Shown here piece after piece: positions 1 to 64,000 of a stretch of 64,000 nucleotides of DNA. The position numbers and the translations under genes were made by a program. Below the pieces are notes generated by a model. That model saw nothing but the letters and a program-made list of their open reading frames with translations, did not search any database and had not been told where the DNA came from. Each line of letters begins with the position of its first letter. Position 1 is the stretch's first letter. The stretch is from Microcoleus sp. AS-A8 (GTDB taxonomy: Bacteria; Cyanobacteriota; Cyanobacteriia; Cyanobacteriales; Coleofasciculaceae), in the NCBI GenBank assembly GCA_039962225.1, contig JAMPKV010000012.1, positions 124,001 through 188,000 on the forward strand. Reading direction: 5' to 3'.

Positions 1-26
1 GCGTCTTCTATCGGTCTCCTCGACTG

Positions 27-1802
27 ATGCTGGGGCTAAGTTTATTGAGTGGGTTCAGTATCCTCAGCAGCGGCTTTGTTATCGCCCAGACAGATTCATT
101 GGTCGATACGGGAACGGCACCCCCCTCGACCTCTGTCAAAGCGGCACCCGCACCGGCACCAGAACCCCCAGCCAGCCGCAAGCCCGTGGTGACCACGATT
201 ATCGTGCCAGAGACCCCAGCACCCAGAGCCAATCGGGAACATGTAGCCCCAGCTAAACCCCCCGCACCGGTGGCTGCAAAAAAACCAGTTTCTCCATCAC
301 GAACATCAGAGACAGCCACCCGGAAACCTTCAAGCCAACGAGGAACGCCAGAAACAGCATTTAAAAAACCTTCAAGCCAACGGCGAACACCAGAAACAGC
401 ATTTAAAAAACCTTCAAGCCAACGGCGAACACCAGAAACAGCATTTAAAAAACCCTCTAGCCAACGACAAACACCAGAAACAGCGCTGAGGAAGCCTCCT
501 ACCCTACGACGCACCGCTGAGGCCCTAGGCCCCATCATTGCCGTTCGGAAAAAACCCATCTTGGCTGCTCCCGATCTGTCTATACCCGACACTGAAACGG
601 TAGCGAAGCCTCCTAAGTTGTATCTCAGCCCAGATCGAATCCCAGAGAGCGCACAAGTTCCCAATTTGCCGACAAATCGCTACATTGACCGCACTGACTA
701 CAATATTGGTGCAAGTCATGGGGATAAGAAACCGCCCTCTGTCGTCCTGAGTGACCGCTCAACCGGTTGTAGAACGGTGTCGCAAAATGGACGACTTTTG
801 AGTGGAAGCTGTAGGGTTGCTGTGCCTAATCAACCAACAGCGATGCGACAAACGGCGAGGAGAGACATCACGAGAGACATCACGAGAGACATCACGAATA
901 AACAATCACCCAACCGAGCAATCGCTAACCGACAAACGGATAACGTCAGAATTATCATTCACGAACCACGGCTAGCTAAAGTAACCACTCAGGCACTCCA
1001 ACTGGCTAGACTAACCACTCAAGACGCTGAACTCAATGAAGTAACGACTCAAGAACCTCAGTTGGTTGGAGTAAAAAGACTACCAGCGCCAGCCGTTGCA
1101 TCGACCAAGTCAGTTAACCCTCGTTCAGCGCGATTGAGGCTCAGAGGTATTCGTCGCCCTCGGCAGAAGACCTACTCCGCGTATTCTCCCCGACCCGTCG
1201 ATTTATTGCCGGCTTCGTCCTTCTCTTTCCCTGAAGCTTCAGGGGAAGCTTTGACTTCACCAGGGGGTCAGTCTTACTACAATGTGACCAGCCGACCCGC
1301 AGGGCGTCCCAATGTCGGCAACGCTAATTTCATGTTCCCTCTAGCGATTCCTAACGCCATCACTTCCCTATTTGGTTGGCGGATTCATCCAATTGCAGGT
1401 GATTACCGCTTCCACGCGGGTACTGATATTGGCGCACCCGAAGGGACACCCGTACTCGCGGCGGTTGCGGGTCAGGTGATTACGGCTGACTTCATGGGCG
1501 GCTATGGTCTGACGGTGGTTGTGCAGCATCAGGACGGCAATAACTTAAGCCTCTACGGTCACCTTTCCGAAATCTTTGTCCAACCCGGTGAGCAGGTGGA
1601 ACAGGGCAATGTGATTGGACGGGTTGGCACGACGGGTTATTCTACCGGGCCTCACCTGCACTTTGAATGGCGACATCTGACTCCCAATGGCTGGGTGGCG
1701 TTGGATGCAAGACCCAATATTGAATATGCTTTGGGTCAATTTATCAAATCGCTACAAGTCGCGCAGGCTACGCCGGAGTCAGTCCCGCAACGCGGTTTTT
1801 AA
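27..1802 (+). CDS. M23-family (LytM-like) peptidoglycan endopeptidase, secreted, with repetitive linker
   Basis: The C-terminal third (about residues 445-560) is a peptidase M23 (LytM/lysostaphin) domain, which cuts peptide bridges in peptidoglycan. The zinc motifs are visible: HxxxD (H463 and D467 in HAGTD) and HLHFE (H543, H545). The N-terminus is a signal peptide (MLGLSLLSGFSILSS...VIAQ), so the enzyme should act in the periplasm or wall. The middle is a Pro/Lys/Arg/Ser-rich linker with five 14-residue repeats (consensus TPETAFKKPSSQRR) and a triple RDIT. The frame is open from ATG27 to the window edge and the upstream codons read YRSPRL, a plausible positively charged signal-peptide start, so the true start may lie upstream. 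It converges on ribE. Confidence 0.85.
   Translation: MLGLSLLSGFSILSSGFVIAQTDSLVDTGTAPPSTSVKAAPAPAPEPPASRKPVVTTIIVPETPAPRANREHVAPAKPPAPVAAKKPVSPSRTSETATRKPSSQRGTPETAFKKPSSQRRTPETAFKKPSSQRRTPETAFKKPSSQRQTPETALRKPPTLRRTAEALGPIIAVRKKPILAAPDLSIPDTETVAKPPKLYLSPDRIPESAQVPNLPTNRYIDRTDYNIGASHGDKKPPSVVLSDRSTGCRTVSQNGRLLSGSCRVAVPNQPTAMRQTARRDITRDITRDITNKQSPNRAIANRQTDNVRIIIHEPRLAKVTTQALQLARLTTQDAELNEVTTQEPQLVGVKRLPAPAVASTKSVNPRSARLRLRGIRRPRQKTYSAYSPRPVDLLPASSFSFPEASGEALTSPGGQSYYNVTSRPAGRPNVGNANFMFPLAIPNAITSLFGWRIHPIAGDYRFHAGTDIGAPEGTPVLAAVAGQVITADFMGGYGLTVVVQHQDGNNLSLYGHLSEIFVQPGEQVEQGNVIGRVGTTGYSTGPHLHFEWRHLTPNGWVALDARPNIEYALGQFIKSLQVAQATPESVPQRGF
301..510 (+). repeat. Five tandem 42-bp units inside the M23 peptidase gene
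   Basis: The units start at 301, 343, 385, 427 and 469, each 42 bp (14 codons). Units 2 and 3 differ at one base in the part I compared, while units 1 and 5 have drifted. A second tract of three exact 12-bp units (GAGACATCACGA) lies at 862-897. Both keep the reading frame and lengthen the disordered linker. The near identity of the central units suggests recent expansion. Confidence 0.9.
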
Positions 1803-1846
1803 GCAGTCGCCTATTTAACTTGCCAGTTAGTCTTGAGCAGATTTCT

Positions 1847-1873
1847 GTGGGACGGGCATCTTGCCTGTCCCAC
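1847..1873. terminator. Palindrome between convergent genes, possible bidirectional terminator
   Basis: A 27-nt inverted repeat starts GTGGGACGGGCA and ends TGCCTGTCCCAC, with one non-Watson-Crick position in the stem. It lies between the stops of the M23 peptidase and riboflavin synthase genes. There is no T-tract on either side, so a terminator role is inferred from position. It resembles the GGGACAGGCA-type dispersed palindromes of cyanobacteria. Confidence 0.5.
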
Positions 1874-1899
1874 GGTTGTTTGTCCAAACTCTCACCCTT

Positions 1900-2589
1900 T
1901 CAAAGATACCCATGTTCTGCCAGAAAGGCGGGTGTAATGTCCTCTTGTCGGTTCGTTCCGCCTACGCGATGACCTAGCAGCTTATCTACATACTTGCCGA
2001 GGATATCACTCTCTAGATTGACCCAGCCGCCAATCTGTAGATGGCTGAGGTTGGTTTGGGCATAGGTATGAGGAATTACCGCTGCTTTGAACCAGCTCCC
2101 TTGAGGGTCACAATCAGCAATAGTCAGGCTGACGCCATTGACGGCGATGCTCCCCTTTGGGACAAGATAGCGGGCAATTTGATGCTGCCACTGGTTGCTT
2201 AAAGTGGAGGGGGCTGTAAAACACATCTCCCAGGAATTGGGCGTTTGTACCGATTCCTGCAAGCAACCCACTCCGTCAATGTGCCCTGTGACAAAGTGCC
2301 CACCTAACTTACTACCCACTCGCATTGATGTTTCTAAATTGACATAGGCAGCAGCATACTGTTGTTGTCCTAGGGTTGTGCGGTAAAGGGTTTCATCTGA
2401 AGCCGTTGCCACAAAACCATGAGGTAAAATCTCCTCGACGGTTAGACAAATTCCATCCACGGCAACGCTGTCACCGAGCGCTAAATCCTGTAAGATAACC
2501 TCCGAGGCGTCAGTGCGACAGGACACATCGAAGCGATCGCCACCCAGCGATCGAAGGGTTCCAAGGGCTTGAATTAATCCTGTAAACAC
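1900..2589 (-). CDS. ribE: Riboflavin synthase, alpha subunit
   Basis: It catalyses dismutation of two 6,7-dimethyl-8-ribityllumazine molecules to riboflavin, the last step of riboflavin synthesis, in the cytosol. The start FTGLIQALGTL is the family N-terminus, and two similar lumazine-binding halves follow (about 1-97 and 98-195; GHFVTGHIDGVG begins the second). I place the start at GTG 2589, giving 229 residues, because family members begin M-F-T-G-L-I. An AGGAGG lies 15 nt upstream, which is rather far. The longer frame from 2703 adds 38 residues that look non-coding. No FMN riboswitch is recognisable upstream. Confidence 0.93.
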   Translation of the reverse strand: MFTGLIQALGTLRSLGGDRFDVSCRTDASEVILQDLALGDSVAVDGICLTVEEILPHGFVATASDETLYRTTLGQQQYAAAYVNLETSMRVGSKLGGHFVTGHIDGVGCLQESVQTPNSWEMCFTAPSTLSNQWQHQIARYLVPKGSIAVNGVSLTIADCDPQGSWFKAAVIPHTYAQTNLSHLQIGGWVNLESDILGKYVDKLLGHRVGGTNRQEDITPAFLAEHGYL

Positions 2590-3021
2590 TGTTTTTGTTG
2601 AACTCCTCCTAATGTGTGCGCTGCCACGGCTGGACGGAAAGTGAGGGAACTGCGGATTACCGAACTCAAAGGAGATAATCACACAGAGGATAGACTCTTT
2701 CAAATTTTCCCGTTTTCATCTCCTCGAAGAGTCTCCCAAGTCTTCACCCATTCCCAATCCTCTTGAAGGCCAACTCTCCAGCACACTGTATATTTTTTTC
2801 GGGAAATCCCAAAGCAATCGTCCTGAGACTGGGGCATACTTGGAGAATACCACCTTGTTGATCCCGATTAAATTAGGTTCTCAAGGGCTGATTTTACGGT
2901 TGACAGGTCAAGCGATCGGAACAAAACTAGTCGTGTTTGTTCCAGTTGTTTGCCGTAGAGTGCTAGTTTATCGCTCTGCTTTGATGCCCGTGATGCTGAC
3001 CGTGTTATAGAGGCTAAGCCG
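2590..3021. other. Intergenic region between ribE and the DUF151 gene
   Basis: This is a divergent gap of about 430 bp that should hold the promoters of both flanking genes. I see no tRNA, riboswitch or convincing small gene. Short frames here have no recognisable product. A GAGG lies 8 nt before the ATG at 3022. Confidence 0.5.
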
Positions 3022-3528
3022 ATGATTGAAATGAGAGTTGCTGGAATTGCAATAGATGCCATTACCAAAAGTCCGATTGTAATGCTTAAGGATTCCTCGG
3101 ACAGACGGGCCTTGCCCATTTACATTGGGCAAGATCAAGCAAAAGCAATTATCAGCGCTTTGGAAAAACAAGCACCCCCCCGGCCTCTCACCCATGACCT
3201 CATCGTCAATGTGCTAGAAGGATGGAACATGAAACTGGAGAAGGTGATCATTCACTCCCTCCAGGACAATACTTTCTATGCCATTTTGTGCGTGAGCCAG
3301 GGAGAAGCCAAGAAAGAAATCGATGCTCGTCCCAGTGATGCGATCGCGATCGCTCTCCGAACGGGTAGTCCGATATGGGTGATGGAAGAAGTAGTTGCCG
3401 ATGCTTCTATTCCAGTTGACCGAGACGCCGACGAAGAAGAACGACGCGCCTTTCGGGAGTTTGTCGCCAACATTCGACCCGAAGATTTTACCCAGCGCCG
3501 GGGATTTAAAACCGGCCCAGATTCCTAG
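3022..3528 (+). CDS. Bifunctional nuclease family protein (DUF151)
   Basis: 168 residues, nearly all one DUF151/BFN domain. The N-terminus MIEMRVAGIAIDAITKSP is followed by RALPIYIGQDQAKAI and PSDAIAIALRTGSPI, which are diagnostic of this family. The plant members have been described as having RNase and DNase activity; the role in cyanobacteria is not settled. The acidic tail (DRDADEEERRAFREFV) is typical. The ATG has a GAGG ribosome-binding site at good spacing. It appears to be a single-gene unit. Confidence 0.9.
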   Translation: MIEMRVAGIAIDAITKSPIVMLKDSSDRRALPIYIGQDQAKAIISALEKQAPPRPLTHDLIVNVLEGWNMKLEKVIIHSLQDNTFYAILCVSQGEAKKEIDARPSDAIAIALRTGSPIWVMEEVVADASIPVDRDADEEERRAFREFVANIRPEDFTQRRGFKTGPDS

Positions 3529-3562
3529 CTTGGCTTTCAAGTGTTCGGTCAGCCAAAGGACT

Positions 3563-3610
3563 GGGTTGGAAGGTTGGAACGTTGAAGGTTGGAATCTTGA
3601 AGGTTGGAAG
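3563..3610. repeat. Tandem GGTTGGAA-type short repeats
   Basis: Four copies of GGTTGGAA (or GGTTGGAAG) are spaced irregularly after the DUF151 gene, separated by short spacers such as CGTTGAA and TCTTGAA. This belongs to the short tandem repeats common between cyanobacterial genes. The following bases are rich in complementary CAACC and TAACC words, so a weak imperfect fold is possible. Confidence 0.6.
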
Positions 3611-3772
3611 TTATCACCTTAACCGACTAACCTGTAACCTGCAAGCCTTGCTAACCGATTAACTAACCTCCAACTTGCCAATGTTCAACCCAGACCCCTT
3701 TTTGATCAGGTTGAATTCAGGGGCTTGAAATCAGTAAGCTGAAGGCTGATAGCGGGAAGCTTATATCTAAAA

Positions 3773-4903
3773 ATGCATTATCGACGGTTTGGGAAAACGA
3801 ATCTACTCCTTTCAGTGTTTTCCCTAGGAACCATGCGCTGTTTGTCCTCTGAGTTAGAGGCTCGTAAAACGATACAGCACGCGATCGCTGTAGGGATTAA
3901 CCACCTGGAAACTGCTAGGGGTTACGGCAAGAGCGAACAGTATCTGGGAAACATTATCAAAACTGAAGTTGATGTACCGCGTGATCAGCTATACATCACA
4001 ACAAAGTTGCCCCCCACACCAGATGCGGACTTGATGCGTCAGTGGCTCGATGAGTCTTTAGATCGCCTCCAACTCGACTATTTAGACTGTTTGGCTATTC
4101 ATGGCATCAATACCTGGGAGCATCTGGCCTGGGTGGAGTCCGAAACAGGATGTATGTCGGTGATCGGCGAAGCGGTAGCACAAGGTCGAGTAAGGCATGT
4201 GGGCTTTTCCACTCACGCCCCATTGGAGATCATTTTAGCGACCATTAACACCGATTTATTTGAATTTGTTAACCTTCATTACTATTACTTCTTCCAACGC
4301 CATGCCCCCGCCATTGAGTTAGCTCACAATAAAGATATGGGCATCTTTATTATCTCCCCATCTGACAAAGGAGGACGCCTGTACACTCCACCGCCCAAGC
4401 TTGAACAGTTGTGCCATCCCTTCTCACCCTTAGATCTGAATTATAGATTTTTATTAGGCGATCGCCGCATTACCACCTTGAGTGTGGGGCCAGCTAACCC
4501 CGATGAACTAACTGCACCGCTGAGGGTTGCCAACCAAGATGAACCCCTCACACCAATAGAAATTGAAGCTTTTTTACGTCTGGAAACTCAAGCGAAGAAT
4601 GCCTTAGAAACTGACCATTGTCACCAGTGCTACGCTTGCCTTCCTTGCCCAGAAAACATTCACATTCCAGAAGTTTTACGCTTACGGAATTTGGCTGTGG
4701 CTTACGATATGACTGACTTCAGTCAATATCGCTATCAAATGTTTGAAAACGCCGGTCACTGGTTTGCTGGAGTCAAAGGTAATCATTGTACCGGTTGCGG
4801 TGACTGCCTGCCCCGCTGCCCCCATGAGTTGGATATCCCAGCGCTGCTGTCGGATAGCCATCTACGCCTTAATGGGCTACCTCGGCGTCGGCTGTGGGAA
4901 TAG
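3773..4903 (+). CDS. Aldo/keto reductase with C-terminal 4Fe-4S ferredoxin-like region
   Basis: 376 residues. The AKR barrel occupies about 1-270 with tetrad-equivalent residues E46 (normally Asp), Y51 in ETARGYG, K78 in ITTKLP and H110 in LAIHG. The C-terminus carries two Cys clusters: CHQCYACLPCP (about 283-294) and CTGCGDCLPRCP (about 341-352). The second matches a 4Fe-4S ferredoxin motif. The family is annotated as predicted oxidoreductases of the AKR superfamily, and the substrate is unknown. Fused clusters suggest electron exchange with iron-sulfur partners rather than NADPH alone. The ATG start lacks a strong Shine-Dalgarno sequence. Confidence 0.88.
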   Translation: MHYRRFGKTNLLLSVFSLGTMRCLSSELEARKTIQHAIAVGINHLETARGYGKSEQYLGNIIKTEVDVPRDQLYITTKLPPTPDADLMRQWLDESLDRLQLDYLDCLAIHGINTWEHLAWVESETGCMSVIGEAVAQGRVRHVGFSTHAPLEIILATINTDLFEFVNLHYYYFFQRHAPAIELAHNKDMGIFIISPSDKGGRLYTPPPKLEQLCHPFSPLDLNYRFLLGDRRITTLSVGPANPDELTAPLRVANQDEPLTPIEIEAFLRLETQAKNALETDHCHQCYACLPCPENIHIPEVLRLRNLAVAYDMTDFSQYRYQMFENAGHWFAGVKGNHCTGCGDCLPRCPHELDIPALLSDSHLRLNGLPRRRLWE

Positions 4904-4978
4904 TGGCAGTGGGGCTGGAGATGAGAGTGAAGGATGGGAGACGGGGAATGTGGGAGTGGTTTCTCTCATTAAATAACG

Positions 4979-5005
4979 GATGAGAGCGCATCCGTGGAGC
5001 GCTCT
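4979..5005. promoter_or_regulatory. Two mutually exclusive hairpins upstream of the GTPase operon
   Basis: AGAGCGC (4983-4989) pairs with GCGCTCT (4999-5005). GGATG (4979-4983) pairs with CATCC (4989-4993). The two stems share bases and cannot form together. There is no T-tract. The role is unknown: it may end the reductase transcript or be chance. Confidence 0.3.
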
Positions 5006-5086
5006 TAAGCAAACAGCAATCTTTGTTATAGTGATGGCAATCGCCGAGAACCCGCTGCTTTTAAGAGAAAATCAAGATGCTAGGTC

Positions 5087-5128
5087 GTTACCGAGTAATT
5101 GCACGGACTCGAATAGACTGTCGGTAAC
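5087..5128 (+). promoter_or_regulatory. Inverted repeat in the leader of the GTPase operon
   Basis: A perfect 8-bp repeat GTTACCGA (5087-5094) / TCGGTAAC (5121-5128) lies 32 nt before the start of the coiled-coil gene. A competing 5-bp pair CGAGT (5092-5096) / ACTCG (5107-5111) overlaps its left arm. It could be an operator or a leader hairpin. This is inferred from sequence symmetry and position only. Confidence 0.35.
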
Positions 5129-5159
5129 ACAATAAGGACTATCCATTAGAGAGAACAAC

Positions 5160-5771
5160 ATGAGGGACATTACTCAAGAAGAAATGCGAGATCGAATGGG
5201 GAATATAGACCTCATTCGTGATATAATATTCGGTCCAAAGCTTCAAGAATATGACAGTCGCATTGATAAATTAGAATCTAACTTATCTTTGCTAGAGAAG
5301 GAAACGCACGATCGCATTGAGCAAGTCAAAACGGACTGTTTGACAGAACTGCGGTCATCCGTTGATGCTCTAGAGCAAAAAATCAAGTCTCTTAGCCTCA
5401 CCTTTCAGAAAGATCATGCAGATATTCGACAACTCATCGATCGCACCTACCAAAATTTTTCCGGAAGTCTGGAATCGATTGATAAAACGCTAGTCAGCCA
5501 GACAACATCGATTCGCAAAGAACTCTCAGAAACCAGAGAAAAGCTGCAAGACGATACCCGAAATCTCAAGTCTCAAATTTTTGATGAGCTGGAAAAGCGC
5601 TTCTCGTTGCTTACCAACGCTAAGGTTTCCAGAAATGATATGGCAGACATTCTATTTGAGTTGGGCTTAAGGCTAAAAGGCACTGACTTGGCTAAAGAGC
5701 TTAAAGAAGCGAATAACAACAATGAGTCGAATGATGTTCTCTTCATAGAAGCCAGCAAAGTTTCAGAGTGA
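5160..5771 (+). CDS. Coiled-coil protein, first gene of the GTPase/OmpA cluster
   Basis: 203 residues with no family I recognise. Residues about 20-150 have long heptad-like runs rich in Leu, Ile, Lys and Glu (for example LQEYDSRIDKLESNLSLLEK), so a coiled coil is expected. The C-terminal 50 residues look like a small helical domain (MADILFELGLRLKG) with an acidic end. There is no signal peptide or membrane segment, so it should be cytosolic. It is 139 bp before the OmpA-like gene on the same strand. A scaffold or adaptor for the following membrane and GTPase proteins is plausible but inferred only from position. Confidence 0.75.
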   Translation: MRDITQEEMRDRMGNIDLIRDIIFGPKLQEYDSRIDKLESNLSLLEKETHDRIEQVKTDCLTELRSSVDALEQKIKSLSLTFQKDHADIRQLIDRTYQNFSGSLESIDKTLVSQTTSIRKELSETREKLQDDTRNLKSQIFDELEKRFSLLTNAKVSRNDMADILFELGLRLKGTDLAKELKEANNNNESNDVLFIEASKVSE

Positions 5772-5910
5772 ACTCAACTACCAAGTAGCCCTAAGGGGTA
5801 GAGTTGCTTGAGCGAATTTCTGGAGTTTAGAAAATTTTAGGCTCCAGGAGGATTTTCATCGGGTGACATCTACCCGCCTAAGTGAAGATTTAGGGGAAGT
5901 AGATTAGACT

Positions 5911-8544
5911 ATGGCTTCATCAAAAGAAAATCCCTCAGCTAAATCCCAGCTAAAAGGCTTAGTGGATTTATTGGCTGATTTACAAATTCTGAACACACCG
6001 CAAAAACCTCCCGATGAATCTACCCCGTCTCAGAAAGATGCACCCAGTCCGGGTGAAGCTCTGGGTTTGGCGTCGGTGGAGGAATACCAAGATGCACCGC
6101 CAAAGGCTGACGCTGCTCATGGGGCTAACACGGCGCGATCGCAAGATATACTTGAGCCTGAGACAAACACTCTCATTGAGTCTCAGTTCAATGAAAAAAA
6201 TTCTCCAGAAACGTCTCATTTCGTCGCTCACCCTTCAGCGATAGAAGGCTCCCTCAATGGGGTTGAAGGTGAACCCAAAGAACTATCTCAGCCTCATCCA
6301 CCAGAACAGCAAGAACAAGAGCCTAACAAACCATCTCTTCTCTCTCAAGCGGTTGAATTTTTGCAAAGTCGGCGAGAGCAATCTTATACGTCACAACAGC
6401 AAGAAGCAGAGCCTAAAAAGCCATCCCTTCTTTCTCAAGCCGGGGAATCTTTGCCAAAGGGACTATCTCAGCCTCATCCGCCAGAACAGGAAGAAACAGC
6501 AGTTACCAACCAATCCCTTGCCTCTCAAGTAGATTCAAGCCAGTCCAAAAACTTAGAGGCACCGCCCGAAAAAGGCTTTAATCAGCTCATTGAATCTCAC
6601 TGGCAAAAAGTGCAGCGAAACCAATATACCCATCAATCCATGGGTTCGATGCCTGATCAAGATGTAGACAATTCAATTACCCTATTTGAGCGTTGGCAAC
6701 GTCTGCTCCTGACTCAGGAAGTCATGGATTCTCGAACGGCGTTCGCAGAGTTTAAACAAAAATTAGAGAGTCTGGAGCATCAAATTTATGAACCTACACA
6801 ATTAAGTAGTTTACTTCTACCTTTAATCGCTGATCTTTTGGCTCAAAAGGTAGCTGATGCCAGGGAAGATGTGGCTCAAGCCATTGCTCCAGTTATTGAT
6901 GAAATGATTCAGCGTCGGGCTAAACAAGATATCGTGGCGATTAGTACGGCTTTAGCCCCTGTGATACCTGAAGCTGTTGCCAAACAAGTGATCAACTCGC
7001 CTGGGGCTTTTGCTAAAGCACTAGGGCCAGAAATGGGGAAGGCTATCCAAGAACAGATTATCTTAGAGCGGGATTCCATGGTAGATGCTCTCTATCCCGT
7101 CATTGGTAGCACCATTTCTAAATACATGGCGGAAGCCATTAAAGCGATTAATGAAAAAGTCGAAAATGCTTTCAGTGTAGAGGGACTTTCTCGCAAAGCT
7201 CGTGCCAAGGTGCAGGGAATTTCTGAGGCAGAACTCATCTTCAAAGAGTCAATGCCGTTTACCATCCAGGCGATGTTTTTAATTCATAAAAGCTCTGGAT
7301 TGGTAATTGCGGAAGTGCAACCCTCAGATAGCCAGCGCCTAGAGTCGGAGATGGTGGCAGGTATGCTTACGGCGATCCGCAGTTTTGTCAATGATGTAAT
7401 CGCCCAGACTGGAAGTGTTTCGGAGATCGATCAAATTGACTATGGCGATTCAAGAATTATCCTGGAAGTGGCGGGATACTGTTACCTAGCGGCAGTAACC
7501 AAAGGAGAACCTCCTCGCTCATTTATGCAAAAGATGCGTAGTACGCTGAGTACTATCATTCAAAAACAAGGTAAACCCATCGAATTATTTGATGGCGACC
7601 CGGATAATGTTCCTGAAGAGGTACACCAGCTCCTCAAAGACTTAACAAAACTTCCCGATACAACTTCAGCCACTGAAAAATCTCAAGCTCCTGTTGGCCT
7701 GTTACTCATCGGTTTAACAGCATTAATCGCGATTTCTTTACCGATAGGAATCTATCAACATTTGAGTTCAACAGACCGTCGTCGTGAAAAAGAAATCAAC
7801 CTAGCTTTAGCATCTGATCCAGAGTTAGCGGTTTATCGGGTTGGGGTAGACGCCAATCTGGGAACAATCAAGCTGAGTGGAAAGTTACCCAATCAATATC
7901 TTCGTTCTAGAGCCGAAAAAATTGCCAAGGAAGTCGAACCCAAAGTCAGCATACACAATACGATTATCCCTGTGGAAGTGCCCCCCGATCCGGTGTTGGC
8001 AGCAGCGGAAGTGAAGCGAGTGGCTAATATTCTAAATCAGATTCAGGGGGCGGTGATTGCAGCCGATTATAGTGAGGGAGCCGTCACCGTCAAGGGAGCG
8101 GTACTTGAGCAAGACGATGCCAAGCAAATCACACAAGCCTTTTTGCAAATTCCCGGAGTGAAGTCCGTCAGCAATACCGTACAACTGCAATCTCAGGCGA
8201 TCGCCTCCCGAATTTACTTTGACCAGGGTTCTTCCGAGATAAAATCAGAGGAACGCTCAAAAATTGCTCAGATCAGGGCATTTCTTGATCAGCACCCAAA
8301 CAAACACCTCAAACTCTTGGGTCATACTGACCCTAAGGGTTCGGCTACTGAAAATCAGCCATTGGCACTGGAACGGGCAACCAAGGTCAAAAATGTCCTT
8401 GTTGCTCAAGGTATCAATGCCAAGCGACTGCAAGCTGAAGGGACAATAGACCCTCCTATGGGTGTAAGTGCCGAGCAACTACCCTTATTAAGTCGATGTG
8501 TAGAATTTGAGATCATTTCACCTAAAGGGTTAATGCGTTCTTGA
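5911..8544 (+). CDS. Membrane protein: helical region, longin/roadblock-like domain, TM, two BON domains, OmpA domain
   Basis: 877 residues. The N-terminal 230 are disordered with repeated SLLSQA/EPKKPS words. Residues about 275-430 form helical units (ALYPVIGSTISKYMAEAI). Residues about 440-556 (MFLIHKSSGLVIAEV, MVAGMLTAIRSFVNDVI, CYLAAVTKGEP) resemble a longin/roadblock-type alpha-beta domain, a fold that often contacts small GTPases. One membrane segment (about 593-612) leads to two BON domains (about 625-690, 700-760) and an OmpA peptidoglycan-binding domain (about 765-865, GHTDPKGS with downstream LALERA). The N-terminus is therefore predicted in the cytosol and the C-terminus at the wall. 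Two GTPase genes follow directly. The BON/OmpA call is firm; the GTPase-contact role is inference. Confidence 0.85.
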   Translation: MASSKENPSAKSQLKGLVDLLADLQILNTPQKPPDESTPSQKDAPSPGEALGLASVEEYQDAPPKADAAHGANTARSQDILEPETNTLIESQFNEKNSPETSHFVAHPSAIEGSLNGVEGEPKELSQPHPPEQQEQEPNKPSLLSQAVEFLQSRREQSYTSQQQEAEPKKPSLLSQAGESLPKGLSQPHPPEQEETAVTNQSLASQVDSSQSKNLEAPPEKGFNQLIESHWQKVQRNQYTHQSMGSMPDQDVDNSITLFERWQRLLLTQEVMDSRTAFAEFKQKLESLEHQIYEPTQLSSLLLPLIADLLAQKVADAREDVAQAIAPVIDEMIQRRAKQDIVAISTALAPVIPEAVAKQVINSPGAFAKALGPEMGKAIQEQIILERDSMVDALYPVIGSTISKYMAEAIKAINEKVENAFSVEGLSRKARAKVQGISEAELIFKESMPFTIQAMFLIHKSSGLVIAEVQPSDSQRLESEMVAGMLTAIRSFVNDVIAQTGSVSEIDQIDYGDSRIILEVAGYCYLAAVTKGEPPRSFMQKMRSTLSTIIQKQGKPIELFDGDPDNVPEEVHQLLKDLTKLPDTTSATEKSQAPVGLLLIGLTALIAISLPIGIYQHLSSTDRRREKEINLALASDPELAVYRVGVDANLGTIKLSGKLPNQYLRSRAEKIAKEVEPKVSIHNTIIPVEVPPDPVLAAAEVKRVANILNQIQGAVIAADYSEGAVTVKGAVLEQDDAKQITQAFLQIPGVKSVSNTVQLQSQAIASRIYFDQGSSEIKSEERSKIAQIRAFLDQHPNKHLKLLGHTDPKGSATENQPLALERATKVKNVLVAQGINAKRLQAEGTIDPPMGVSAEQLPLLSRCVEFEIISPKGLMRS

Positions 8545-8584
8545 TAAGTGAGGAATCAGTACTGAGCAACGACGATCGATTATC

Positions 8585-9346
8585 ATGTCACTGATCTCTA
8601 AGAAAATCTGCATCATTGGTGAGTCGGAAGTCGGCAAAAATAGTCTAATTTGTCGCTTTGTCGAACGCCAGTTCAGTGAAGAATATCTTTCCACGGTGGG
8701 AGTACAAATTTCCCGGAAAACGCTTCAATTGCAAGGAGTCAATTCTTCGCACCAACTGAATATACAGTTGCTGATCTGGAGCATCACAGGGCATCCTAAT
8801 TTTAAGGCGATCGCTCCCACTTACTTAAGAGGAAGTAGCGGTGCTGTTGTCGTTGCCGACCTCACCCGTCCAGAAACGATTGAGCGGCTAGCAGAACATA
8901 TTCAGCTTTTTTTAGCCATCAATCCCAAAGGTTTTATTATAGTCGCCTTAAATAAATGCGATTTAATTGAACAGGAACAACTGGCAGAACTCATTCAGCT
9001 TCAAAATCTGGAGCAAGTCGTATCAGGAATCTATCCAACTTCAGCCAAGACGGGCTTATACGTTGACGACATTTTTCTCCAAATTGCTTACAAAATTTTA
9101 GAATCCTGCGACAATGGCTTTTCCTCCTTTCAAACTTCCCTTGGCCTAGAAGACTTCTCTAACGGCAGAAAAGGGGGGGAGGGAAACCAGAGTCTTCATG
9201 ATAGCGATGCGGAGCATACTCCCAAGAAGAACCCGCAGTGTCGTTCACACAGGACAGGGAAACAGAATGATGATGGTCTATTCCTGCTGGGATGTTGTCT
9301 CACTACTCCTGGGACATTGCTGCGCCACGCTTGGACGTTAGCGTAG
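8585..9346 (+). CDS. Ras-superfamily GTPase-like protein with degraded G1 and G3 motifs (candidate pseudo-GTPase)
   Basis: 253 residues. Residues 1-175 align with the next gene's product over the whole G domain. The P-loop reads GESEVGKNS: N19 replaces the Ser/Thr that binds Mg2+. The G3 motif reads WSITGH: S66 replaces the Asp. The base-recognition motifs NKCD (123-126) and SAK are intact, so guanine-nucleotide binding without normal hydrolysis is possible. Residues about 176-253 are an extension absent from the paralogue, and its stop codon lies within a palindromic repeat. The gene lies 40 bp after the OmpA-like gene. A regulatory partner of the active paralogue is inferred. Confidence 0.85.
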   Translation: MSLISKKICIIGESEVGKNSLICRFVERQFSEEYLSTVGVQISRKTLQLQGVNSSHQLNIQLLIWSITGHPNFKAIAPTYLRGSSGAVVVADLTRPETIERLAEHIQLFLAINPKGFIIVALNKCDLIEQEQLAELIQLQNLEQVVSGIYPTSAKTGLYVDDIFLQIAYKILESCDNGFSSFQTSLGLEDFSNGRKGGEGNQSLHDSDAEHTPKKNPQCRSHRTGKQNDDGLFLLGCCLTTPGTLLRHAWTLA

Positions 9347-9355
9347 CCAGCGTGG
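9325..9355. repeat. Palindromic repeat containing the stop codon of the first GTPase
   Basis: CCACGCT (9325-9331) and AGCGTGG (9349-9355) are perfect inverted arms around GGACGTTAGCGTAGCC-type sequence, a common cyanobacterial dispersed repeat. The TAG stop (9344-9346) is inside it. The rest of the gap to 9588 is repeat-like, pyrimidine-rich sequence, including an AGCTTTAGTGAGGA copy at 9477-9490. Confidence 0.65.
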
Positions 9356-9588
9356 GCACTCTAAGACCATATTGGGTGAACGCCATCAGACCACATCCGA
9401 CTTGTAAACCCCTTTTTTAATCGTCTAAACAATCCTTTCCCTTTCCCATCCTCCCACTCTCCGGGTGGGCACCCGCAGCTTTAGTGAGGAGGCAGCGCCC
9501 CTATGCCCCACTCCCCCCTTGCATAAGCGTTATCGGGAGGTTAAAAGAGAGCTGTAGACTGAAAAATTAACAATTAGTAACTATTTAC

Positions 9589-10098
9589 ATGGCAACTATC
9601 TCCAAGAAAATTTGCATGGTGGGTGACTTCGGAGTCGGCAAGACGAGCTTGATTCGTCGATTTGTCGATCGCCAGTTCAGCGATCAGTATCTTTCCACGG
9701 TGGGAGTCAAGATCTCTCGGAAACTTGTGGAATCCGTGAATTTACAGTTGTTAATCTGGGACTTAGAAGGTCACACTAAGTTCAAGGGTATTACCCCCAG
9801 TTACCTACAGGGAGCCAGTGGAGCTGTTGTTGTTGCCGATGTCAGCCGCATTGAAACCGTAGAACGGCTTTTAGAGCATGTTCAACTCTTTTCATCCATT
9901 AATCCCAAAGGAACAATTGTAGTTGCTTTAAATAAATCAGATTTAATTGATGAAGAAAAACTAGCCAAACTCACTCAATTAGTTCCCGTGCATGATTGCG
10001 AACAAGTGGTAGCAATCTACCAAACTTCAGCAAAGACAGGCATATCCGTAGACGAAATATTCCAAAAATTAGCTGAAAAAAGTCTAGAATCCGTATGA
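9589..10098 (+). CDS. Ras-superfamily small GTPase (Rab/Rup-like)
   Basis: 169 residues, a single G domain. G1 is GDFGVGKTS (K18, T19), switch I keeps T37 in YLSTVGV, G3 is WDLEGH (D58, G61, with His where Ras has catalytic Gln), G4 is NKSD (115-118) and G5 is TSAK (146-149). All nucleotide and Mg2+ residues are present, so it should cycle between GTP and GDP. No lipid-anchor Cys is visible. Its stop overlaps the histidine kinase start as ATGA, indicating translational coupling. Prokaryotic Ras-like GTPases such as MglA set cell polarity; a similar role here is inference. Confidence 0.92.
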   Translation: MATISKKICMVGDFGVGKTSLIRRFVDRQFSDQYLSTVGVKISRKLVESVNLQLLIWDLEGHTKFKGITPSYLQGASGAVVVADVSRIETVERLLEHVQLFSSINPKGTIVVALNKSDLIDEEKLAKLTQLVPVHDCEQVVAIYQTSAKTGISVDEIFQKLAEKSLESV

Positions 10099-11630
10099 AC
10101 CTTCTTTTAACTAAAATTTTAGCGCCCCGTTATGAGTACCTGATACTGACACGAAAGTTGGTGATTTTAGAGGCATCCTATGGCGCGCAATGTTTTGCCG
10201 ATTGTGCAGAAACGTTGAAATTGGGAAAAGATGCCCGCGTGTCTTTCCCGGAACTACTAGGAACTGAAGAAATTCTCAGTGATATCCTAGAAGGACGACA
10301 GAGCAATTTTGAATTGAAAGGAATTGCTCGAAAAAATGACCAAAAATTTCCTTTTTACTTAGATTTATATATCAGTGAGTACTCTAATCAAGAGACATTG
10401 GAAAATCATCTCATTGTCTTACTTGAAGATGCTACAGAAAGGATGATTTTACAGCAGACTTTGGCGCAAAGAACCAACGAAGCCAATCTCTTAGTCAGTT
10501 CTTTGACCGCTTCAAAAAATTATATTGATAAAATTATTAACTCCATGGCTGATGCTTTATTAGTAACAACAGCATCAGGAATTATTAAAACTGTCAATCC
10601 ATTTGCTCAAGATTTATTTGGCTACAGCCAGGACGAGTTAATTGACCAGCCAATCTCAAAGTTAATTTCCCATGAAAAATTCTTAGAGTATACAAAAAAG
10701 TTTTCCTCTTCAAATCAAGGTGAATTTATCAAAGATGTGGAAGTAGTTTGTCAAACTAAAACGGGCGAACAAATTTGGATATCTTTTTCCTGCTCAGCGA
10801 TTCAGACAGAAGTTGAAGGATTACAAAACTTCGTTTATATCGGTCGAGATATTAGTGATCGCAAACGTGTAGAAGCTCAGATGATGAAAGCCCTCGAACG
10901 GGAAAGAGAACTCCGAGAACTCAAATCCGACTTTGTTTCGATGGCAAGCCATGAGTTCCGGACGCCCCTAACGGCAATCTTTTCTTCGGCTGAATTACTG
11001 CAACATTACGGTAATATCTGGGCTGAAGAGAAAAAGCTCAAACATTATCATCGGATTGAATCTGCCGTCAGACGGATGACAGGACTCTTAGATGATGTTT
11101 TGCTTTACAGTAAAGCCGAAGCAGGAAAACTACAGTTTAATCCTACCTCCCTAGTTTTGAACAATCTGTGTAGCGATCTAGTGGAAGAATTGCAACTCGG
11201 CATTGGAGAAAAGCATAAGATTTCCTGGGTCTACTCAGGGCCATGCAAGAATGCTTACATGGATGAAAAGCTCCTGTTGCACATTTTGACTAATTTACTG
11301 TCAAATGCAATTAAATATTCACCCTCAGGTAGTACCATCTTTTTTAGCGGCTCCTGTGATCAGGAAAATGAAGAGATCACCTTTGAAATTAAAGACCAAG
11401 GAATTGGTATTCCTCCAGAAGACCAAGCACAACTGTTTGAGTCGTTCCATCGAGCCAAAAATGTGGGGGATATTCCTGGGACAGGACTTGGTTTAGCCAT
11501 TGTGCAAAAATCAGTAGAATTACACGCGGGTAAGATTACAGTCAATAGTGAAGTAGGGGTTGGCACTACCTTTCGTGTGACTCTACCGTTGAATAGCAAA
11601 ATTAAACATGTTCCCGTGGAATGTCTCTAG
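10095..11630 (+). CDS. Cytosolic PAS-domain sensor histidine kinase coupled to the small GTPase
   Basis: 511 residues with no membrane segment. The N-terminal 150 residues are PAS-like and end in a coil. A PAS/PAC domain (about 150-260; SMADALLVTTASGIIKTVNP) is followed by HisKA with the phospho-acceptor H286 in SHEFRTP and an HATPase_c domain with NLLSNAIKYSP (N-box), DQGIGIP and GTGLGLAIV. It phosphorylates a response regulator not encoded beside it. The ATGA overlap with the upstream GTPase gene indicates coupled translation, so the kinase probably signals with or is regulated by that GTPase. Confidence 0.92.
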   Translation: MNLLLTKILAPRYEYLILTRKLVILEASYGAQCFADCAETLKLGKDARVSFPELLGTEEILSDILEGRQSNFELKGIARKNDQKFPFYLDLYISEYSNQETLENHLIVLLEDATERMILQQTLAQRTNEANLLVSSLTASKNYIDKIINSMADALLVTTASGIIKTVNPFAQDLFGYSQDELIDQPISKLISHEKFLEYTKKFSSSNQGEFIKDVEVVCQTKTGEQIWISFSCSAIQTEVEGLQNFVYIGRDISDRKRVEAQMMKALERERELRELKSDFVSMASHEFRTPLTAIFSSAELLQHYGNIWAEEKKLKHYHRIESAVRRMTGLLDDVLLYSKAEAGKLQFNPTSLVLNNLCSDLVEELQLGIGEKHKISWVYSGPCKNAYMDEKLLLHILTNLLSNAIKYSPSGSTIFFSGSCDQENEEITFEIKDQGIGIPPEDQAQLFESFHRAKNVGDIPGTGLGLAIVQKSVELHAGKITVNSEVGVGTTFRVTLPLNSKIKHVPVECL

Positions 11631-12070
11631 TTACTTACGCCTTTGGAGCAAAGATTTTGCTAATTTAATCGTTTCCAAAAAATAATTCTGTTTATTGAGA
11701 ACACTTTATACAACCTTTAAAAATCTCGTGATACTGGTTACGGAAGTATCATAAATAAATCGATGAATATTCAAAAAAGTTGCTGACATTACAGTATTTC
11801 CTTAAGCTTCGCCTCTACACTTGTCATTACTGAACTCTTGCAATAAATCTATTCCATTACTTGTTTGGGCTTGAGAGATTTTTCAGTCCCAACGGTTTAT
11901 AAATGCTTACCATGCATTTATATGGAACATTAATGAAAAACTAGCGCTCCGTAATAGTACTGGAACATTACGGATTAGAGTTCAGTAATGTTACGCTAGA
12001 AAATTTCAGAAATTAGACCAATAATAGTTTTCGAGACTCGCTTGGGTATCGAGATAATCAGGGGATAAAA
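11631..12070. other. AT-rich intergenic region after the kinase
   Basis: This 440-bp, AT-rich gap separates the GTPase operon from the epimerase gene. I see no small gene or RNA gene. Its one clear structure is the nested inverted repeat listed separately at 11941-11999. It probably carries the operon end and the epimerase promoter. Confidence 0.5.
11941..11999. promoter_or_regulatory. Nested inverted repeats upstream of the epimerase gene
   Basis: The outer arms CTAGCG (11941-11946) and CGCTAG (11994-11999) enclose a perfect 8-bp hairpin TCCGTAAT (11948-11955) / ATTACGGA (11967-11974). A third related word, CAGTAATGTTACG, lies between the inner hairpin and the right outer arm. It could be a cruciform, an operator array or a leader structure. 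There is no T-tract, so it is not a standard terminator. Confidence 0.45.
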
Positions 12071-13063
12071 ATGCAGAGAAAACTAATCTTAGGCGCAACT
12101 GGTTTTATTGGCGGTAACCTAGTAAGAACCTTAGTGGCTAGGGGGGAATATCCGAGAATTCTCGTTCGCCCCAGTTCTTCTCTTTCTTTTGTTGAAGATA
12201 TTTTAGATCGAATCGAAATCGTCTACGGTGATTTTCAAGACAATGAGTCCTTGCGGGATGCAACAAAAGATATTGATGTCGTTTTTCATCTCATCTCAAC
12301 AACGAGTCCGAGTTCACCGATGGGCAGTAGCCTTGATGATGCTTTAAGCAATTTATTGCCTACTATTCGCCTGGTTGAATATGCGATGGCTAATGGTGTA
12401 AAAAAAATCGTTTACACTTCATCTGGAGGTACGGTTTATGGTGAACCTCAAATCCTTCCTATTCCTGAAGAACATACTCTTTTTCCTAAATCAGTATACG
12501 GGCAGAGTAAGCTAACTATTGAAAATTTTCTTAATTTTTATGCCCGCTCAACAACGCTAGATGTTAATATCCTGCGAATCTCGAATCCTTTTGGGGCTGG
12601 GCAAAATCCCTTGAAAGCCCAAGGAATTATTGCGGTAGCCATGAATTGTGCTTACTCCAATCAGGTACTTAAACTCTATGGTAACGGTGAGGCCGTCAGA
12701 GACTATCTATATATCGATGACGTAACAGAAGCACTGATACTGGCGGCTCAAAAGCCTGGGTCTTCAATTGTTAATATTTCTTCAGGCATAGGTTATAGCG
12801 TTCGGGACATTGTTCAGGCTGTTGAAGAGGTTTCTGGTCGAAGCATTAAAAAAGAATTTATTCCGGTTCGCTCTAGTGATGTTAGTGTGAGTATCTTGTC
12901 TAACCGCCGTGCCTGGGAAATTTATGGTTGGTCTCCCAAAATTGGACTCTATGAAGGGTTAGCCAAATTGGATGAAATGAGGCAGACGAAGAGGCGTATA
13001 ACTATAGAAAGAAGAAGCCAAGCAAGCATACATCCTATTGCAGTAACTTGCGGTCATCGATAG
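12071..13063 (+). CDS. NAD-dependent nucleotide-sugar epimerase/dehydratase
   Basis: 330 residues of the extended SDR family. GATGFIGGNLV near the N-terminus is the Rossmann GxxGxxG motif, TSSGGTVYGEP contains the catalytic Ser/Thr region, YGQSK is the YxxxK pair, and DYLYIDDVTEA is typical of UDP-glucose 4-epimerase-like enzymes. The substrate cannot be fixed; UDP-sugars for surface polysaccharide are likely. The basic tail (RQTKRRITIERRSQ) is unusual and may be a recent extension. It stands alone, transcribed like the genes around it. Confidence 0.88.
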   Translation: MQRKLILGATGFIGGNLVRTLVARGEYPRILVRPSSSLSFVEDILDRIEIVYGDFQDNESLRDATKDIDVVFHLISTTSPSSPMGSSLDDALSNLLPTIRLVEYAMANGVKKIVYTSSGGTVYGEPQILPIPEEHTLFPKSVYGQSKLTIENFLNFYARSTTLDVNILRISNPFGAGQNPLKAQGIIAVAMNCAYSNQVLKLYGNGEAVRDYLYIDDVTEALILAAQKPGSSIVNISSGIGYSVRDIVQAVEEVSGRSIKKEFIPVRSSDVSVSILSNRRAWEIYGWSPKIGLYEGLAKLDEMRQTKRRITIERRSQASIHPIAVTCGHR

Positions 13064-13255
13064 AATCTCCAAAATAAATTCCTATTCTGTAAGCGCAGTG
13101 AATCAGCGTTTGGAAAAGTCCCTGAATCATCTTACCTATCCAAATAGACTCTGGCTGAACTCGCCACCGTAAAGGCCATAAAACCCACTTTTCAGATAAG
13201 CTCTAAAGGTTGAGGCACAATCGCCTGTCTTCTGCCTCCGCTAGACTAGGAATTT

Positions 13256-14998
13256 ATGAGCTTTGGTATTAGAGCCTTACCCAAAGAGGTGGTAAATCTC
13301 ATTGCCGCCGGTGAGGTGATTGACTCTTTAGCGGCAGTGGTGCGAGAGTTGGTAGAAAATGCCCTTGATGCGGGTGCAACACGGATCGCGGTTTCGGTGT
13401 GGCCTGAGCAGTGGCGGGTACGGGTGGCAGATAATGGCATGGGCATGGACTTGGGAGATTTGCAACAAGCCGCTACTGCCCATAGCACCAGCAAAATCCG
13501 TACCAGTGATGATCTGTGGAAGATTACGAGTTTAGGATTTCGCGGGGAAGCGTTGCATAGTTTGGTCGCTTTAGCCGAGTTGGAGATTTTGAGCCGACGG
13601 ACTCCGAATGTTGAGGGTTGGCGAGTGAGGTATAACTCCCAAGGTGAACCGATGCAGGTGGAAGCTTGTGCGATCGCTCCTGGTACAGTCGTCACTGTCT
13701 CCAATTTATTCGGAAATTGGCCTGTGCGCCGCAAGGGCTTACCGTCAGTGGCACAACAACTCAAAGCGATACAAACGACGATTCAGCAAATTGCCCTGTG
13801 CCATCCCCGTGTTACCTGGCAAGTGCAGCAAAATGAGCGTCCCTGGTTTTGCCTCAGTGCCGGTACAACAACTCAACATATTCTCCCCCAAATCTTGCGA
13901 CAGGTACGGCAGACGGACTTGCAGTATCTCAGCGTGGAAGTCCCGACGCCGGAGACTGGCGGCGGGGGAGATTTACCTGAGCAAAAGCCTGACTCTAAAA
14001 TTCAAAATTCGTTGATTCAGCTCGTTTTGGGGCTACCGGATCGGTGCCATCGGCAACGCCCCGATTGGGTAAAGGTGGCGACGAATAGACGCCTGGTGCG
14101 ATCGCCTGAATTGGAACAGACAATTTTAGCCGCGACTTCGCGAACTTGTCCACGCGATCGCTACCCGATTTGTTTTCTCCACCTGCAAGTCTGCCCCAGC
14201 CTCATTGACTGGAATCGCCATCCGGCTAAGGCGGAAATTTACTTACATTCCCTCTTCTACTGGCAGGAACAAGTCTCCCGTGCGATCGAGCAAGCCTTAC
14301 GCATTAGTCCCACCCATGTTTCAGAAGCGAACCAATCCCAGCGAGTGACAACATTACTCAAGGTGTCGGAAGAAAAAGCAGGCTACAACGTGAGTCGTTC
14401 CGTACAACCCGCATCGGAGAAGGCAGAAAAGACGCAGACATCTAATGAAATTGGCCTGATTGAACTGCGAGCCGTAGCTCAGGTTCACAATAGGTATATT
14501 GTGGCGGAGCATCCGACGGGGATGTGGCTGGTGGAACAACATATTGCCCATGAGCGAGTTTTGTATGAGCAATTGTGCGATCGCTGGCAACTCGTGCCTT
14601 TAGAACCCCCCGTCATTCTCAGTCATTTGACACCCGCTCAAGTCGAGCAACTTCAACGGTTAGGGTTAGAGGTAGAACCCTTTGGTGAGCAGCTATGGGC
14701 GGTACGGAAGGCACCCGAATTATTGACAAAACGAGAGGATTGTGCATTGGCTCTATTAGAACTCAGTTTAGGGGGAGATCTGCAAACGGCTCAAGTCGCA
14801 ACGGCTTGTCGTAGTGCCATTCGCAATGGTACCCCTTTGAGCTTATCCGAAATGCAGACCTTGTTAGACCAATGGACACGCTCTCGTAATCCTCGCACTT
14901 GTCCCCACGGACGCCCTATTTATTTATCCTTAGAAGAGTCAGCACTATCGCGTTTCTTCCGCCGTCATTGGGTGATTGGTAAGAGTCATGGAATCTGA
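13256..14998 (+). CDS. mutL: DNA mismatch repair protein MutL
   Basis: 580 residues. The N-terminal GHKL ATPase shows LPKEVVNLIAAGEVI, ELVENALDAGAT (with the metal-binding Asn/Asp), DNGMGM and GFRGEALHSL. The C-terminal dimerisation domain carries EQHIAHERVLYE, close to the MutL endonuclease motif DQHAxxExxxxE but with Glu for Asp and Ile for Ala, plus the terminal CPHGRP motif. It couples MutS mismatch recognition to strand incision. Residues between the halves are variable, as in the family. The last bases overlap the next gene. Confidence 0.96.
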   Translation: MSFGIRALPKEVVNLIAAGEVIDSLAAVVRELVENALDAGATRIAVSVWPEQWRVRVADNGMGMDLGDLQQAATAHSTSKIRTSDDLWKITSLGFRGEALHSLVALAELEILSRRTPNVEGWRVRYNSQGEPMQVEACAIAPGTVVTVSNLFGNWPVRRKGLPSVAQQLKAIQTTIQQIALCHPRVTWQVQQNERPWFCLSAGTTTQHILPQILRQVRQTDLQYLSVEVPTPETGGGGDLPEQKPDSKIQNSLIQLVLGLPDRCHRQRPDWVKVATNRRLVRSPELEQTILAATSRTCPRDRYPICFLHLQVCPSLIDWNRHPAKAEIYLHSLFYWQEQVSRAIEQALRISPTHVSEANQSQRVTTLLKVSEEKAGYNVSRSVQPASEKAEKTQTSNEIGLIELRAVAQVHNRYIVAEHPTGMWLVEQHIAHERVLYEQLCDRWQLVPLEPPVILSHLTPAQVEQLQRLGLEVEPFGEQLWAVRKAPELLTKREDCALALLELSLGGDLQTAQVATACRSAIRNGTPLSLSEMQTLLDQWTRSRNPRTCPHGRPIYLSLEESALSRFFRRHWVIGKSHGI

Positions 14999-15812
14999 TT
15001 TAAAGTTTTCTACGATACCGCTGCGACGAAGGATCGCTTATTACCTAGAAGACATTGAAACGCCAATAGGTAGAGCCGTTAATTTGTTTATCTTGGGGCT
15101 AATTCTGCTGTCTTCAGCAATTTTCGTGGCTCAAACCTACCCCATTCCTGATTCAGCTCGCAATATAATTGATACTCTTGATAGGTTAATTGGCCTCATT
15201 TTTGTTACAGAATATATAATTCGTTTTTGGTGTGCTGACGAGAAAATAAAATTCTTTTTTACTCCCTTTTCTCTGCTTGATTTGGTTGCCATAACGCCCT
15301 TTATTTTAAGGCTAACAAATATCCAATTTATTAGGATGTTTAGATGGTTCCGAATTCTGCGATTAATTCGGTTTATCAATTTCAAGATTTATTTTTTACG
15401 GATAAACTCTGAGGATGGCATAATTTTTGCCAGAATAATATTTACTTTATTTACAATAATTTTTATTTACTCTGGACTGATTTATCAAGTTGAGCATCGA
15501 GCCAATGCTGAGGCGTTCAAAACATTTTTGGATGCGTTCTATTTCTCAGTCGTAACGATGACAACGGTTGGGTTTGGGGATGTTACTCCGGTTTCCGAAG
15601 GTGGTCGATTACTGACCGTCTTAATGATTTTGACTGGGATTGCTCTGATTCCTTGGCAGCTGGGGGATTTGATTAAGCAATTACTAAAAACGGCTAACCA
15701 AGTCGAGAAATTGTGTTCAGGTTGTGGCTTGCCGTCCCATGATAAAGATGCTCAGTTCTGCAAAATCTGCGGGACAAAATTGGCAGAGGCTTGCAGTATT
15801 CAGCCTCGCTGA
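14988..15812 (+). CDS. Voltage-gated-type potassium channel with C-terminal zinc ribbon
   Basis: 274 residues from the ATG at 14988; a TTG four codons upstream is the alternative start. There are six membrane segments. The S4-like helix has spaced arginines (MFRWFRILRLIRF) and the selectivity filter is TTVGFGD, which indicates K+. The tail after S6 (LMILTGIALIPWQLGDLIKQLL) ends in a Cys4 ribbon, CSGCG and CKICG. The family is the Kv/KvAP-like ion_trans channels. It overlaps the end of mutL by 11 bp. A broken second copy of the tail lies at 28272-28586. Confidence 0.92.
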   Translation: MESDLKFSTIPLRRRIAYYLEDIETPIGRAVNLFILGLILLSSAIFVAQTYPIPDSARNIIDTLDRLIGLIFVTEYIIRFWCADEKIKFFFTPFSLLDLVAITPFILRLTNIQFIRMFRWFRILRLIRFINFKIYFLRINSEDGIIFARIIFTLFTIIFIYSGLIYQVEHRANAEAFKTFLDAFYFSVVTMTTVGFGDVTPVSEGGRLLTVLMILTGIALIPWQLGDLIKQLLKTANQVEKLCSGCGLPSHDKDAQFCKICGTKLAEACSIQPR

Positions 15813-15880
15813 GCAAGGAAGTTGCTTGGGAGTTGCAGTGACGATTATGAGTCCCGATATGAGGCGCTCTAGCTTCATTT

Positions 15881-16327
15881 CTAATCATTCTTAGTCGGAG
15901 TTGCTACTTGGCGCAGTTGTTCAGAAGGGTGGTAAGTTTTAGTCACAACTTGCGGACAGCGTAGACAGGCGGCTTTCCCTTCTTGCTGCCACCATCGACA
16001 GCTAGAGCGTAGTGGACAGACTGGCAGTATATCTACAACCGTTGGCAGCATACTAACAATCCGCTGGGCAAGACGGCAATCCGTACCATCAAAATGCCGA
16101 CAGCCACTACCCGCACAAGGAGCGGCAAACCGAAAAACCTCCGTGGGAGCAACTGAGCCGGATACAGCCAATAGCTCATCCGTCACTGGTTGAGGTTCCC
16201 GGAGATAGGCAAGCCGTGGTGACTCTACAGTACCGCCCACCACACCAAATACAACGCTTTCTCCCTGTTCGGGGTGAGTCGTGCTGGGGCAGAGTGGCGA
16301 GGCATTCGTCGGGATAATTGGTTTCAT
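15881..16327 (-). CDS. Cysteine-rich conserved hypothetical protein
   Basis: 148 residues from ATG 16327, which is preceded by GAGGTGGGAAGT as ribosome-binding site; the longer frame from 16396 overlaps the WD40 gene's end. The C-terminal half has regularly placed cysteines: CAGSGCRHFDGTDC, CPLRSSCRW and ACLRCP. This spacing suggests metal or Fe-S binding. I do not recognise a named family. It follows the WD40 gene on the same strand and may share its transcript. Confidence 0.7.
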   Translation of the reverse strand: MKPIIPTNASPLCPSTTHPEQGESVVFGVVGGTVESPRLAYLREPQPVTDELLAVSGSVAPTEVFRFAAPCAGSGCRHFDGTDCRLAQRIVSMLPTVVDILPVCPLRSSCRWWQQEGKAACLRCPQVVTKTYHPSEQLRQVATPTKND

Positions 16328-16364
16328 ACTTCCCACCTCATTCTGATTGGCGAAACTACTACCG

Positions 16365-17975
16365 CTATCTCCATACTTTGATAGTTCCGTCATCACTCGT
16401 ACTCACTAAGGTTTGACCATCCGGGCTGATAGCGATGGAACTGATCTCTGAAGGCTCTTCCAGGGTGTGCAGATGTTTGCCATCACTCAGATTCCAAAAT
16501 TTGATAGTTCCGTCATAACTTGCACTAACTAAGGTTTGACCATCCCGACTGATAACAACAGAACTCACACATTTTGAATGCCCCCTAAGGGTGTGGAGTT
16601 GTTTGCCAGTGTGTAGATTCCAGAAATTAATGGCTCCGTCCTGACTCCCACTGACTAAAGTCTGGCTATCTGGACTGATGGCAAGGGAATCAACAACGCT
16701 TGAATGCCCTTGGAGAATGTTTACCAGCTTGCCAGTGTGCAGATTCCACACTTTGATGGTTCGATCTTCTCTGAAGTTCGTTGTTCGCCCCAAACCACAA
16801 CTGACCAAGGTAAGACCATCTGGGCTGATGACAACGGAATTGATGCCGCTGGAATGTGCTTTGAGGGTGTTCACCTCCTCGCCATTGTGCAGATTCCACA
16901 CTCTGAGGGTTCCGTTCTCACTACCACTAACGAAGGTGTGACCATCTGAACTGATGGCGACAGACTTGATCGTTCCTGAAGACCTATAAAGGGTGCTTTT
17001 CTGTTCGCCAGTTGGCAATTTCCACAGAGCAATGATTCCGTTCCAATCGCCAGTAATTAAGGTCAGACCATCTGGGCTAACAGCGATGCACGAAATAGAG
17101 TCAGAACCTATTCTCAGAGTAGGCTGTCGTTTACCCGTGTACAGATTCCATAGTATGAATCCCTCACGTATACTGCCACAGATTAAAGTTTGACTATCCG
17201 GGCTAATCGTAACAGGATTTGTTCCATTCCACCCTAAATGTCCAGAGAAAATACACTGCAAAAATTGATATGGATTATATTCTTGTAATGCCTGCTGCGC
17301 TAACGGCTCTGAAGAAGCCCGAAGCTGCCAATAGACCGCTTGAGCTATGGATTGCGACTCATTCTTGAGAGCTTGAATCACCAAGTCTATGCCGGCTTGA
17401 CCATACTTCAAAGCCTCTTTGAGGGCAACGATTTTTGACTCAACCTCCGTACTTACCAAGCGCCGCTTCACACCTTCGAGTCCTCCCAAAACCACACTAC
17501 TCGCCAATGTTGGGTTTTGTCCCCCCAGAACTGCATCGTTGGATTGAGGCTGAGGCAACTTGACTTCTTCTACGGGTGGAGCGATCGGAACTTGCAAAGA
17601 CAGATCTTGAGCCTTACACTCCTCAGACGACGGATCTATGAACATACCCAGCAATATAGAATGACCAGCCTCAGCATTAACCTGAGACAGCATTTCGTCT
17701 TCTAGTGACGGAGAAATCGGGACTGGTCCAGATAAAGCTTCATGCTCATCATCGGACCACCCTATCATCTGTGACGGATCTAACGGATCTATAAGAACCA
17801 TGTCAAAACCCGCATCAATGTAGTCATCTGAATCGTTATCAAACGACTCTACACTGTGAGCTTCATTCGCTCTTTCAAGGGCGGCTAAGATAGCTGCATC
17901 TAATTCTGTTTCTGTCTCAATGGAGTCAGCTTGACGGATGGAGTTGTCGCTTGGCTGTTGAGTTGGTTCTTCCAT
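16365..17975 (-). CDS. WD40 protein with acidic N-terminus and HEAT-like segment, one seven-blade propeller
   Basis: 536 residues from ATG 17975. A longer frame (to 18137) would overlap the divergent gene and its extra residues look non-coding. Residues 1-170 are acidic and low complexity. Residues about 178-240 (ALKYGQAGIDLVIQALK, then QALQEYNPYQFLQ) match a HEAT-like segment that precedes WD repeats or GUN4 domains in cyanobacterial proteins. Residues about 245-536 hold seven WD repeats (ISPDGQTLVS...TIKVW), enough for one closed propeller. There is no catalytic domain, so it should be a protein-binding scaffold. Neighbouring repeats are very alike. Confidence 0.88.
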   Translation of the reverse strand: MEEPTQQPSDNSIRQADSIETETELDAAILAALERANEAHSVESFDNDSDDYIDAGFDMVLIDPLDPSQMIGWSDDEHEALSGPVPISPSLEDEMLSQVNAEAGHSILLGMFIDPSSEECKAQDLSLQVPIAPPVEEVKLPQPQSNDAVLGGQNPTLASSVVLGGLEGVKRRLVSTEVESKIVALKEALKYGQAGIDLVIQALKNESQSIAQAVYWQLRASSEPLAQQALQEYNPYQFLQCIFSGHLGWNGTNPVTISPDSQTLICGSIREGFILWNLYTGKRQPTLRIGSDSISCIAVSPDGLTLITGDWNGIIALWKLPTGEQKSTLYRSSGTIKSVAISSDGHTFVSGSENGTLRVWNLHNGEEVNTLKAHSSGINSVVISPDGLTLVSCGLGRTTNFREDRTIKVWNLHTGKLVNILQGHSSVVDSLAISPDSQTLVSGSQDGAINFWNLHTGKQLHTLRGHSKCVSSVVISRDGQTLVSASYDGTIKFWNLSDGKHLHTLEEPSEISSIAISPDGQTLVSTSDDGTIKVWR

Positions 17976-18113
17976 AGCACTGTGCTGTAAACCGCCATCA
18001 TTTATCCCAGTGATATCACAAGGTCTGATTAAACGGCTATAAAGCCATCCATTGAATGCCCAAGCCCCATGAAGCGTTTGATGTAGCATAATCGTTGGAC
18101 AGTGTACTGAAGT

Positions 18114-19601
18114 GTGAGAGTGTCCAGGCCAACTCAACCCTCAAAATTCTTGGAGCCAATCGATCGCACTGCAATCACCCTTATGCTAGTGCTGAGTTTG
18201 CTAATTGGCTTGGTGTTGTGGGGGGGCGATCGCACTCGACCTTATGTGCGGGAGTTTAGCTGGCAAAACCAACAAGTTGGGGTGGCAGATACCTTTTTCG
18301 TCCTCACCTTCAACCGTCCCATGGATCATGCCAGTGTGGAAGCCAACCTGCATATTGAGCCACCCCTACCAGGATTGTTGAGTTGGGCTGGACGGCGGTT
18401 GGTCTATACTTTATCCAATCCAGCGCCCTATGGAACAGCCTATCAAGTGGAATTGCAGAAGGCTCAGCAGATCATGGGGGAAGCTGGGAATCGGATGCAG
18501 CCGTTTGTTGGTCAATTTCGCACCCGCGATCGCGCTTTTGCCTACTTGGGTGTCGAGGGAGACGAAAAGGGACGGTTAATTCTCTACAATCTCACCCGTC
18601 AACAAAAAACACCGCTCACCCCCAAAAACTGGGTTGTGACAGACTTTAAACCTTACCCAACCGGCGATCGCATTTTATTTGCGGCTAGCGACTGGTCGAA
18701 TTATGGCCCCGGATTGTTTGAACAACAACTTTACACCGTCACCACGGGGTTGTCTGGGATGTCTGCAAGCCAACCCAACTCAACCCCAAAAGCTGGCAAC
18801 ATCCACCCAGTTATAGATAACTTAGACTATCAAAATCTCAAATTTGACCTGTCCCCCAATGGACAAATAATTGTCGTCTTTCGGGTGAATCGGCGTCATA
18901 TCGAGGACTCTGGACTCTGGGTACTGCGACCCGATGTGCCTTGGCAACCCCTGCTCAAACAGCCTGGAGGGGACTTTTTGATTACACCGGATAGTGCCGC
19001 GATCGCCAATTCCCAAGGAGAGGGGGTAGCGATATTACCCCTGACACCTCAGGCAAAACCCCTGGATTTTCTCCCGAAGTTTGATAAGGTACTCAGTTTT
19101 TCCAGCGATGGCGTCCGAGCCGCGATGCTAAAATCGAACAGCGATTTTACACAATCGCTGTTTCTGGTCACAAACCAGGGTGAACAGAAAGAACTCCTGA
19201 AGACGAACGGCGAATTGCTCAATTGTCAGTTCGACTCTACTGCCAAAAAGCTCTACTGCTTGATGATGCAGTTAGTACAGGGGAAAGAATACTCTCAACA
19301 ACTATCCCTGATGGGAATTGACTTAAAAACCTTTAAAGTTGAGCCACTGTTGGTACTGTCCAAGCCCTCGCAGATGGAGATGAGTGTATCACCCGATGGC
19401 TTGTCCCTGCTGTTTGATCAGGTTGTCACGAAAACAACACTGCCCTCACCAGAGGATTTAACCACAGAGGTTGGGTCTGCGATTACCACAAGTCGCCTCT
19501 TATTGCTGCCTCTGGTCAACAAAACACCACAATCCAAGACTAGCTCTGTTCCCTATCAAGAGCTACCTTTACGGGGTTTTCACCCTTACTGGTTACCTTG
19601 A
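18114..19601 (+). CDS. Membrane-anchored Ig-like (Big_5/SbsA) domain protein with propeller-like C-terminus
   Basis: 495 residues from GTG 18114. A membrane segment (about 21-41, TAITLMLVLSLLIGLVLW) anchors it with the bulk outside the cytosol. Residues about 55-145 look like a bacterial Ig-like SbsA domain (VLTFNRPMDHASVEANLHIEPP). The remainder has repeated 'SPNGQIIVVFR', 'SSDGVRAAML' and 'SPDGLSLLFD' blades, as in TolB-like propellers. Its function is unknown; it is a conserved cyanobacterial envelope protein type. It is divergent from the WD40 gene. Confidence 0.75.
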   Translation: MRVSRPTQPSKFLEPIDRTAITLMLVLSLLIGLVLWGGDRTRPYVREFSWQNQQVGVADTFFVLTFNRPMDHASVEANLHIEPPLPGLLSWAGRRLVYTLSNPAPYGTAYQVELQKAQQIMGEAGNRMQPFVGQFRTRDRAFAYLGVEGDEKGRLILYNLTRQQKTPLTPKNWVVTDFKPYPTGDRILFAASDWSNYGPGLFEQQLYTVTTGLSGMSASQPNSTPKAGNIHPVIDNLDYQNLKFDLSPNGQIIVVFRVNRRHIEDSGLWVLRPDVPWQPLLKQPGGDFLITPDSAAIANSQGEGVAILPLTPQAKPLDFLPKFDKVLSFSSDGVRAAMLKSNSDFTQSLFLVTNQGEQKELLKTNGELLNCQFDSTAKKLYCLMMQLVQGKEYSQQLSLMGIDLKTFKVEPLLVLSKPSQMEMSVSPDGLSLLFDQVVTKTTLPSPEDLTTEVGSAITTSRLLLLPLVNKTPQSKTSSVPYQELPLRGFHPYWLP

Positions 19602-19976
19602 TGGGGAACGATTGATGTTTTTCTATTGAGAGGCATAGTCGATTAAACGCTTTATCTTACCCGATTTGGCTGCGTTTATCTTGAAGAAAAACAATACTGG
19701 GTGTTTGACCCACAAAGGGCATTTTCTACTGACAGGGCGATCGCTGAGACCAGGATGTTAAGTTTTGGAGGCTTTGGTATTCACTCCAGCCCAAAACCTT
19801 CAGTGATTGGACAATTGTAAATCGTCATTTGGGATTAGTACACATTAGCAATTCGCTTGGCGACGCTCTGTGGTTCCCAATTCTTACTTATGTGAGAAAA
19901 TCCTGATTCGGCAATCCAAAATTCTTCCATGGGTTGATCGGCTCCTTAACACACACTGATCTAAGGCACTTTAATT
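19602..19976. other. Intergenic region before the amidase gene
   Basis: This 375-bp gap has no gene or RNA that I recognise. It contains a HIP1-like GGCGATCGCT and scattered AAAACC/TTGGGA words but no clear hairpin or T-tract. It probably holds the amidase promoter. Confidence 0.4.
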
Positions 19977-21020
19977 GTGAAATTTCACTGGTTATTGCCC
20001 AGTTTTTTGGGCTTTTTTCTGCTCTCCTCTCCGGCTTATGCGCGTCAACTGCTCAATTGGCGTTTTGAAGCCAATCAGAATCGATTGACCTTTATCACAG
20101 ACGAAGGGGTTCAACCCAAGGCACAACTCATTAGCAATCCCACACGTCTGGTGATTGATTTGCCCGGTATTATGATGGAACGCTCAACAGTCGATCAGCT
20201 AGTCGGAGGGGCAATTCGCTCGGTGCGAGTCGGACAGGTTGACAACAATACAACACGTTTGGTGGTTGAACTCAATCCGGGTTACACTCTCAACCCTCAA
20301 CGCGTGCAATTTCGGGGAATTTCTTCTAATCAATGGATGGTGCAATTACCGATACCACAACCGGTAGCTCAATTACCCAATTCAATTTCCCCACCGCTAG
20401 AGATTCCTGTACCGTCGCCGGCGGTAAGTCGTCCCACCGTCAACTATCCCCAGGTTCCTCGGGGGCGATTAGTCGTGATGATTGATCCGGGGCATGGGGG
20501 TAAAGATTCTGGAGCGATTGGATTGGGTGGGATACAAGAGAAAGATGTTATCCTGCCGATCTCACAACGAGTCGCCGCGATTTTGGAGCAACAGGGTATC
20601 CACGCTATTTTGACGCGATCAAGTGATTATTTCGTAGACTTGGCTCCGAGGGTGGAAATGGCGAAACGGCAGAATGCTGACTTATTTGTCAGCATTCACG
20701 CCAATTCCATCGATAATCGTCCAGATGTCAATGGATTGGAAACCTATTATTTTGATCGCGGTGAGCGTCTCGCTCAAACCATCCACAACAGTATTTTGCA
20801 AAGTCTTGATATTAAAGATCGCAGAGTACGACGAGCAAGATTTTACGTCCTCAGGAATAATCCCATGCCGGCAGTTTTAGTCGAAGTGGGTTTTGTCACA
20901 GGTGTTGAAGATGCACCCAGACTCGGCACCGCTGCATACGAGAACCAAATGGCACAAGCGATCGCCAATGGCATCCTCCAGTACATTCAGCAAAATCAGT
21001 ATGTTGGGGGGTTGCATTAA
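19977..21020 (+). CDS. N-acetylmuramoyl-L-alanine amidase (AMIN + amidase_3)
   Basis: 347 residues from GTG 19977. A signal peptide ends at AYA (residue 22), so it is periplasmic. An AMIN domain (about 25-125) binds envelope components. The amidase_3 domain (about 165-340) has the zinc ligands H173 (DPGHGG), E188 and H241 (SIHANS), and the catalytic E303 (LVEVGF). It cleaves the amide between MurNAc and the stem peptide, as AmiC enzymes do in cell separation and septal pore formation in filamentous cyanobacteria. It converges on, and overlaps by 4 bp, a DUF389 remnant. Confidence 0.94.
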   Translation: MKFHWLLPSFLGFFLLSSPAYARQLLNWRFEANQNRLTFITDEGVQPKAQLISNPTRLVIDLPGIMMERSTVDQLVGGAIRSVRVGQVDNNTTRLVVELNPGYTLNPQRVQFRGISSNQWMVQLPIPQPVAQLPNSISPPLEIPVPSPAVSRPTVNYPQVPRGRLVVMIDPGHGGKDSGAIGLGGIQEKDVILPISQRVAAILEQQGIHAILTRSSDYFVDLAPRVEMAKRQNADLFVSIHANSIDNRPDVNGLETYYFDRGERLAQTIHNSILQSLDIKDRRVRRARFYVLRNNPMPAVLVEVGFVTGVEDAPRLGTAAYENQMAQAIANGILQYIQQNQYVGGLH

Positions 21021-21439
21021 ACAAGGGCGATCGCTATCAGCATACTGAAAAACGTAATCAATCCTGCTAAATTCAGGCAGATCAAGTTAGTTAGTAATAA
21101 CAACATTGACCCTACAGCGACTTGCCAATGACCTGAGCCAATCCACAGTCCGAATGTCACCAAAGGCGGGAGTAAAGTCACTGCTACCATAACTCCCACA
21201 ATGGCGTTCGTGACTCCGGGTGTGAGTGAGAGTGCGCCTGCCATGCCTGAAGCGAAAGCCAGGATAAGGTCTGAGCCACTCACTCTTGTCCTGGAGGCAA
21301 TTTCAGGAATCTTTGGGTTGACTGTGAAAAAATATCCGATTACGACAGACAAAGACAAAGCAATAGAGATACCAACAGCACCAATTCTTACAGCCCGACG
21401 CGAGATTTTGATAATTGCATAACTGAGTCTGCCAAATCT
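21017..21439 (-). pseudogene. Truncated DUF389 membrane protein (5' part missing)
   Basis: The frame encodes the C-terminal part of a DUF389 integral membrane protein (SGSDLILAFASGMAGALSL, TPGVTNAIVGVMVAVTLLPP, TNLICLNLAGLITFF). Family members are much longer and carry N-terminal membrane helices that are absent here. Only a TTG at 21358 is available as a start; the frame is open back to a TAG at 21442-21440 with no ATG. I infer a remnant whose 5' end was deleted, though a short functional protein is not excluded. Confidence 0.65.
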
Positions 21440-21442
21440 CTA

Positions 21443-21790
21443 TTAAGGAATAGTCTTGGAGTAATTATGGTACTTTATGGGCGTCTTCATCAGGAAGGAA
21501 TACTTCAATCAGATGTAAGTTCATAGATATTAGGATTAGGTACAAATAAACGCCAACATGTTAATAAATGTTAAGAGTTTAAAACTCTCTTCCCTTCTGC
21601 TTACTCCTGTGGAGAACGCGGCGCGAACTGCCTTTTTCCTTCCGCCTTGCCTCAATGACAAATATTAATGCCAACCTACTTAGCAGCCTGGGCTCCTGAC
21701 TACCTTTACTACATACTGTTGGAATAAAGCTTAGATTTCACCAACGAGTGCCAAGACGCTGTTCACTTAAAAAAGTGCAGGTGCATCAAA
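21443..21790. other. Upstream region of the TIR-WD40 gene
   Basis: About 350 bp separates the DUF389 remnant from the TIR gene. It holds a perfect 15-nt palindrome at 21574-21588 and a 39-nt dispersed repeat (21644-21682) that recurs near 62.85 kb. No gene is recognised. The promoter of the TIR gene should be here. Confidence 0.5.
21574..21588. promoter_or_regulatory. Palindrome upstream of the TIR-WD40 gene, possible operator
   Basis: AGAGTTT-A-AAACTCT is a perfect inverted repeat with a one-base centre, about 200 bp before the ATG. Its short length and AT-rich form fit a dimeric repressor site. No repressor gene is adjacent, so the role is only suggested. Confidence 0.3.
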
Positions 21791-24700
21791 ATGAATAATT
21801 TGTTCGATGCTTTCATTTCCTACGGACGAGCAGATAGCCTAGCTTTCGGAAGAACACTTTATGAGCAATTGCTCAAAGTTGGGCTTAAGATTTGGTTTGA
21901 CCAGAACGACATCCCTCTTGGGGTAGATTTCCAAAATCAGATTGATGATGGGATTGAGAAGGCACAGAATTTTCTGTTTATTATTGCACCGCATTCGGTG
22001 AATTCACCCTATTGCCTGAAAGAAATTGAGTTAGCGATTAAGCGTAATAAACGGATTATTCCCTTATTGCACGTCGAGCAAATTAGTCGGGAAACCTGGC
22101 AGCAGAGATTCCCCCTTGGTACAGATGAAGAGTGGGAAGCATATAAAGCGAAAGGGAAACATACGGTTTTTCAGAATATGCATCCGACGATTGGCAAGAT
22201 TAACTGGGTGTATTTTCGAGAGGGAATTGATGATTTTGAGAAGTCTTTTGCCGGCTTAATTGATTTGCTCCGTAGGAATGCTGATTATGTGGAACAGCAT
22301 ACGCGGTTCTTAGCCAAGGCGTTGGAGTGGGAGAGGCATCAAAAACAAACAAACTGCTTGTTAATTGGTGAAGAAAAACAACAGGCAGAAGCTTGGTTGA
22401 AGATACGATTTAAAGATGAGCAACCCCCTTGTCTTCCCACTGACTTGCATTGCGAATACATTACCGAAAGTATCAAGAATGCTAACAACTTGATGACTCA
22501 GGTGTTTATCTCCTATGCCGATGAGGATAGGGCGACGATGGAGAAGATTCGCAACAGTTTGAGGCGGGAAAGTATTACGGTTTGGACGAATACAACCGAT
22601 ATTCAAACGGGGGAAGCATTTGAGGAGGCGATGAAGCGGGGGATTGAACAGGCGGATAATGTGGTTTATTTGCTTTCGCCTGACTCGGTAAAGTCTTATT
22701 TTGCTCGGAAAGAATTAGATTATGCTTTATCGCTGAATAAACGGATTATACCAGTTTTAGTGCGAAAAATATCATCAGAATCGATACCGAATGTACTTCA
22801 GAATTTGCACTATATTGACCTGACGGACAATGTTTTGGAAGAAGATTATCATCTTGATGAAAGCCAACTGTTGAGGATTTTGCGGCAGGATGAGGCTTAC
22901 TATAACGAGCATAAAGTTTTGCTGACCAAAGCGCTGAAGTGGAAGCGGCAACACGAGAATCCGAGTATTCTGTTGCGAGGGTATAACCTGCGGAGTGCCC
23001 AGTCTTGGTTGAAGGTGGCAAATAAGAGAACTCAGCATCCGCCGATACCGTTAATTGAAGAATTTATTGGTGAAAGTTTGCGGCAACCGCCTGCAATATC
23101 ATTGGATGTATTTATTTCTTATTCTCGTGCGGATGCGGACTTTGCCCGGAAGCTGAATGATGAACTGCAACTTCAGGGGAAAACGACGTGGTTTGACCAA
23201 GAAAGTATTGCATCGGGGGCGGATTTTGCCCAGGAGATTAAACAGGGAATTAATGCTTGCGATAACTTTTTGTTTATTCTCTCGCCCCGTTCTGTGAATT
23301 CGCCCTATTGTGCTGAAGAGGTGCAGTATGCAGCGCAGTTGAATAAGCGGTTTGTGACGGTGCTGCATCGGCAGGTGAATTCAGATGAGCTGCATCCGCA
23401 CTTAAGGAAGGTTCAGTGGATTGATTTTAATCAGAATGAGCGGGATTTTAATGCCAATTTCAATCAATTGGTGAGAACTCTCGATACAGATCGGGAACAC
23501 GTTCATAGTCATACGAAATGGTTGCAAAGAGCAATTGAATGGGACTCCAAAGGTAAAAGTGCTGATTTGCTATTGCGGGGCAGTGAATTTGCGATCGCTC
23601 AAAACTGGTTGCAGCAAGCGGAGCAACAAAAGAAACAACCCGCCACAACTCCTTTGCAGAAGGAATACATTCTTGAAAGTGGAAATGCGATCGCAATCGC
23701 ACTCAAGAAAGAAAAACGTCAGGTTATTATCTTAAGGTCGCTGCTGGGTGTAATGAGTGTGGCACTCGTAGCCGTTGCAGGCTTAGGTTGGCAGGCGTAT
23801 CGGCAAGAGAAGGAAGCAAAACAACTTTTGAAAGGCCAAGTCTATGCCTTGACTCGATACTCAGAAGCTCTCATTGCCTCAAATCAAGAGTTTGATGCTC
23901 TGATTGAAGGCATTAGAGCAGGAACGCAACTGTCAGAGCAGCCCGATAAAAGAGAATTGGACTTATGGGAGCGGGTAGAGAAAGCGTTACGGGCAGCACT
24001 TAACGATCGCAAAGAATTTAACCGTCTGGGAGAAGACAATACTACTGTCAGTGTCAGCCCAGACAATGAAACAATTGCTACTGTCAGTAAAAATGGGGAA
24101 GTTAAACTTTGGAATTTCCAAGGTAAGACTTTCAAAACCCTTCCTCACAAGGGAGAGGTTACAGACATCTTTTTCAGTCCCGACGATGGTAAGACAATTG
24201 CCACTCTCAGCGAGGATAAGACAGTTAAGCTTTGGAACAAGGACCGCAAAGAACTTGGACGTGTGCCAGAGCAGGCAGTTTCGTTCGTGGAGTTTAGTCC
24301 TGACGGTAAGCTGATTGCTACCTATAGCGGGGACTTCAACAACAGCACAGTCAAGCTCTGGAAACTTGATGGAGAGAAATTCAATCGCTTCAATCCCTTC
24401 CCCTCTGGCGAGAAGTTCAACTATCTTACATTCAGCGACGACGGCAAGTTGATTGTTACCTTCAATAGTGGCAATGAGGGAAATACAACTGTCAAATTTT
24501 GGAAACTTGATGGAGAGAAACTCAATCGCTTCAATCCCTTCCCCTCTAGCGAGAAGTTTGATTCCCTGATATTCAGCCGCAACGGCAAGTTGATTGCCAC
24601 TTATAGTGCGAGTGGAGACGGCAGCGGCAAACTCTGGAGTATGGAGGGGAAGCAATTCAAACGCTTGCTCTTTAACGAGAAGTTTGATTTCGTGAAATTC

Positions 24701-26332
24701 AGCCGTGACACCAAGCTGATTGCTACCTATAGAGGGAATTTTCCCAACCGGGTGGGCAAACTTTGGAGCGTTGCGGGGAAACAGCTCAAACCTTTGCTCC
24801 CTAATGAGACGTTCAATTACTTAGAATTCAGCCCCGACAGTAAGTTGATAGCAACCGTCAGTGGGGATAGGGACAACAAGACGGTCAAACTCTGGAACCT
24901 TAATAGTAAAGAACCCAAAATCTTATCTCGTAACGCTGAGAACCGGAAAGTCTGGTTCAGTCCTGACAGCAAGATAATTGCTACTGCTAATCAAGATAAT
25001 ACTGTCCAACTCTGGAACCAAAATGGAGATGAACTTCAAACCCTTCATTCAGGTACTTCAGTGGATAGGGTTCACTTTAGCTCAGAAGGCGATGCGGTAA
25101 GCGCAGCTATGCCCAAAGGGCTTATCGCAACGTTGAGTTTGGACAACACAGTCAAACTGTGGAGTTTTGATAGCAGAGAACGCAGAGTTCTGAGTGATGC
25201 TGATACTCCAGTTTATGATGTCAGCTTTAGCCCCGATGGCAAACTAATTGCCACTTATAGTGGCAGTGGGAACAACAGGATAATCAATCTCCGCAGCATT
25301 GAGGGGAAACAACTCAAACCCTTACTCCCTAACGAGAAGTTTGATTCCTTGATATTGGGGTCTGATAGTAAGCTGATTAGCACCTATAGTTCGGGAGGTA
25401 ACAAAACAGGTAAACTTTGGAGCGTTGAGGGGAAGCAACTCAAACGTTTGCTCCCTAACGAGACGTTCGATTACTCCTATTTCAGCCCTAATGGCAAGCT
25501 AATTGTCACCTTTAGTTGGAGTGGGAACAACAGAACTTATAAGCTTTGGAGCCTTGAGGGGAATCAGCTCAAACGCTTTCTCCCTAACGAGACGTTCAAT
25601 GACGTGAGCTTTAGCGACTCTGACAGTGAGCTAGTTGCCACCTATCGTAAGGATGGGGACAACAGCACAGTCAAGCTCTGGAGCACTGACGGGAAGCCAC
25701 TAAAGCACTTTACCGTCAAAGAGCAGTTCGATAGTTTAGAAGTGAGTCCTGATGGCAGGTTAATTGCCACTGAGCCGCCGAGCGAAAGCAACAGCACGGT
25801 CAAGTTTTGGAGCGTTGATGGGAAGCCGATTCAACTCTTGCCTGCTAACGAGAAGATCGATCATCTGCAATTTAGCCTCGACAGCAAGTTGATTGCTACC
25901 TTCCGTGGGAATGGGGACAGCAGTACAGTTAAATTCTGGAAACTTGAAGGTCAGGAACCCCGAAACCTGCTAACGGTGAGTAACGTTCGAGGCTACAATG
26001 TGAAATTCAGTCCTGACAACAAGACAATTGCTGCCGCCGTCGGCAACAATAGGGTCCAACTCTGGAGTCAAGAAGGCAAAGAACTCGCTACTCTTAAACT
26101 AAACAGCTCGATCGCCGATCTAAGTTTTAGCCCCGACGGCAAGATACTCGCTATTGCCACTGCTGACAACAAGGTAACTGTGTGGTACTTGAATCTGAAT
26201 CAATGGATAAGTCAGTCACACAAAAGACTTGAGGAGCTTGTGGAGCAAGCGTGTCAGGAAGTGGGGAATTATCTCAACAATAGCGCTCCTGAGAGCGATC
26301 GCACTCTCTGCGACGGCATTGGCGAGAAGTGA
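21791..26332 (+). CDS. Triple-TIR, membrane-anchored WD40 protein
   Basis: 1513 residues. Three TIR domains start near residues 4, 235 and 438 (FDAFISYGRAD, QVFISYADED, DVFISYSRAD). Each keeps a Glu in the helix-C region (SPYCLKEIE, ARKELDY, SPYCAEEVQ), the place of the NADase Glu in TIR enzymes. Each is followed by a similar helical linker (ALEWERH, ALKWKRQ, AIEWDSK). A membrane segment (about 646-668) precedes about 17 WD40 blades (about 745-1475), some very similar to each other. One blade has Trp changed to Arg (NLRSI). The protein looks like a self-contained sensor-effector; TIR domains in bacterial immunity degrade NAD+. The defence role is inferred. Confidence 0.93.
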   Translation: MNNLFDAFISYGRADSLAFGRTLYEQLLKVGLKIWFDQNDIPLGVDFQNQIDDGIEKAQNFLFIIAPHSVNSPYCLKEIELAIKRNKRIIPLLHVEQISRETWQQRFPLGTDEEWEAYKAKGKHTVFQNMHPTIGKINWVYFREGIDDFEKSFAGLIDLLRRNADYVEQHTRFLAKALEWERHQKQTNCLLIGEEKQQAEAWLKIRFKDEQPPCLPTDLHCEYITESIKNANNLMTQVFISYADEDRATMEKIRNSLRRESITVWTNTTDIQTGEAFEEAMKRGIEQADNVVYLLSPDSVKSYFARKELDYALSLNKRIIPVLVRKISSESIPNVLQNLHYIDLTDNVLEEDYHLDESQLLRILRQDEAYYNEHKVLLTKALKWKRQHENPSILLRGYNLRSAQSWLKVANKRTQHPPIPLIEEFIGESLRQPPAISLDVFISYSRADADFARKLNDELQLQGKTTWFDQESIASGADFAQEIKQGINACDNFLFILSPRSVNSPYCAEEVQYAAQLNKRFVTVLHRQVNSDELHPHLRKVQWIDFNQNERDFNANFNQLVRTLDTDREHVHSHTKWLQRAIEWDSKGKSADLLLRGSEFAIAQNWLQQAEQQKKQPATTPLQKEYILESGNAIAIALKKEKRQVIILRSLLGVMSVALVAVAGLGWQAYRQEKEAKQLLKGQVYALTRYSEALIASNQEFDALIEGIRAGTQLSEQPDKRELDLWERVEKALRAALNDRKEFNRLGEDNTTVSVSPDNETIATVSKNGEVKLWNFQGKTFKTLPHKGEVTDIFFSPDDGKTIATLSEDKTVKLWNKDRKELGRVPEQAVSFVEFSPDGKLIATYSGDFNNSTVKLWKLDGEKFNRFNPFPSGEKFNYLTFSDDGKLIVTFNSGNEGNTTVKFWKLDGEKLNRFNPFPSSEKFDSLIFSRNGKLIATYSASGDGSGKLWSMEGKQFKRLLFNEKFDFVKFSRDTKLIATYRGNFPNRVGKLWSVAGKQLKPLLPNETFNYLEFSPDSKLIATVSGDRDNKTVKLWNLNSKEPKILSRNAENRKVWFSPDSKIIATANQDNTVQLWNQNGDELQTLHSGTSVDRVHFSSEGDAVSAAMPKGLIATLSLDNTVKLWSFDSRERRVLSDADTPVYDVSFSPDGKLIATYSGSGNNRIINLRSIEGKQLKPLLPNEKFDSLILGSDSKLISTYSSGGNKTGKLWSVEGKQLKRLLPNETFDYSYFSPNGKLIVTFSWSGNNRTYKLWSLEGNQLKRFLPNETFNDVSFSDSDSELVATYRKDGDNSTVKLWSTDGKPLKHFTVKEQFDSLEVSPDGRLIATEPPSESNSTVKFWSVDGKPIQLLPANEKIDHLQFSLDSKLIATFRGNGDSSTVKFWKLEGQEPRNLLTVSNVRGYNVKFSPDNKTIAAAVGNNRVQLWSQEGKELATLKLNSSIADLSFSPDGKILAIATADNKVTVWYLNLNQWISQSHKRLEELVEQACQEVGNYLNNSAPESDRTLCDGIGEK
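25094..25128 (+). repeat. Palindromic repeat inserted in frame within the WD40 region
   Basis: GCGGTAAGC (25094-25102) and GCTTATCGC (25120-25128) form inverted arms (one mismatch) around GCAGCTATGCCCAAAGG, a known type of cyanobacterial dispersed repeat. In the protein it adds about nine residues (AVSAAMPKG) between FSSEGD and LIATLSLDN, where other blades run straight from SPDGK to LIAT. Confidence 0.75.
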
Positions 26333-26483
26333 GTCGGGCAAAACACACCATATCGAACGAGGTTCGGTTTTGTCGCGAGAAAAGCGATCGCTCTTACAGT
26401 CGCGGTATTGCTAGGGCGCTGACGGGGGATAAACAAGGCTTGCTCTGTGCTAACTTGGACTGACTCAATCAGTCTCCAGATAG

Positions 26484-27503
26484 ATGCCTCAGTCAAGATT
26501 GGCCTTCAAGCGAGCAGTCCGTTTAGCTAAATTCTTACTGAATGTTGCTGCGGCGGGTGCCACAATCGCTACCCTTCTCGGTTTTGCCGGCAGTCTGTGG
26601 TGGGTTTTCGAGCTGTTCGAGCATCCCAGACCCCAATACTGTTTAATTCTGGTAGCTGCAATCATGGTTGGCGGCATTTCGCGTCAAGCCTGGAGCTTTG
26701 CTTGGTGTTTGCCGTTATTGCTCAACGTGGCGTTTATCGTTCCCCTGTTTTTCTCATCGGCTCAAGGCTCTTACTTACAACCAGCCAACCTCATCCCTGG
26801 CAGTACCTTGCGTCTTCTCCTCGTTAACCTCGATCATCACAATCAGGACACAAGGCCAGCCATAGAGTATATAGAATCACAAAACGTCGATGTAGTTCTG
26901 TTGCAAGAGCTCACATCAAGATGGCTGAATACGCTGCAATCCAATCTCTCACGATACCGAGTGGCTACGTCTTTACCACGAGAGAATTCCACAGGTGTAG
27001 CCATGCTTGTACCCACTACGCCATCCAAGTCAGTTGAGATAGAGGGGACGCAAATCGTAGAATTGCCGCCTAACTCAGGAGCACCCCTGATCGAAACTAC
27101 GCTGCGATGGGGCAGTAGAGAAGTGGTAATCCTCGGTTTGAGTATAGCCCGTCCACATAATCGCGGCTCTTCAGCCTTTCAACAGGTAGAGTTTGATGCC
27201 GCCGCCGAGTGGAGCCTTCGTCAGCAGAGACAAGACAAACGGGAGGTTGTTGTGATGGGTGACTTTAATACTACCCCGTGGTCAGGTCGATTTCGCAAGT
27301 TTCTACAGGATAGCGATCTGCGTAATTCGCTGCGCGGGTTTGGGTTGCAACCGACATGGCACGCCGCTTTACCCTCACCCCTGATGATTGCGATCGACCA
27401 TTGCTTGCATAGTCCATCTATTAGAACGATCAACCGTGCTACGGGTGCCAATATTGGCTCAGATCATTTGCCACTGTTGGTGGAATTGCAAAGAGGTTTT
27501 TAG
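26484..27503 (+). CDS. Membrane-anchored endonuclease/exonuclease/phosphatase (EEP) family protein
   Basis: 339 residues. Membrane segments occupy about 15-75 (for example GATIATLLGFAGSLWWVF), and the EEP domain follows from about residue 105. Catalytic signatures are visible: LLLVNLDHHNQ at the start, LLQELTSRW (metal-binding Glu), GDFNTTP (D260, N262) and the final GSDHLPLLV. Members hydrolyse phosphodiesters or phosphate esters, so the substrate cannot be told. The gene starts 151 bp after the TIR-WD40 gene on the same strand and could be co-transcribed. It converges with the CDF transporter, with 17 bp between stops. Confidence 0.85.
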   Translation: MPQSRLAFKRAVRLAKFLLNVAAAGATIATLLGFAGSLWWVFELFEHPRPQYCLILVAAIMVGGISRQAWSFAWCLPLLLNVAFIVPLFFSSAQGSYLQPANLIPGSTLRLLLVNLDHHNQDTRPAIEYIESQNVDVVLLQELTSRWLNTLQSNLSRYRVATSLPRENSTGVAMLVPTTPSKSVEIEGTQIVELPPNSGAPLIETTLRWGSREVVILGLSIARPHNRGSSAFQQVEFDAAAEWSLRQQRQDKREVVVMGDFNTTPWSGRFRKFLQDSDLRNSLRGFGLQPTWHAALPSPLMIAIDHCLHSPSIRTINRATGANIGSDHLPLLVELQRGF

Positions 27504-27520
27504 AGCCAGTTCTGAAGAAG

Positions 27521-28198
27521 TCACTCAGGAGACTTGGCAAACAGAGCATTCAGACTTTGAACAATCAAAGGAGTTGCACTCAGGATAATCAGCCCGGATA
27601 CGAACAGCGTGATCACAGCATCTGCCCAGAGCCAATTCAGTGCCCAAACCGCGATCGCAGCGAAAATAACCCCAATTGAACTTGCCGCATCAGCCAAAAC
27701 ATGCAAAAAGGCTCCCTTGATGTTGAGGTCATGATGGCTATCTTTGTGTAATAAGAAGATATTGATACTGTTGACTCCAAACCCTACGCTAGCCGTCACC
27801 AACATCGGCAGACTCAGTATTTCCACGGGGGGAGACTGGAGACGTTCCACCGCTTCCCAACCAATCCAAAGTGCGATCGCCACCAGTCCCAAACCATTGA
27901 TCAATGCCGCCAAGACTTCAACCCAATGGTTTCCCGGTACTGAATCACTAGAGCTGCGGCGCTGAGCAATCCAGCTTGCCAGTAACGCCAGTATCAACGC
28001 CAAACAATCAGACGCTAGATGACCTGAATCAGCTAGGAGTGCAAGACTATGGCTAAATAATCCTACGGCTAACTCTGCAACCGCAAAGCTACAAATCAGA
28101 ACCAACGCAATCAGCAGTAACCTCACCTTACTGCTTGGTTGGGGTGAATGACTTACAGGAATTGTGTGATGAACGCAGGAGGTGGAATGATGATGCAT
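27521..28198 (-). CDS. Cation diffusion facilitator (CDF) transporter lacking the C-terminal domain
   Basis: 225 residues with six membrane helices. Metal-site motifs are HLASD (LLADSGHLASDCLALI) and HVLADAASS, the paired HxxxD-type sites of CDF Zn2+/Cd2+/H+ antiporters. The His-rich start MHHHSTSCVHH can bind metal. The family usually has about 80-90 further residues forming a cytoplasmic dimerisation domain; here the protein ends just after helix 6 (QSLNALFAKSPE). Such short CDFs exist, so this need not be a broken gene. Zn2+ export is most likely. Confidence 0.87.
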   Translation of the reverse strand: MHHHSTSCVHHTIPVSHSPQPSSKVRLLLIALVLICSFAVAELAVGLFSHSLALLADSGHLASDCLALILALLASWIAQRRSSSDSVPGNHWVEVLAALINGLGLVAIALWIGWEAVERLQSPPVEILSLPMLVTASVGFGVNSINIFLLHKDSHHDLNIKGAFLHVLADAASSIGVIFAAIAVWALNWLWADAVITLFVSGLIILSATPLIVQSLNALFAKSPE

Positions 28199-28271
28199 TG
28201 CAATTCGCTAAAAATGTTCTAATTAAAACCTACACACCCATAGTTTTGCTAATAATCAACCCTAACACTAT

Positions 28272-28586
28272 GTGATGACTAACTTGTGGCAAAAATGTTT
28301 CATGTCTGTGTACTACAGAAAGCAATCCCTTGATACTGTAAGAAAAGATGTGAAGCCGCTTACACCCCTTTCAGAAATCGGTCGCTTACTGACAATCCTG
28401 ATGATTTTGACGGGGATTGCCCTCATTCCCTGGCAATTAGGGGATTGGATTCAGCAATTAATTAAAACGGCTAACCAAATAGAGATGCCTTGTCTAGGTT
28501 GTGGCTTACCGTTCCATGACAAGGCATCTCTATTCTGTAAAATCTGTGGCACTCCCTTGGAACAGGAGCCAGAAGAAGTGCTGTAA
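28272..28586 (+). pseudogene. Fragment of a potassium-channel gene (C-terminal tail only)
   Basis: Residues from about 31 onward match the tail of the channel at 14988-15812 closely: EIGRLLTILMILTGIALIPW against EGGRLLTVLMILTGIALIPW, then CLGCG and CKICG against CSGCG and CKICG. The homology begins just after the selectivity filter; the pore and voltage sensor are missing and the first 30 residues are unrelated. No ribosome-binding site is evident. It looks like a decayed duplicate, although a small membrane zinc-ribbon protein could be expressed. Confidence 0.75.
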
Positions 28587-28612
28587 CAAGTAGCGAATTT
28601 AAAGAATTAATC

Positions 28613-29308
28613 TCAAAACTCAATCCCCGCTTGTGCCTTAATCCCCTGTTCCCGAAAAGGATGTTTAACCAGCGTCATTTCCGTCACTAAGTCAGCTCGC
28701 TCAATTAAAGCAGCAGGTGCGCCTCTACCCGTCAAAATGATGTGAGACATGTCTTGCTTTTGTGCCAATCCTGCTAGAACGTCTTGAACATCTAGGTAAC
28801 CTAGCTTTAAGGCGACATTCACCTCATCTAACAGTACGAGTCTAAAGTCTGGATTACGGATAAATTCTAACGCCTTGTCCCATGCAGCTTTCGCTTTTTC
28901 AATGTCTCGTGCTCGATCTTGAGTTTCCCAGGTGAACCCTTCTCCAAGTGCGTGAAATTCTAACTGGGGGGTTTCGTCGGGCGCGGCTAATGTCCAGTGT
29001 TGGAAAGCGGCTTTCTCGGCTGGTTCCCAAGCTCCCTTAATGAATTGTATGATTGCAACTCGATAACCATGACCGAGCGATCGCAAAACCATCCCTAACG
29101 CGGCTGTCGTTTTCCCCTTGCCGTTGCCTGTGTTAATAATGATCAGACCCTTCTCTTGCGAGGCTTGGGCAAGGCGCTGTTCTTGTACCTCCTTACGCCG
29201 CTGCATTTTGCGCCGATATTGCTCAGGCGTCAGTCCAGACGATTCTGAACCAGAAACATCGGAAAATTCCAACGTTTCGTTTGAGTCAGTTTGAGAGTTG
29301 ATTTTCAT
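28613..29308 (-). CDS. cobO: Cob(I)alamin/corrinoid adenosyltransferase (CobO/CobA/BtuR type)
   Basis: 231 residues from ATG 29308 (an in-frame TTG three codons upstream is the alternative). It transfers the adenosyl group of ATP to cobalt in corrinoids, in coenzyme B12 synthesis or salvage. The P-loop GNGKGKTTAALG, then RVAIIQFIKGAW, LLDEVNVALKLGYL and HIILTGRGAP are the CobO-family blocks. The N-terminal 50 residues are a variable Gln/Arg-rich extension. No cobalamin riboswitch is seen in the short gap upstream. Confidence 0.94.
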   Translation of the reverse strand: MKINSQTDSNETLEFSDVSGSESSGLTPEQYRRKMQRRKEVQEQRLAQASQEKGLIIINTGNGKGKTTAALGMVLRSLGHGYRVAIIQFIKGAWEPAEKAAFQHWTLAAPDETPQLEFHALGEGFTWETQDRARDIEKAKAAWDKALEFIRNPDFRLVLLDEVNVALKLGYLDVQDVLAGLAQKQDMSHIILTGRGAPAALIERADLVTEMTLVKHPFREQGIKAQAGIEF

Positions 29309-29370
29309 CGAGAACAACTAGAAAGACAACGAGGTATGGCGAAATTAGTGAAAGGGGGGCAACCACGGCT

Positions 29371-29386
29371 GGAGCTTTAGTGAGGA
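29371..29386. repeat. Copy of the dispersed GGAGCTTTAGTGAGGA repeat
   Basis: GGAGCTTTAGTGAGGA lies in the short gap upstream of cobO. Related copies occur at 9477-9490 and, in the other orientation, at 53303-53320 and 62832-62849. All four are intergenic. The family is probably a decayed mobile or structured repeat. Confidence 0.7.
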
Positions 29387-29449
29387 GATTGCCCCTACAG
29401 GAGGCGTTCGTGCGTAAGTCCTGAACGGTTCACCCCCATCCCTAATCGA

Positions 29450-29866
29450 TTATTTCATCCAAGAATAGTCCCAGGATGGCTGCTCGATGTCTTCAATCCA
29501 GTCAGTTCGATCGCCCAGACTGTCGTGTACAAAAGGCTTCTGTATATTTTCCATCCAGGAGAAATCCCAGTAAGGCGAATTGAATTCTTCAACCACGAGT
29601 ACCATATCCCCTTTGTAATTCTGATTCACTTCCATCGCTTTCGAGCGCAAATGAGCGGGTACATAGCGCAGGTGAACCGGCAATCCGTGCCCTAGCATAA
29701 ATTCGGCTAATTGCTCGGAATGGATGTAGATTCCCTGTGCATGTAGGTTGTGCAAAATGTCTTCAAATGTAGGCCATTGATTTTTCGCTTTAGAAAGAGA
29801 AGACAACTTCATGCTATTTAGAGCAGTAGAGAGGAGCTCGCTTGATATCGCTAACATTGGTTGCAT
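29450..29866 (-). CDS. Hypothetical protein with paired WDYSW motifs
   Basis: 138 residues, no family recognised. The N-terminal half has WPTFEDILHNLHAQGIYIH and LRYVPAHLRSKAMEVNQNY, which look like a folded helical domain. The C-terminal part has two copies of a short motif, SPYWDFSWMENIQKP and QPSWDYSWMK, about 30 residues apart. There is no signal peptide. Amino-acid composition and frame length support a real gene. It is on the same strand as cobO but 130 bp away. Confidence 0.6.
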   Translation of the reverse strand: MQPMLAISSELLSTALNSMKLSSLSKAKNQWPTFEDILHNLHAQGIYIHSEQLAEFMLGHGLPVHLRYVPAHLRSKAMEVNQNYKGDMVLVVEEFNSPYWDFSWMENIQKPFVHDSLGDRTDWIEDIEQPSWDYSWMK

Positions 29867-30331
29867 TTAGACAGAAGTGTGCTGAGTCGTGAATTCTTGA
29901 AGCGACTGACAAGGCGAAGTTTTACCGGGGAATAAAACTTAGCCGTTACTGATGTCTTTATCTACACTTGGCTTTACCCAGAGAATGTTTGGATTTTATT
30001 AAGTTGTAGAGAACACGATACTTAGCTCAAGAAACGCTTGTGTCAGCTTGGCGTATGGCTGCTGTTGCCAAAACTCTATTGCTGCATTGTAGTCCTTTTG
30101 GAGGCGATCGCTGCCCATTGTGCTAACAAAGCCGCGAGACGATAGCGTTGACTCAACTGAACAAGCCGCACATGGCAAGACGCTAACCAGGAGCTAGTAG
30201 GATGTAGTCTAGCGGAGCTAGCGCCTAAGGGCAAAGCTACCTTGATATATCCAGGTTGCCAATGTAGATGGTCAGGGACGCGCTTCAACATCCGCTTAGG
30301 TACAATTCATCTATTTGATTGACTAATTTTT
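29867..30331. other. Intergenic region before the macro-domain gene
   Basis: This 465-bp gap is between divergent genes. Around 30205-30240 it contains a CTAGCGGAGCTAGCG-type repeat joined to CCTAAGGGCAAAGC, similar to palindromic repeats elsewhere in the window. A 71-codon minus frame here has no recognisable product. Nothing else is supported. Confidence 0.45.
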
Positions 30332-30865
30332 ATGATATCAGGGAAGATTACTCTCCTTGAAGGAGATATCACTCAGCAGTCGGTCGATGCCATTGTCAAC
30401 GCCGCCAACACCTCTCTTTTAGGGGGTGGTGGGGTGGATGGAGCCATTCATCAAGCCGCAGGGCCAGAATTACTGGCAGAATGCCGACGTTTAAATGGCT
30501 GTAAAACGGGCGATGCCAAAATTACCAGGGGTTACAATCTCCCTGCCGATTGGGTGATTCACACCGTAGGGCCAGTTTGGCATCATGGAAACCATGGGGA
30601 GGATGAGCAATTAGCTAGCTGTTATCGCCGTTGTCTCGCCATTGCGGAGCAATATGAGATTCGCTCCATTGCTTTCCCCGCGATTAGTACAGGTGTTTAT
30701 GGCTTTCCTCCAGAACGCGCTGCCAAAATTGCCGTGAAACAAGTCAAGACGTTTTTGGAACACCCTTCCTCCGTAGAGGCTGTGATGTTCGTCTGTTTCA
30801 ATCGCCAGACCTATGATTGCTATAGGTCGGCAGTGAAAGAAATTTTATCTAATGAGCAAGGATGA
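30332..30865 (+). CDS. Macro-domain protein, O-acetyl-ADP-ribose deacetylase (YmdB-like)
   Basis: 177 residues forming one macro domain. [40 protein letters not shown] and [11 protein letters not shown] are the family's ADP-ribose binding blocks. YmdB-type members hydrolyse O-acetyl-ADP-ribose or ADP-ribose esters on proteins and also affect RNase III in E. coli. The stop overlaps the phosphate permease start (ATGA), so the two are likely translated together. This pairing is not one I know to have functional meaning. Confidence 0.93.
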
Positions 30866-32130
30866 TGCTGGTACTACAACTGGGTCTGACGGCAATCCTA
30901 GCTTTCTACCTGGCCTGGAATCTAGGCGCTAACGATGTCGCTAATGCGATGGGGACTTCTGTGGGGTCAAAGGCGGTTACGCTCCGGCAAGCGCTTGTGA
31001 TTGCTGGCATTTTGGAGTTTACGGGCGCGGTTTTATTCGGTCATGGCGTTTCCGCCACCCTAGCCACGGAAGTCGCTAACCCCGAATTGTTTGCGGACAA
31101 GCCTCAACTGCTGATACTAGGAATGATTGCAGTGTTATTGGCTTGTGGTTTATGGCTGCAAATTGCCACTAGCAAGGGTTGGCCTGTTTCATCGTCTCAT
31201 GCGGTGGTGGGAGCGATCGCAGGATTTAGTTGGGTAGCAGCCGGTTTTGGTGCTGTTGATTGGTCAAATATTCGTCTGATTTCCCTGGCTTGGGTCGCTA
31301 CGCCAGTGGTGAGTGGCCTGATTGCTGTGGGCTTCTACACTGTCGTCAGGTACTCCATTCTGGATCGCCCCAACCCCATCGTCCAACTGCGCGAGTGGAT
31401 TCCTTGGCTGAGTACCACACTATTTAGCGTCTTCGGCATTATCGTCCTGCCGACTCTATTTCAACAACCCTTTTTTGCGGCTTTGCCGATTCCCTCCCAC
31501 GACTTACCCATTGCTACGGGGGCTGTTGCGGCTGTTGCTCTGACTATTATTAGTTGGCGACAACTCGCTCGGTTTACAGACATACCCAATGCTCAAGATT
31601 CCCCATTCTCCAATCCTGTAGAACGATTACTCGGACGCTTCCAAGTCTTGAGTGCTTGCTTTGTTGCCTTTGCTCATGGGTCGAATGATGTGGGAAATGC
31701 GATCGCTCCCTTAGCTGCGATCGCCTATATTCTACGTACAGGTTCTGTTCCCCTCACGGGATTTAACGTTCCTTTGTGGATTCTCATCCTCGGCGGGGCT
31801 GGTATCGTTTTTGGTTTAGCCATTTGGGGCAAAAATGTCATCGCCACCATTGGAGAAAATATCATTCCGCTCCAACCCAGTAGTGGATTTTGCGCCGAAC
31901 TTGCCACTGCCACCACCATTTTGCTGGCTTCCCGGTTTGGCATCCCTGTTTCTACGTCCCACGCTTTAGTTGGTGCTGTTGTTGGCATTGGACTGATTCA
32001 AGACTGGAAGAAAGTCCGTTTACAAACGGTTCAAGGGATTGCACTGGCTTGGATTATTACCCTACCCATAGCCGCTGGTTTAGGAGCATTGATTTTTGTC
32101 TGCCTGCGTCTACTGTTTTTTAAGGGGTGA
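30862..32130 (+). CDS. Inorganic phosphate transporter, Pit family
   Basis: 422 residues, about ten membrane helices. The duplicated Pit signature is clear: [20 protein letters not shown] near the N-terminus and [17 protein letters not shown] near residue 270. Pit permeases carry metal-phosphate with protons or sodium at low affinity. Start ATG 30862 overlaps the macro-domain stop; ATG 30865 is the equally possible next codon. The gene is followed by a heptamer repeat tract. Confidence 0.93.
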
Positions 32131-32154
32131 TAGGGTAAGCTGACGCTGACGATT

Positions 32155-32235
32155 AAGGCAGAAGGCAGAAGGCAGAAGGCAGAAGGCAGAAGGCAGAAGG
32201 CAGAAGGTAGAAGGCACAAGGCAGAAGGCAGAAGG
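32155..32235. repeat. Heptanucleotide tandem repeat (AAGGCAG)
   Basis: About eleven copies of AAGGCAG, with two variant units (AAGGTAG, AAGGCAC), lie between the convergent Pit and ligA genes. This is a short tandemly repeated repetitive sequence of the type described in cyanobacteria. The same unit in reverse orientation occurs at 62790-62831. It is open in one minus frame but that frame is not a gene. Confidence 0.9.
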
Positions 32236-32246
32236 GAAATCGGTGT

Positions 32247-34343
<2,097 letters not shown>

Positions 34344-34437
34344 TTAGACTCTAGTTTAGCGACAAGGTTCGCGATCGCACTCTTCTGACAGAACTAAGCA
34401 AGAAAGCCCACTTCCTTTTAGGCGTAGGAGTGTTAAC

Positions 34438-34866
34438 TTATGGGTGATTCTCCCGACACGCGGACAACCAACCCGCTAAGAACCAGTACCAGCGCGATCG
34501 CTCAAATGGGTAACGATAGGATGCTTCTAGGTGTCCTGTTTGTTGAAGTGTTTCTAATCCGAACTTACAACGCTTTTTTAAGGAGACACAGGCATCATAA
34601 CCCTCATGCCAGGACGGGATAACTATATATTCCATCTGCCCGATACAGATTTCGAGTCGGGCTTTGAGGGCATTGGGGATATTTTCAGCGTAGAGGCAGC
34701 GGCGGATGACTGTAGCCAGTACTCCTGGTGGCTCGTGGCTGTACGGTTCCTCACTGTAGGGTGTTCCCTCACCCTTGGCAAGCCGTTCTATGTGTAGCAC
34801 AGTTGATTCTATGGGCAACCCCCAATGAGGAACAAGCCGATTGGTTTTTATCTTTTCGTCAGTCAT
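34438..34866 (-). CDS. Hypothetical protein (weak resemblance to ribosome modulation factor end)
   Basis: 142 residues, no firm family. The second half contains WHEGYDACVSLKKRC and PFERSRWYWFLAGWLSA. A Gly-Tyr-x-Ala start followed by R-x-x-W..L-x-G-W-x-x-A recalls the ribosome modulation factor pattern, but the spacing differs and I regard this as weak. There are no membrane segments. The composition (Trp, Cys, His rich) is unlike a random frame. It is divergent from the first Ser/Thr kinase gene, 174 bp away. Confidence 0.55.
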   Translation of the reverse strand: MTDEKIKTNRLVPHWGLPIESTVLHIERLAKGEGTPYSEEPYSHEPPGVLATVIRRCLYAENIPNALKARLEICIGQMEYIVIPSWHEGYDACVSLKKRCKFGLETLQQTGHLEASYRYPFERSRWYWFLAGWLSACRENHP

Positions 34867-35040
34867 GGGAACTCGTGTTAATTCATGAGTGTGCGGTGAT
34901 CAATCACTTGTGGCTCCTCCTCCACATTCGGTAATTCCAGTGCTACGCCCGGATTGTTTTTCCGAAATCGGCGATCGCACCCGCGTAGATTAATGAAATT
35001 GGGCAAAAACTAGCACCCGCTAGTTGTAGGAAGCTTCATC

Positions 35041-36366
35041 ATGACTAGTCTTAGCTTGGGCGATTCCCCGAAACAGATACTGCGCGGGCGCTACGAAGTT
35101 CAACAGCGTCTGGGCAAGAAAGCTGGGCGACAAACCCTGCTGGCGAGTGAATTGGACACTCAAGAATTAGTCGTCATCAAACTGCTCACCTTTAGCAGTG
35201 ACTTTAATTGGGATGACTTGAAGCTATTTGAACGCGAGGCTGAAACTCTCCAATCCCTCTCACATCCTGCCCTGCCTCGCTATCTCGATTCCTTTGAACT
35301 CGATACACCAAACGGCAAAGGATTTGCTTTGGTGCAGAGTTATATTGAAGCGCCCTCTCTGGAGGAGCATCTTAAACAGGGGCGAACGTTTAGCGAGGGT
35401 GAGATCAAACAGTTAGCTAAGGCTCTCTTAGAAATCTTGATTTACCTGCATGGGCAAAAGCCGCCTTTGATTCATCGCGACATCAAGCCCAGCAATATTC
35501 TTTTAACAAATCGCTCTGGCAATCGTGTCGGGCAGGTGTATCTGGTTGATTTCGGTTCAGTTCAAACTCTCGCAACTCAAGAAGGTAGAACCGTAACAGT
35601 AGTAGGAACTTATGGCTACATGCCTCCTGAACAATTTGGGGGACGAGCCGTTGCTGCATCCGACCTCTACAGCTTAGGAGCAACATTAATCGCCTTGGCA
35701 ACAAAGATGCATCCCGCCGACTTACCTCAAAAGGACATGAGGATTGAATTTCAGCAAGCCGCTCATCTCAGTCCTGCTTTTGTCGATTGGCTGAACCAGA
35801 TGATAGAACCGAGTTTAGATCGTCGCTTCACCTCTGCCGAAACAGCATTGCAAGCTCTAGAACAGCCCTTAAGCCAGAGTAATCAGCTCTTGCTCAACAA
35901 AGAAAATCCAGTAACAACGATTGAGTTGCTATGGAACACCCTCTGGCGCAGTACAGCGATAGGAGTTTTTGCGGGAGCCGCCTACGGTGGAATCTATGGC
36001 ACAGCCATTTTTCCCGGTATGGGGACAATGTTTGGCGCATACTTTGGTGGGTTGGCAGGCTTTTTTGCTGGCTTTGCCAACGGACTATTCGTCGGGATTT
36101 GCACACGTTTATGGTACTTTCCCCTGAGAAATCCTCGACTTCATCGGCGAGTTGTTGGCCTACTGAGTACCTTATTGAGCATCGCTGGAGGTTTAATCGG
36201 CTTTGATATCCTCAACGTTGCTCCATCCGGTCTTTTGCCCAACGTTTCCAAGTCGCTTGCCTTCTTGGTTGCGCCTGCCTTAATTGCAGGGCTATCGATG
36301 GGGTTAATCAGTCAACGGATTGCCCGCTGGTATGAACGGGAAAGCAGACGGCGCGGGACAAGATAA
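35041..36366 (+). CDS. Ser/Thr protein kinase with C-terminal Gly-rich membrane region (paralogue 1)
   Basis: 441 residues. The Hanks-type kinase domain (about 15-270) has K47 (VVIKLL), the HRD loop H145-D147 with K149 and N152 (HRDIKPSNILL), DFG D170 (DFGSVQ) and a PPEQ activation-loop end, so it should be active. The ATP loop is atypical (LGKKAGRQTLLA rather than GxGxxG). The C-terminus has Gly/Ala-rich membrane helices (GAAYGGIYGTAIFPGMG). It is followed after 48 bp by a paralogous kinase on the same strand. Confidence 0.92.
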   Translation: MTSLSLGDSPKQILRGRYEVQQRLGKKAGRQTLLASELDTQELVVIKLLTFSSDFNWDDLKLFEREAETLQSLSHPALPRYLDSFELDTPNGKGFALVQSYIEAPSLEEHLKQGRTFSEGEIKQLAKALLEILIYLHGQKPPLIHRDIKPSNILLTNRSGNRVGQVYLVDFGSVQTLATQEGRTVTVVGTYGYMPPEQFGGRAVAASDLYSLGATLIALATKMHPADLPQKDMRIEFQQAAHLSPAFVDWLNQMIEPSLDRRFTSAETALQALEQPLSQSNQLLLNKENPVTTIELLWNTLWRSTAIGVFAGAAYGGIYGTAIFPGMGTMFGAYFGGLAGFFAGFANGLFVGICTRLWYFPLRNPRLHRRVVGLLSTLLSIAGGLIGFDILNVAPSGLLPNVSKSLAFLVAPALIAGLSMGLISQRIARWYERESRRRGTR

Positions 36367-36414
36367 GTCTTCCCAAGGCCACAAAAACTAGAAAGCGCAC
36401 ATGGAGATGGAAAA

Positions 36415-37797
36415 ATGACCAATCTGATATTGGGACAGCGCTACGAAGTACAGCAACAACTGGGAAAACAACCTGGACGACAAACGCTTCTAGCCCGTGA
36501 CTTGCAAACTGAAGAACTGGTAGTAATCAAACTGCTGTCTTTGGGTAATGACTTTGAATGGCAGCACCTGAAGCTATTTGAGCGGGAAGCCGAAACTTTA
36601 AAAGCACTTTCCCATCCGGCAATTCCTCGCTACCTCGACTATTTAGAGGTCGATTCACCCAACAATAAGGGATTTGCTTTAGTCCAGAGCTATGTGGCAG
36701 GAAAAACTCTAGAGCAACATCTCAAAGCAGGGCGTACTTTTAGTGACAGCGAAGTTAAAGAATTAGCCACAGCCTTGTTAAAAATCCTCCATTACCTCCA
36801 TGAATATGATCCGCCTGTCATCCACCGAGATATCAAGCCCAGCAATATTTTATTAACCAATCGCTCTGGTAATAGTGTGGGTCAAGTCTATTTAGTCGAT
36901 TTCGGCTCTGTTCAAACGATTGCAGCCCAAGAAGGGGGAACCATTACTGTTGTCGGAACTTACGGGTATATGCCACCGGAACAATTTGGTGGACGTACTA
37001 CTCCAGCTTCTGACCTCTACAGTTTAGGTGCAACCTTAATTTATCTAATCACGGGTCGTCATCCTACTGAACTTCCCCAAAAAGATGGACGAATTCAATT
37101 TCAGCAGGTTGCCAATCTTGAGGCTACTTTTAGGGATTGGTTAGAGTGGATGACCGAACCGAGTTTGAATCGACGCCTAACCTCTGCGAGGGAGGCACTG
37201 CAAGCTCTACAAAATCCTCGAATTAGGAATGAAAATCTCGGTCGAATTGTCAGGAAACCGCCAGATAGTGAGGTGATTTTAACCAAAACGGCTGATTTTT
37301 TGGAAATTTTATTTCCACCCAAAGAATTTGGTTTTTTTGATGTCGCTTTACTTGCGTTGGTAACTCCATTTTTATTGTTTTGGGTACAAATTCTGTGGGT
37401 AAACATTACCTCTGAATCTATGATTTTTTTGATTTTCGCTTGTAGTTTTTTTGTTCTCGTTTGGGGCGGGTTTTTTGCGAGTTTATTCGTGCCAACTCGA
37501 TTCAGAGTCGAACGAGAGAAAATATCTTTTTTTAAAGATTTTTGGGGCTTAAAATGGCAGCGATCGCATCCGTTGCCGAAACAAGAGAGCTATCAGATAG
37601 AATCCACCCAAGAATATCTGATAACTAATCTGAAAGGTGAAAATGTATGGCTTAGCACGCGGTTAACGATTCGCGTTGGAGAGCGGTCATATGAGCTGGC
37701 GAGGAAAGGCCAGTTGACTGAGGAAGAAATCAAATGGTTAAATGATGAATTGATCGAATGGTTAAGATTGCCGAGAACAAAAAAGAACGCAATATGA
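36415..37797 (+). CDS. Ser/Thr protein kinase with different C-terminal membrane region (paralogue 2)
   Basis: 460 residues. The kinase domain is highly similar to the preceding gene, with K39, the HRD loop (H137, D139) and DFG at D162 in DFGSVQ. The C-terminus has two hydrophobic helices (about 300-355) and then a soluble beta-rich region with FRVEREKISFFKDFWGLKW, unlike the Gly-rich tail of its neighbour. The tandem arrangement suggests gene duplication followed by exchange or divergence of the output region. The substrate is unknown. Confidence 0.92.
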   Translation: MTNLILGQRYEVQQQLGKQPGRQTLLARDLQTEELVVIKLLSLGNDFEWQHLKLFEREAETLKALSHPAIPRYLDYLEVDSPNNKGFALVQSYVAGKTLEQHLKAGRTFSDSEVKELATALLKILHYLHEYDPPVIHRDIKPSNILLTNRSGNSVGQVYLVDFGSVQTIAAQEGGTITVVGTYGYMPPEQFGGRTTPASDLYSLGATLIYLITGRHPTELPQKDGRIQFQQVANLEATFRDWLEWMTEPSLNRRLTSAREALQALQNPRIRNENLGRIVRKPPDSEVILTKTADFLEILFPPKEFGFFDVALLALVTPFLLFWVQILWVNITSESMIFLIFACSFFVLVWGGFFASLFVPTRFRVEREKISFFKDFWGLKWQRSHPLPKQESYQIESTQEYLITNLKGENVWLSTRLTIRVGERSYELARKGQLTEEEIKWLNDELIEWLRLPRTKKNAI

Positions 37798-37805
37798 ATA
37801 GACTG

Positions 37806-37834
37806 TAAAAAAAAGGCGCACCAGCCAGTGCGCC
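37806..37834 (-). terminator. Intrinsic terminator of the fatty acid hydroxylase-family gene
   Basis: On the minus strand the perfect 7-bp hairpin GGCGCAC/GTGCGCC (37815-37821 and 37828-37834, loop CAGCCA) is followed by a run of T (plus-strand A8 before 37815). It lies 46 bp beyond the stop of the minus-strand gene at 37880, so it is a textbook Rho-independent terminator for that gene. On the plus strand it lacks a T-run. Confidence 0.85.
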
Positions 37835-37879
37835 TAGAAGTAGTAGGATGAGAAATTTAAACTCGTAAATCGGCGATAC

Positions 37880-38632
37880 TTATTTTTTAAACGGCAAAAT
37901 AAACATATCCTTGATACTGAGGGGTTCGGGATATTCGATTAAACCGATGTCGATCTTTTTGGTGTCGCTGCAATACCGATAAGTGCCAAACAACCGATCC
38001 CAAATCGTCAGTAAACTGCCAAAGTTGGAGTCTGTCTCCTTGACGATTTGTGAATGATGGATGCGATGGTAGTTGGGAGTCACAATCAAATACGTGAGGA
38101 TGCGGTCAATTTTTGGTGAAAGTGCCCAGTTGCTGTGTTGAAACAATTGGTCAGCAACAAACATGGCTTCATAGATAAAGAAATATTCCGGCCTGATGCC
38201 AAACAAGCCAATTAAGAGTGCCATGGGTACGTAGGATGCCATCACCTCGAGCAGCTGAAATCGATAAGCCGTCGTAATGTTCATGGCTAGATCCGAATGA
38301 TGCACTCGGTGAAAGCGCCAGCCGATGGGCCAAAAGTGCGCCATGCAATGCCACGCATAACGGTAGGAGTCGAGTACCAGTATGGAGAGTAAAGCAACGA
38401 CCCCAGGCCAAGGAATATAGTGAAAGAGTCCAGGCCACATCTTTTGCTGCCAAATCCAGTTTAAGAGTAAGCCAAAAGGGATCTTGGTGACGACAGAATT
38501 GAAAATGGCGATCGCCAAATTTGGCCCAATTCTATCCGTCCAACCCTGCTTGTATGTGTAAAAAGGATATAAGACTTCTAAAATCCCAAAGAGTAACAGG
38601 CTGCCCAGAATTATCGGAAGAGGACTGTGCAT
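37880..38632 (-). CDS. Sterol desaturase / fatty acid hydroxylase family membrane protein
   Basis: 250 residues from ATG 38632; a TTG-started frame from 38671 would add 13 residues. Membrane helices alternate with three His clusters, HCMAH (HxxxH), HRVHH and HRIHH, which hold the di-iron site of the fatty acid hydroxylase superfamily. Substrates of related cyanobacterial proteins include lipids and carotenoids, and the specific one cannot be told. It is followed by a strong intrinsic terminator. Confidence 0.9.
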   Translation of the reverse strand: MHSPLPIILGSLLLFGILEVLYPFYTYKQGWTDRIGPNLAIAIFNSVVTKIPFGLLLNWIWQQKMWPGLFHYIPWPGVVALLSILVLDSYRYAWHCMAHFWPIGWRFHRVHHSDLAMNITTAYRFQLLEVMASYVPMALLIGLFGIRPEYFFIYEAMFVADQLFQHSNWALSPKIDRILTYLIVTPNYHRIHHSQIVKETDSNFGSLLTIWDRLFGTYRYCSDTKKIDIGLIEYPEPLSIKDMFILPFKK

Positions 38633-38752
38633 TTTGACTTCTACAAGGCTTAATGAAGGACTTTTTGGCAAGAAGTCACCCTGAGCAGGAACGAGCGTTG
38701 GGTATAGCGCTCTAGATTAATATCCTTAGACCCATTAGCTTAACCTTTACTG

Positions 38753-39778
38753 CTAGTGGGTTGCCAGCGAGGGGTCAATTTCTTTTGTCCAAGCTTCGAT
38801 GCCACCTTGGACTTTGGTGCCGATAACCCCTGCCTGATGTAGTAATACTAGGGCACGGGCGGAGCGTTTACCAGAAGTACAGTAGGCAATGAGTTGACGA
38901 TCCTTGAGCTGAGACTTAATTTCCTTAATGCCTTTGCCTTGCTCCAGTTCTTGCAGGGGAAGCGAGACGGAACCGGGGATGTGAGACAGTTCGTACTCCT
39001 GAGTGGTGCGTACATCAACAATCAAGTAGTTCTTCTGGTCTTTGCTGTTGAGTAGTTTCTTGAGTTGCTGTACATTCATCACTGGCTCAGAGGCTTCTTG
39101 AATCGCATAGCCAACAATGGGGAGGTCTGAGGCGGCGGCTAAAGGTACACCGGCTTGCATTAGGGGTCGCAGTAAGTCGGAGTTGTAACGTACCGCTCCT
39201 ACTGCACCCACGGCGGAGAGAGCTAGGGCGACACCACAACCGGATAACCAGCGTTGCTGTGGTGAGCGCTTTTTCGCCAAACTAGACTGAAATTCTGGGA
39301 TGTCTTTGATGTCGTACAGGGGCAAGCTGGGGTCGATGTATTTGTTCCAGGCATGGATGCCACCGGTAATATTGATGGCTTTGATGCCAGCTTGTTGTAG
39401 GCGGAGGACGCTATGAGCAGAGCGAATCCCAGCTTTGCACAAGACCAAAATTTGAATCTCTTGACCTGGGTTCGCTTGACGTTTTTCTTGCAGCAGTTTT
39501 TGGATTCTCGCCACTCCTGCACCAGCTTTAATCAGTGGATAGGGAACAAGGAACCAATCTCCCGGTAAGCGAGCAATGTTTTGTTCACTCTGATGGCGCA
39601 CGTCAATCAGCAGGAAATTGCTGGGATTTTGCGCGATTCGTTGTTGGAGTTGTTGGACGCTCATCTGAGAGACTTGCGTTTGCAACAAGCGATTGCCGAC
39701 GACGGGAAGTTGGGTGAGTTTGCCGACGGGACTGCCTTGAGGGATGAAATTTTTTAGATGGGCGCGGGCGTCGAGCAT
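38753..39778 (-). CDS. Double rhodanese-domain protein with central membrane segment
   Basis: 341 residues. The first rhodanese domain (about 40-155) has the active-site LCKAGIRS, and the second (about 240-335) YCTSGKRS, so both keep the catalytic Cys. A hydrophobic segment between them (CGVALALSAVGAVGAV, about 180-200) may be one membrane helix. Rhodaneses carry persulfide sulfur; the acceptor is unknown. The N-terminal residues are basic and polar. It lies 121 bp from the hydroxylase gene, on the same strand. Confidence 0.88.
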   Translation of the reverse strand: MLDARAHLKNFIPQGSPVGKLTQLPVVGNRLLQTQVSQMSVQQLQQRIAQNPSNFLLIDVRHQSEQNIARLPGDWFLVPYPLIKAGAGVARIQKLLQEKRQANPGQEIQILVLCKAGIRSAHSVLRLQQAGIKAINITGGIHAWNKYIDPSLPLYDIKDIPEFQSSLAKKRSPQQRWLSGCGVALALSAVGAVGAVRYNSDLLRPLMQAGVPLAAASDLPIVGYAIQEASEPVMNVQQLKKLLNSKDQKNYLIVDVRTTQEYELSHIPGSVSLPLQELEQGKGIKEIKSQLKDRQLIAYCTSGKRSARALVLLHQAGVIGTKVQGGIEAWTKEIDPSLATH

Positions 39779-40530
39779 GATGTTTGTTGTCCTTTGTTTC
39801 TCTATCCAGTAAGACTCGTGACTAGGGCTTAGTAATAATTGGGAGAATAAGCGGTCAACAAGTCGAGGGGTTTATTGGGTGGATGAAGCTCTGCTTGGGT
39901 TACGAGCTTTTGGCTTATCCCTATCCTATGGGTCTGAAAAAAATATCGAAATTCTTTCGACAACTCTTATTTGTGACTTTAAGAACTCAATCAGTTTTTT
40001 AAAGTTTGAATGAAGTCCACCATCCTCAGGCAAGAATTTAATCATTAACGGGACTTTATCCGCTCCAACAACTTAATTCCCAACGTTTAGAACTACCGTA
40101 AAAAGATTCTGGAAAAGGATGAGAACCTTGTGTAGTCTTTCCTTAGGGTGATGTAAAAATTTGCAAAATACATAGCATCGGTTCATTGGCTTTCAATCAA
40201 TAGAGAGATCAAAAAATTGGCAAAATTCTCTCTAGGGTGTCTTTTACCCTTAAAAATCCGTTTGATTAATGAAGTGATGGCTCGCTCGATTTTCCGCTTA
40301 AGCTATTTTCTTTAACAAGAGCATTTAGATAGAGATTCATTCTTAGCTTTGAGAATGAGGTTGAACATCAGGGAATCTAGTGCATGAACGCCCAGGAACT
40401 TACCCATCACCCTCGTAAGCGTTAACGTTACACAGCATCGCGCAAAGAAATCCGTCTTGATGGGAATTCCCTCAGATTCAAACAGTACCATCGTGGTGTT
40501 GGTCAATCTACTCTCAAGGAAAAAACTCAA
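39779..40530. other. Long AT-rich intergenic region
   Basis: This 752-bp gap has no supported gene. An 87-codon minus frame (40312-40575) overlaps the next gene and has no recognisable features. Structures seen are weak: AGAGAG/CTCTCT near 40201-40236 and CATTCT/AGAATG near 40336-40357. It may contain an unannotated RNA or long leaders, but nothing can be asserted. Confidence 0.4.
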
Positions 40531-40977
40531 ATGAGTCTGTTCGACAAACTCTCTAGTGCGCGTCAACAAAGCCACACCACATTAGGGCCAGCCGAAGCCT
40601 TTGCGGCGATCGCCCTGATTGCCGTTGCTGCCGATGGTTACGCGGCTGATGCAGAAGAGGAATTGCTCATGATTACTTTATCTCGGATGCAACTATTCAG
40701 GAGCTATCCAGCCGATGTGTTGCAAAGAATGCTTGATCGACTTCTGAGTATTCTCCAACGCCAAGGCGCTGAAATCCTGCTAGCTGCGGCGCTAGCCTCG
40801 CTACCTCATGACTTGCAAGAAACAGTTTTTGCTGTAACGGCGGATATTGTCTTAGCCGATGGCGAAGTGACAGAAGAGGAAGAAGAATTTTTGAATGAGC
40901 TTTATCACGTCTTGGAGATACCAGAAGAAACAGCTATCAAGATTATTGATGTTATGTTGATAAAAAATCGAGGATAG
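40531..40977 (+). CDS. TerB-like (tellurite resistance family) protein
   Basis: 148 residues. The paired segments AFAAIALIAVAADGYAADAEEE and VFAVTADIVLADGEVTEEEE are the two acidic metal-binding helical repeats of TerB/DjlA-like domains. It is soluble and alone in its transcript. The function in cyanobacteria is unknown, and tellurite resistance itself is not implied. Confidence 0.85.
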   Translation: MSLFDKLSSARQQSHTTLGPAEAFAAIALIAVAADGYAADAEEELLMITLSRMQLFRSYPADVLQRMLDRLLSILQRQGAEILLAAALASLPHDLQETVFAVTADIVLADGEVTEEEEEFLNELYHVLEIPEETAIKIIDVMLIKNRG

Positions 40978-41106
40978 AACTTATCCCAGCTTTTGAAAAA
41001 TCTCTGGTATAGACTAAAGCCGATGTTAGCCTTCGCCTTTAGCTAGGGGTGAGGAGTTCCAGAATATCAGGTCGTTTGTGGTGATGCGGAGCAAAAAACA
41101 GGTATG

Positions 41107-41136
41107 GGGTGGGTTAGGCGCAGCCGTAACCCACCC
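41107..41136. terminator. Palindromic repeat between TerB-like gene and egtD
   Basis: GGGTGGGTTA (41107-41116) and TAACCCACCC (41127-41136) are perfect arms, and the loop can pair further as GGC-GCA-GCC. It lies between convergent stops, where a bidirectional terminator is plausible. The sequence is a common cyanobacterial dispersed repeat type. Confidence 0.6.
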
Positions 41137-41169
41137 TACTGAAACTCATTAAACAGGGGAGATTGAGGG

Positions 41170-42219
41170 TTAAAGCTGACAGAGGATCAAGCCAAACCAC
41201 TGTTTCGAGTCAGTCCAAACCTTGAGGGGTTTTAAACCCTTGGCCTGAAGTTCTTGTTGTATACCATCTAGGTCAAACTTGCGGGAAATTTCCGTCATGA
41301 TCGTTTCCCCTGCTGCAAAATTAAGGGTGAGGTCAAGCGACTCTAACCGCACAGTATGCGCTGCCAAACACCGCAAATGCATCTCAATCTGATGGAGTTC
41401 CTCATTGTAAAAAGCCCAATGTTCAAACCGCTGAGTATCAAAATTCCCGGCAAAACGCTGATTCAGATGCTCCAGTATATTGAGATTAAATTGAGCCGTT
41501 ACGCCTTGGCTGTCGTTGTAAGCGTCTTCCAGCAATGATTTTGGTTTTTGCAGGTCTACGCCGAGTAGGAAATACTCGCCCACTTTAAGCGCCGCTTGAA
41601 TCTGTGAGAAAAAGACATCACACTCCTGGGGATTGAAATTGCCCAGCGTACTGCCTAAGAACACAATCATCCGCGCAGGCAACAAAGTAGGTGCTAGCTG
41701 TTGTAATGCCAACTCATAAGTGCCGACTAAACCCTGAACCTGAAGTGAGGGATAATCCGCCAGTAACTGCCTCGCACTGCTTTCTAAGATTCCGGCACTG
41801 ACATCAATGGGTACATAGCGTAATGGGTAGCTATGAGCCGCGTAAGCATCTAACAAAAGACGGGTTTTCGTGGAACTACCACTACCGAGTTCCACCAGTT
41901 CACAAGCACCTGTCATCCGGGCAATTTCACGAGCATATTGGCGTAAAATCGCAGCTTCTGTGCGCGTTGGGTAATATTCGGGTAACTCACAAATCTGCTC
42001 AAACAGAACAGAGCCACGATCATCATAGAAATATTGGGGTGGTAGAGTTTTGGGAGTCTGCGTTAACCCTTGGATCACATCGCTACCGACCTGGGGTTCT
42101 GCGTCTGAGGCAGCGCAGAGATTGACTAAGTATTGGAGTTGTAAGCGTTTCGCTTGTACAGAGTGAGGCTGATGGTCAGCTTGGCTCATGCCAGATGCAC
42201 TCTGAGTTAAATTCCTCAC
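41170..42219 (-). CDS. egtD: L-histidine N-alpha-methyltransferase EgtD
   Basis: 349 residues. It makes hercynine by three S-adenosylmethionine-dependent methylations of histidine, the first step to the antioxidant ergothioneine. TLPPQYFYDDRGSVLFEQIC and PEYYPTRTEAAIL are the family's opening blocks, ELGSGSSTKT is the SAM-binding loop, and FLGSTLGNF is characteristic. The N-terminal 35 residues are variable. It is on the same strand as egtB and egtC but 11 kb away, with the chemotaxis operon between. An inverted repeat CGTAGATT/AATCTACG (42290-42330) lies upstream. Confidence 0.95.
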   Translation of the reverse strand: MRNLTQSASGMSQADHQPHSVQAKRLQLQYLVNLCAASDAEPQVGSDVIQGLTQTPKTLPPQYFYDDRGSVLFEQICELPEYYPTRTEAAILRQYAREIARMTGACELVELGSGSSTKTRLLLDAYAAHSYPLRYVPIDVSAGILESSARQLLADYPSLQVQGLVGTYELALQQLAPTLLPARMIVFLGSTLGNFNPQECDVFFSQIQAALKVGEYFLLGVDLQKPKSLLEDAYNDSQGVTAQFNLNILEHLNQRFAGNFDTQRFEHWAFYNEELHQIEMHLRCLAAHTVRLESLDLTLNFAAGETIMTEISRKFDLDGIQQELQAKGLKPLKVWTDSKQWFGLILCQL

Positions 42220-43072
42220 GATTATTCTTCCATAAAAAATTTCATGACACTAGGGCGCAGACAAGCTCAACTCTGGGAAAGGGTTGAGGCGTAGATTTCT
42301 TCGACAGAACTCTCTGACAAGTAATCTACGTGACAAGTCAGTGCTGCCAGCGTGCCACCACCCAGTTTAGTACTGAGGATGCAAGTGGGAGAAATTCTCA
42401 TCCTGTTTTTTTCAGGTGTAGCGAACGGCACACGTCTGTTAAAGGCTCACAACTTACTCACAAGTTTTGCCTAACTTTATCAATATTTTCGGGAGGATTA
42501 CTGTCGTATAAATCAAGACCCATCGTCATACAAACGCAAGTGTTGTGTCATACAAAACAGAGCATGTATTACAAAAAAAAAGGGTAGAGGCTGAATAATT
42601 TTTTCCTTTATGTCGGCTTGATTATAAATAATTATTACTTGGAGTAAATAAAGCTTTGTATGGAATTTTGGAGTGGAGACTCTATCTATTTAAACGTTAA
42701 TCTTTATAGTAAAAAATTAACAATAAAATATCTTAATACTTTAAATTAAAAGCCGAAATCCTTTAGAGGAAAGGGTTTCGGCGTAAATTGAATTCATGGA
42801 CAACGGCTAAAAAAGAAATATTTCTAAATTTATAGAAGCTTTATACACAGATAATTAGATAAGAGCTAATAATAGAAAAGAGACAAAAAAAAGAACTGAC
42901 TGCTGGGTGTAGATAATATTTCATAACCTGATCATCTCAAAAAAATCTAGAGTCTAAACCTAGAGTGGAGTGGAGAGATTTCACTAGCATTGATGAGATG
43001 TAGAAATATTAGGTCAAAGCTCTCTGTATTCAGACTAGGTGCGTCTTCACTGAAAAAAAACTGTAGGTTTCA
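42220..43072. other. AT-rich region between egtD and the chemotaxis operon
   Basis: This is an 853-bp divergent gap. Besides the inverted repeat 42290-42330 and the strong hairpin 42752-42782 it is AT-rich with no recognisable gene. The promoters of egtD and of the chemotaxis operon must be here. The unusual length could allow an unrecognised small RNA. Confidence 0.45.
42752..42782. promoter_or_regulatory. Strong 13-bp stem-loop in an AT-rich background
   Basis: GCCGAAATCCTTT (42752-42764) and AAAGGGTTTCGGC (42770-42782) pair over 13 positions with one wobble and a 5-nt loop AGAGG. The local sequence is otherwise AT-rich. It lies 290 bp before the first chemotaxis gene. It may be the end of an unseen small transcript, a leader structure or a dispersed repeat. 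Confidence 0.6.
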
Positions 43073-44311
43073 ATGTTTTGTGAGCCGCTTAGCCCTGGAG
43101 ATGATGTAGTGATGGCTGTTAAAGAAATTTCTCCTGTTACGCCTCTGAGTCTGTTTACAGCATCCAAGCAAATTCAATTTCTCACCACCTTGAAGCGAAT
43201 TCGGTTTAGCGGCAAACTGGTGTTATCTGAACCCGAAGGACAGCAATGGCAGTTTTTTCTCCATCTAGGGCGCATTATGTATGCGACGGGTGGAACTCAT
43301 CCGGTGAGACGATGGCAAAGGAATTTAGCCCTATACTGTCCTCAGAGTCCAACTTTGCGCTTAACCCTAGAGCGCGATTTAGCGAAAATCGATACGAGCA
43401 GCGTCCCCCTGTGCTGGCAATATCAGCTATTATCCTTATGGACTCAGCAGCAAAAAATCACTTCTCAACAAGCCGCGCACATCATTCACGCCGCGATCGC
43501 AGAAGTCCTTTTTGATGTAGCGCAGGCAAGGCGTGCAACTTATCAAATCCAAGCCTATAACTCCTTCTCAACACCACTCGCTTTGATAGATGTAGAACAG
43601 GCGATCGGAGAAGTTGAGGAGCAGTGGCAGGTTTGGCGGAACGATCGCGTTGCGGATTATTCTCCTAACTTGGCACCCATCATCAAGCAACCCGAACAAC
43701 TCCGGAAACACACATCACCGTCAACTTACCAAAGCCTGACTCAGCTATTAGACGGAAAACATACTCTCCGCGACTTAGCGGTGCACCTAAAACGGGATGT
43801 GTTGCAACTCACCCGTTCCTTTTTCCCATACATTCAATCGGGGTTGATGGAATTGGTTAGCATTCCCGATTTACCGACTCCAGTGGGTGGAAGAGTTTCT
43901 GAAACACCCTCCACCCCTGTCGCCCACAGCGGAGGGCTGGTTGCTTGCGTCGATGACAGCCCGTTAATTTGTCAAACCATGGAAAAACTGCTTCTGGCAG
44001 CGGGGTATCGGTATATCAGCGTAACCGATGGGATGCGTGCGATCGCAACCTTACTCGCTCGTAAGCCAGATGTCATCTTTTTAGATTTAGTTATGCCGAA
44101 TACCAACGGCTATGAAATTTGCAGCCAATTACGCAAGCTGGCTTGTTTCCAGGATACCCCGATTATCATCTTGACTGGCAATGACGGGCTAGTCGATCGA
44201 GTTCGAGCCAAACTCGTTGGAGCCTCAGATTTTCTGAGTAAACCTATCGATGCAGATATCGTACTAAACACAATTCGCAAGCATTTAAAGCAGAGGGCAA
44301 TCCGTCATTAG
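43073..44311 (+). CDS. pilG: PatA-like response regulator (PilG/PixG type) of the pilus chemotaxis operon
   Basis: 412 residues. Residues about 20-270 form a PATAN domain (FLTTLKRIRFSGKLVL, FLHLGRIMYATGG), and a receiver domain follows (about 290-410, ACVDDSPLICQTM) with phospho-acceptor D338 (VIFLDLVMP). PatA-type regulators open the pil and pix chemotaxis operons of cyanobacteria and control type IV pilus motility. The gene leads a same-strand series pilH, pilI, pilJ, pilL. Start 43073 is chosen; an ATG at 43112 after GGAG is an alternative. Confidence 0.85.
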   Translation: MFCEPLSPGDDVVMAVKEISPVTPLSLFTASKQIQFLTTLKRIRFSGKLVLSEPEGQQWQFFLHLGRIMYATGGTHPVRRWQRNLALYCPQSPTLRLTLERDLAKIDTSSVPLCWQYQLLSLWTQQQKITSQQAAHIIHAAIAEVLFDVAQARRATYQIQAYNSFSTPLALIDVEQAIGEVEEQWQVWRNDRVADYSPNLAPIIKQPEQLRKHTSPSTYQSLTQLLDGKHTLRDLAVHLKRDVLQLTRSFFPYIQSGLMELVSIPDLPTPVGGRVSETPSTPVAHSGGLVACVDDSPLICQTMEKLLLAAGYRYISVTDGMRAIATLLARKPDVIFLDLVMPNTNGYEICSQLRKLACFQDTPIIILTGNDGLVDRVRAKLVGASDFLSKPIDADIVLNTIRKHLKQRAIRH

Positions 44312-44495
44312 TCATTCATGAATAAGCAGGGGGGAGGGGGAGGTGGGGGGGATAGGGAATACGACATAGATACACTTTGAAAACGAGATCAAATTCTATC
44401 TGTGTCGTGAATTGTGGGGGAGCAATGACTATTGACGGTTAACATCTGCTTGACAACTAATCTCTTTTTTCTTGTTAATTTATACGGTGAAAATC

Positions 44496-44861
44496 ATGAC
44501 TACTGCTCTAGTTGTTGAAGATTCCAGAACTGACATGCAAGTTATCATCAGCTGTTTGCAACAGGGAGGTTTGAATGTCGTAACGGCTGACAGTGGTGAA
44601 GAAGCTATCGTCAAAATTAATAGCCATCAACCTGATGTCATCGTTCTTGATGTTGTACTACCCGGTCGCAGTGGATATGAACTCTGCCGCGACCTCAAAG
44701 CTGAAGCCAAGACCCGTACAATTCCAGTCATTATCTGCTCAACCAAAGCGGGTGAAATGGATAAATTTTGGGGAATGAAACAGGGAGCAGATGCTTACCT
44801 TGCTAAGCCAGTGGACCAAGAGGAACTGGTACGTACTGTGAAACAGCTCATCAAACGATAA
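44496..44861 (+). CDS. pilH: CheY-like response regulator (PilH type)
   Basis: 121 residues from ATG 44496; the TTG at 44472 would add eight residues. It is a single receiver domain: VVEDSRTD acidic pocket, phospho-acceptor D52 (IVLDVVLPG), ICSTKA and the Lys of AKPVD. It probably receives phosphate from PilL and acts on the pilus motors. A palindromic repeat (44894-44916) separates it from pilI. Confidence 0.88.
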   Translation: MTTALVVEDSRTDMQVIISCLQQGGLNVVTADSGEEAIVKINSHQPDVIVLDVVLPGRSGYELCRDLKAEAKTRTIPVIICSTKAGEMDKFWGMKQGADAYLAKPVDQEELVRTVKQLIKR

Positions 44862-44893
44862 GCCTGACAAACCATCAATATCTAACTCTTAGT

Positions 44894-44916
44894 TAGGGTG
44901 GGCATTGCCCACCCTA
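44894..44916. repeat. Palindromic repeat between pilH and pilI
   Basis: TAGGGTGGGCA (44894-44904) and TGCCCACCCTA (44906-44916) are perfect 11-bp arms around one T. It is of the GGGTGGGCA dispersed palindrome type. Inside the operon it could stabilise or attenuate the transcript. No T-run follows. Confidence 0.75.
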
Positions 44917-44969
44917 CAGGAGAAATGTGAAAGTTGTGTTTGGACAGCTTCTGAAGTGGAAACCAATTA

Positions 44970-45539
44970 ATGTCCAACTCTTTATCAGTCCGCAATTTCT
45001 TTTCCATACCTGTAGCGAACCAATTTATCGAATCGGTCCCTTCATCAAGGGCAAGCGAACAGTTTTTGCGATTTCATCTTTTGCCCGATACGACAGCCCT
45101 TTTACCGATTCAACAACTGACTGAGGTACTGACGATTCCTAAAGCTCAAATTGTACCCATTTTTCAGATGCCAGCTTGGGTTATGGGGGCTTACAACTGG
45201 CGGGGTGAAGTTCTCTGGATGGTTGATTTAGGTCACTTAGTCGGACTCACCCCCTGGCACCAACAAGCGAATATTACTTCAGCTCATACAGCAATTGTGC
45301 TCCAGGCTCCTACTAAAGACTCAACCGCTACCAATCCGAAATATGAGATGTTAGGGTTAGTCGTCAATCGTGTTGAAGATATCGAGTGGTGCAATCCAGA
45401 TTGGATTCAATCGCCGCCTTCCTCGACAGTAACTCCTGAACTTGTGCCCTTTTTGCGAGGGTATTGGCTGAAATCGAATGGTGAAATGTTAGTTGTCATC
45501 GATGGGAAAGCCATTATGCTATCGATGCCCAAACAATAG
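44970..45539 (+). CDS. pilI: CheW-like adaptor (PilI type)
   Basis: 189 residues. The CheW domain covers about 30-185, with QFLRFHLLPDTTALLPIQQL, VLTIPKAQIVPIFQMP, GAYNWRGEVLWMVDLGHL and the closing LLVVIDGKAI-like block. It links the PilJ receptor to the PilL kinase. The first 28 residues are variable. The start has no strong Shine-Dalgarno sequence. Confidence 0.88.
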   Translation: MSNSLSVRNFFSIPVANQFIESVPSSRASEQFLRFHLLPDTTALLPIQQLTEVLTIPKAQIVPIFQMPAWVMGAYNWRGEVLWMVDLGHLVGLTPWHQQANITSAHTAIVLQAPTKDSTATNPKYEMLGLVVNRVEDIEWCNPDWIQSPPSSTVTPELVPFLRGYWLKSNGEMLVVIDGKAIMLSMPKQ

Positions 45540-45781
45540 GTTTCAGCTCTGTTTATAGAGTGTTTTCATCCCGAGTCTATTCGCCGCTACAACAAGACTC
45601 AAAACAAGACTCCTAGTCGGGTAAGGAATTGTACTTAACTTCTGACTCAGGAACCCGGACTATTTACACAAAACTAAGGGCTATCTATCCATTTGATTCA
45701 ACGAATTTGCTCTGACATTAAGCAAGTTCGATTGGAGTCACTCGCAATCACCTAATTCTTTTGCTCATTAAGGTCTGTTCC

Positions 45782-48679
45782 ATGACACAACTTTCTCCCA
45801 AACCCGGCTCTAATCACAAAGCTAATCATAATGGTCGAGGTTCATCCTTTAAAAGTAATCATCCTGAAGAGCGAAATTCTGCAATTTATTATTCCCCTTC
45901 TACTCGTCAGTTACAGTCCCAGTTAGATTCCAATACCCTCCAACAACCTCTGCTAGAAATGCCGCCCATCCCTCTACCACCAAAATACGTTCGTCCACGG
46001 TGGGACTGGGGCAAGTGGTTCTCGAACAGTTTGCGCGTCAAAACCACAGCAATCGCCATCTTGATCGGTACAATTCCCGTGATATCGGTTGGAACAGTTT
46101 CCTATTTCACAACCACTCAGCAGGTGCGGCAGCAAGTTCTTCAAAAAGAACAATTTGATATGAGTGACATGAAAGACAAGCTCTTTTATTTCATCAAAGA
46201 GCGTGCGGGTGACGCTGAAACGCTTGCAAACATACCTAGCTTCAGAAACCCTCAAGTGAGAGAGTTACTCAAGCGCGAGGACAAGGAGGAAGCCCTTAAT
46301 CGGTTTGCCAGCACTTACAACATGTACGATAGCATTGCTGTGTTCGATCTCAAGGGTAACCTGATTGCCCAGTCTAAGAGCGAACCCCTGCCCAATCACT
46401 GGGACCGAGATTATTTCCAGCAGGTGCTGAAAACGGATAAGCTGTTCATTACCGAACCCCGACGATCCGAAACTGGTGAGGGTGTTTATATTTTCATGGC
46501 GAATCCGATCAAGGATGAAGTCACCAACCAAACAATCGCCATTGTCCGTACCCGCATTCCGATTAAACAACTCCAAGAGGTATTTAACATCAATACCGAG
46601 CGGGGGCAGAAATTTTTCGTGGTTGATGCTGCTGGCAAGATTGCCACAGCGGATAACGAGCAACTTATTGGTAAAAAAGTCCAAGAAGTATTTCCCACCC
46701 TGTTAACCAAAATCACGCGAAAAGACCTCGAACAGCAGGAGGTGAAGAATATAGTCGGGACGGGTTTGGATGAGCAAACCCCACAGGAGCAGGTTCTAAC
46801 TTACTCCCTGGCTCACCGCCTCAGACCGTTGTATGGTCTTGACTGGTCTTACGTGCTGGCTCGTTCCGCAGAGAAAGCGTTTGTCGCTGAGAAACAGTTA
46901 CTCTGGACTCTGTTGTTGGGGACAGCTTCTGCAACCTTAGCGGTGGGTGCGATCGCGGCTTTGATTGCTAACCGAGCAACACGCCCCATTGTGGAAGCGG
47001 CTAAAGCGGTGGAAAAAATTGGTCAAGGGCAACTCGATACCCGTGTGGATGTGAGTGGACAAGACGAGCTAGCGATCTTAGGCGGTAACATCAATGACAT
47101 GGCAGGTCAGTTAGAAGTGTTCACACGAGAACAAACCTTGGCTGCTGAGCAAGCCCTGTTGGTTGCCAAAGTCACCGGTTCGCGGGCGGAGAACTCCAAA
47201 GATTTGGAAGACTTGTTTAAGGACATGATCGAAGAAACCCGGCAAATCCTGAATGTGGATCGGGTGCTCATCTACCGCTTCAACCCGGACTTCAGTGGGT
47301 ATATTACCGCTGAATCAGTGGCGGCTGGTTTTCCTCGCGCCTTCAATAACAAAGCGGAAAGCTTTTATCTTTCCGAACTGCGGGAAGGAACTGACCCAGA
47401 GGACTTGGTCATCGCCATTGATAACATTGCTGAAGCCAATCTTCAAGCTGACCATTTGCAGTTATTGGAACGCTGGCGCGTTAAGTCCAAACTAGAGGTG
47501 CCCATTCTCCATGAAGGTCAGCCCTATGGTATGTTAATTGCCCATCACTGCAAGGCAGCCTACGAATGGCAAGAGTCTGAAGTCGGCTTCCTGAAGCAGT
47601 TAGCGGCTCAGATGGGATTGTCCTTAGACCGAGTCCTCCTGTTAGAACAGACAGAAAAATTAGCTGAAGAGCAGCGCGACCTGAAAGAAGGACTGCAAAA
47701 ACGGGCGTTGGAACTGCTAATGGAAGTAGACCCGATTAGTAAAGGAGACCTAACGATTCGGGCACGGGTGACGGCGGATGAAATTGGAACCATCGCGGAC
47801 TCTTACAACGCCACGGTGGGTAACTTGCGGAAAATTGTTACCCAGGTGCAACATGCCAGTAGCCAAGTGGCCCAAACCACCAGCACCAGCGAAGTTTCGG
47901 TTCGAGACCTATCCGCAGAAGCCTTGCGACAAGCTGAGAAAATTGCCACTGCCTTGAAGCGATCGCAAGATATGGCTCAATCGGTGCAAATCGTGGCTAA
48001 CAGTGCTAAACAAGCTGAAGTCGCTGTGCAACAAGCCCAAGATACGGTGCAGGAAGGGGACACGGCGATGAACCGAACGGTTGATGGTATTCTTGCCATC
48101 CGCGATACAGTAGCAGAAACAGCAAAAAAAGTCAAGCACTTGGGTGAATCGTCGCAAAAGATTTCCACCGTCGTTAACCTGATTAGTACCTTTGCCGCTC
48201 AAACCAACTTGCTAGCGCTTAACGCTTCAATTGAGGCCGCACGGGCTGGGGAAGAAGGACGAGGGTTTGCGGTGGTTGCCGATGAAGTGCGATCGCTAGC
48301 CCAGCAATCAGCAGAAGCGACGATTGAAATCGAAAAACTCGTCGCCGCCATTCAAGGGGAAACCAACGAAGTGGTTGCAGCCATGGAAGCAGGGACGGAG
48401 CAGGTGGTGATGGGAACCAAACTGGTGGATGAAACCCGCCAGAGCCTGAACAAAATTGCCACAGCGAGTAGCCAGATCAACAAATTGGTTGAGGAGATTG
48501 CCCAAGCCACGGTTGTTCAATCCCAAGCGTCTGAAGCGGTGACTGAAACCATGACTGACGTGGCAGCGATCGCCCAAAAAACCTCATCTGGCGCATCCCT
48601 GGTATCAGAATCCTTTAAGGAACTGCTGGCAGTTGCCCAATCACTGCAAGAGGATGTGGGTCAGTTCAGAGTCAGTTAG
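45782..48679 (+). CDS. pilJ: Methyl-accepting chemotaxis protein with Cache, HAMP and Cys-less GAF domains (PilJ type)
   Basis: 965 residues from ATG 45782, with AAGG upstream; a TTG at 45761 is less likely. The order is: disordered N-terminus, TM1 (about 85-107), periplasmic Cache domain (about 115-345), TM2 (about 373-396), HAMP (about 390-450), GAF (about 465-630) and MCP signalling domain (about 690-960; [20 protein letters not shown]). The GAF resembles cyanobacteriochrome GAFs but has D557-H558 where PixJ-type photoreceptors have Cys-His, so it should not bind a bilin. This supports a PilJ rather than a PixJ assignment. It would sense a periplasmic ligand. Confidence 0.9.
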
Positions 48680-48762
48680 AAGCTAGAAGGGTTGGGGATT
48701 GGGATTTGGGATTCGCAATAAGCAATGAGTCAGCCAAGCATCATGACTTCTTGTTCCAACTC

Positions 48763-48866
48763 CCCCATCCTCACGCTTAGCTCCGGCCCCATCCTCACGC
48801 TTAGCTCCGGCCCCACTCCCCCAATCTCCCCATCTCCCCATCTCCCCATCTCTAGGACGAACTATG
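48763..48866. repeat. Tandem 24-bp duplication and octamer repeats before pilL
   Basis: A perfect 24-bp unit (CCCCATCCTCACGCTTAGCT plus CCGG) occurs at 48763-48786 and 48787-48810. It is followed by copies of CTCCCCAT up to about 48852. The tract ends 20 bp before the pilL ATG, with AGGA close to the start codon. Confidence 0.75.
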
Positions 48867-51800
48867 GCAATCAATCCTAATATCCGCGACCAAGCCTATC
48901 AGTTCTTCATCGAAGAGGCTCCTGAGCTGTTGCAGATCCTCGAAGCGAGTTTACTCACCTTAAGGCAGGAGAAGAACACTGCCAAAGTCCACGCTTTAAT
49001 GCGAGCGGCTCATTCCTTAAAAGGAGGAGCTGCCAGTGTAGAGTTAGAAGCGATCAAAACCCTGGCTCATCGCCTAGAGAACATCTTTAAGGCACTCTAC
49101 AACGACACCGTAGAAATTGATACGAACCTAGAGAGTCAACTGCTACAAGCCTACGATTGCTTGCGTCTCCCGTTAATGGAGCAGATTCAAACCGGTTACT
49201 TTGACCCAGAGCAAGCTTTAGTTTTAGCCGAACCGCTGTTTGTCCAGATTGAGGACAAATTAGGAGATGCCCTCAGCCAAGCGGATACCTATATTCCCAG
49301 TTCATCTGAGTTGGGCATCGATATGGCTCAGTCTATCTTTGAAGTCGATGTGGGCGAAGGATTGGAGCGTCTGGCAGAGGTTGTTGCTAATCCTCAAAAG
49401 TACGAGGTAGGGGGAGAATTAAGAGCACAAGCTGAAGTGTTTGCGGGGTTTGCGGAGTTACTGAACCAGCCAGGATTTGGCGCGATCGCACATACTGCCT
49501 TAGCCGCACTGGATGCTCACCCCGAACGTGGGTTAGCCATTACGCAGCTAGCGCTGGCTGATTTTGAGTTTGCCAGACAAACGATACTGACGGCTCATGC
49601 ACAAGGCACTAACGTCCAACAAATTAGTCCCTCTGCTGCTCTATTAACCTTAGCCCACTCCACAGTAACTCAAGCTCCAGACAGCACAGTCAGTCTGGAA
49701 TATACACAAGAACAAGAAACCGTTCCTTCTCTGGAACATGTCTTGAGCATCCAGTTGGATGAAAATCTCCCCATCGATCAAGTGTCGGAGGATACATATA
49801 ACCTTGAGCCTGACGGAACACTAGAAGCAATTTTTGCCACGGCTCCTCTAGGCTTGAATGAGATTGTGGCTGAAACCAACCTGCTAGATGAGGTACACCC
49901 GGTTGGGTCAGATCAGGCGCTAGAAGAGATTTTCGCTTATGCTCCCGAACGGCTGGAGCAGGCTGCCACGGTAACCGAATTGCCGCAAGAGACACAACCG
50001 TTTGAGGTTGAGGGAGTCCTAGAAGCGATTTTCACTAACGCTCCCGAACTACTGGCTGAGCCTCTTACGGCGACCGAAGTGCCAACTCATGCCTTAGACT
50101 CCTGTGGGATGATCGATGTCGATCTAGCATTACCCGCTCACGCTTCATTCGTAACCGATGAAGCTGTCGGAGAGCTTCCTGTCGTGGCAACGGATGTTGA
50201 CAGCGCTGTTGTAACTCCCGAAGCAGAGGCTGAAAACGAGATACCCATTACCCCATTCAACCTGCCATCTTCAACCCTAGAAAACGGCGAAGCAACCGCT
50301 GAATCGATCGCACAGATCTTTGAACATCTGCCACCGGTTGAAGAGATGCCTATCCTGACATCTCGAACCCATGCTGCCAGCACGACAGCGGAAAATCCCC
50401 CAGCGATCAATTTAGTCCCAACGTCGTCAATTCCGGGTGAATTGTTACCAGCGAATGCAGCTCATTCGCCCACCCCTTCCCCAGGTTCAGAAGTTGATCG
50501 TGGATCGACGGATATTCCCCAAGGTAAAGCTTCTCCCGTTCCGACGCTTTCAGTGCGAGTGGACTCAGAGCGACTGGAACGGATGAATAATGTAGTGGGT
50601 GAGTTAGCGATCAACCGCAATGGTCTTTCTCTCCAGAATCAGCAATTACAGAGATCAGTACGAGAATTGCTGGATCGATTCGTGCAAGTGCAGGGTGTGG
50701 TGGGTCAGTTACGGAAGTTATCCGATCAGATGCTTGCCACTCCCGAACGCCCGCACTCTGAGGCAATTTTACCCGCCGTTAATCCCCTAGGAGAGCTCGT
50801 CATTCGTCAAGGTGATTTTGACTCCCTGGAATTGGATCGGTATGGAGTTCTCAACTCTCGGCTACAAGAGCTGATTGAGGACATGGTGCAGTTGGAAGAA
50901 GCGGTGGATGATGTTTCCCTATTCGCGAAGCAATCCAATCGCACCCTGGAACAACAGCGACAAATGCTGACTCAGCTCCGGGACGAATTGATGTGGGCGC
51001 GCATGTTGCCGTTGAGTGAGGTACTCAACCGTTTTCCGAGAGTATTGCGCGATCTATCTACTAAGTACCACAAGTTGGTGAGTTTGAACCTCAGTGGTAT
51101 GGGGGTGTTGGTGGATAAAGGGGCATTGGAAAAGCTGTATGATCCTTTGCTGCACTTACTGCGAAATGCCTTCGATCATGGCATCGAATCTCCAGAAATC
51201 CGGCGTCAGCAGGGGAAACCGGAACAAGGCAAAATTGAAATTCGAGCGTATCACCAAGGCAGTCAAACCATCATTGAAGTGAAAGATGATGGTAAAGGAC
51301 TCGATACCGAAGGGATTGGCAGACGAGCGATTGAATTAGGATTGTTGTCTGCCGAGCAACTGGCGACGACTTCTAACAATCACCTGTTTGAGCTGGTGTT
51401 CGAGCCAGGATTTTCCACCGCCAAGCAGGTGAGCGAACTTTCGGGACGGGGAGTTGGGTTGGATGTGGTGCGCTCCCAAATGCGATCGCTCAAAGGCAGT
51501 ATCACGGTTTCCTCTTTGCCGGGAGTCGGTACGACCTTTACCTTACATCTACCGTTAACCCTGACAATCGCTAAATTACTCGTCTGCTTAATTGGCTCCA
51601 CCGCTATCGCCTTGCCGTCTGACAGTGTAGAGGAAATTGTTGTTCCTAAAGCCGACCAGGTGAAAACCACAGGAGAACAGCGGTTTTTGCGTTGGCGTGA
51701 CCAGATTGTTCCAGCTTATCGACTCGCTGACATTTTGGATTATGCCTGTCCGTTACCCGAAAGCTCTCCCAGTCAAGCTTTGGTGTCAGTTCCTTCTCCA

Positions 51801-52550
51801 GCCGATTGGGCACTACCGATGTTGGTACTCCGACAAGAGCAACAGGTTCTCGCGTTGGAAATTGATCGCTTGGTAACAGAGCAAGAATTGGTGATTAAAC
51901 CTTTTGGTTCTGCGATCGCACCTCCTAGTTTTACTTACGGTTGTACCATTTTGGGGGATGGCAGTTTAATCCCTGTGATTGATGGTACGGTTCTACTCGA
52001 TCAGCTTTTGGGTCACAATACAACCGCAACCCGCATCAACACTGGCTCTAAGCCGATCACCTTAAGTGTTCACGAAAATTCCTCAAATAGCCAGACCAAA
52101 ACGGGTATTACAACGCCTCATGCTCCTACGGTTTTGGTGGTTGATGATGCGGCTGCTCTGCGACGAACCCTCGCACTTACCCTGGAACGAGCCGGTTGTC
52201 GAGTCTTGCAGGCACGGGATGGACGAGAAGCCCTGGAACAACTGCGCCAACGTTCATCTCCTGTGAATCTCGTGGTTTGTGATATTGAAATGCCCAATAT
52301 GAACGGCTTTGAATTTCTCGGTCAGCGTCGCCAAGACCCTCAACTGTCGAAAATTCCCGTCGTCATGCTCACCTCTCGGAGCAATGATAAACATCGATGG
52401 CTAGCTATGCGTTTAGGTGCTACGGCTTACTTCACCAAGCCTTACCTAGAACAAGAGTTTCTAGTCGCGATCAAACACATTATTGATGAGCAGAAGCCAA
52501 AATCCACCCTTGAGTCGTCACAAAACCCATTGCAACTCCAACAAGCTTAA
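48864..52550 (+). CDS. pilL: Hybrid CheA histidine kinase (PilL type) with HPt, kinase, CheW and receiver domains
   Basis: 1228 residues. The HPt domain has H50 (AAHSLKGGA). A long Ala/Glu/Pro linker (about 130-560) includes three 33-residue repeats with the core LEAIFATAP (starting at L320, L353, L386). Then come the H-kinase dimerisation and HATPase domains (HLLRNAFDHGIESPEI, GRGVGLDVVRSQM), a CheW-like domain, and a C-terminal receiver with D1140 (VVCDIEMP). It phosphorylates PilH, PilG and its own receiver. An AGGA precedes the ATG by 6 nt. Confidence 0.93.
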   Translation: MAINPNIRDQAYQFFIEEAPELLQILEASLLTLRQEKNTAKVHALMRAAHSLKGGAASVELEAIKTLAHRLENIFKALYNDTVEIDTNLESQLLQAYDCLRLPLMEQIQTGYFDPEQALVLAEPLFVQIEDKLGDALSQADTYIPSSSELGIDMAQSIFEVDVGEGLERLAEVVANPQKYEVGGELRAQAEVFAGFAELLNQPGFGAIAHTALAALDAHPERGLAITQLALADFEFARQTILTAHAQGTNVQQISPSAALLTLAHSTVTQAPDSTVSLEYTQEQETVPSLEHVLSIQLDENLPIDQVSEDTYNLEPDGTLEAIFATAPLGLNEIVAETNLLDEVHPVGSDQALEEIFAYAPERLEQAATVTELPQETQPFEVEGVLEAIFTNAPELLAEPLTATEVPTHALDSCGMIDVDLALPAHASFVTDEAVGELPVVATDVDSAVVTPEAEAENEIPITPFNLPSSTLENGEATAESIAQIFEHLPPVEEMPILTSRTHAASTTAENPPAINLVPTSSIPGELLPANAAHSPTPSPGSEVDRGSTDIPQGKASPVPTLSVRVDSERLERMNNVVGELAINRNGLSLQNQQLQRSVRELLDRFVQVQGVVGQLRKLSDQMLATPERPHSEAILPAVNPLGELVIRQGDFDSLELDRYGVLNSRLQELIEDMVQLEEAVDDVSLFAKQSNRTLEQQRQMLTQLRDELMWARMLPLSEVLNRFPRVLRDLSTKYHKLVSLNLSGMGVLVDKGALEKLYDPLLHLLRNAFDHGIESPEIRRQQGKPEQGKIEIRAYHQGSQTIIEVKDDGKGLDTEGIGRRAIELGLLSAEQLATTSNNHLFELVFEPGFSTAKQVSELSGRGVGLDVVRSQMRSLKGSITVSSLPGVGTTFTLHLPLTLTIAKLLVCLIGSTAIALPSDSVEEIVVPKADQVKTTGEQRFLRWRDQIVPAYRLADILDYACPLPESSPSQALVSVPSPADWALPMLVLRQEQQVLALEIDRLVTEQELVIKPFGSAIAPPSFTYGCTILGDGSLIPVIDGTVLLDQLLGHNTTATRINTGSKPITLSVHENSSNSQTKTGITTPHAPTVLVVDDAAALRRTLALTLERAGCRVLQARDGREALEQLRQRSSPVNLVVCDIEMPNMNGFEFLGQRRQDPQLSKIPVVMLTSRSNDKHRWLAMRLGATAYFTKPYLEQEFLVAIKHIIDEQKPKSTLESSQNPLQLQQA

Positions 52551-52600
52551 AAACATGGGAGGGTAGGGAATTTTTAGCTACGTTTCATTACCTATTGCCC

Positions 52601-52648
52601 ATTAGCCATTAGCCATTAGCCATTAGCCATTAGCCATTAGCCATTACT
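52601..52648. repeat. Heptamer tract CCATTAG immediately upstream of the second cheW gene
   Basis: Six full copies of CCATTAG and a partial copy end 3 nt before the ATG at 52652. It is a cyanobacterial short tandem heptamer. It replaces the region where a ribosome-binding site should be, and none is visible. Confidence 0.85.
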
Positions 52649-52651
52649 AAT

Positions 52652-53194
52652 ATGAGCAATCTCTTAATCCAACCCAAATCTAGCGCTGCCGACTTTCGTA
52701 AATCTCGACAGATCACACCCTCGCTAAAATTGATTGTCTTTAAAATCGGTAATCTCAATTTTGCTCTACGCATTGAATCGGTCTACAAAGTAGTGGATCG
52801 CACGCCTGTTTACAGTAGCGGACTTAATCATGTCGGAGTAGCCCACATGGGTGATTCCCTGCGAGATAGTTCTGCTTCACGCGAAATCACGGTTGTAGAC
52901 CTGAATTGGCAATTTTTTAAATCCAGTTCCATGTCTGATTCCGGCGGTTATCTGGCAATCGTGCAAAGTACAACGGGTGAATTTTACGGGATTCCAGTAG
53001 TTAACACTCCTGTCTTAATCGAGGTACCCTTATCAATGTTCCGGGTTTTACCAGAGTCCTATCGTCGTGCGGATACCCTAGAAGTCGCTAGCCATGTTGC
53101 TGTTATTCCACAGCAAGGAGGAACACTGACTGTCTTTTTACTGGATGTTGATTTACTTCTGCCACTCTTCCAAAAACTCGCTGTTGTGAAATAG
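52652..53194 (+). CDS. CheW-like protein at the end of the chemotaxis operon
   Basis: 180 residues. CheW domain about 25-175: KLIVFKIGNLNFALRIESVY, a loop region, ITVVDLNWQFF, GEFYGIPVVNTPVLIEVP and a closing FLLDVDLLLP. It is shorter and more divergent than PilI. It lies 101 bp after pilL. The start codon directly follows a heptamer tract and lacks a Shine-Dalgarno sequence, so expression may be low or atypical. Confidence 0.82.
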   Translation: MSNLLIQPKSSAADFRKSRQITPSLKLIVFKIGNLNFALRIESVYKVVDRTPVYSSGLNHVGVAHMGDSLRDSSASREITVVDLNWQFFKSSSMSDSGGYLAIVQSTTGEFYGIPVVNTPVLIEVPLSMFRVLPESYRRADTLEVASHVAVIPQQGGTLTVFLLDVDLLLPLFQKLAVVK

Positions 53195-53302
53195 CGTATG
53201 GTTTCAATAACTTGCATACTGGTGTTCAGGACGCTCACAGATGAGTAATACCAAATCCGTCTTGATCACCCCCTTTTTGCCTGAAGTCTTTTCTTTCTTC
53301 TG

Positions 53303-53320
53303 TCCTCACTAAAGCTCCGG
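53303..53320. repeat. Copy of the dispersed TCCTCACTAAAGCTCCGG repeat
   Basis: TCCTCACTAAAGCTCCGG lies between the second cheW gene and egtB. The same 18-mer is at 62832-62849, and reverse-orientation copies at 9477-9490 and 29371-29386 share 14-16 bases. Confidence 0.75.
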
Positions 53321-53333
53321 TTTGCCCTTTGCC

Positions 53334-54662
53334 CTACTTCTGCAAGAAGTCTATTAGAGAACCGCTATTAGGTTGGGACACGGCACAACGAAAGCCAGCT
53401 AAAATCTGACGAATGCTGGGATAATACCAGTTACGAAAACTAGAGCGAATTGCCCTTGGACGGGTCGCCCAACTGCCGCCTTTTAAGACTCGGTGCTGTC
53501 CATCGAAATAAGTTTGGGAGTAGCCTCGGTAAGGATAGCTGACGAATCCTTCGTAGGCGTCAAACCAGCTAGCTGTCCATTCCCACACATTGCCGAGCAT
53601 GTCATAACATCCATAGGTACTTTGCCCCAGTGGGTAAGCATTTACAGGTGTTGTGTGCCCAACGCAATTATCAAGATTACATCGGTGAGGGTCGGGTATC
53701 GCCTGCCCCCAAGGGTAGGTGCGCGGCTGTCCAGTTGCAGCATCCCAACTCGCCGCTTTTTCCCATTCAGCTTCGGTTGGCAGTCGCTTGCCGACAAATC
53801 TCGCATAGGCGTCGGCTTCGTACCAACTCACCCCACAGACGGGATGATAATCCCAGGTTGAAGCCGATGACCAGTAGAGGGGTTGAGCCACGGGATTTTC
53901 TTGCAGCCACTTCCACCCGTTGGGTGACCACCAACGTTCGTTTTGGTATCCACCCGCCTCGATGAACTCTCGGTACTGTCGGCAAGTGACGGGGTAGCGG
54001 TCAATCCAGTAAGTTTCTAAATATACCTGGTGACGCGATCGCTCATTATCCAAGGCTTCAATCGAGTCGTTGCCCATCATAAACTCGCCTGCTGGAATTT
54101 CCATCATCTCTACGTCCCTCAGGGGAACAGGCTGAACAGAGGATGAGACAGTTGCCGCAGAACCCTGAACCCACATCTCTTGATGCCGTTCCAGAAGGTG
54201 CCAGCGTTGTAATTGCAAAACAAAGGCAATGGTTTCGCCATGCTGACTCTCATGCTGAATCAAGAAGTGCCACAGGCGTTCTTGCTGGTCTACCGGGGCG
54301 GTTTCTAGATAGCTGAATACTTGGGTTCTAACCGTATTGAGATAATGATAAATTTCTGCCAGTGGCGGTACATTCTCGCGTTCCGATTTGGGCAAGCCAT
54401 CGGCGGCAAATAGCCGATGATATTCGGGAAACATGGGAGGAAAACCGGCACAGCGTTCCAGCAACCAGAGGGCTTCTGTATAGGCAATGTGACCCAAATG
54501 CCAACCCACTGGGCTAAATTCTGGATGCGCCTGTCGCCGAAAAGTCGTATCATCAATGCCTTCAAACAGAGCCAAGGTGCCGATTCGGCACTGATGCATC
54601 GCCTCTCGGATGGTTTCTCTAATCTGTTGGGGCAAAGCCTTTGTGCTGGAATTTTGGGACAT
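53334..54662 (-). CDS. egtB: Ergothioneine biosynthesis protein EgtB (sulfoxide synthase)
   Basis: 442 residues. The N-terminal DinB-like domain carries the iron ligands: HLGHIAYTEALW (first His) and HESQHGET (HxxxH). The C-terminal FGE-sulfatase domain follows (MEIPAGEFMMGND, YWIDRYPVTCRQYREF, GNVWEWTASWF, RVLKGGSWATRP). It joins hercynine to a thiol (gamma-glutamylcysteine or cysteine) with oxygen to form the sulfoxide. It is on the same strand as egtC and egtD. Confidence 0.94.
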   Translation of the reverse strand: MSQNSSTKALPQQIRETIREAMHQCRIGTLALFEGIDDTTFRRQAHPEFSPVGWHLGHIAYTEALWLLERCAGFPPMFPEYHRLFAADGLPKSERENVPPLAEIYHYLNTVRTQVFSYLETAPVDQQERLWHFLIQHESQHGETIAFVLQLQRWHLLERHQEMWVQGSAATVSSSVQPVPLRDVEMMEIPAGEFMMGNDSIEALDNERSRHQVYLETYWIDRYPVTCRQYREFIEAGGYQNERWWSPNGWKWLQENPVAQPLYWSSASTWDYHPVCGVSWYEADAYARFVGKRLPTEAEWEKAASWDAATGQPRTYPWGQAIPDPHRCNLDNCVGHTTPVNAYPLGQSTYGCYDMLGNVWEWTASWFDAYEGFVSYPYRGYSQTYFDGQHRVLKGGSWATRPRAIRSSFRNWYYPSIRQILAGFRCAVSQPNSGSLIDFLQK

Positions 54663-55564
54663 GATTCTAAATTTCTTCTAAAAAGGTTAGGGGTTAGGGG
54701 TCAGGAGAGAGTAATCTTCATCCAGAGGTGACGGTAATGGGAGCCATAAGGGACTGACTGAAAAAGAGGGAGTTACAATCCCATTCGTCATGCCCGTGAG
54801 TTTGAACTCTGCGGTTCGTTTGGGGTCTGGGGTTTGACAACCTGTGACCTTACTCACCAATTACATTTGTTCAAGTCACCTATTTGTAGATAGTAGATTA
54901 CTTCTATGCCAACCCCATATCACATTTATGCATGATAATCATCACGTTTTTATAGTATTAGATTCCTAGCAATTCCTCAAAAAATCTATTACTATTCAAA
55001 ATTGAATTTCAAAATCAACTGTTGGTAAAACTTAATACTTTCAACATTAATCATGGTCATGACAATATTAGGGGATAAAAAAGAAATTAACCCGAAGAAA
55101 TCTTGCTTGAAATCACGTTATAAAGCTTTAAATGCGGGAACAGAAGACAAGTTTGAAGCATGGATTATGACAATAGAAGACCGTTGGACAGATGAAATTT
55201 TAGATTGTTTAAAAGGTAATTTTCCTGATTGGCGTGGGGAATAATTTACCTTGATTATATCAAAATTGCTCCTTTTCAATCTCAGGTGGCATGAATTAAT
55301 CACGGATAAAATTATTTTATAAGGACATAAAACAATCAGAAAATAAATCAACCATTGGGCGGATTTATGGGTGTGAAATTGTTGTTTCAGAAGGCTACAG
55401 CTACATGATTAATGATTTATCAAATTAGCGACGATTCTAGCTAAGTAGGTGGAAAAATTAAAATATAAGGTGGGCATTCCCTACCGTCAATCCTGTAATC
55501 CTCTCGGACAGAAAATTCTAGGGAATACCTACCTGACAAATTGGTGATATTTATTGATATCCGG
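54663..55564. other. Intergenic region between egtC and egtB
   Basis: About 900 bp with one possible small gene (55053-55244). It holds an imperfect inverted repeat: AGGTGGGCATTCCCTA at 55468-55483 with TAGGGAATACCTACCT at 55519-55534. The region near 54910-55040 is AT-rich. No RNA gene is recognised. The two egt genes are therefore unlikely to share a promoterless transcript. Confidence 0.45.
55053..55244 (+). CDS. Possible small hypothetical protein
   Basis: 63 residues rich in Lys, Glu, Asp and Trp (KALNAGTEDKFEAWIMTI, EDRWTDEILDCLKGNFPDW). It shows amphipathic helices rather than random sequence. No homologous family is recognised and no strong ribosome-binding site is seen. It could be a small gene, the remnant of a longer one, or a chance frame. 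Confidence 0.3.
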   Translation: MVMTILGDKKEINPKKSCLKSRYKALNAGTEDKFEAWIMTIEDRWTDEILDCLKGNFPDWRGE

Positions 55565-56374
55565 CTACTGACTGGCGTCTGTCGGACTAACGTCGATTGA
55601 TGAGATTTCCAAGTTTTTTCCCACACTGAGAATACTACCGTGCGGACATTCATGCCAGTTGCCGACGAATATAGGTTCGGAGGCAATCATGACTGAATCG
55701 GGAAAAGTTGGGTCATCTCTGAGCCAGTACAGTGAGGGAGCCGTAGTACCGTAAGCATAGCGACTAGCAACGAGTTGATGCCCATCACTAATAATTAGGT
55801 TGGCAGAAAAGCTGACTTGATAGGCTTTTGCTAATTCGGTTAGGGTGATTAAGGTAGTGTGTAATGCCTCGGCAATTGTGCTATTTGGGGATACCTCCAG
55901 CTCATTGATTAAAAGAGCGAAGATGTGTTCGGAATCAGTGGTGCCATTAATCGACTGGTACATGCGATCGCCAAGTTTTTCACGTATCGGTCGATACAAA
56001 GATTCGCGGAAATTGCTGATCAATCCATTGTGGATTAATAACAGGCGACCGTCGCGAAACGGCTGACAGTTGCTCATATCCAGCGCTTGGCCGGCTGTCG
56101 CACTGCGGACATAGGCCAACACACACCCCGACTCAACATAGCGGCTCAATTCGGGTAGATTAGTCTCATTCCAAATCGGCAGGGTGTTTTTGTAAGTAAA
56201 GGGGTCAACATTCCGTTGCGGATGATACCAGCCGATTCCTAAGCCATCAGCATTGACTACGCCAGATGTCATCTCACGAGGCTGATAACTCTGGACAATT
56301 AACGAATGTTCGGGTTTATACAATAAGTGGTCAAGTTGGATGGCAGGGCCAAGGTAGCCAAGTAATCGGCACAT
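55565..56374 (-). CDS. egtC: Class II glutamine amidotransferase, likely EgtC
   Basis: 269 residues. The N-terminus MCRLLGYLG gives the nucleophile Cys2, and NADGLGIGWY, YVRSATAGQ and IHNGLISNF are Ntn-hydrolase glutaminase blocks. EgtC removes the gamma-glutamyl group from the hercynylcysteine sulfoxide intermediate in ergothioneine synthesis. Nearness to egtB on the same strand supports this over other class II amidotransferases. The product would imply a gamma-glutamylcysteine-dependent pathway, with an EgtA step elsewhere. Confidence 0.85.
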   Translation of the reverse strand: MCRLLGYLGPAIQLDHLLYKPEHSLIVQSYQPREMTSGVVNADGLGIGWYHPQRNVDPFTYKNTLPIWNETNLPELSRYVESGCVLAYVRSATAGQALDMSNCQPFRDGRLLLIHNGLISNFRESLYRPIREKLGDRMYQSINGTTDSEHIFALLINELEVSPNSTIAEALHTTLITLTELAKAYQVSFSANLIISDGHQLVASRYAYGTTAPSLYWLRDDPTFPDSVMIASEPIFVGNWHECPHGSILSVGKNLEISSIDVSPTDASQ

Positions 56375-56734
56375 TTTGAACTATTTCCTGTTACATGACT
56401 AGTTGTCTATATCCTGATTGTGACTGATTCAAGTTTTTAGGTGTTGCTCAGGGGTTCGGTTTTCACCATAGGCGTTGTGTGTATATCTAGTAGGACTTAC
56501 GCACAATAATGAAAAAACACTATTTCTCTTCTCTACGAAGATGTTGACTTTTCAAGAGAAACAAAAAGCGAACAATAAACAGTTGCATTATCCGCCTGGG
56601 GTTTAAACTCCAGTGTCATAGCTAAAGTCTTCTCGCAGAAGACTGAGTAAGAATTGCAGTCCATTGAAATGGACTTGGGCTATGAGCCTTGAACTTGAGT
56701 TCAAGGCGGACTTTCGGGCTTACTGAGAATAAAG
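56375..56734. other. Intergenic region between egtC and the alpha-2-macroglobulin gene
   Basis: 360 bp upstream of egtC and downstream of the large lipoprotein gene. Near 56492 it contains GTAGGACTTACGCAC, whose reverse counterpart (TGCGTAAGTCCT) is near 29411. Most of the rest (56591-56710) is the multi-hairpin element listed separately. Confidence 0.5.
56591..56710. repeat. Structured multi-hairpin element of about 120 nt
   Basis: All stems are read directly from the sequence. An outer pair TCCGCCT (56591-56597) / AGGCGGA (56704-56710) borders it. P0 is CTGGGG...CTCCAG (56596-56613). P1 is TCATAGC (56616-56622) / GCTATGA (56679-56685) and encloses P2, AGTCTTCT-CGC-AGAAGACT (56626-56644), and P3, AGTCCAT-TGAA-ATGGACT (56658-56675). 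P4 is GCCTTGAACT-TG-AGTTCAAGGC (56686-56707). P1 with P2 and P3 makes a three-way junction abutting P4. It could be a structured RNA or a mobile palindromic element. Confidence 0.7.
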
Positions 56735-59700
56735 CTACTGATTCACCACCATCAATTGAGAAGAAGCCGATCGCCCAAACTCTTCTGGGGCATATTGTAA
56801 CTGAACCTCCGCACCAGGCCAGAGGAATGTACCTGGAGTAACGGAACGCACGAGATAGTGAAACTTATACACTCCCGCTTCTAAATGATCGGCATAAGCC
56901 ACCACGCGATCGCGATAAATCGTCTGATAATTAATTTGCCAGCTATCTTGTTGTACCTGAAAGTAAGGCGTAGCGGTTTGGAAACTCGTATCGACTGCCT
57001 CAAACCCGGCGGGAAGTGGGTCTTTTATCACCACATGATCCACTGGGCGATCGCTAATAATTTCCAATGCAATATCAAACACCTGTCCAGCTTTGACAGC
57101 CAACGGCTCATCAGCCGCATAAAGTCCGATCTTTCGCAGTACTTTGTCCTGATTAGCCGCATGAACTTCTCGTGTCACCCGTAGTCCATTAAACCGTCCT
57201 GGTTGATTGCCCTTGAGGCGATAACGATAGGCAACTAAATAGTGCAGTGTACCTTGACCAGATTTCTTCAAATTTAAATCATGTCGTCCATGCGCTAACT
57301 GTGCCATTGGCACTTTGAGTTCAAGGCTAGGTTTCTGGTAACCCTCAAACTTGGCAGATTGCAAGTTCTTACCCGCAAGTTGAACGGTAGCGGCAAAGTT
57401 CGGCGGTGTGGGTTGAAGCTGGCTATACTCCACCAAAGCGGTAAGGGCTTCGGCATTATCATAACTAGTTTGCCAGGTTCCTTGTCGCCGTAGTGCCAAG
57501 AGTCCTTGCAATAAGCGGTCTAACACTTCCGGCTGAGCTTTTTGAGCCATAAACAAACGCAAAGCTTGTGCTTGAGCCGTCGTCGCTGAACTAATCCAAC
57601 TCCAACCTTTGGGTAAGTTGACTGTAGCCGTTCGTCCGGTTTCATAAACCGTTTTCTGCAACTGATTAAACAGAGTTTGTGACTCTTTTTGCCACTCTGG
57701 AAACTGGGAAAGATAACGAGCCAGTTTAATCTGAGCAACCTGATCTAATTGACTGTGCTGGGCATAGATATCTGCCAAAAATTCATTGCGTTTTTCTCCC
57801 AGTTCTGCTAGCGCAATTAAAGCTTCCAGTCGCACTTGATTTTTGCACAATTGTTCTCGGCAAAAATCGTATTGAGCAGGGTTGGCGAGGATTTTCTTCA
57901 AATAGGAACTCGCACGAGATATCATTTGGGAGCCTGCTTGTAAGGGCGCAAGGCCTTGCGCCCCTACAAAAGCCTTGGATGCCATCATGATGGAGCGAGC
58001 AGCATAAGGAGTCACAAAGGGGTCAGAGCTTTTTTGTCCGGGGAAAGCGGCAAATCCTCCATCGGGTTGTTGCAGTTTTTGCAACTGCTCAAGGGCTTGG
58101 GTAGCCTGTTGAGTCGGATTAAATTCGGTAAAGGTTTGAGTGTATTTTTGAGAGAGAGTTTGTAGAGAAGCTGCGATCGCTAATTGACTCGCTGCTGGTT
58201 CCAAGAAGGGTAACTGATTCTCTTGCAAAACTTGCCGCGCTGGGGCGGTAATTTCTGGAATCAACGTACTAGCAAGGGAGACTTCTAAACCCCCCGCATC
58301 CGGTACAACTTTTTTATCCACATTCACGGGAATCTTCACCTGTTCTCCCCCCCAGGTTAAGGGAGGTTTGGGGGGGATTGTTCCCGTTTCCACTACCTGT
58401 TCAGTAACCTCTAGTGGCTTCACTTCCACAGGAACTGCAAACGCATCCGATGTCCCATTCAATTGGCTGACAAACTGTACTTTCCCCTCACCCGTAGTAC
58501 TGGCTACGATGGGGAAACGGTAAGCTTGAGTCCCTGATTCTACCTGAGTTTGGAGCCTACCGGATTTATTGTCGGCAATCTGAAGTGCGCCACTGACAGC
58601 CCCATTAATGGCAAGATTGCCCTTTTGTCCGGTGTTGTTTGTGACGGATAAACCCGCTTCCATGCGATCGCCGGGACGGGCAAACTGCGGTAATACTGGA
58701 TTAGATACCAGGGGTTTCGTTGTCATAAATGTCGCCTCCCCATTCCCGAAGCGGAGATTCCCATCCGTTGCCACCGCCATCACCCGCCAAGTCGTCAAAT
58801 CATCGGGCAACTTAAAGGTAACTTGAGCTTTACCACTCGAATCGGTCAGAACCGAGCCATTATAGTAAGCTAAGGCTTTAAAATCGGTACGAACGCGAGT
58901 ACCCGCTGCCCCAGCGGATAGCCCTCCACCATATCCCCAGCCTTTTTCCTGCGCCGAACTTAGGGGTTGTACGACGACATCGGGACGGTTATCGGCAAAG
59001 CGAGTCGAGATGGGTTGTTCTGCATACACTGTTTTTACCAAATCCGGGGGACGGTAGCCTGTTAGTTGCAACACCGCCTCATTAACCGCCATGACGGTAA
59101 ACTGTCCTTGGACGGGTTGATTTTGAGTATCCTTAAGTTCGAGTTGAACGGTTTGTTCAGTACCAGGTTGCAGCGAACCTTGCATTGGAGTAATTTTGGC
59201 TTTTAAATACTTGCCTTCCAAGTTAGTTTTGAAAGGTGCAAAGCCAATTCCTACCAGATTATTCAAACTCCCCGGTTCAACTTGCTCCAAAGGCGCACCT
59301 TGGCGAACAAGAACCGCTTCCACGGCAGCATTAGGTAGCATTTCGGGAGTGACTTGGAACTGAATTTCCGGTGCGCCGCCCTTAACTTTCGTGATGGTTT
59401 GATAGATGGTATTGTGGCGAACGACGGCAAAGTATAACTCGCCTTCTGGATAGGGGGATTGGATTAAAGCTGTAGCCGTTTCGCCCGGTTGATAAGTTTC
59501 TTTATCGAGTTTGATTTCGATGCGATTATTGGTATAGCGATCGCCCCAGCTTACAGGATTAGCCCCCGTTGCCCAAATCTGCAAATCCGTTGCTGTAACG
59601 GCATCTTTAGTATTAGCCAAATTGGCGCGAATGCGATAGGAACCCGACTCACGAGGAGTGAGGGAAACCGATTGGGGACGATTACCAGAACGAATTTTCG

Positions 59701-62542
59701 CCTCTCCTACCGTCTTATATTCCACCTGATTTTGAGGCGTTTGACTCCCTTCAATTACCTGCGTCACACTGCTGTATTTGATTTGTTGCAGTTCAACGCG
59801 GACATCTTGCCCTTCCAGTATTTTACCTGTGGGGTCGGTGACAATGACTTGAATAGGAAAAGGTTTATCAGCTTCCGCTACAAAATTACTTTGTAAACCA
59901 ATTAATTTGTCACTCGGCAGGGCGGTAAACTCTTTGGAATCAGACACCGATAGATTCGAGACATCGCTCACTTGTACATCGATTCGGTAAGTCATCGGAT
60001 AGGGTAAATCCTTCGCTACCGTTACCGTTTGACCGCTTTGTCCTTGTTGATCGAGTTCTTGATTGGTTTGCAGCACATCAGTGGGTACCGCAGGACTTTC
60101 TTCAGGCCAAAACCACTGGCGACCAAAGGAAAAATTTTCCCAACCTTTGGGGATAAATGCGGTTTGCTTGCGCGTGATATAATACTTAGCTTTCCCACCT
60201 TCCACCGCCGAACCAAACAGGTAGTTACTTTGAGCTTTAGCTTCAACCTTTTGGTTAATTAGGGCAAATTCTTTATCAACATTGAGAGCAACTTTAAAAT
60301 TAGGGGGTTTGAATTCAGCTACGCGGAACTCTCCGGAAATTTCCGCACCACCGTCTCCTTTGGCACGAATTGAATAGTAACCTAAAGGTTGATTGGGCTT
60401 AATGGGCAATTCTAGGGAAAATGTACCAAATTCATTCGTTGTCTGGGTGCCCAAATCCGTCTTTTTCCCCTGTGGGCTAACCAGCGTTACTTTATAGTTA
60501 GCATTTTTATCCTGCTTGATGGCTCCATTTTGCAGGTAGTAGGCTGTTCCTGTTAACCAAGCCGTTTCTCCGGGTTGATAAAGTTGGCGATCGGAAAAAA
60601 ATGTTCCCCTTGATTCGGGTTTTCTACTCTGCCAACCGCCATTGATGTCGTAGTCGTAAACTCCGCTATATTCATTAGTCCGAGTAAATGCCCAATCCTT
60701 ACCTTCACGGGCAATGACTAACAATTTAGGCGCTTCTAAAAAGCTTTGACCGCCACCTTTGATACACTTCTGCAAATCCTTACTATTCAGCAGTAATGTT
60801 CCCGTTGGGTCAGTTTTACCGGTTGCACAAGGTACAGCTTGGGATGGAGATTTGGCCTCCAATTGGGATTCATAAACTTCAACCGTAGCTGCTGCTACAG
60901 CAGAGCCATTGGAAAGATGATTAACTCGAACCAATCCTGACTCTGGAAACCACTGGGCAAACACCCCTAAATTGGTTAACTCTACCAGTCCGTAATAGGT
61001 CGGTTCCCGCCACTTTTTTTGACCGTTTTCTTGATAAGAATTGGTTCGCGCCTGTATGCCATAGGCCAGCATTCCCGTATCACCACCTAGTTTTTCCCGT
61101 AAGGGAACGGTTACTTCAGTGGACTGATTTTTCTTTCCAGATACCTGAAAACTCGACCATTTATCAGGTGAGGGAAGTAAATCATTACTATTTCCTTTCG
61201 GATAAGCGGAATCGGTATAAATTAAATCGGTTGGTGTAAGGACACGATAAGCCGCTTTGTACTTTGATTCGGGCAGATTAACGGTAGAAAGATTTAACTG
61301 TAAGTTTTTGCCAGAAGGAAAAATATTGAGATTGGAAGGTGCCCAGATATCACCGAGCATATCTCCCGTTTCATACTTCACCGTCACGGGTTTTCCCAAG
61401 GTTTGCCCAAATTTATCCTTGATATTGGCACCGAGGGTAATGGTATAAGTGGTTGTGGGTTCTAGTACCCAAGGGTTGAGGCTAACAATATCCGCGTTAT
61501 CATAGGCTCTAACGAGGGGGAGCGTTTTTTTGGGAGTGGGTTTAACGGTAATGTTCTTAATGACTGAATCTGCAATCAAACCATTGTTAAATTTCAACTG
61601 AGCGCTGCCTTTAACAAAGCGTTCCTCGTTATTTAATTCGATTTTGTTAAAGGTGAGGGGGGCGTAGGTGGTAAGTTGGCTAACAAAAGGAGTTTCTGTC
61701 GGGAGATTGCCACGCGCAGGACGCAAACCAGGGGAAAATTCTAAGCGATAATTCGTTGCTTTTTCTAGCGATCGCCTCGGTGTTAAGGTATAAACCCAGT
61801 TACGCTGTGATGGGTCAAATTTCTCTTGTGGTTGGTTGGGGTTAGATTGTTCCCTCTGTTGGTCGGAGGTGGAGGGGGTTTTGTCTTCTTCTAGAGCAAC
61901 TTTAAGGGATAGATTCTCCTTCTTTTTCTGTCCTTGTGGGATGAGGGTTACATGCTCTTTGAGGGAATCTAAATCCAGTTCTGTATTCGAGGTAACTTTC
62001 AGGGTTGGCTTTACGTCGAAGGGTTCCGCTTGAGAGTCGGGAGTTGCCGTTTTTCCTGGCAAATTTGTGAGTTGAATCCCTTGAGTATTAAATGTCCAAG
62101 CTACATCTTTTTCTAAACGATGTTTGTTAAGGTCGGCTAATCCCGCCTTTAGGGTAACTTTTACACGAGTCGCTTTCGGCAACGCTTCGTCAGCTTGAAA
62201 TCCCACCATCCGGGGGGTTAAAAAGCGGAATTGTCCCTTCAGAGGCGGCAAAATCTCAAATTTATTCAGGAGATTCTGCTGTTGAGGACTGTCAAGGCTC
62301 TCAATGGGAATTAAGGGGTTTTTAAATCGAATGCGGATTTGAGCCAACGGCTCAGCCGCTCCGGTTGGACTAATCTGTTCAATCCAGTCCGGGAGTTGTG
62401 GGGTGGGGAGAGGGGTAACCGTGGGGAGGGGTTCGACTCTTGAGGTGATTTTAGCGATGTCACACCCGGCTATCCCCAGGATGAGGGTGAGGACGAGTAG
62501 GAACGGCATCCAAGTTCTAATAAATCTGCCGATGGTGTGCAT
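56735..62542 (-). CDS. Alpha-2-macroglobulin family lipoprotein lacking the thioester motif
   Basis: 1935 residues from ATG 62542, with AAGGA upstream; a TTG at 62572 is the alternative. The signal peptide ends in a lipobox (LILGIAGC). MG-type beta-domains follow, then an alpha-2-macroglobulin block (YYNGSVLTDSSGKAQVTFKL, PDDLTTWRVMAVATD, LPQFARPGDR) and an alpha-toroid terpenoid-like region. Where bacterial members carry a CxEQ thioester this one reads PFLEPAASQL, so covalent trapping of proteases should not occur. In other bacteria such proteins protect the periplasm from proteases. Two palindromic repeats lie inside the coding sequence. Confidence 0.9.
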   Translation of the reverse strand: MHTIGRFIRTWMPFLLVLTLILGIAGCDIAKITSRVEPLPTVTPLPTPQLPDWIEQISPTGAAEPLAQIRIRFKNPLIPIESLDSPQQQNLLNKFEILPPLKGQFRFLTPRMVGFQADEALPKATRVKVTLKAGLADLNKHRLEKDVAWTFNTQGIQLTNLPGKTATPDSQAEPFDVKPTLKVTSNTELDLDSLKEHVTLIPQGQKKKENLSLKVALEEDKTPSTSDQQREQSNPNQPQEKFDPSQRNWVYTLTPRRSLEKATNYRLEFSPGLRPARGNLPTETPFVSQLTTYAPLTFNKIELNNEERFVKGSAQLKFNNGLIADSVIKNITVKPTPKKTLPLVRAYDNADIVSLNPWVLEPTTTYTITLGANIKDKFGQTLGKPVTVKYETGDMLGDIWAPSNLNIFPSGKNLQLNLSTVNLPESKYKAAYRVLTPTDLIYTDSAYPKGNSNDLLPSPDKWSSFQVSGKKNQSTEVTVPLREKLGGDTGMLAYGIQARTNSYQENGQKKWREPTYYGLVELTNLGVFAQWFPESGLVRVNHLSNGSAVAAATVEVYESQLEAKSPSQAVPCATGKTDPTGTLLLNSKDLQKCIKGGGQSFLEAPKLLVIAREGKDWAFTRTNEYSGVYDYDINGGWQSRKPESRGTFFSDRQLYQPGETAWLTGTAYYLQNGAIKQDKNANYKVTLVSPQGKKTDLGTQTTNEFGTFSLELPIKPNQPLGYYSIRAKGDGGAEISGEFRVAEFKPPNFKVALNVDKEFALINQKVEAKAQSNYLFGSAVEGGKAKYYITRKQTAFIPKGWENFSFGRQWFWPEESPAVPTDVLQTNQELDQQGQSGQTVTVAKDLPYPMTYRIDVQVSDVSNLSVSDSKEFTALPSDKLIGLQSNFVAEADKPFPIQVIVTDPTGKILEGQDVRVELQQIKYSSVTQVIEGSQTPQNQVEYKTVGEAKIRSGNRPQSVSLTPRESGSYRIRANLANTKDAVTATDLQIWATGANPVSWGDRYTNNRIEIKLDKETYQPGETATALIQSPYPEGELYFAVVRHNTIYQTITKVKGGAPEIQFQVTPEMLPNAAVEAVLVRQGAPLEQVEPGSLNNLVGIGFAPFKTNLEGKYLKAKITPMQGSLQPGTEQTVQLELKDTQNQPVQGQFTVMAVNEAVLQLTGYRPPDLVKTVYAEQPISTRFADNRPDVVVQPLSSAQEKGWGYGGGLSAGAAGTRVRTDFKALAYYNGSVLTDSSGKAQVTFKLPDDLTTWRVMAVATDGNLRFGNGEATFMTTKPLVSNPVLPQFARPGDRMEAGLSVTNNTGQKGNLAINGAVSGALQIADNKSGRLQTQVESGTQAYRFPIVASTTGEGKVQFVSQLNGTSDAFAVPVEVKPLEVTEQVVETGTIPPKPPLTWGGEQVKIPVNVDKKVVPDAGGLEVSLASTLIPEITAPARQVLQENQLPFLEPAASQLAIAASLQTLSQKYTQTFTEFNPTQQATQALEQLQKLQQPDGGFAAFPGQKSSDPFVTPYAARSIMMASKAFVGAQGLAPLQAGSQMISRASSYLKKILANPAQYDFCREQLCKNQVRLEALIALAELGEKRNEFLADIYAQHSQLDQVAQIKLARYLSQFPEWQKESQTLFNQLQKTVYETGRTATVNLPKGWSWISSATTAQAQALRLFMAQKAQPEVLDRLLQGLLALRRQGTWQTSYDNAEALTALVEYSQLQPTPPNFAATVQLAGKNLQSAKFEGYQKPSLELKVPMAQLAHGRHDLNLKKSGQGTLHYLVAYRYRLKGNQPGRFNGLRVTREVHAANQDKVLRKIGLYAADEPLAVKAGQVFDIALEIISDRPVDHVVIKDPLPAGFEAVDTSFQTATPYFQVQQDSWQINYQTIYRDRVVAYADHLEAGVYKFHYLVRSVTPGTFLWPGAEVQLQYAPEEFGRSASSQLMVVNQ
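57940..57967. repeat. Palindromic repeat within the alpha-2-macroglobulin gene
   Basis: GTAAGGGCGCAAGG and CCTTGCGCCCCTAC are adjacent 14-bp arms with one mismatch. In the protein it adds part of FVGAQGLAPLQAGSQ. It keeps the frame. The repeat is of the type common between genes in cyanobacteria. Confidence 0.75.
58341..58377. repeat. GC-rich element in the alpha-2-macroglobulin gene, related to the one in ligA
   Basis: TGTTCTCCCCCC, then an AGGTTAAGGGAGG spacer, then TTTGGGGGGG. It shares the 5' word and the G-run with the ligA element at 33961-34001. The encoded residues are PPKPPLTWGGEQVK, against [14 protein letters not shown] in LigA. Frame and orientation relative to the gene are the same. 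Confidence 0.75.
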
Positions 62543-63070
62543 GGCTTCTTTCCTTACAGCTAATTCAGCCAATAGCTGACGCAGATGGATTCAATAAGAC
62601 CACTTCTACAGTTGCGATCGCGTCGATTTCCGAATAGCTCTATAAATTGTTACTGGGACGTTGACGCAGGAGGCGAGTCGCTTGGCTATGCAGTGAAGCG
62701 TCGCTAGCCGAAACGAGGAGGAGCGATCGCATGTGCTCTAAGTAGTCGCTCATAAACTGCGTACACCAGAACGCATGAAAATTTCTATTCCTTCTGCCTT
62801 CTGCCTTCTGCCTTCTGCCTTCTGCCTTCTGTCCTCACTAAAGCTCCGGTCTGCCTTGCTTCAACGACAAATATTAATGCCGACCTACTTATGGCACCGG
62901 ATGGATAAAACTTCGCCTTGTCAAGACTCGCTCTCAGATGAGTCGCTGTATGGCCGTTTCACCAGCAGAAAAATCGGAATTGCTGCAAGTTGGATAACGA
63001 TGATTAAATCTACTCCGTTGTTTATGCAAAGAGGTGTTAGATTTTGGCCTAACACCTAACACTTTTTGCC
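62543..63070. other. Intergenic region with repeats before the alpha-2-macroglobulin gene
   Basis: 530 bp. It holds a GCGTCGCTAGCC-type repeat near 62690, a six-copy CCTTCTG tract (62790-62831), a TCCTCACTAAAGCTCCGG copy (62832-62849) and a 39-nt repeat (62853-62891) also found at 21644-21682. The rest has no recognised gene. Three repeat types directly adjoining suggest a repeat insertion hotspot. Confidence 0.6.
62790..62831. repeat. Heptanucleotide tandem repeat (CCTTCTG), six copies
   Basis: Six exact copies of CCTTCTG. The reverse complement (CAGAAGG) is the unit of the tract at 32155-32235. It lies between the alpha-2-macroglobulin and msrB genes. Confidence 0.9.
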
Positions 63071-63469
63071 TCAGACCTCTTTAGCAAATTTAAGAGAAGC
63101 AGAATTCATGCAGTAACGCTGACCGGTTGGTTGCGGGCCATCATTAAATACATGACCGAGGTGGGCATCACAGGCAGCACAAAGTACTTCTGTTCTCCGC
63201 GAAAAGAAGCTGTTATCTTCCTCAAGCTTTATGTTCTCTTGATTGACTGGTGCCCAGAAACTTGGCCAACCGGTTTTAGAATCGTACTTGGTTTCAGAGG
63301 TAAACAAGTCGTTTCCACAGCAGATACATTTATATATTCCTTCCTCTTTGAGGTTGTAATATTCTCCGGTAAATGCTCGTTCTGTTCCCTTCTTTCGAGT
63401 AACTTTGAACTGCTCCGGCGTGAGCTGCTGTTTCCACTCTTCTTCAGATTTCTGTACTTTTTTAATCAT
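63071..63469 (-). CDS. msrB: Peptide-methionine (R)-S-oxide reductase MsrB
   Basis: 132 residues from ATG 63469, which has AAGGAT upstream; the longer frame from 63613 overlaps the next gene and looks non-coding. It repairs methionine-R-sulfoxide with thioredoxin. Zinc-binding pairs are CICCG and [18 protein letters not shown] is the substrate region, and the catalytic Cys is in RYCMNSASL. It is soluble and conserved. Nothing shows it is co-transcribed with the ATPase upstream. Confidence 0.95.
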
Positions 63470-63534
63470 GCCTGAATTATCCTTGTTGAGTCTTCCAAGA
63501 TTCCCTACCAGTCCGATCCTAACGGTAGTGGGGT

Positions 63535-64000
63535 CTACTCTTCCATCAAAATCAGCCGCAGTGGGTCTAAACGAATGTGCCACGGGTAGGGTTGGTCTTT
63601 GAAGGTTTCCCATTTTTCTTTAAAGACTTCCGCTTGCAGGTGGTAATCCTGGGGATGACTGGGGGAGGAATTCAGCTTGAGGTACAGCGTCATCCGGTGG
63701 GGCGTTTCGATCGCCTGAACCAGCCAGCAGGGGAAAGTATTCTCTTGGTTGGGTTGGTTGGTGAAGGCTATCTGATGAGCGCGAATTCCTACCGAAGAGA
63801 GTGGGTTTGGGATGGGTTCTATAACCTGTAGAGTGCAACCCCAATCAAGAGCTTCTACCTGTTGGGAGGCGATGACAACAGCACGAGAGAAGTTCTTGCA
63901 CCCGGTTAATTGAGCAACGCTGAATGTTCCAGGTCGCTCGAAAATGTCATATTTAGAGCCATAGGCGATCGCATGACCTCGTTCTAAGACCAACAAATCT
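63535..64000 (-). CDS. modC: C-terminal part of a molybdate-type ABC transporter ATPase (partial, runs off the window)
   Basis: About 155 residues are visible and the frame is open past the edge. The start [20 protein letters not shown] is the end of an ABC ATPase domain. [13 protein letters not shown] and a TOBE-like region ([20 protein letters not shown]) follow. The pattern fits ModC or a ModBC fusion, importing molybdate for nitrogen-metabolism enzymes. Other importer ATPases with TOBE domains cannot be excluded without the Walker motifs. Confidence 0.65.

Follow-up and report, generated by a model that had tools for sequence, protein, structure and literature searches.

A Group 1 Rup locus of Microcoleus sp. 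AS-A8 with a predicted longin-like domain on a wall-binding membrane protein

Genes and domains of the locus

Five plus-strand genes of Microcoleus sp. AS-A8 stand in series within the window, the whole stretch of 64,000 nucleotides that was analysed. They encode a coiled-coil protein, a membrane protein, two GTPases (referred to here as GT1 and GT2) and a sensor histidine kinase (Table 1). The open reading frames agree with the layout drawn in the initial annotation: coordinates, gaps of 139, 40 and 242 bp, and then an ATGA that forms the overlap between the GT2 and kinase genes. Pfam recognises BON (E 1.3e-11, two stretches) and OmpA (E 1.5e-14) domains in the 877-aa protein, Ras in GT1 (E 6.6e-25) and GT2 (E 5.4e-26), and PAS, HisKA and HATPase_c in the 511-aa kinase; the 203-aa protein returns generic coiled-coil families only. 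By hydropathy there is one membrane segment in the 877-aa protein (residues 596-614) and none in the other four proteins, the kinase included. The operon contains no response regulator, no RNA element was found in the region, and the promoter and terminator counts there are close to the shuffled expectation and hence uninformative.

Table 1. Genes and domains of the locus, in window coordinates
Feature	Coordinates	Strand	Remarks
Coiled-coil protein, 203 aa	5160..5771	+	N-terminal motif IRDxxFGxxxxxYDxRxxKLE conserved; no TM
Membrane protein, 877 aa	5911..8544	+	Low-complexity N-terminus, helical stalk, predicted longin, TM helix, two BON, OmpA
Tandem 23-residue helical repeats x4 (A-[IL]-x-P...)	6880..7155	+	Residues 324-415 of the 877-aa protein
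Predicted longin-like domain	7225..7584	+	Residues 439-558; AlphaFold and Foldseek
Transmembrane helix, one	7696..7752	+	Residues 596-614; hydropathy 2.35
First BON domain	7774..7965	+	Residues 622-685; Pfam PF04972
Second BON domain	~8002-8202 (approximate span)	+	Pfam PF04972
OmpA peptidoglycan-binding domain	8215..8442	+	Residues 769-844; Pfam PF00691; D807, R822
GT1, degenerate duplicate Rup GTPase, 253 aa	8585..9346	+	T19N in P-loop, D58S in G3
GT2, Rup GTPase, 169 aa	9589..10098	+	G1-G5 intact; His replaces the catalytic Gln of G3
Sensor histidine kinase, 511 aa	10095..11630	+	PAS + helix (1-150), PAS (153-255), HisKA, HATPase_c
EFFN module (PAS fold + signalling helix) of the kinase	10095..10544	+	Near-invariant Q121, Q125

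Assignment to Group 1 Rup

A gene set of this kind already has a name. Wuichet & Sogaard-Andersen (2014; PMC4316618) described Rup, one branch of the small GTPases of prokaryotes, as grouping with the eukaryotic Ras superfamily, and their 'Group 1 Rup' lists genes for a coiled coil, a DUF-TM-OmpA protein, a GTPase and an output module. The typical outputs are kinases and GGDEF/EAL proteins, and the N-terminal region of the output holds an invariant Gln. In that paper the conserved domain of the membrane protein is called unknown, Group 1 Rup has no assigned function and no Rup protein is characterised, and a signalling system analogous to conservons was proposed. The Microcoleus locus contains a small Ras-superfamily GTPase in which the G3 Gln is not conserved, an adjoining coiled coil, a protein with a conserved domain, a TM segment and a C-terminal OmpA domain, and an output module with a Gln of the invariant type (Q121, Q125). 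The genome has six roadblock genes, none of them on the contig of the window (C12), and the GTPase is thus uncoupled from MglB, as in Group 1 Rup. Judged by the published gene set and features, the locus is a member of Group 1 Rup. The initial annotation had presented it as undescribed and without a named system, a novelty that was overstated, since four of the genes are listed in PMC4316618. A literature search of limited coverage found no later work that takes up Rup or describes a longin-OmpA protein in bacteria, though others could exist.

Phylogenetic distribution

Is this arrangement of genes accidental? A relative of the 877-aa protein is present in 44 of 59 related genomes, and a comparison of 40 loci and their neighbouring genes showed the coiled coil, membrane protein, GTPase and enzyme recurring in this order, whereas the flanking genes in the window (a bifunctional nuclease, an aldo-keto reductase and MutL) were shared with close relatives only. 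A scan of one genome per species over 84,980 species confirmed 259 relatives, of which the best 80, those retained, are all cyanobacterial. Partners were counted with profiles built in this analysis, the denominators being the loci with room for the gene. The coiled coil lies upstream of the membrane protein in 65/70 loci, the GTPase downstream in 70/75, and an enzyme with an N-terminal module of the EFFN type is present in 61/68, against flanking genes kept in 1, 1, 0 and 3 of 80 loci. Such a difference places the gene set far from chance. The neighbourhood that the initial annotation had expected to be conserved is kept, and so is the coupling of GTPase and kinase genes that it had proposed. 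The core domain, taken over the full family, occurs in 51 of 291 genomes of the class, and 50 of these 51 also have EFFN, which is found in 5 of 231 genomes without the core. Gene content and conservation are in this way established here.

The family has its variants. Other cyanobacteria carry a second, divergent operon subfamily (L154-L157), with a longin-OmpA protein of about 600 aa between the coiled coil and Rup. The operon of Arthrospira sp. PCC 9108 (L112) looks disrupted, the core lying within a 446-aa ORF and a shortened coiled-coil ORF about 7 kb upstream. In two further loci (L060, L061) the core proteins are larger (about 1200 aa), and neither a GTPase nor a coiled-coil gene was found adjoining them.

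A counterpart lies on the Mesorhizobium plasmid pWSM1497, where the gene order matches the cyanobacterial set. The coiled-coil profile picks up a hypothetical protein in a position equal to the cyanobacterial one (68.6 bits), and the core profile an OmpA-family protein (118 bits); next come a gene annotated as 'Rab family GTPase', which matches Rup (128 bits), and as output an adenylate/guanylate cyclase whose N-terminal helix matches the EFFN module weakly (15 bits). On these matches, the Mesorhizobium locus with a cyclase output is new here. Three adenylate/guanylate cyclase genes adjoin the Rup operon on this plasmid (L166, 11372-17713).

The membrane protein

Residues 255-592 of the 877-aa protein were modelled with AlphaFold from 54 aligned relatives. 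The model as a whole is of moderate confidence (mean pLDDT 69.7, pTM 0.45), and from residue 439 it runs helix-beta-beta-helix-beta-beta-beta-helix, with a pLDDT mostly of 75-92. Foldseek against the PDB gave 12 matches at E <= 0.001, and the top 50 are all longin/roadblock-fold proteins or complexes containing such, among them adaptin subunits, Ykt6, Sec22b, TRAPP, Ragulator, Mon1-Ccz1 and MglB (3t12). Identity to the eukaryotic longin platform proteins is about 10-16%, a likeness by fold. Residues 439-558 have no Pfam match and a PDB profile search with the core returned nothing significant. A profile link of the longin-like domain to the roadblock proteins that this genome encodes was rejected, as hhalign gave a probability of 0.3%; with no detectable profile similarity, the claim is one of fold and not of family. 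The model thus supports residues 439-558 as a predicted longin/roadblock domain, an assignment that is new here and that agrees with the fold suggested for residues 440-556 in the initial annotation. Not every protein with a longin domain regulates a GTPase; SNAREs and adaptins are examples of those that do not.

Conservation is uneven along the protein. Mean column identity is highest in the helices preceding the longin (0.74), followed by the longin itself (0.70), which contains the most conserved helix, GMLTAIRSF; it is 0.68 in the 23-residue repeats and 0.54-0.57 in BON/OmpA. Relatives of the membrane protein gain or lose whole 23-residue repeats, and their cytosolic stalks would differ in length accordingly. 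In the OmpA domain, D807 and R822 are 15 residues apart and invariant in 28 homologues, and they match the diaminopimelate-binding pair of A. baumannii OmpA. The invariant pair, together with the modelled longin fold, is consistent with the proposed topology, a wall-binding part outside and a fold of GTPase platforms inside.

One conserved GTPase and a decayed duplicate

The nearest PDB sequences to GT2 are Rab/Ras (E 6.7e-23). At 169 aa it falls within the 150-240 aa range of single-domain small GTPases, and its eukaryote-like G1-G5 motifs are all intact. The position of the G3 Gln (62) holds no conserved Gln in 113 relatives (H in 72, S in 23, Q in 11, N in 6 and R in 1). GT1 has N19 and S58 where 113/113 relatives have T and D, so it lacks the P-loop Thr/Ser and the G3 Asp that mark Mg-nucleotide binding, and probably, to go by these residues, it does not cycle nucleotide; its T19N change resembles the dominant-negative S17N form of Ras. 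In the sister species the N-terminal half of GT1 is gone and a C-terminal fragment remains. A system of two GTPases, as first annotated, is rejected on these two grounds, the missing invariant residues and the deleted half. GT1 is best read as a decayed, lineage-specific duplicate outside the conserved set, which leaves GT2 as the one conserved GTPase. The C-terminal half of GT1 compared with the sister species has a dN/dS of about 0.18-0.19 (from few sites), a sign of selection on the protein that argues against random drift and makes an earlier or residual function possible.

GT1 also carries a C-terminal extension unrelated to Rup, present as a single copy in the genome, which rejects the idea that it is a repeat; it matches no Rfam family and no plasmid match was found for it. 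Within the extension (window 9128-9346), about 90 consecutive bases match those of the sister species without a difference, despite the half-deleted GT1 there.

The EFFN module

What would receive the signal of the GTPase? For residues 1-150 of the kinase, EFFN, the model (pLDDT 88.5) shows a PAS domain with a long helix behind it. Foldseek matches EFFN to LOV and other PAS domains, and a PDB profile search with EFFN gave nothing significant. Two glutamines on the helix, Q121 and Q125, are each kept in 141/143 sequences. Among the 115 proteins at these loci that start with EFFN, phmmer finds a kinase in 58 and a class III cyclase in 37, and GGDEF is present in 3 of 7 scanned among those with neither; winged-helix domains are attached to EFFN as well, and many effectors continue beyond it with PAS and GAF sensor domains. 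The genome of Microcoleus sp. AS-A8 itself holds three further EFFN copies besides that of the kinase, one of them on a PAS-GAF-cyclase protein. EFFN is a portable PAS-plus-helix module, shared by kinases, class III cyclases, GGDEF enzymes and one DNA-binding protein; this description of it is new here. The predicted folds, the active-site residues and the effector repertoire are likewise established here. Gene fusions, looked for as evidence of interaction, were not found.

Rup and EFFN pairs also occur apart from the remaining genes of the operon. On contig C9 of the same genome (L152, 5295-6601) a second Rup gene stands immediately before that of a 257-aa EFFN-PAS protein, which lacks an enzyme domain, and no coiled-coil or longin gene lies nearby. 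On contig C2 (L153, 6089-6853) EFFN forms the C-terminus of an OmpR-type DNA-binding protein, which by its domains is a possible GTPase-controlled transcription factor.

A proposed mechanism and its alternatives

How would these parts work together? We consider it probable that, in this member of Group 1 Rup, a wall-anchored longin docks Rup and that Rup switches EFFN enzymes; what binds what, which way the signal runs and how the longin acts (as GEF, GAP or scaffold) are what we infer. The OmpA and BON domains would hold the membrane protein on peptidoglycan. On the cytosolic side the longin, carried by the helical-repeat stalk, would dock the Rab-like Rup (GT2) at the inner membrane, and the coiled-coil protein probably organises the longin/stalk assembly. 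By analogy with Ragulator, TRAPP, Mon1-Ccz1 or MglB and their own GTPases, the longin may set the nucleotide state of GT2. Rup-GTP would then engage the EFFN of the histidine kinase, and of enzymes encoded elsewhere in the genome, switching their catalytic domains via the signalling helix. The glutamines of the EFFN helix may complete GTP hydrolysis and in this way help to end the signal. Beside Rup variants that carry their own Gln, at least one neighbouring effector still keeps Q125, which weakens this trans-glutamine idea without excluding it.

Could the locus serve polarity or positioning instead? The wall-bound protein would mark the septum or pole, the longin would concentrate Rup in the manner of MglA for the motility or division machinery, and the enzymes would be just one among its various clients. 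Wall anchoring, a GTPase and a coiled coil do resemble polarity modules, and most of the organisms named for the best 80 loci belong to genera of filamentous cyanobacteria. Nevertheless, this reading seems unlikely. After the GTPase, the most constant partner is an enzyme module and not a motility gene, the Mesorhizobium set comes with a cyclase, and the GTPase is Rup and not MglA. Occurrence of the system does not follow that of HetR, taken as a marker of filamentous growth; an association with such growth through HetR was not clean, as the system is present in family f54 without a HetR match. Signalling might also run in the opposite direction, the kinase or cyclase sensing a ligand by its PAS domain and driving the GTPase, which would act on the envelope via the OmpA protein. 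The sensor domains downstream of EFFN would suit this, and conservons, where the GTPase was proposed as the output (PMC4316618), set a precedent. Yet it is the catalytic domains that vary widely, from kinase to class III cyclase, GGDEF and winged helix, while the N-terminal module stays constant, which better fits EFFN as an input than as an output and makes the reversed flow distinctly unlikely.

Finally, the longin might be an element of dimerisation or a scaffold with no role on the GTPase, the genes being linked by co-expression only. It has no sequence-level link to GTPase regulators, and many longin-fold proteins are neither GEFs nor GAPs. On the other hand, the longin and its preceding helices are the best conserved part of the protein (above the wall-binding domains), and both are kept beside a GTPase in Alphaproteobacteria; we regard a purely structural role as very unlikely.

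The predicted longin on a wall-bound partner of Rup provides the missing candidate regulator, and the concrete binding pair makes the system testable. It also suggests that the pairing of longin and Rab-like GTPase is not confined to eukaryotes and archaea, and EFFN lets the clients of the GTPase switch be predicted genome-wide, including ones far from the operon. A more general picture is tentative: the longin platform might report the state of the wall to a Rab-like GTPase, and the GTPase might broadcast it via one portable receiver to several outputs in each genome (kinases, enzymes of cAMP/cGMP and c-di-GMP, transcription factors), a bacterial parallel of eukaryotic Rab/Rag platforms.

Comparison with known systems

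A defence system of the Zorya type was considered and rejected, as ZorA/ZorB gave weak coiled-coil/OmpA matches only (E ~1e-5 or worse). MglA/MglB of Myxococcus xanthus resembles the locus in combining a Ras-like GTPase with a partner of roadblock fold. However, MglB is soluble and detectable by profile, unlike the longin-like domain here; the operon has no RomR or Frz-like partner, and an MglA-type GTPase with an adjacent MglB is absent from the locus. Kinship with MglA systems, to which the initial annotation compared the locus, is not supported, the GTPase being Rab/Ras-like (Rup) and the longin-like domain showing no detectable likeness by profile to roadblock proteins. Actinobacterial conservons (Cvn: kinase, roadblock, CvnC, MglA-type GTPase) likewise group a histidine kinase with a small GTPase and a protein of longin/roadblock fold, but their GTPase is of the MglA family and not Rup, CvnB is a free-standing roadblock protein whereas the predicted longin here is fused to a wall-binding protein, and their kinase is membrane-bound whereas the one here is soluble and has the EFFN module. 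Ragulator, TRAPP and Mon1-Ccz1, which are among the top fold matches, are membrane longin/roadblock-fold domains that bind Rab/Rag GTPases; they are multi-subunit and sit on organelles, in contrast to a domain on a single-pass, wall-bound bacterial protein. Group 1 Rup remains the system to which the locus belongs, sharing four genes with it: the Rup GTPase, the coiled coil, the domain-TM-OmpA protein and the output module. Compared with its published form, the unknown domain is longin-like in our model, the outputs gain class III cyclases, a winged-helix protein and GGDEF proteins that lack EAL, and the Microcoleus locus has a decayed second GTPase.
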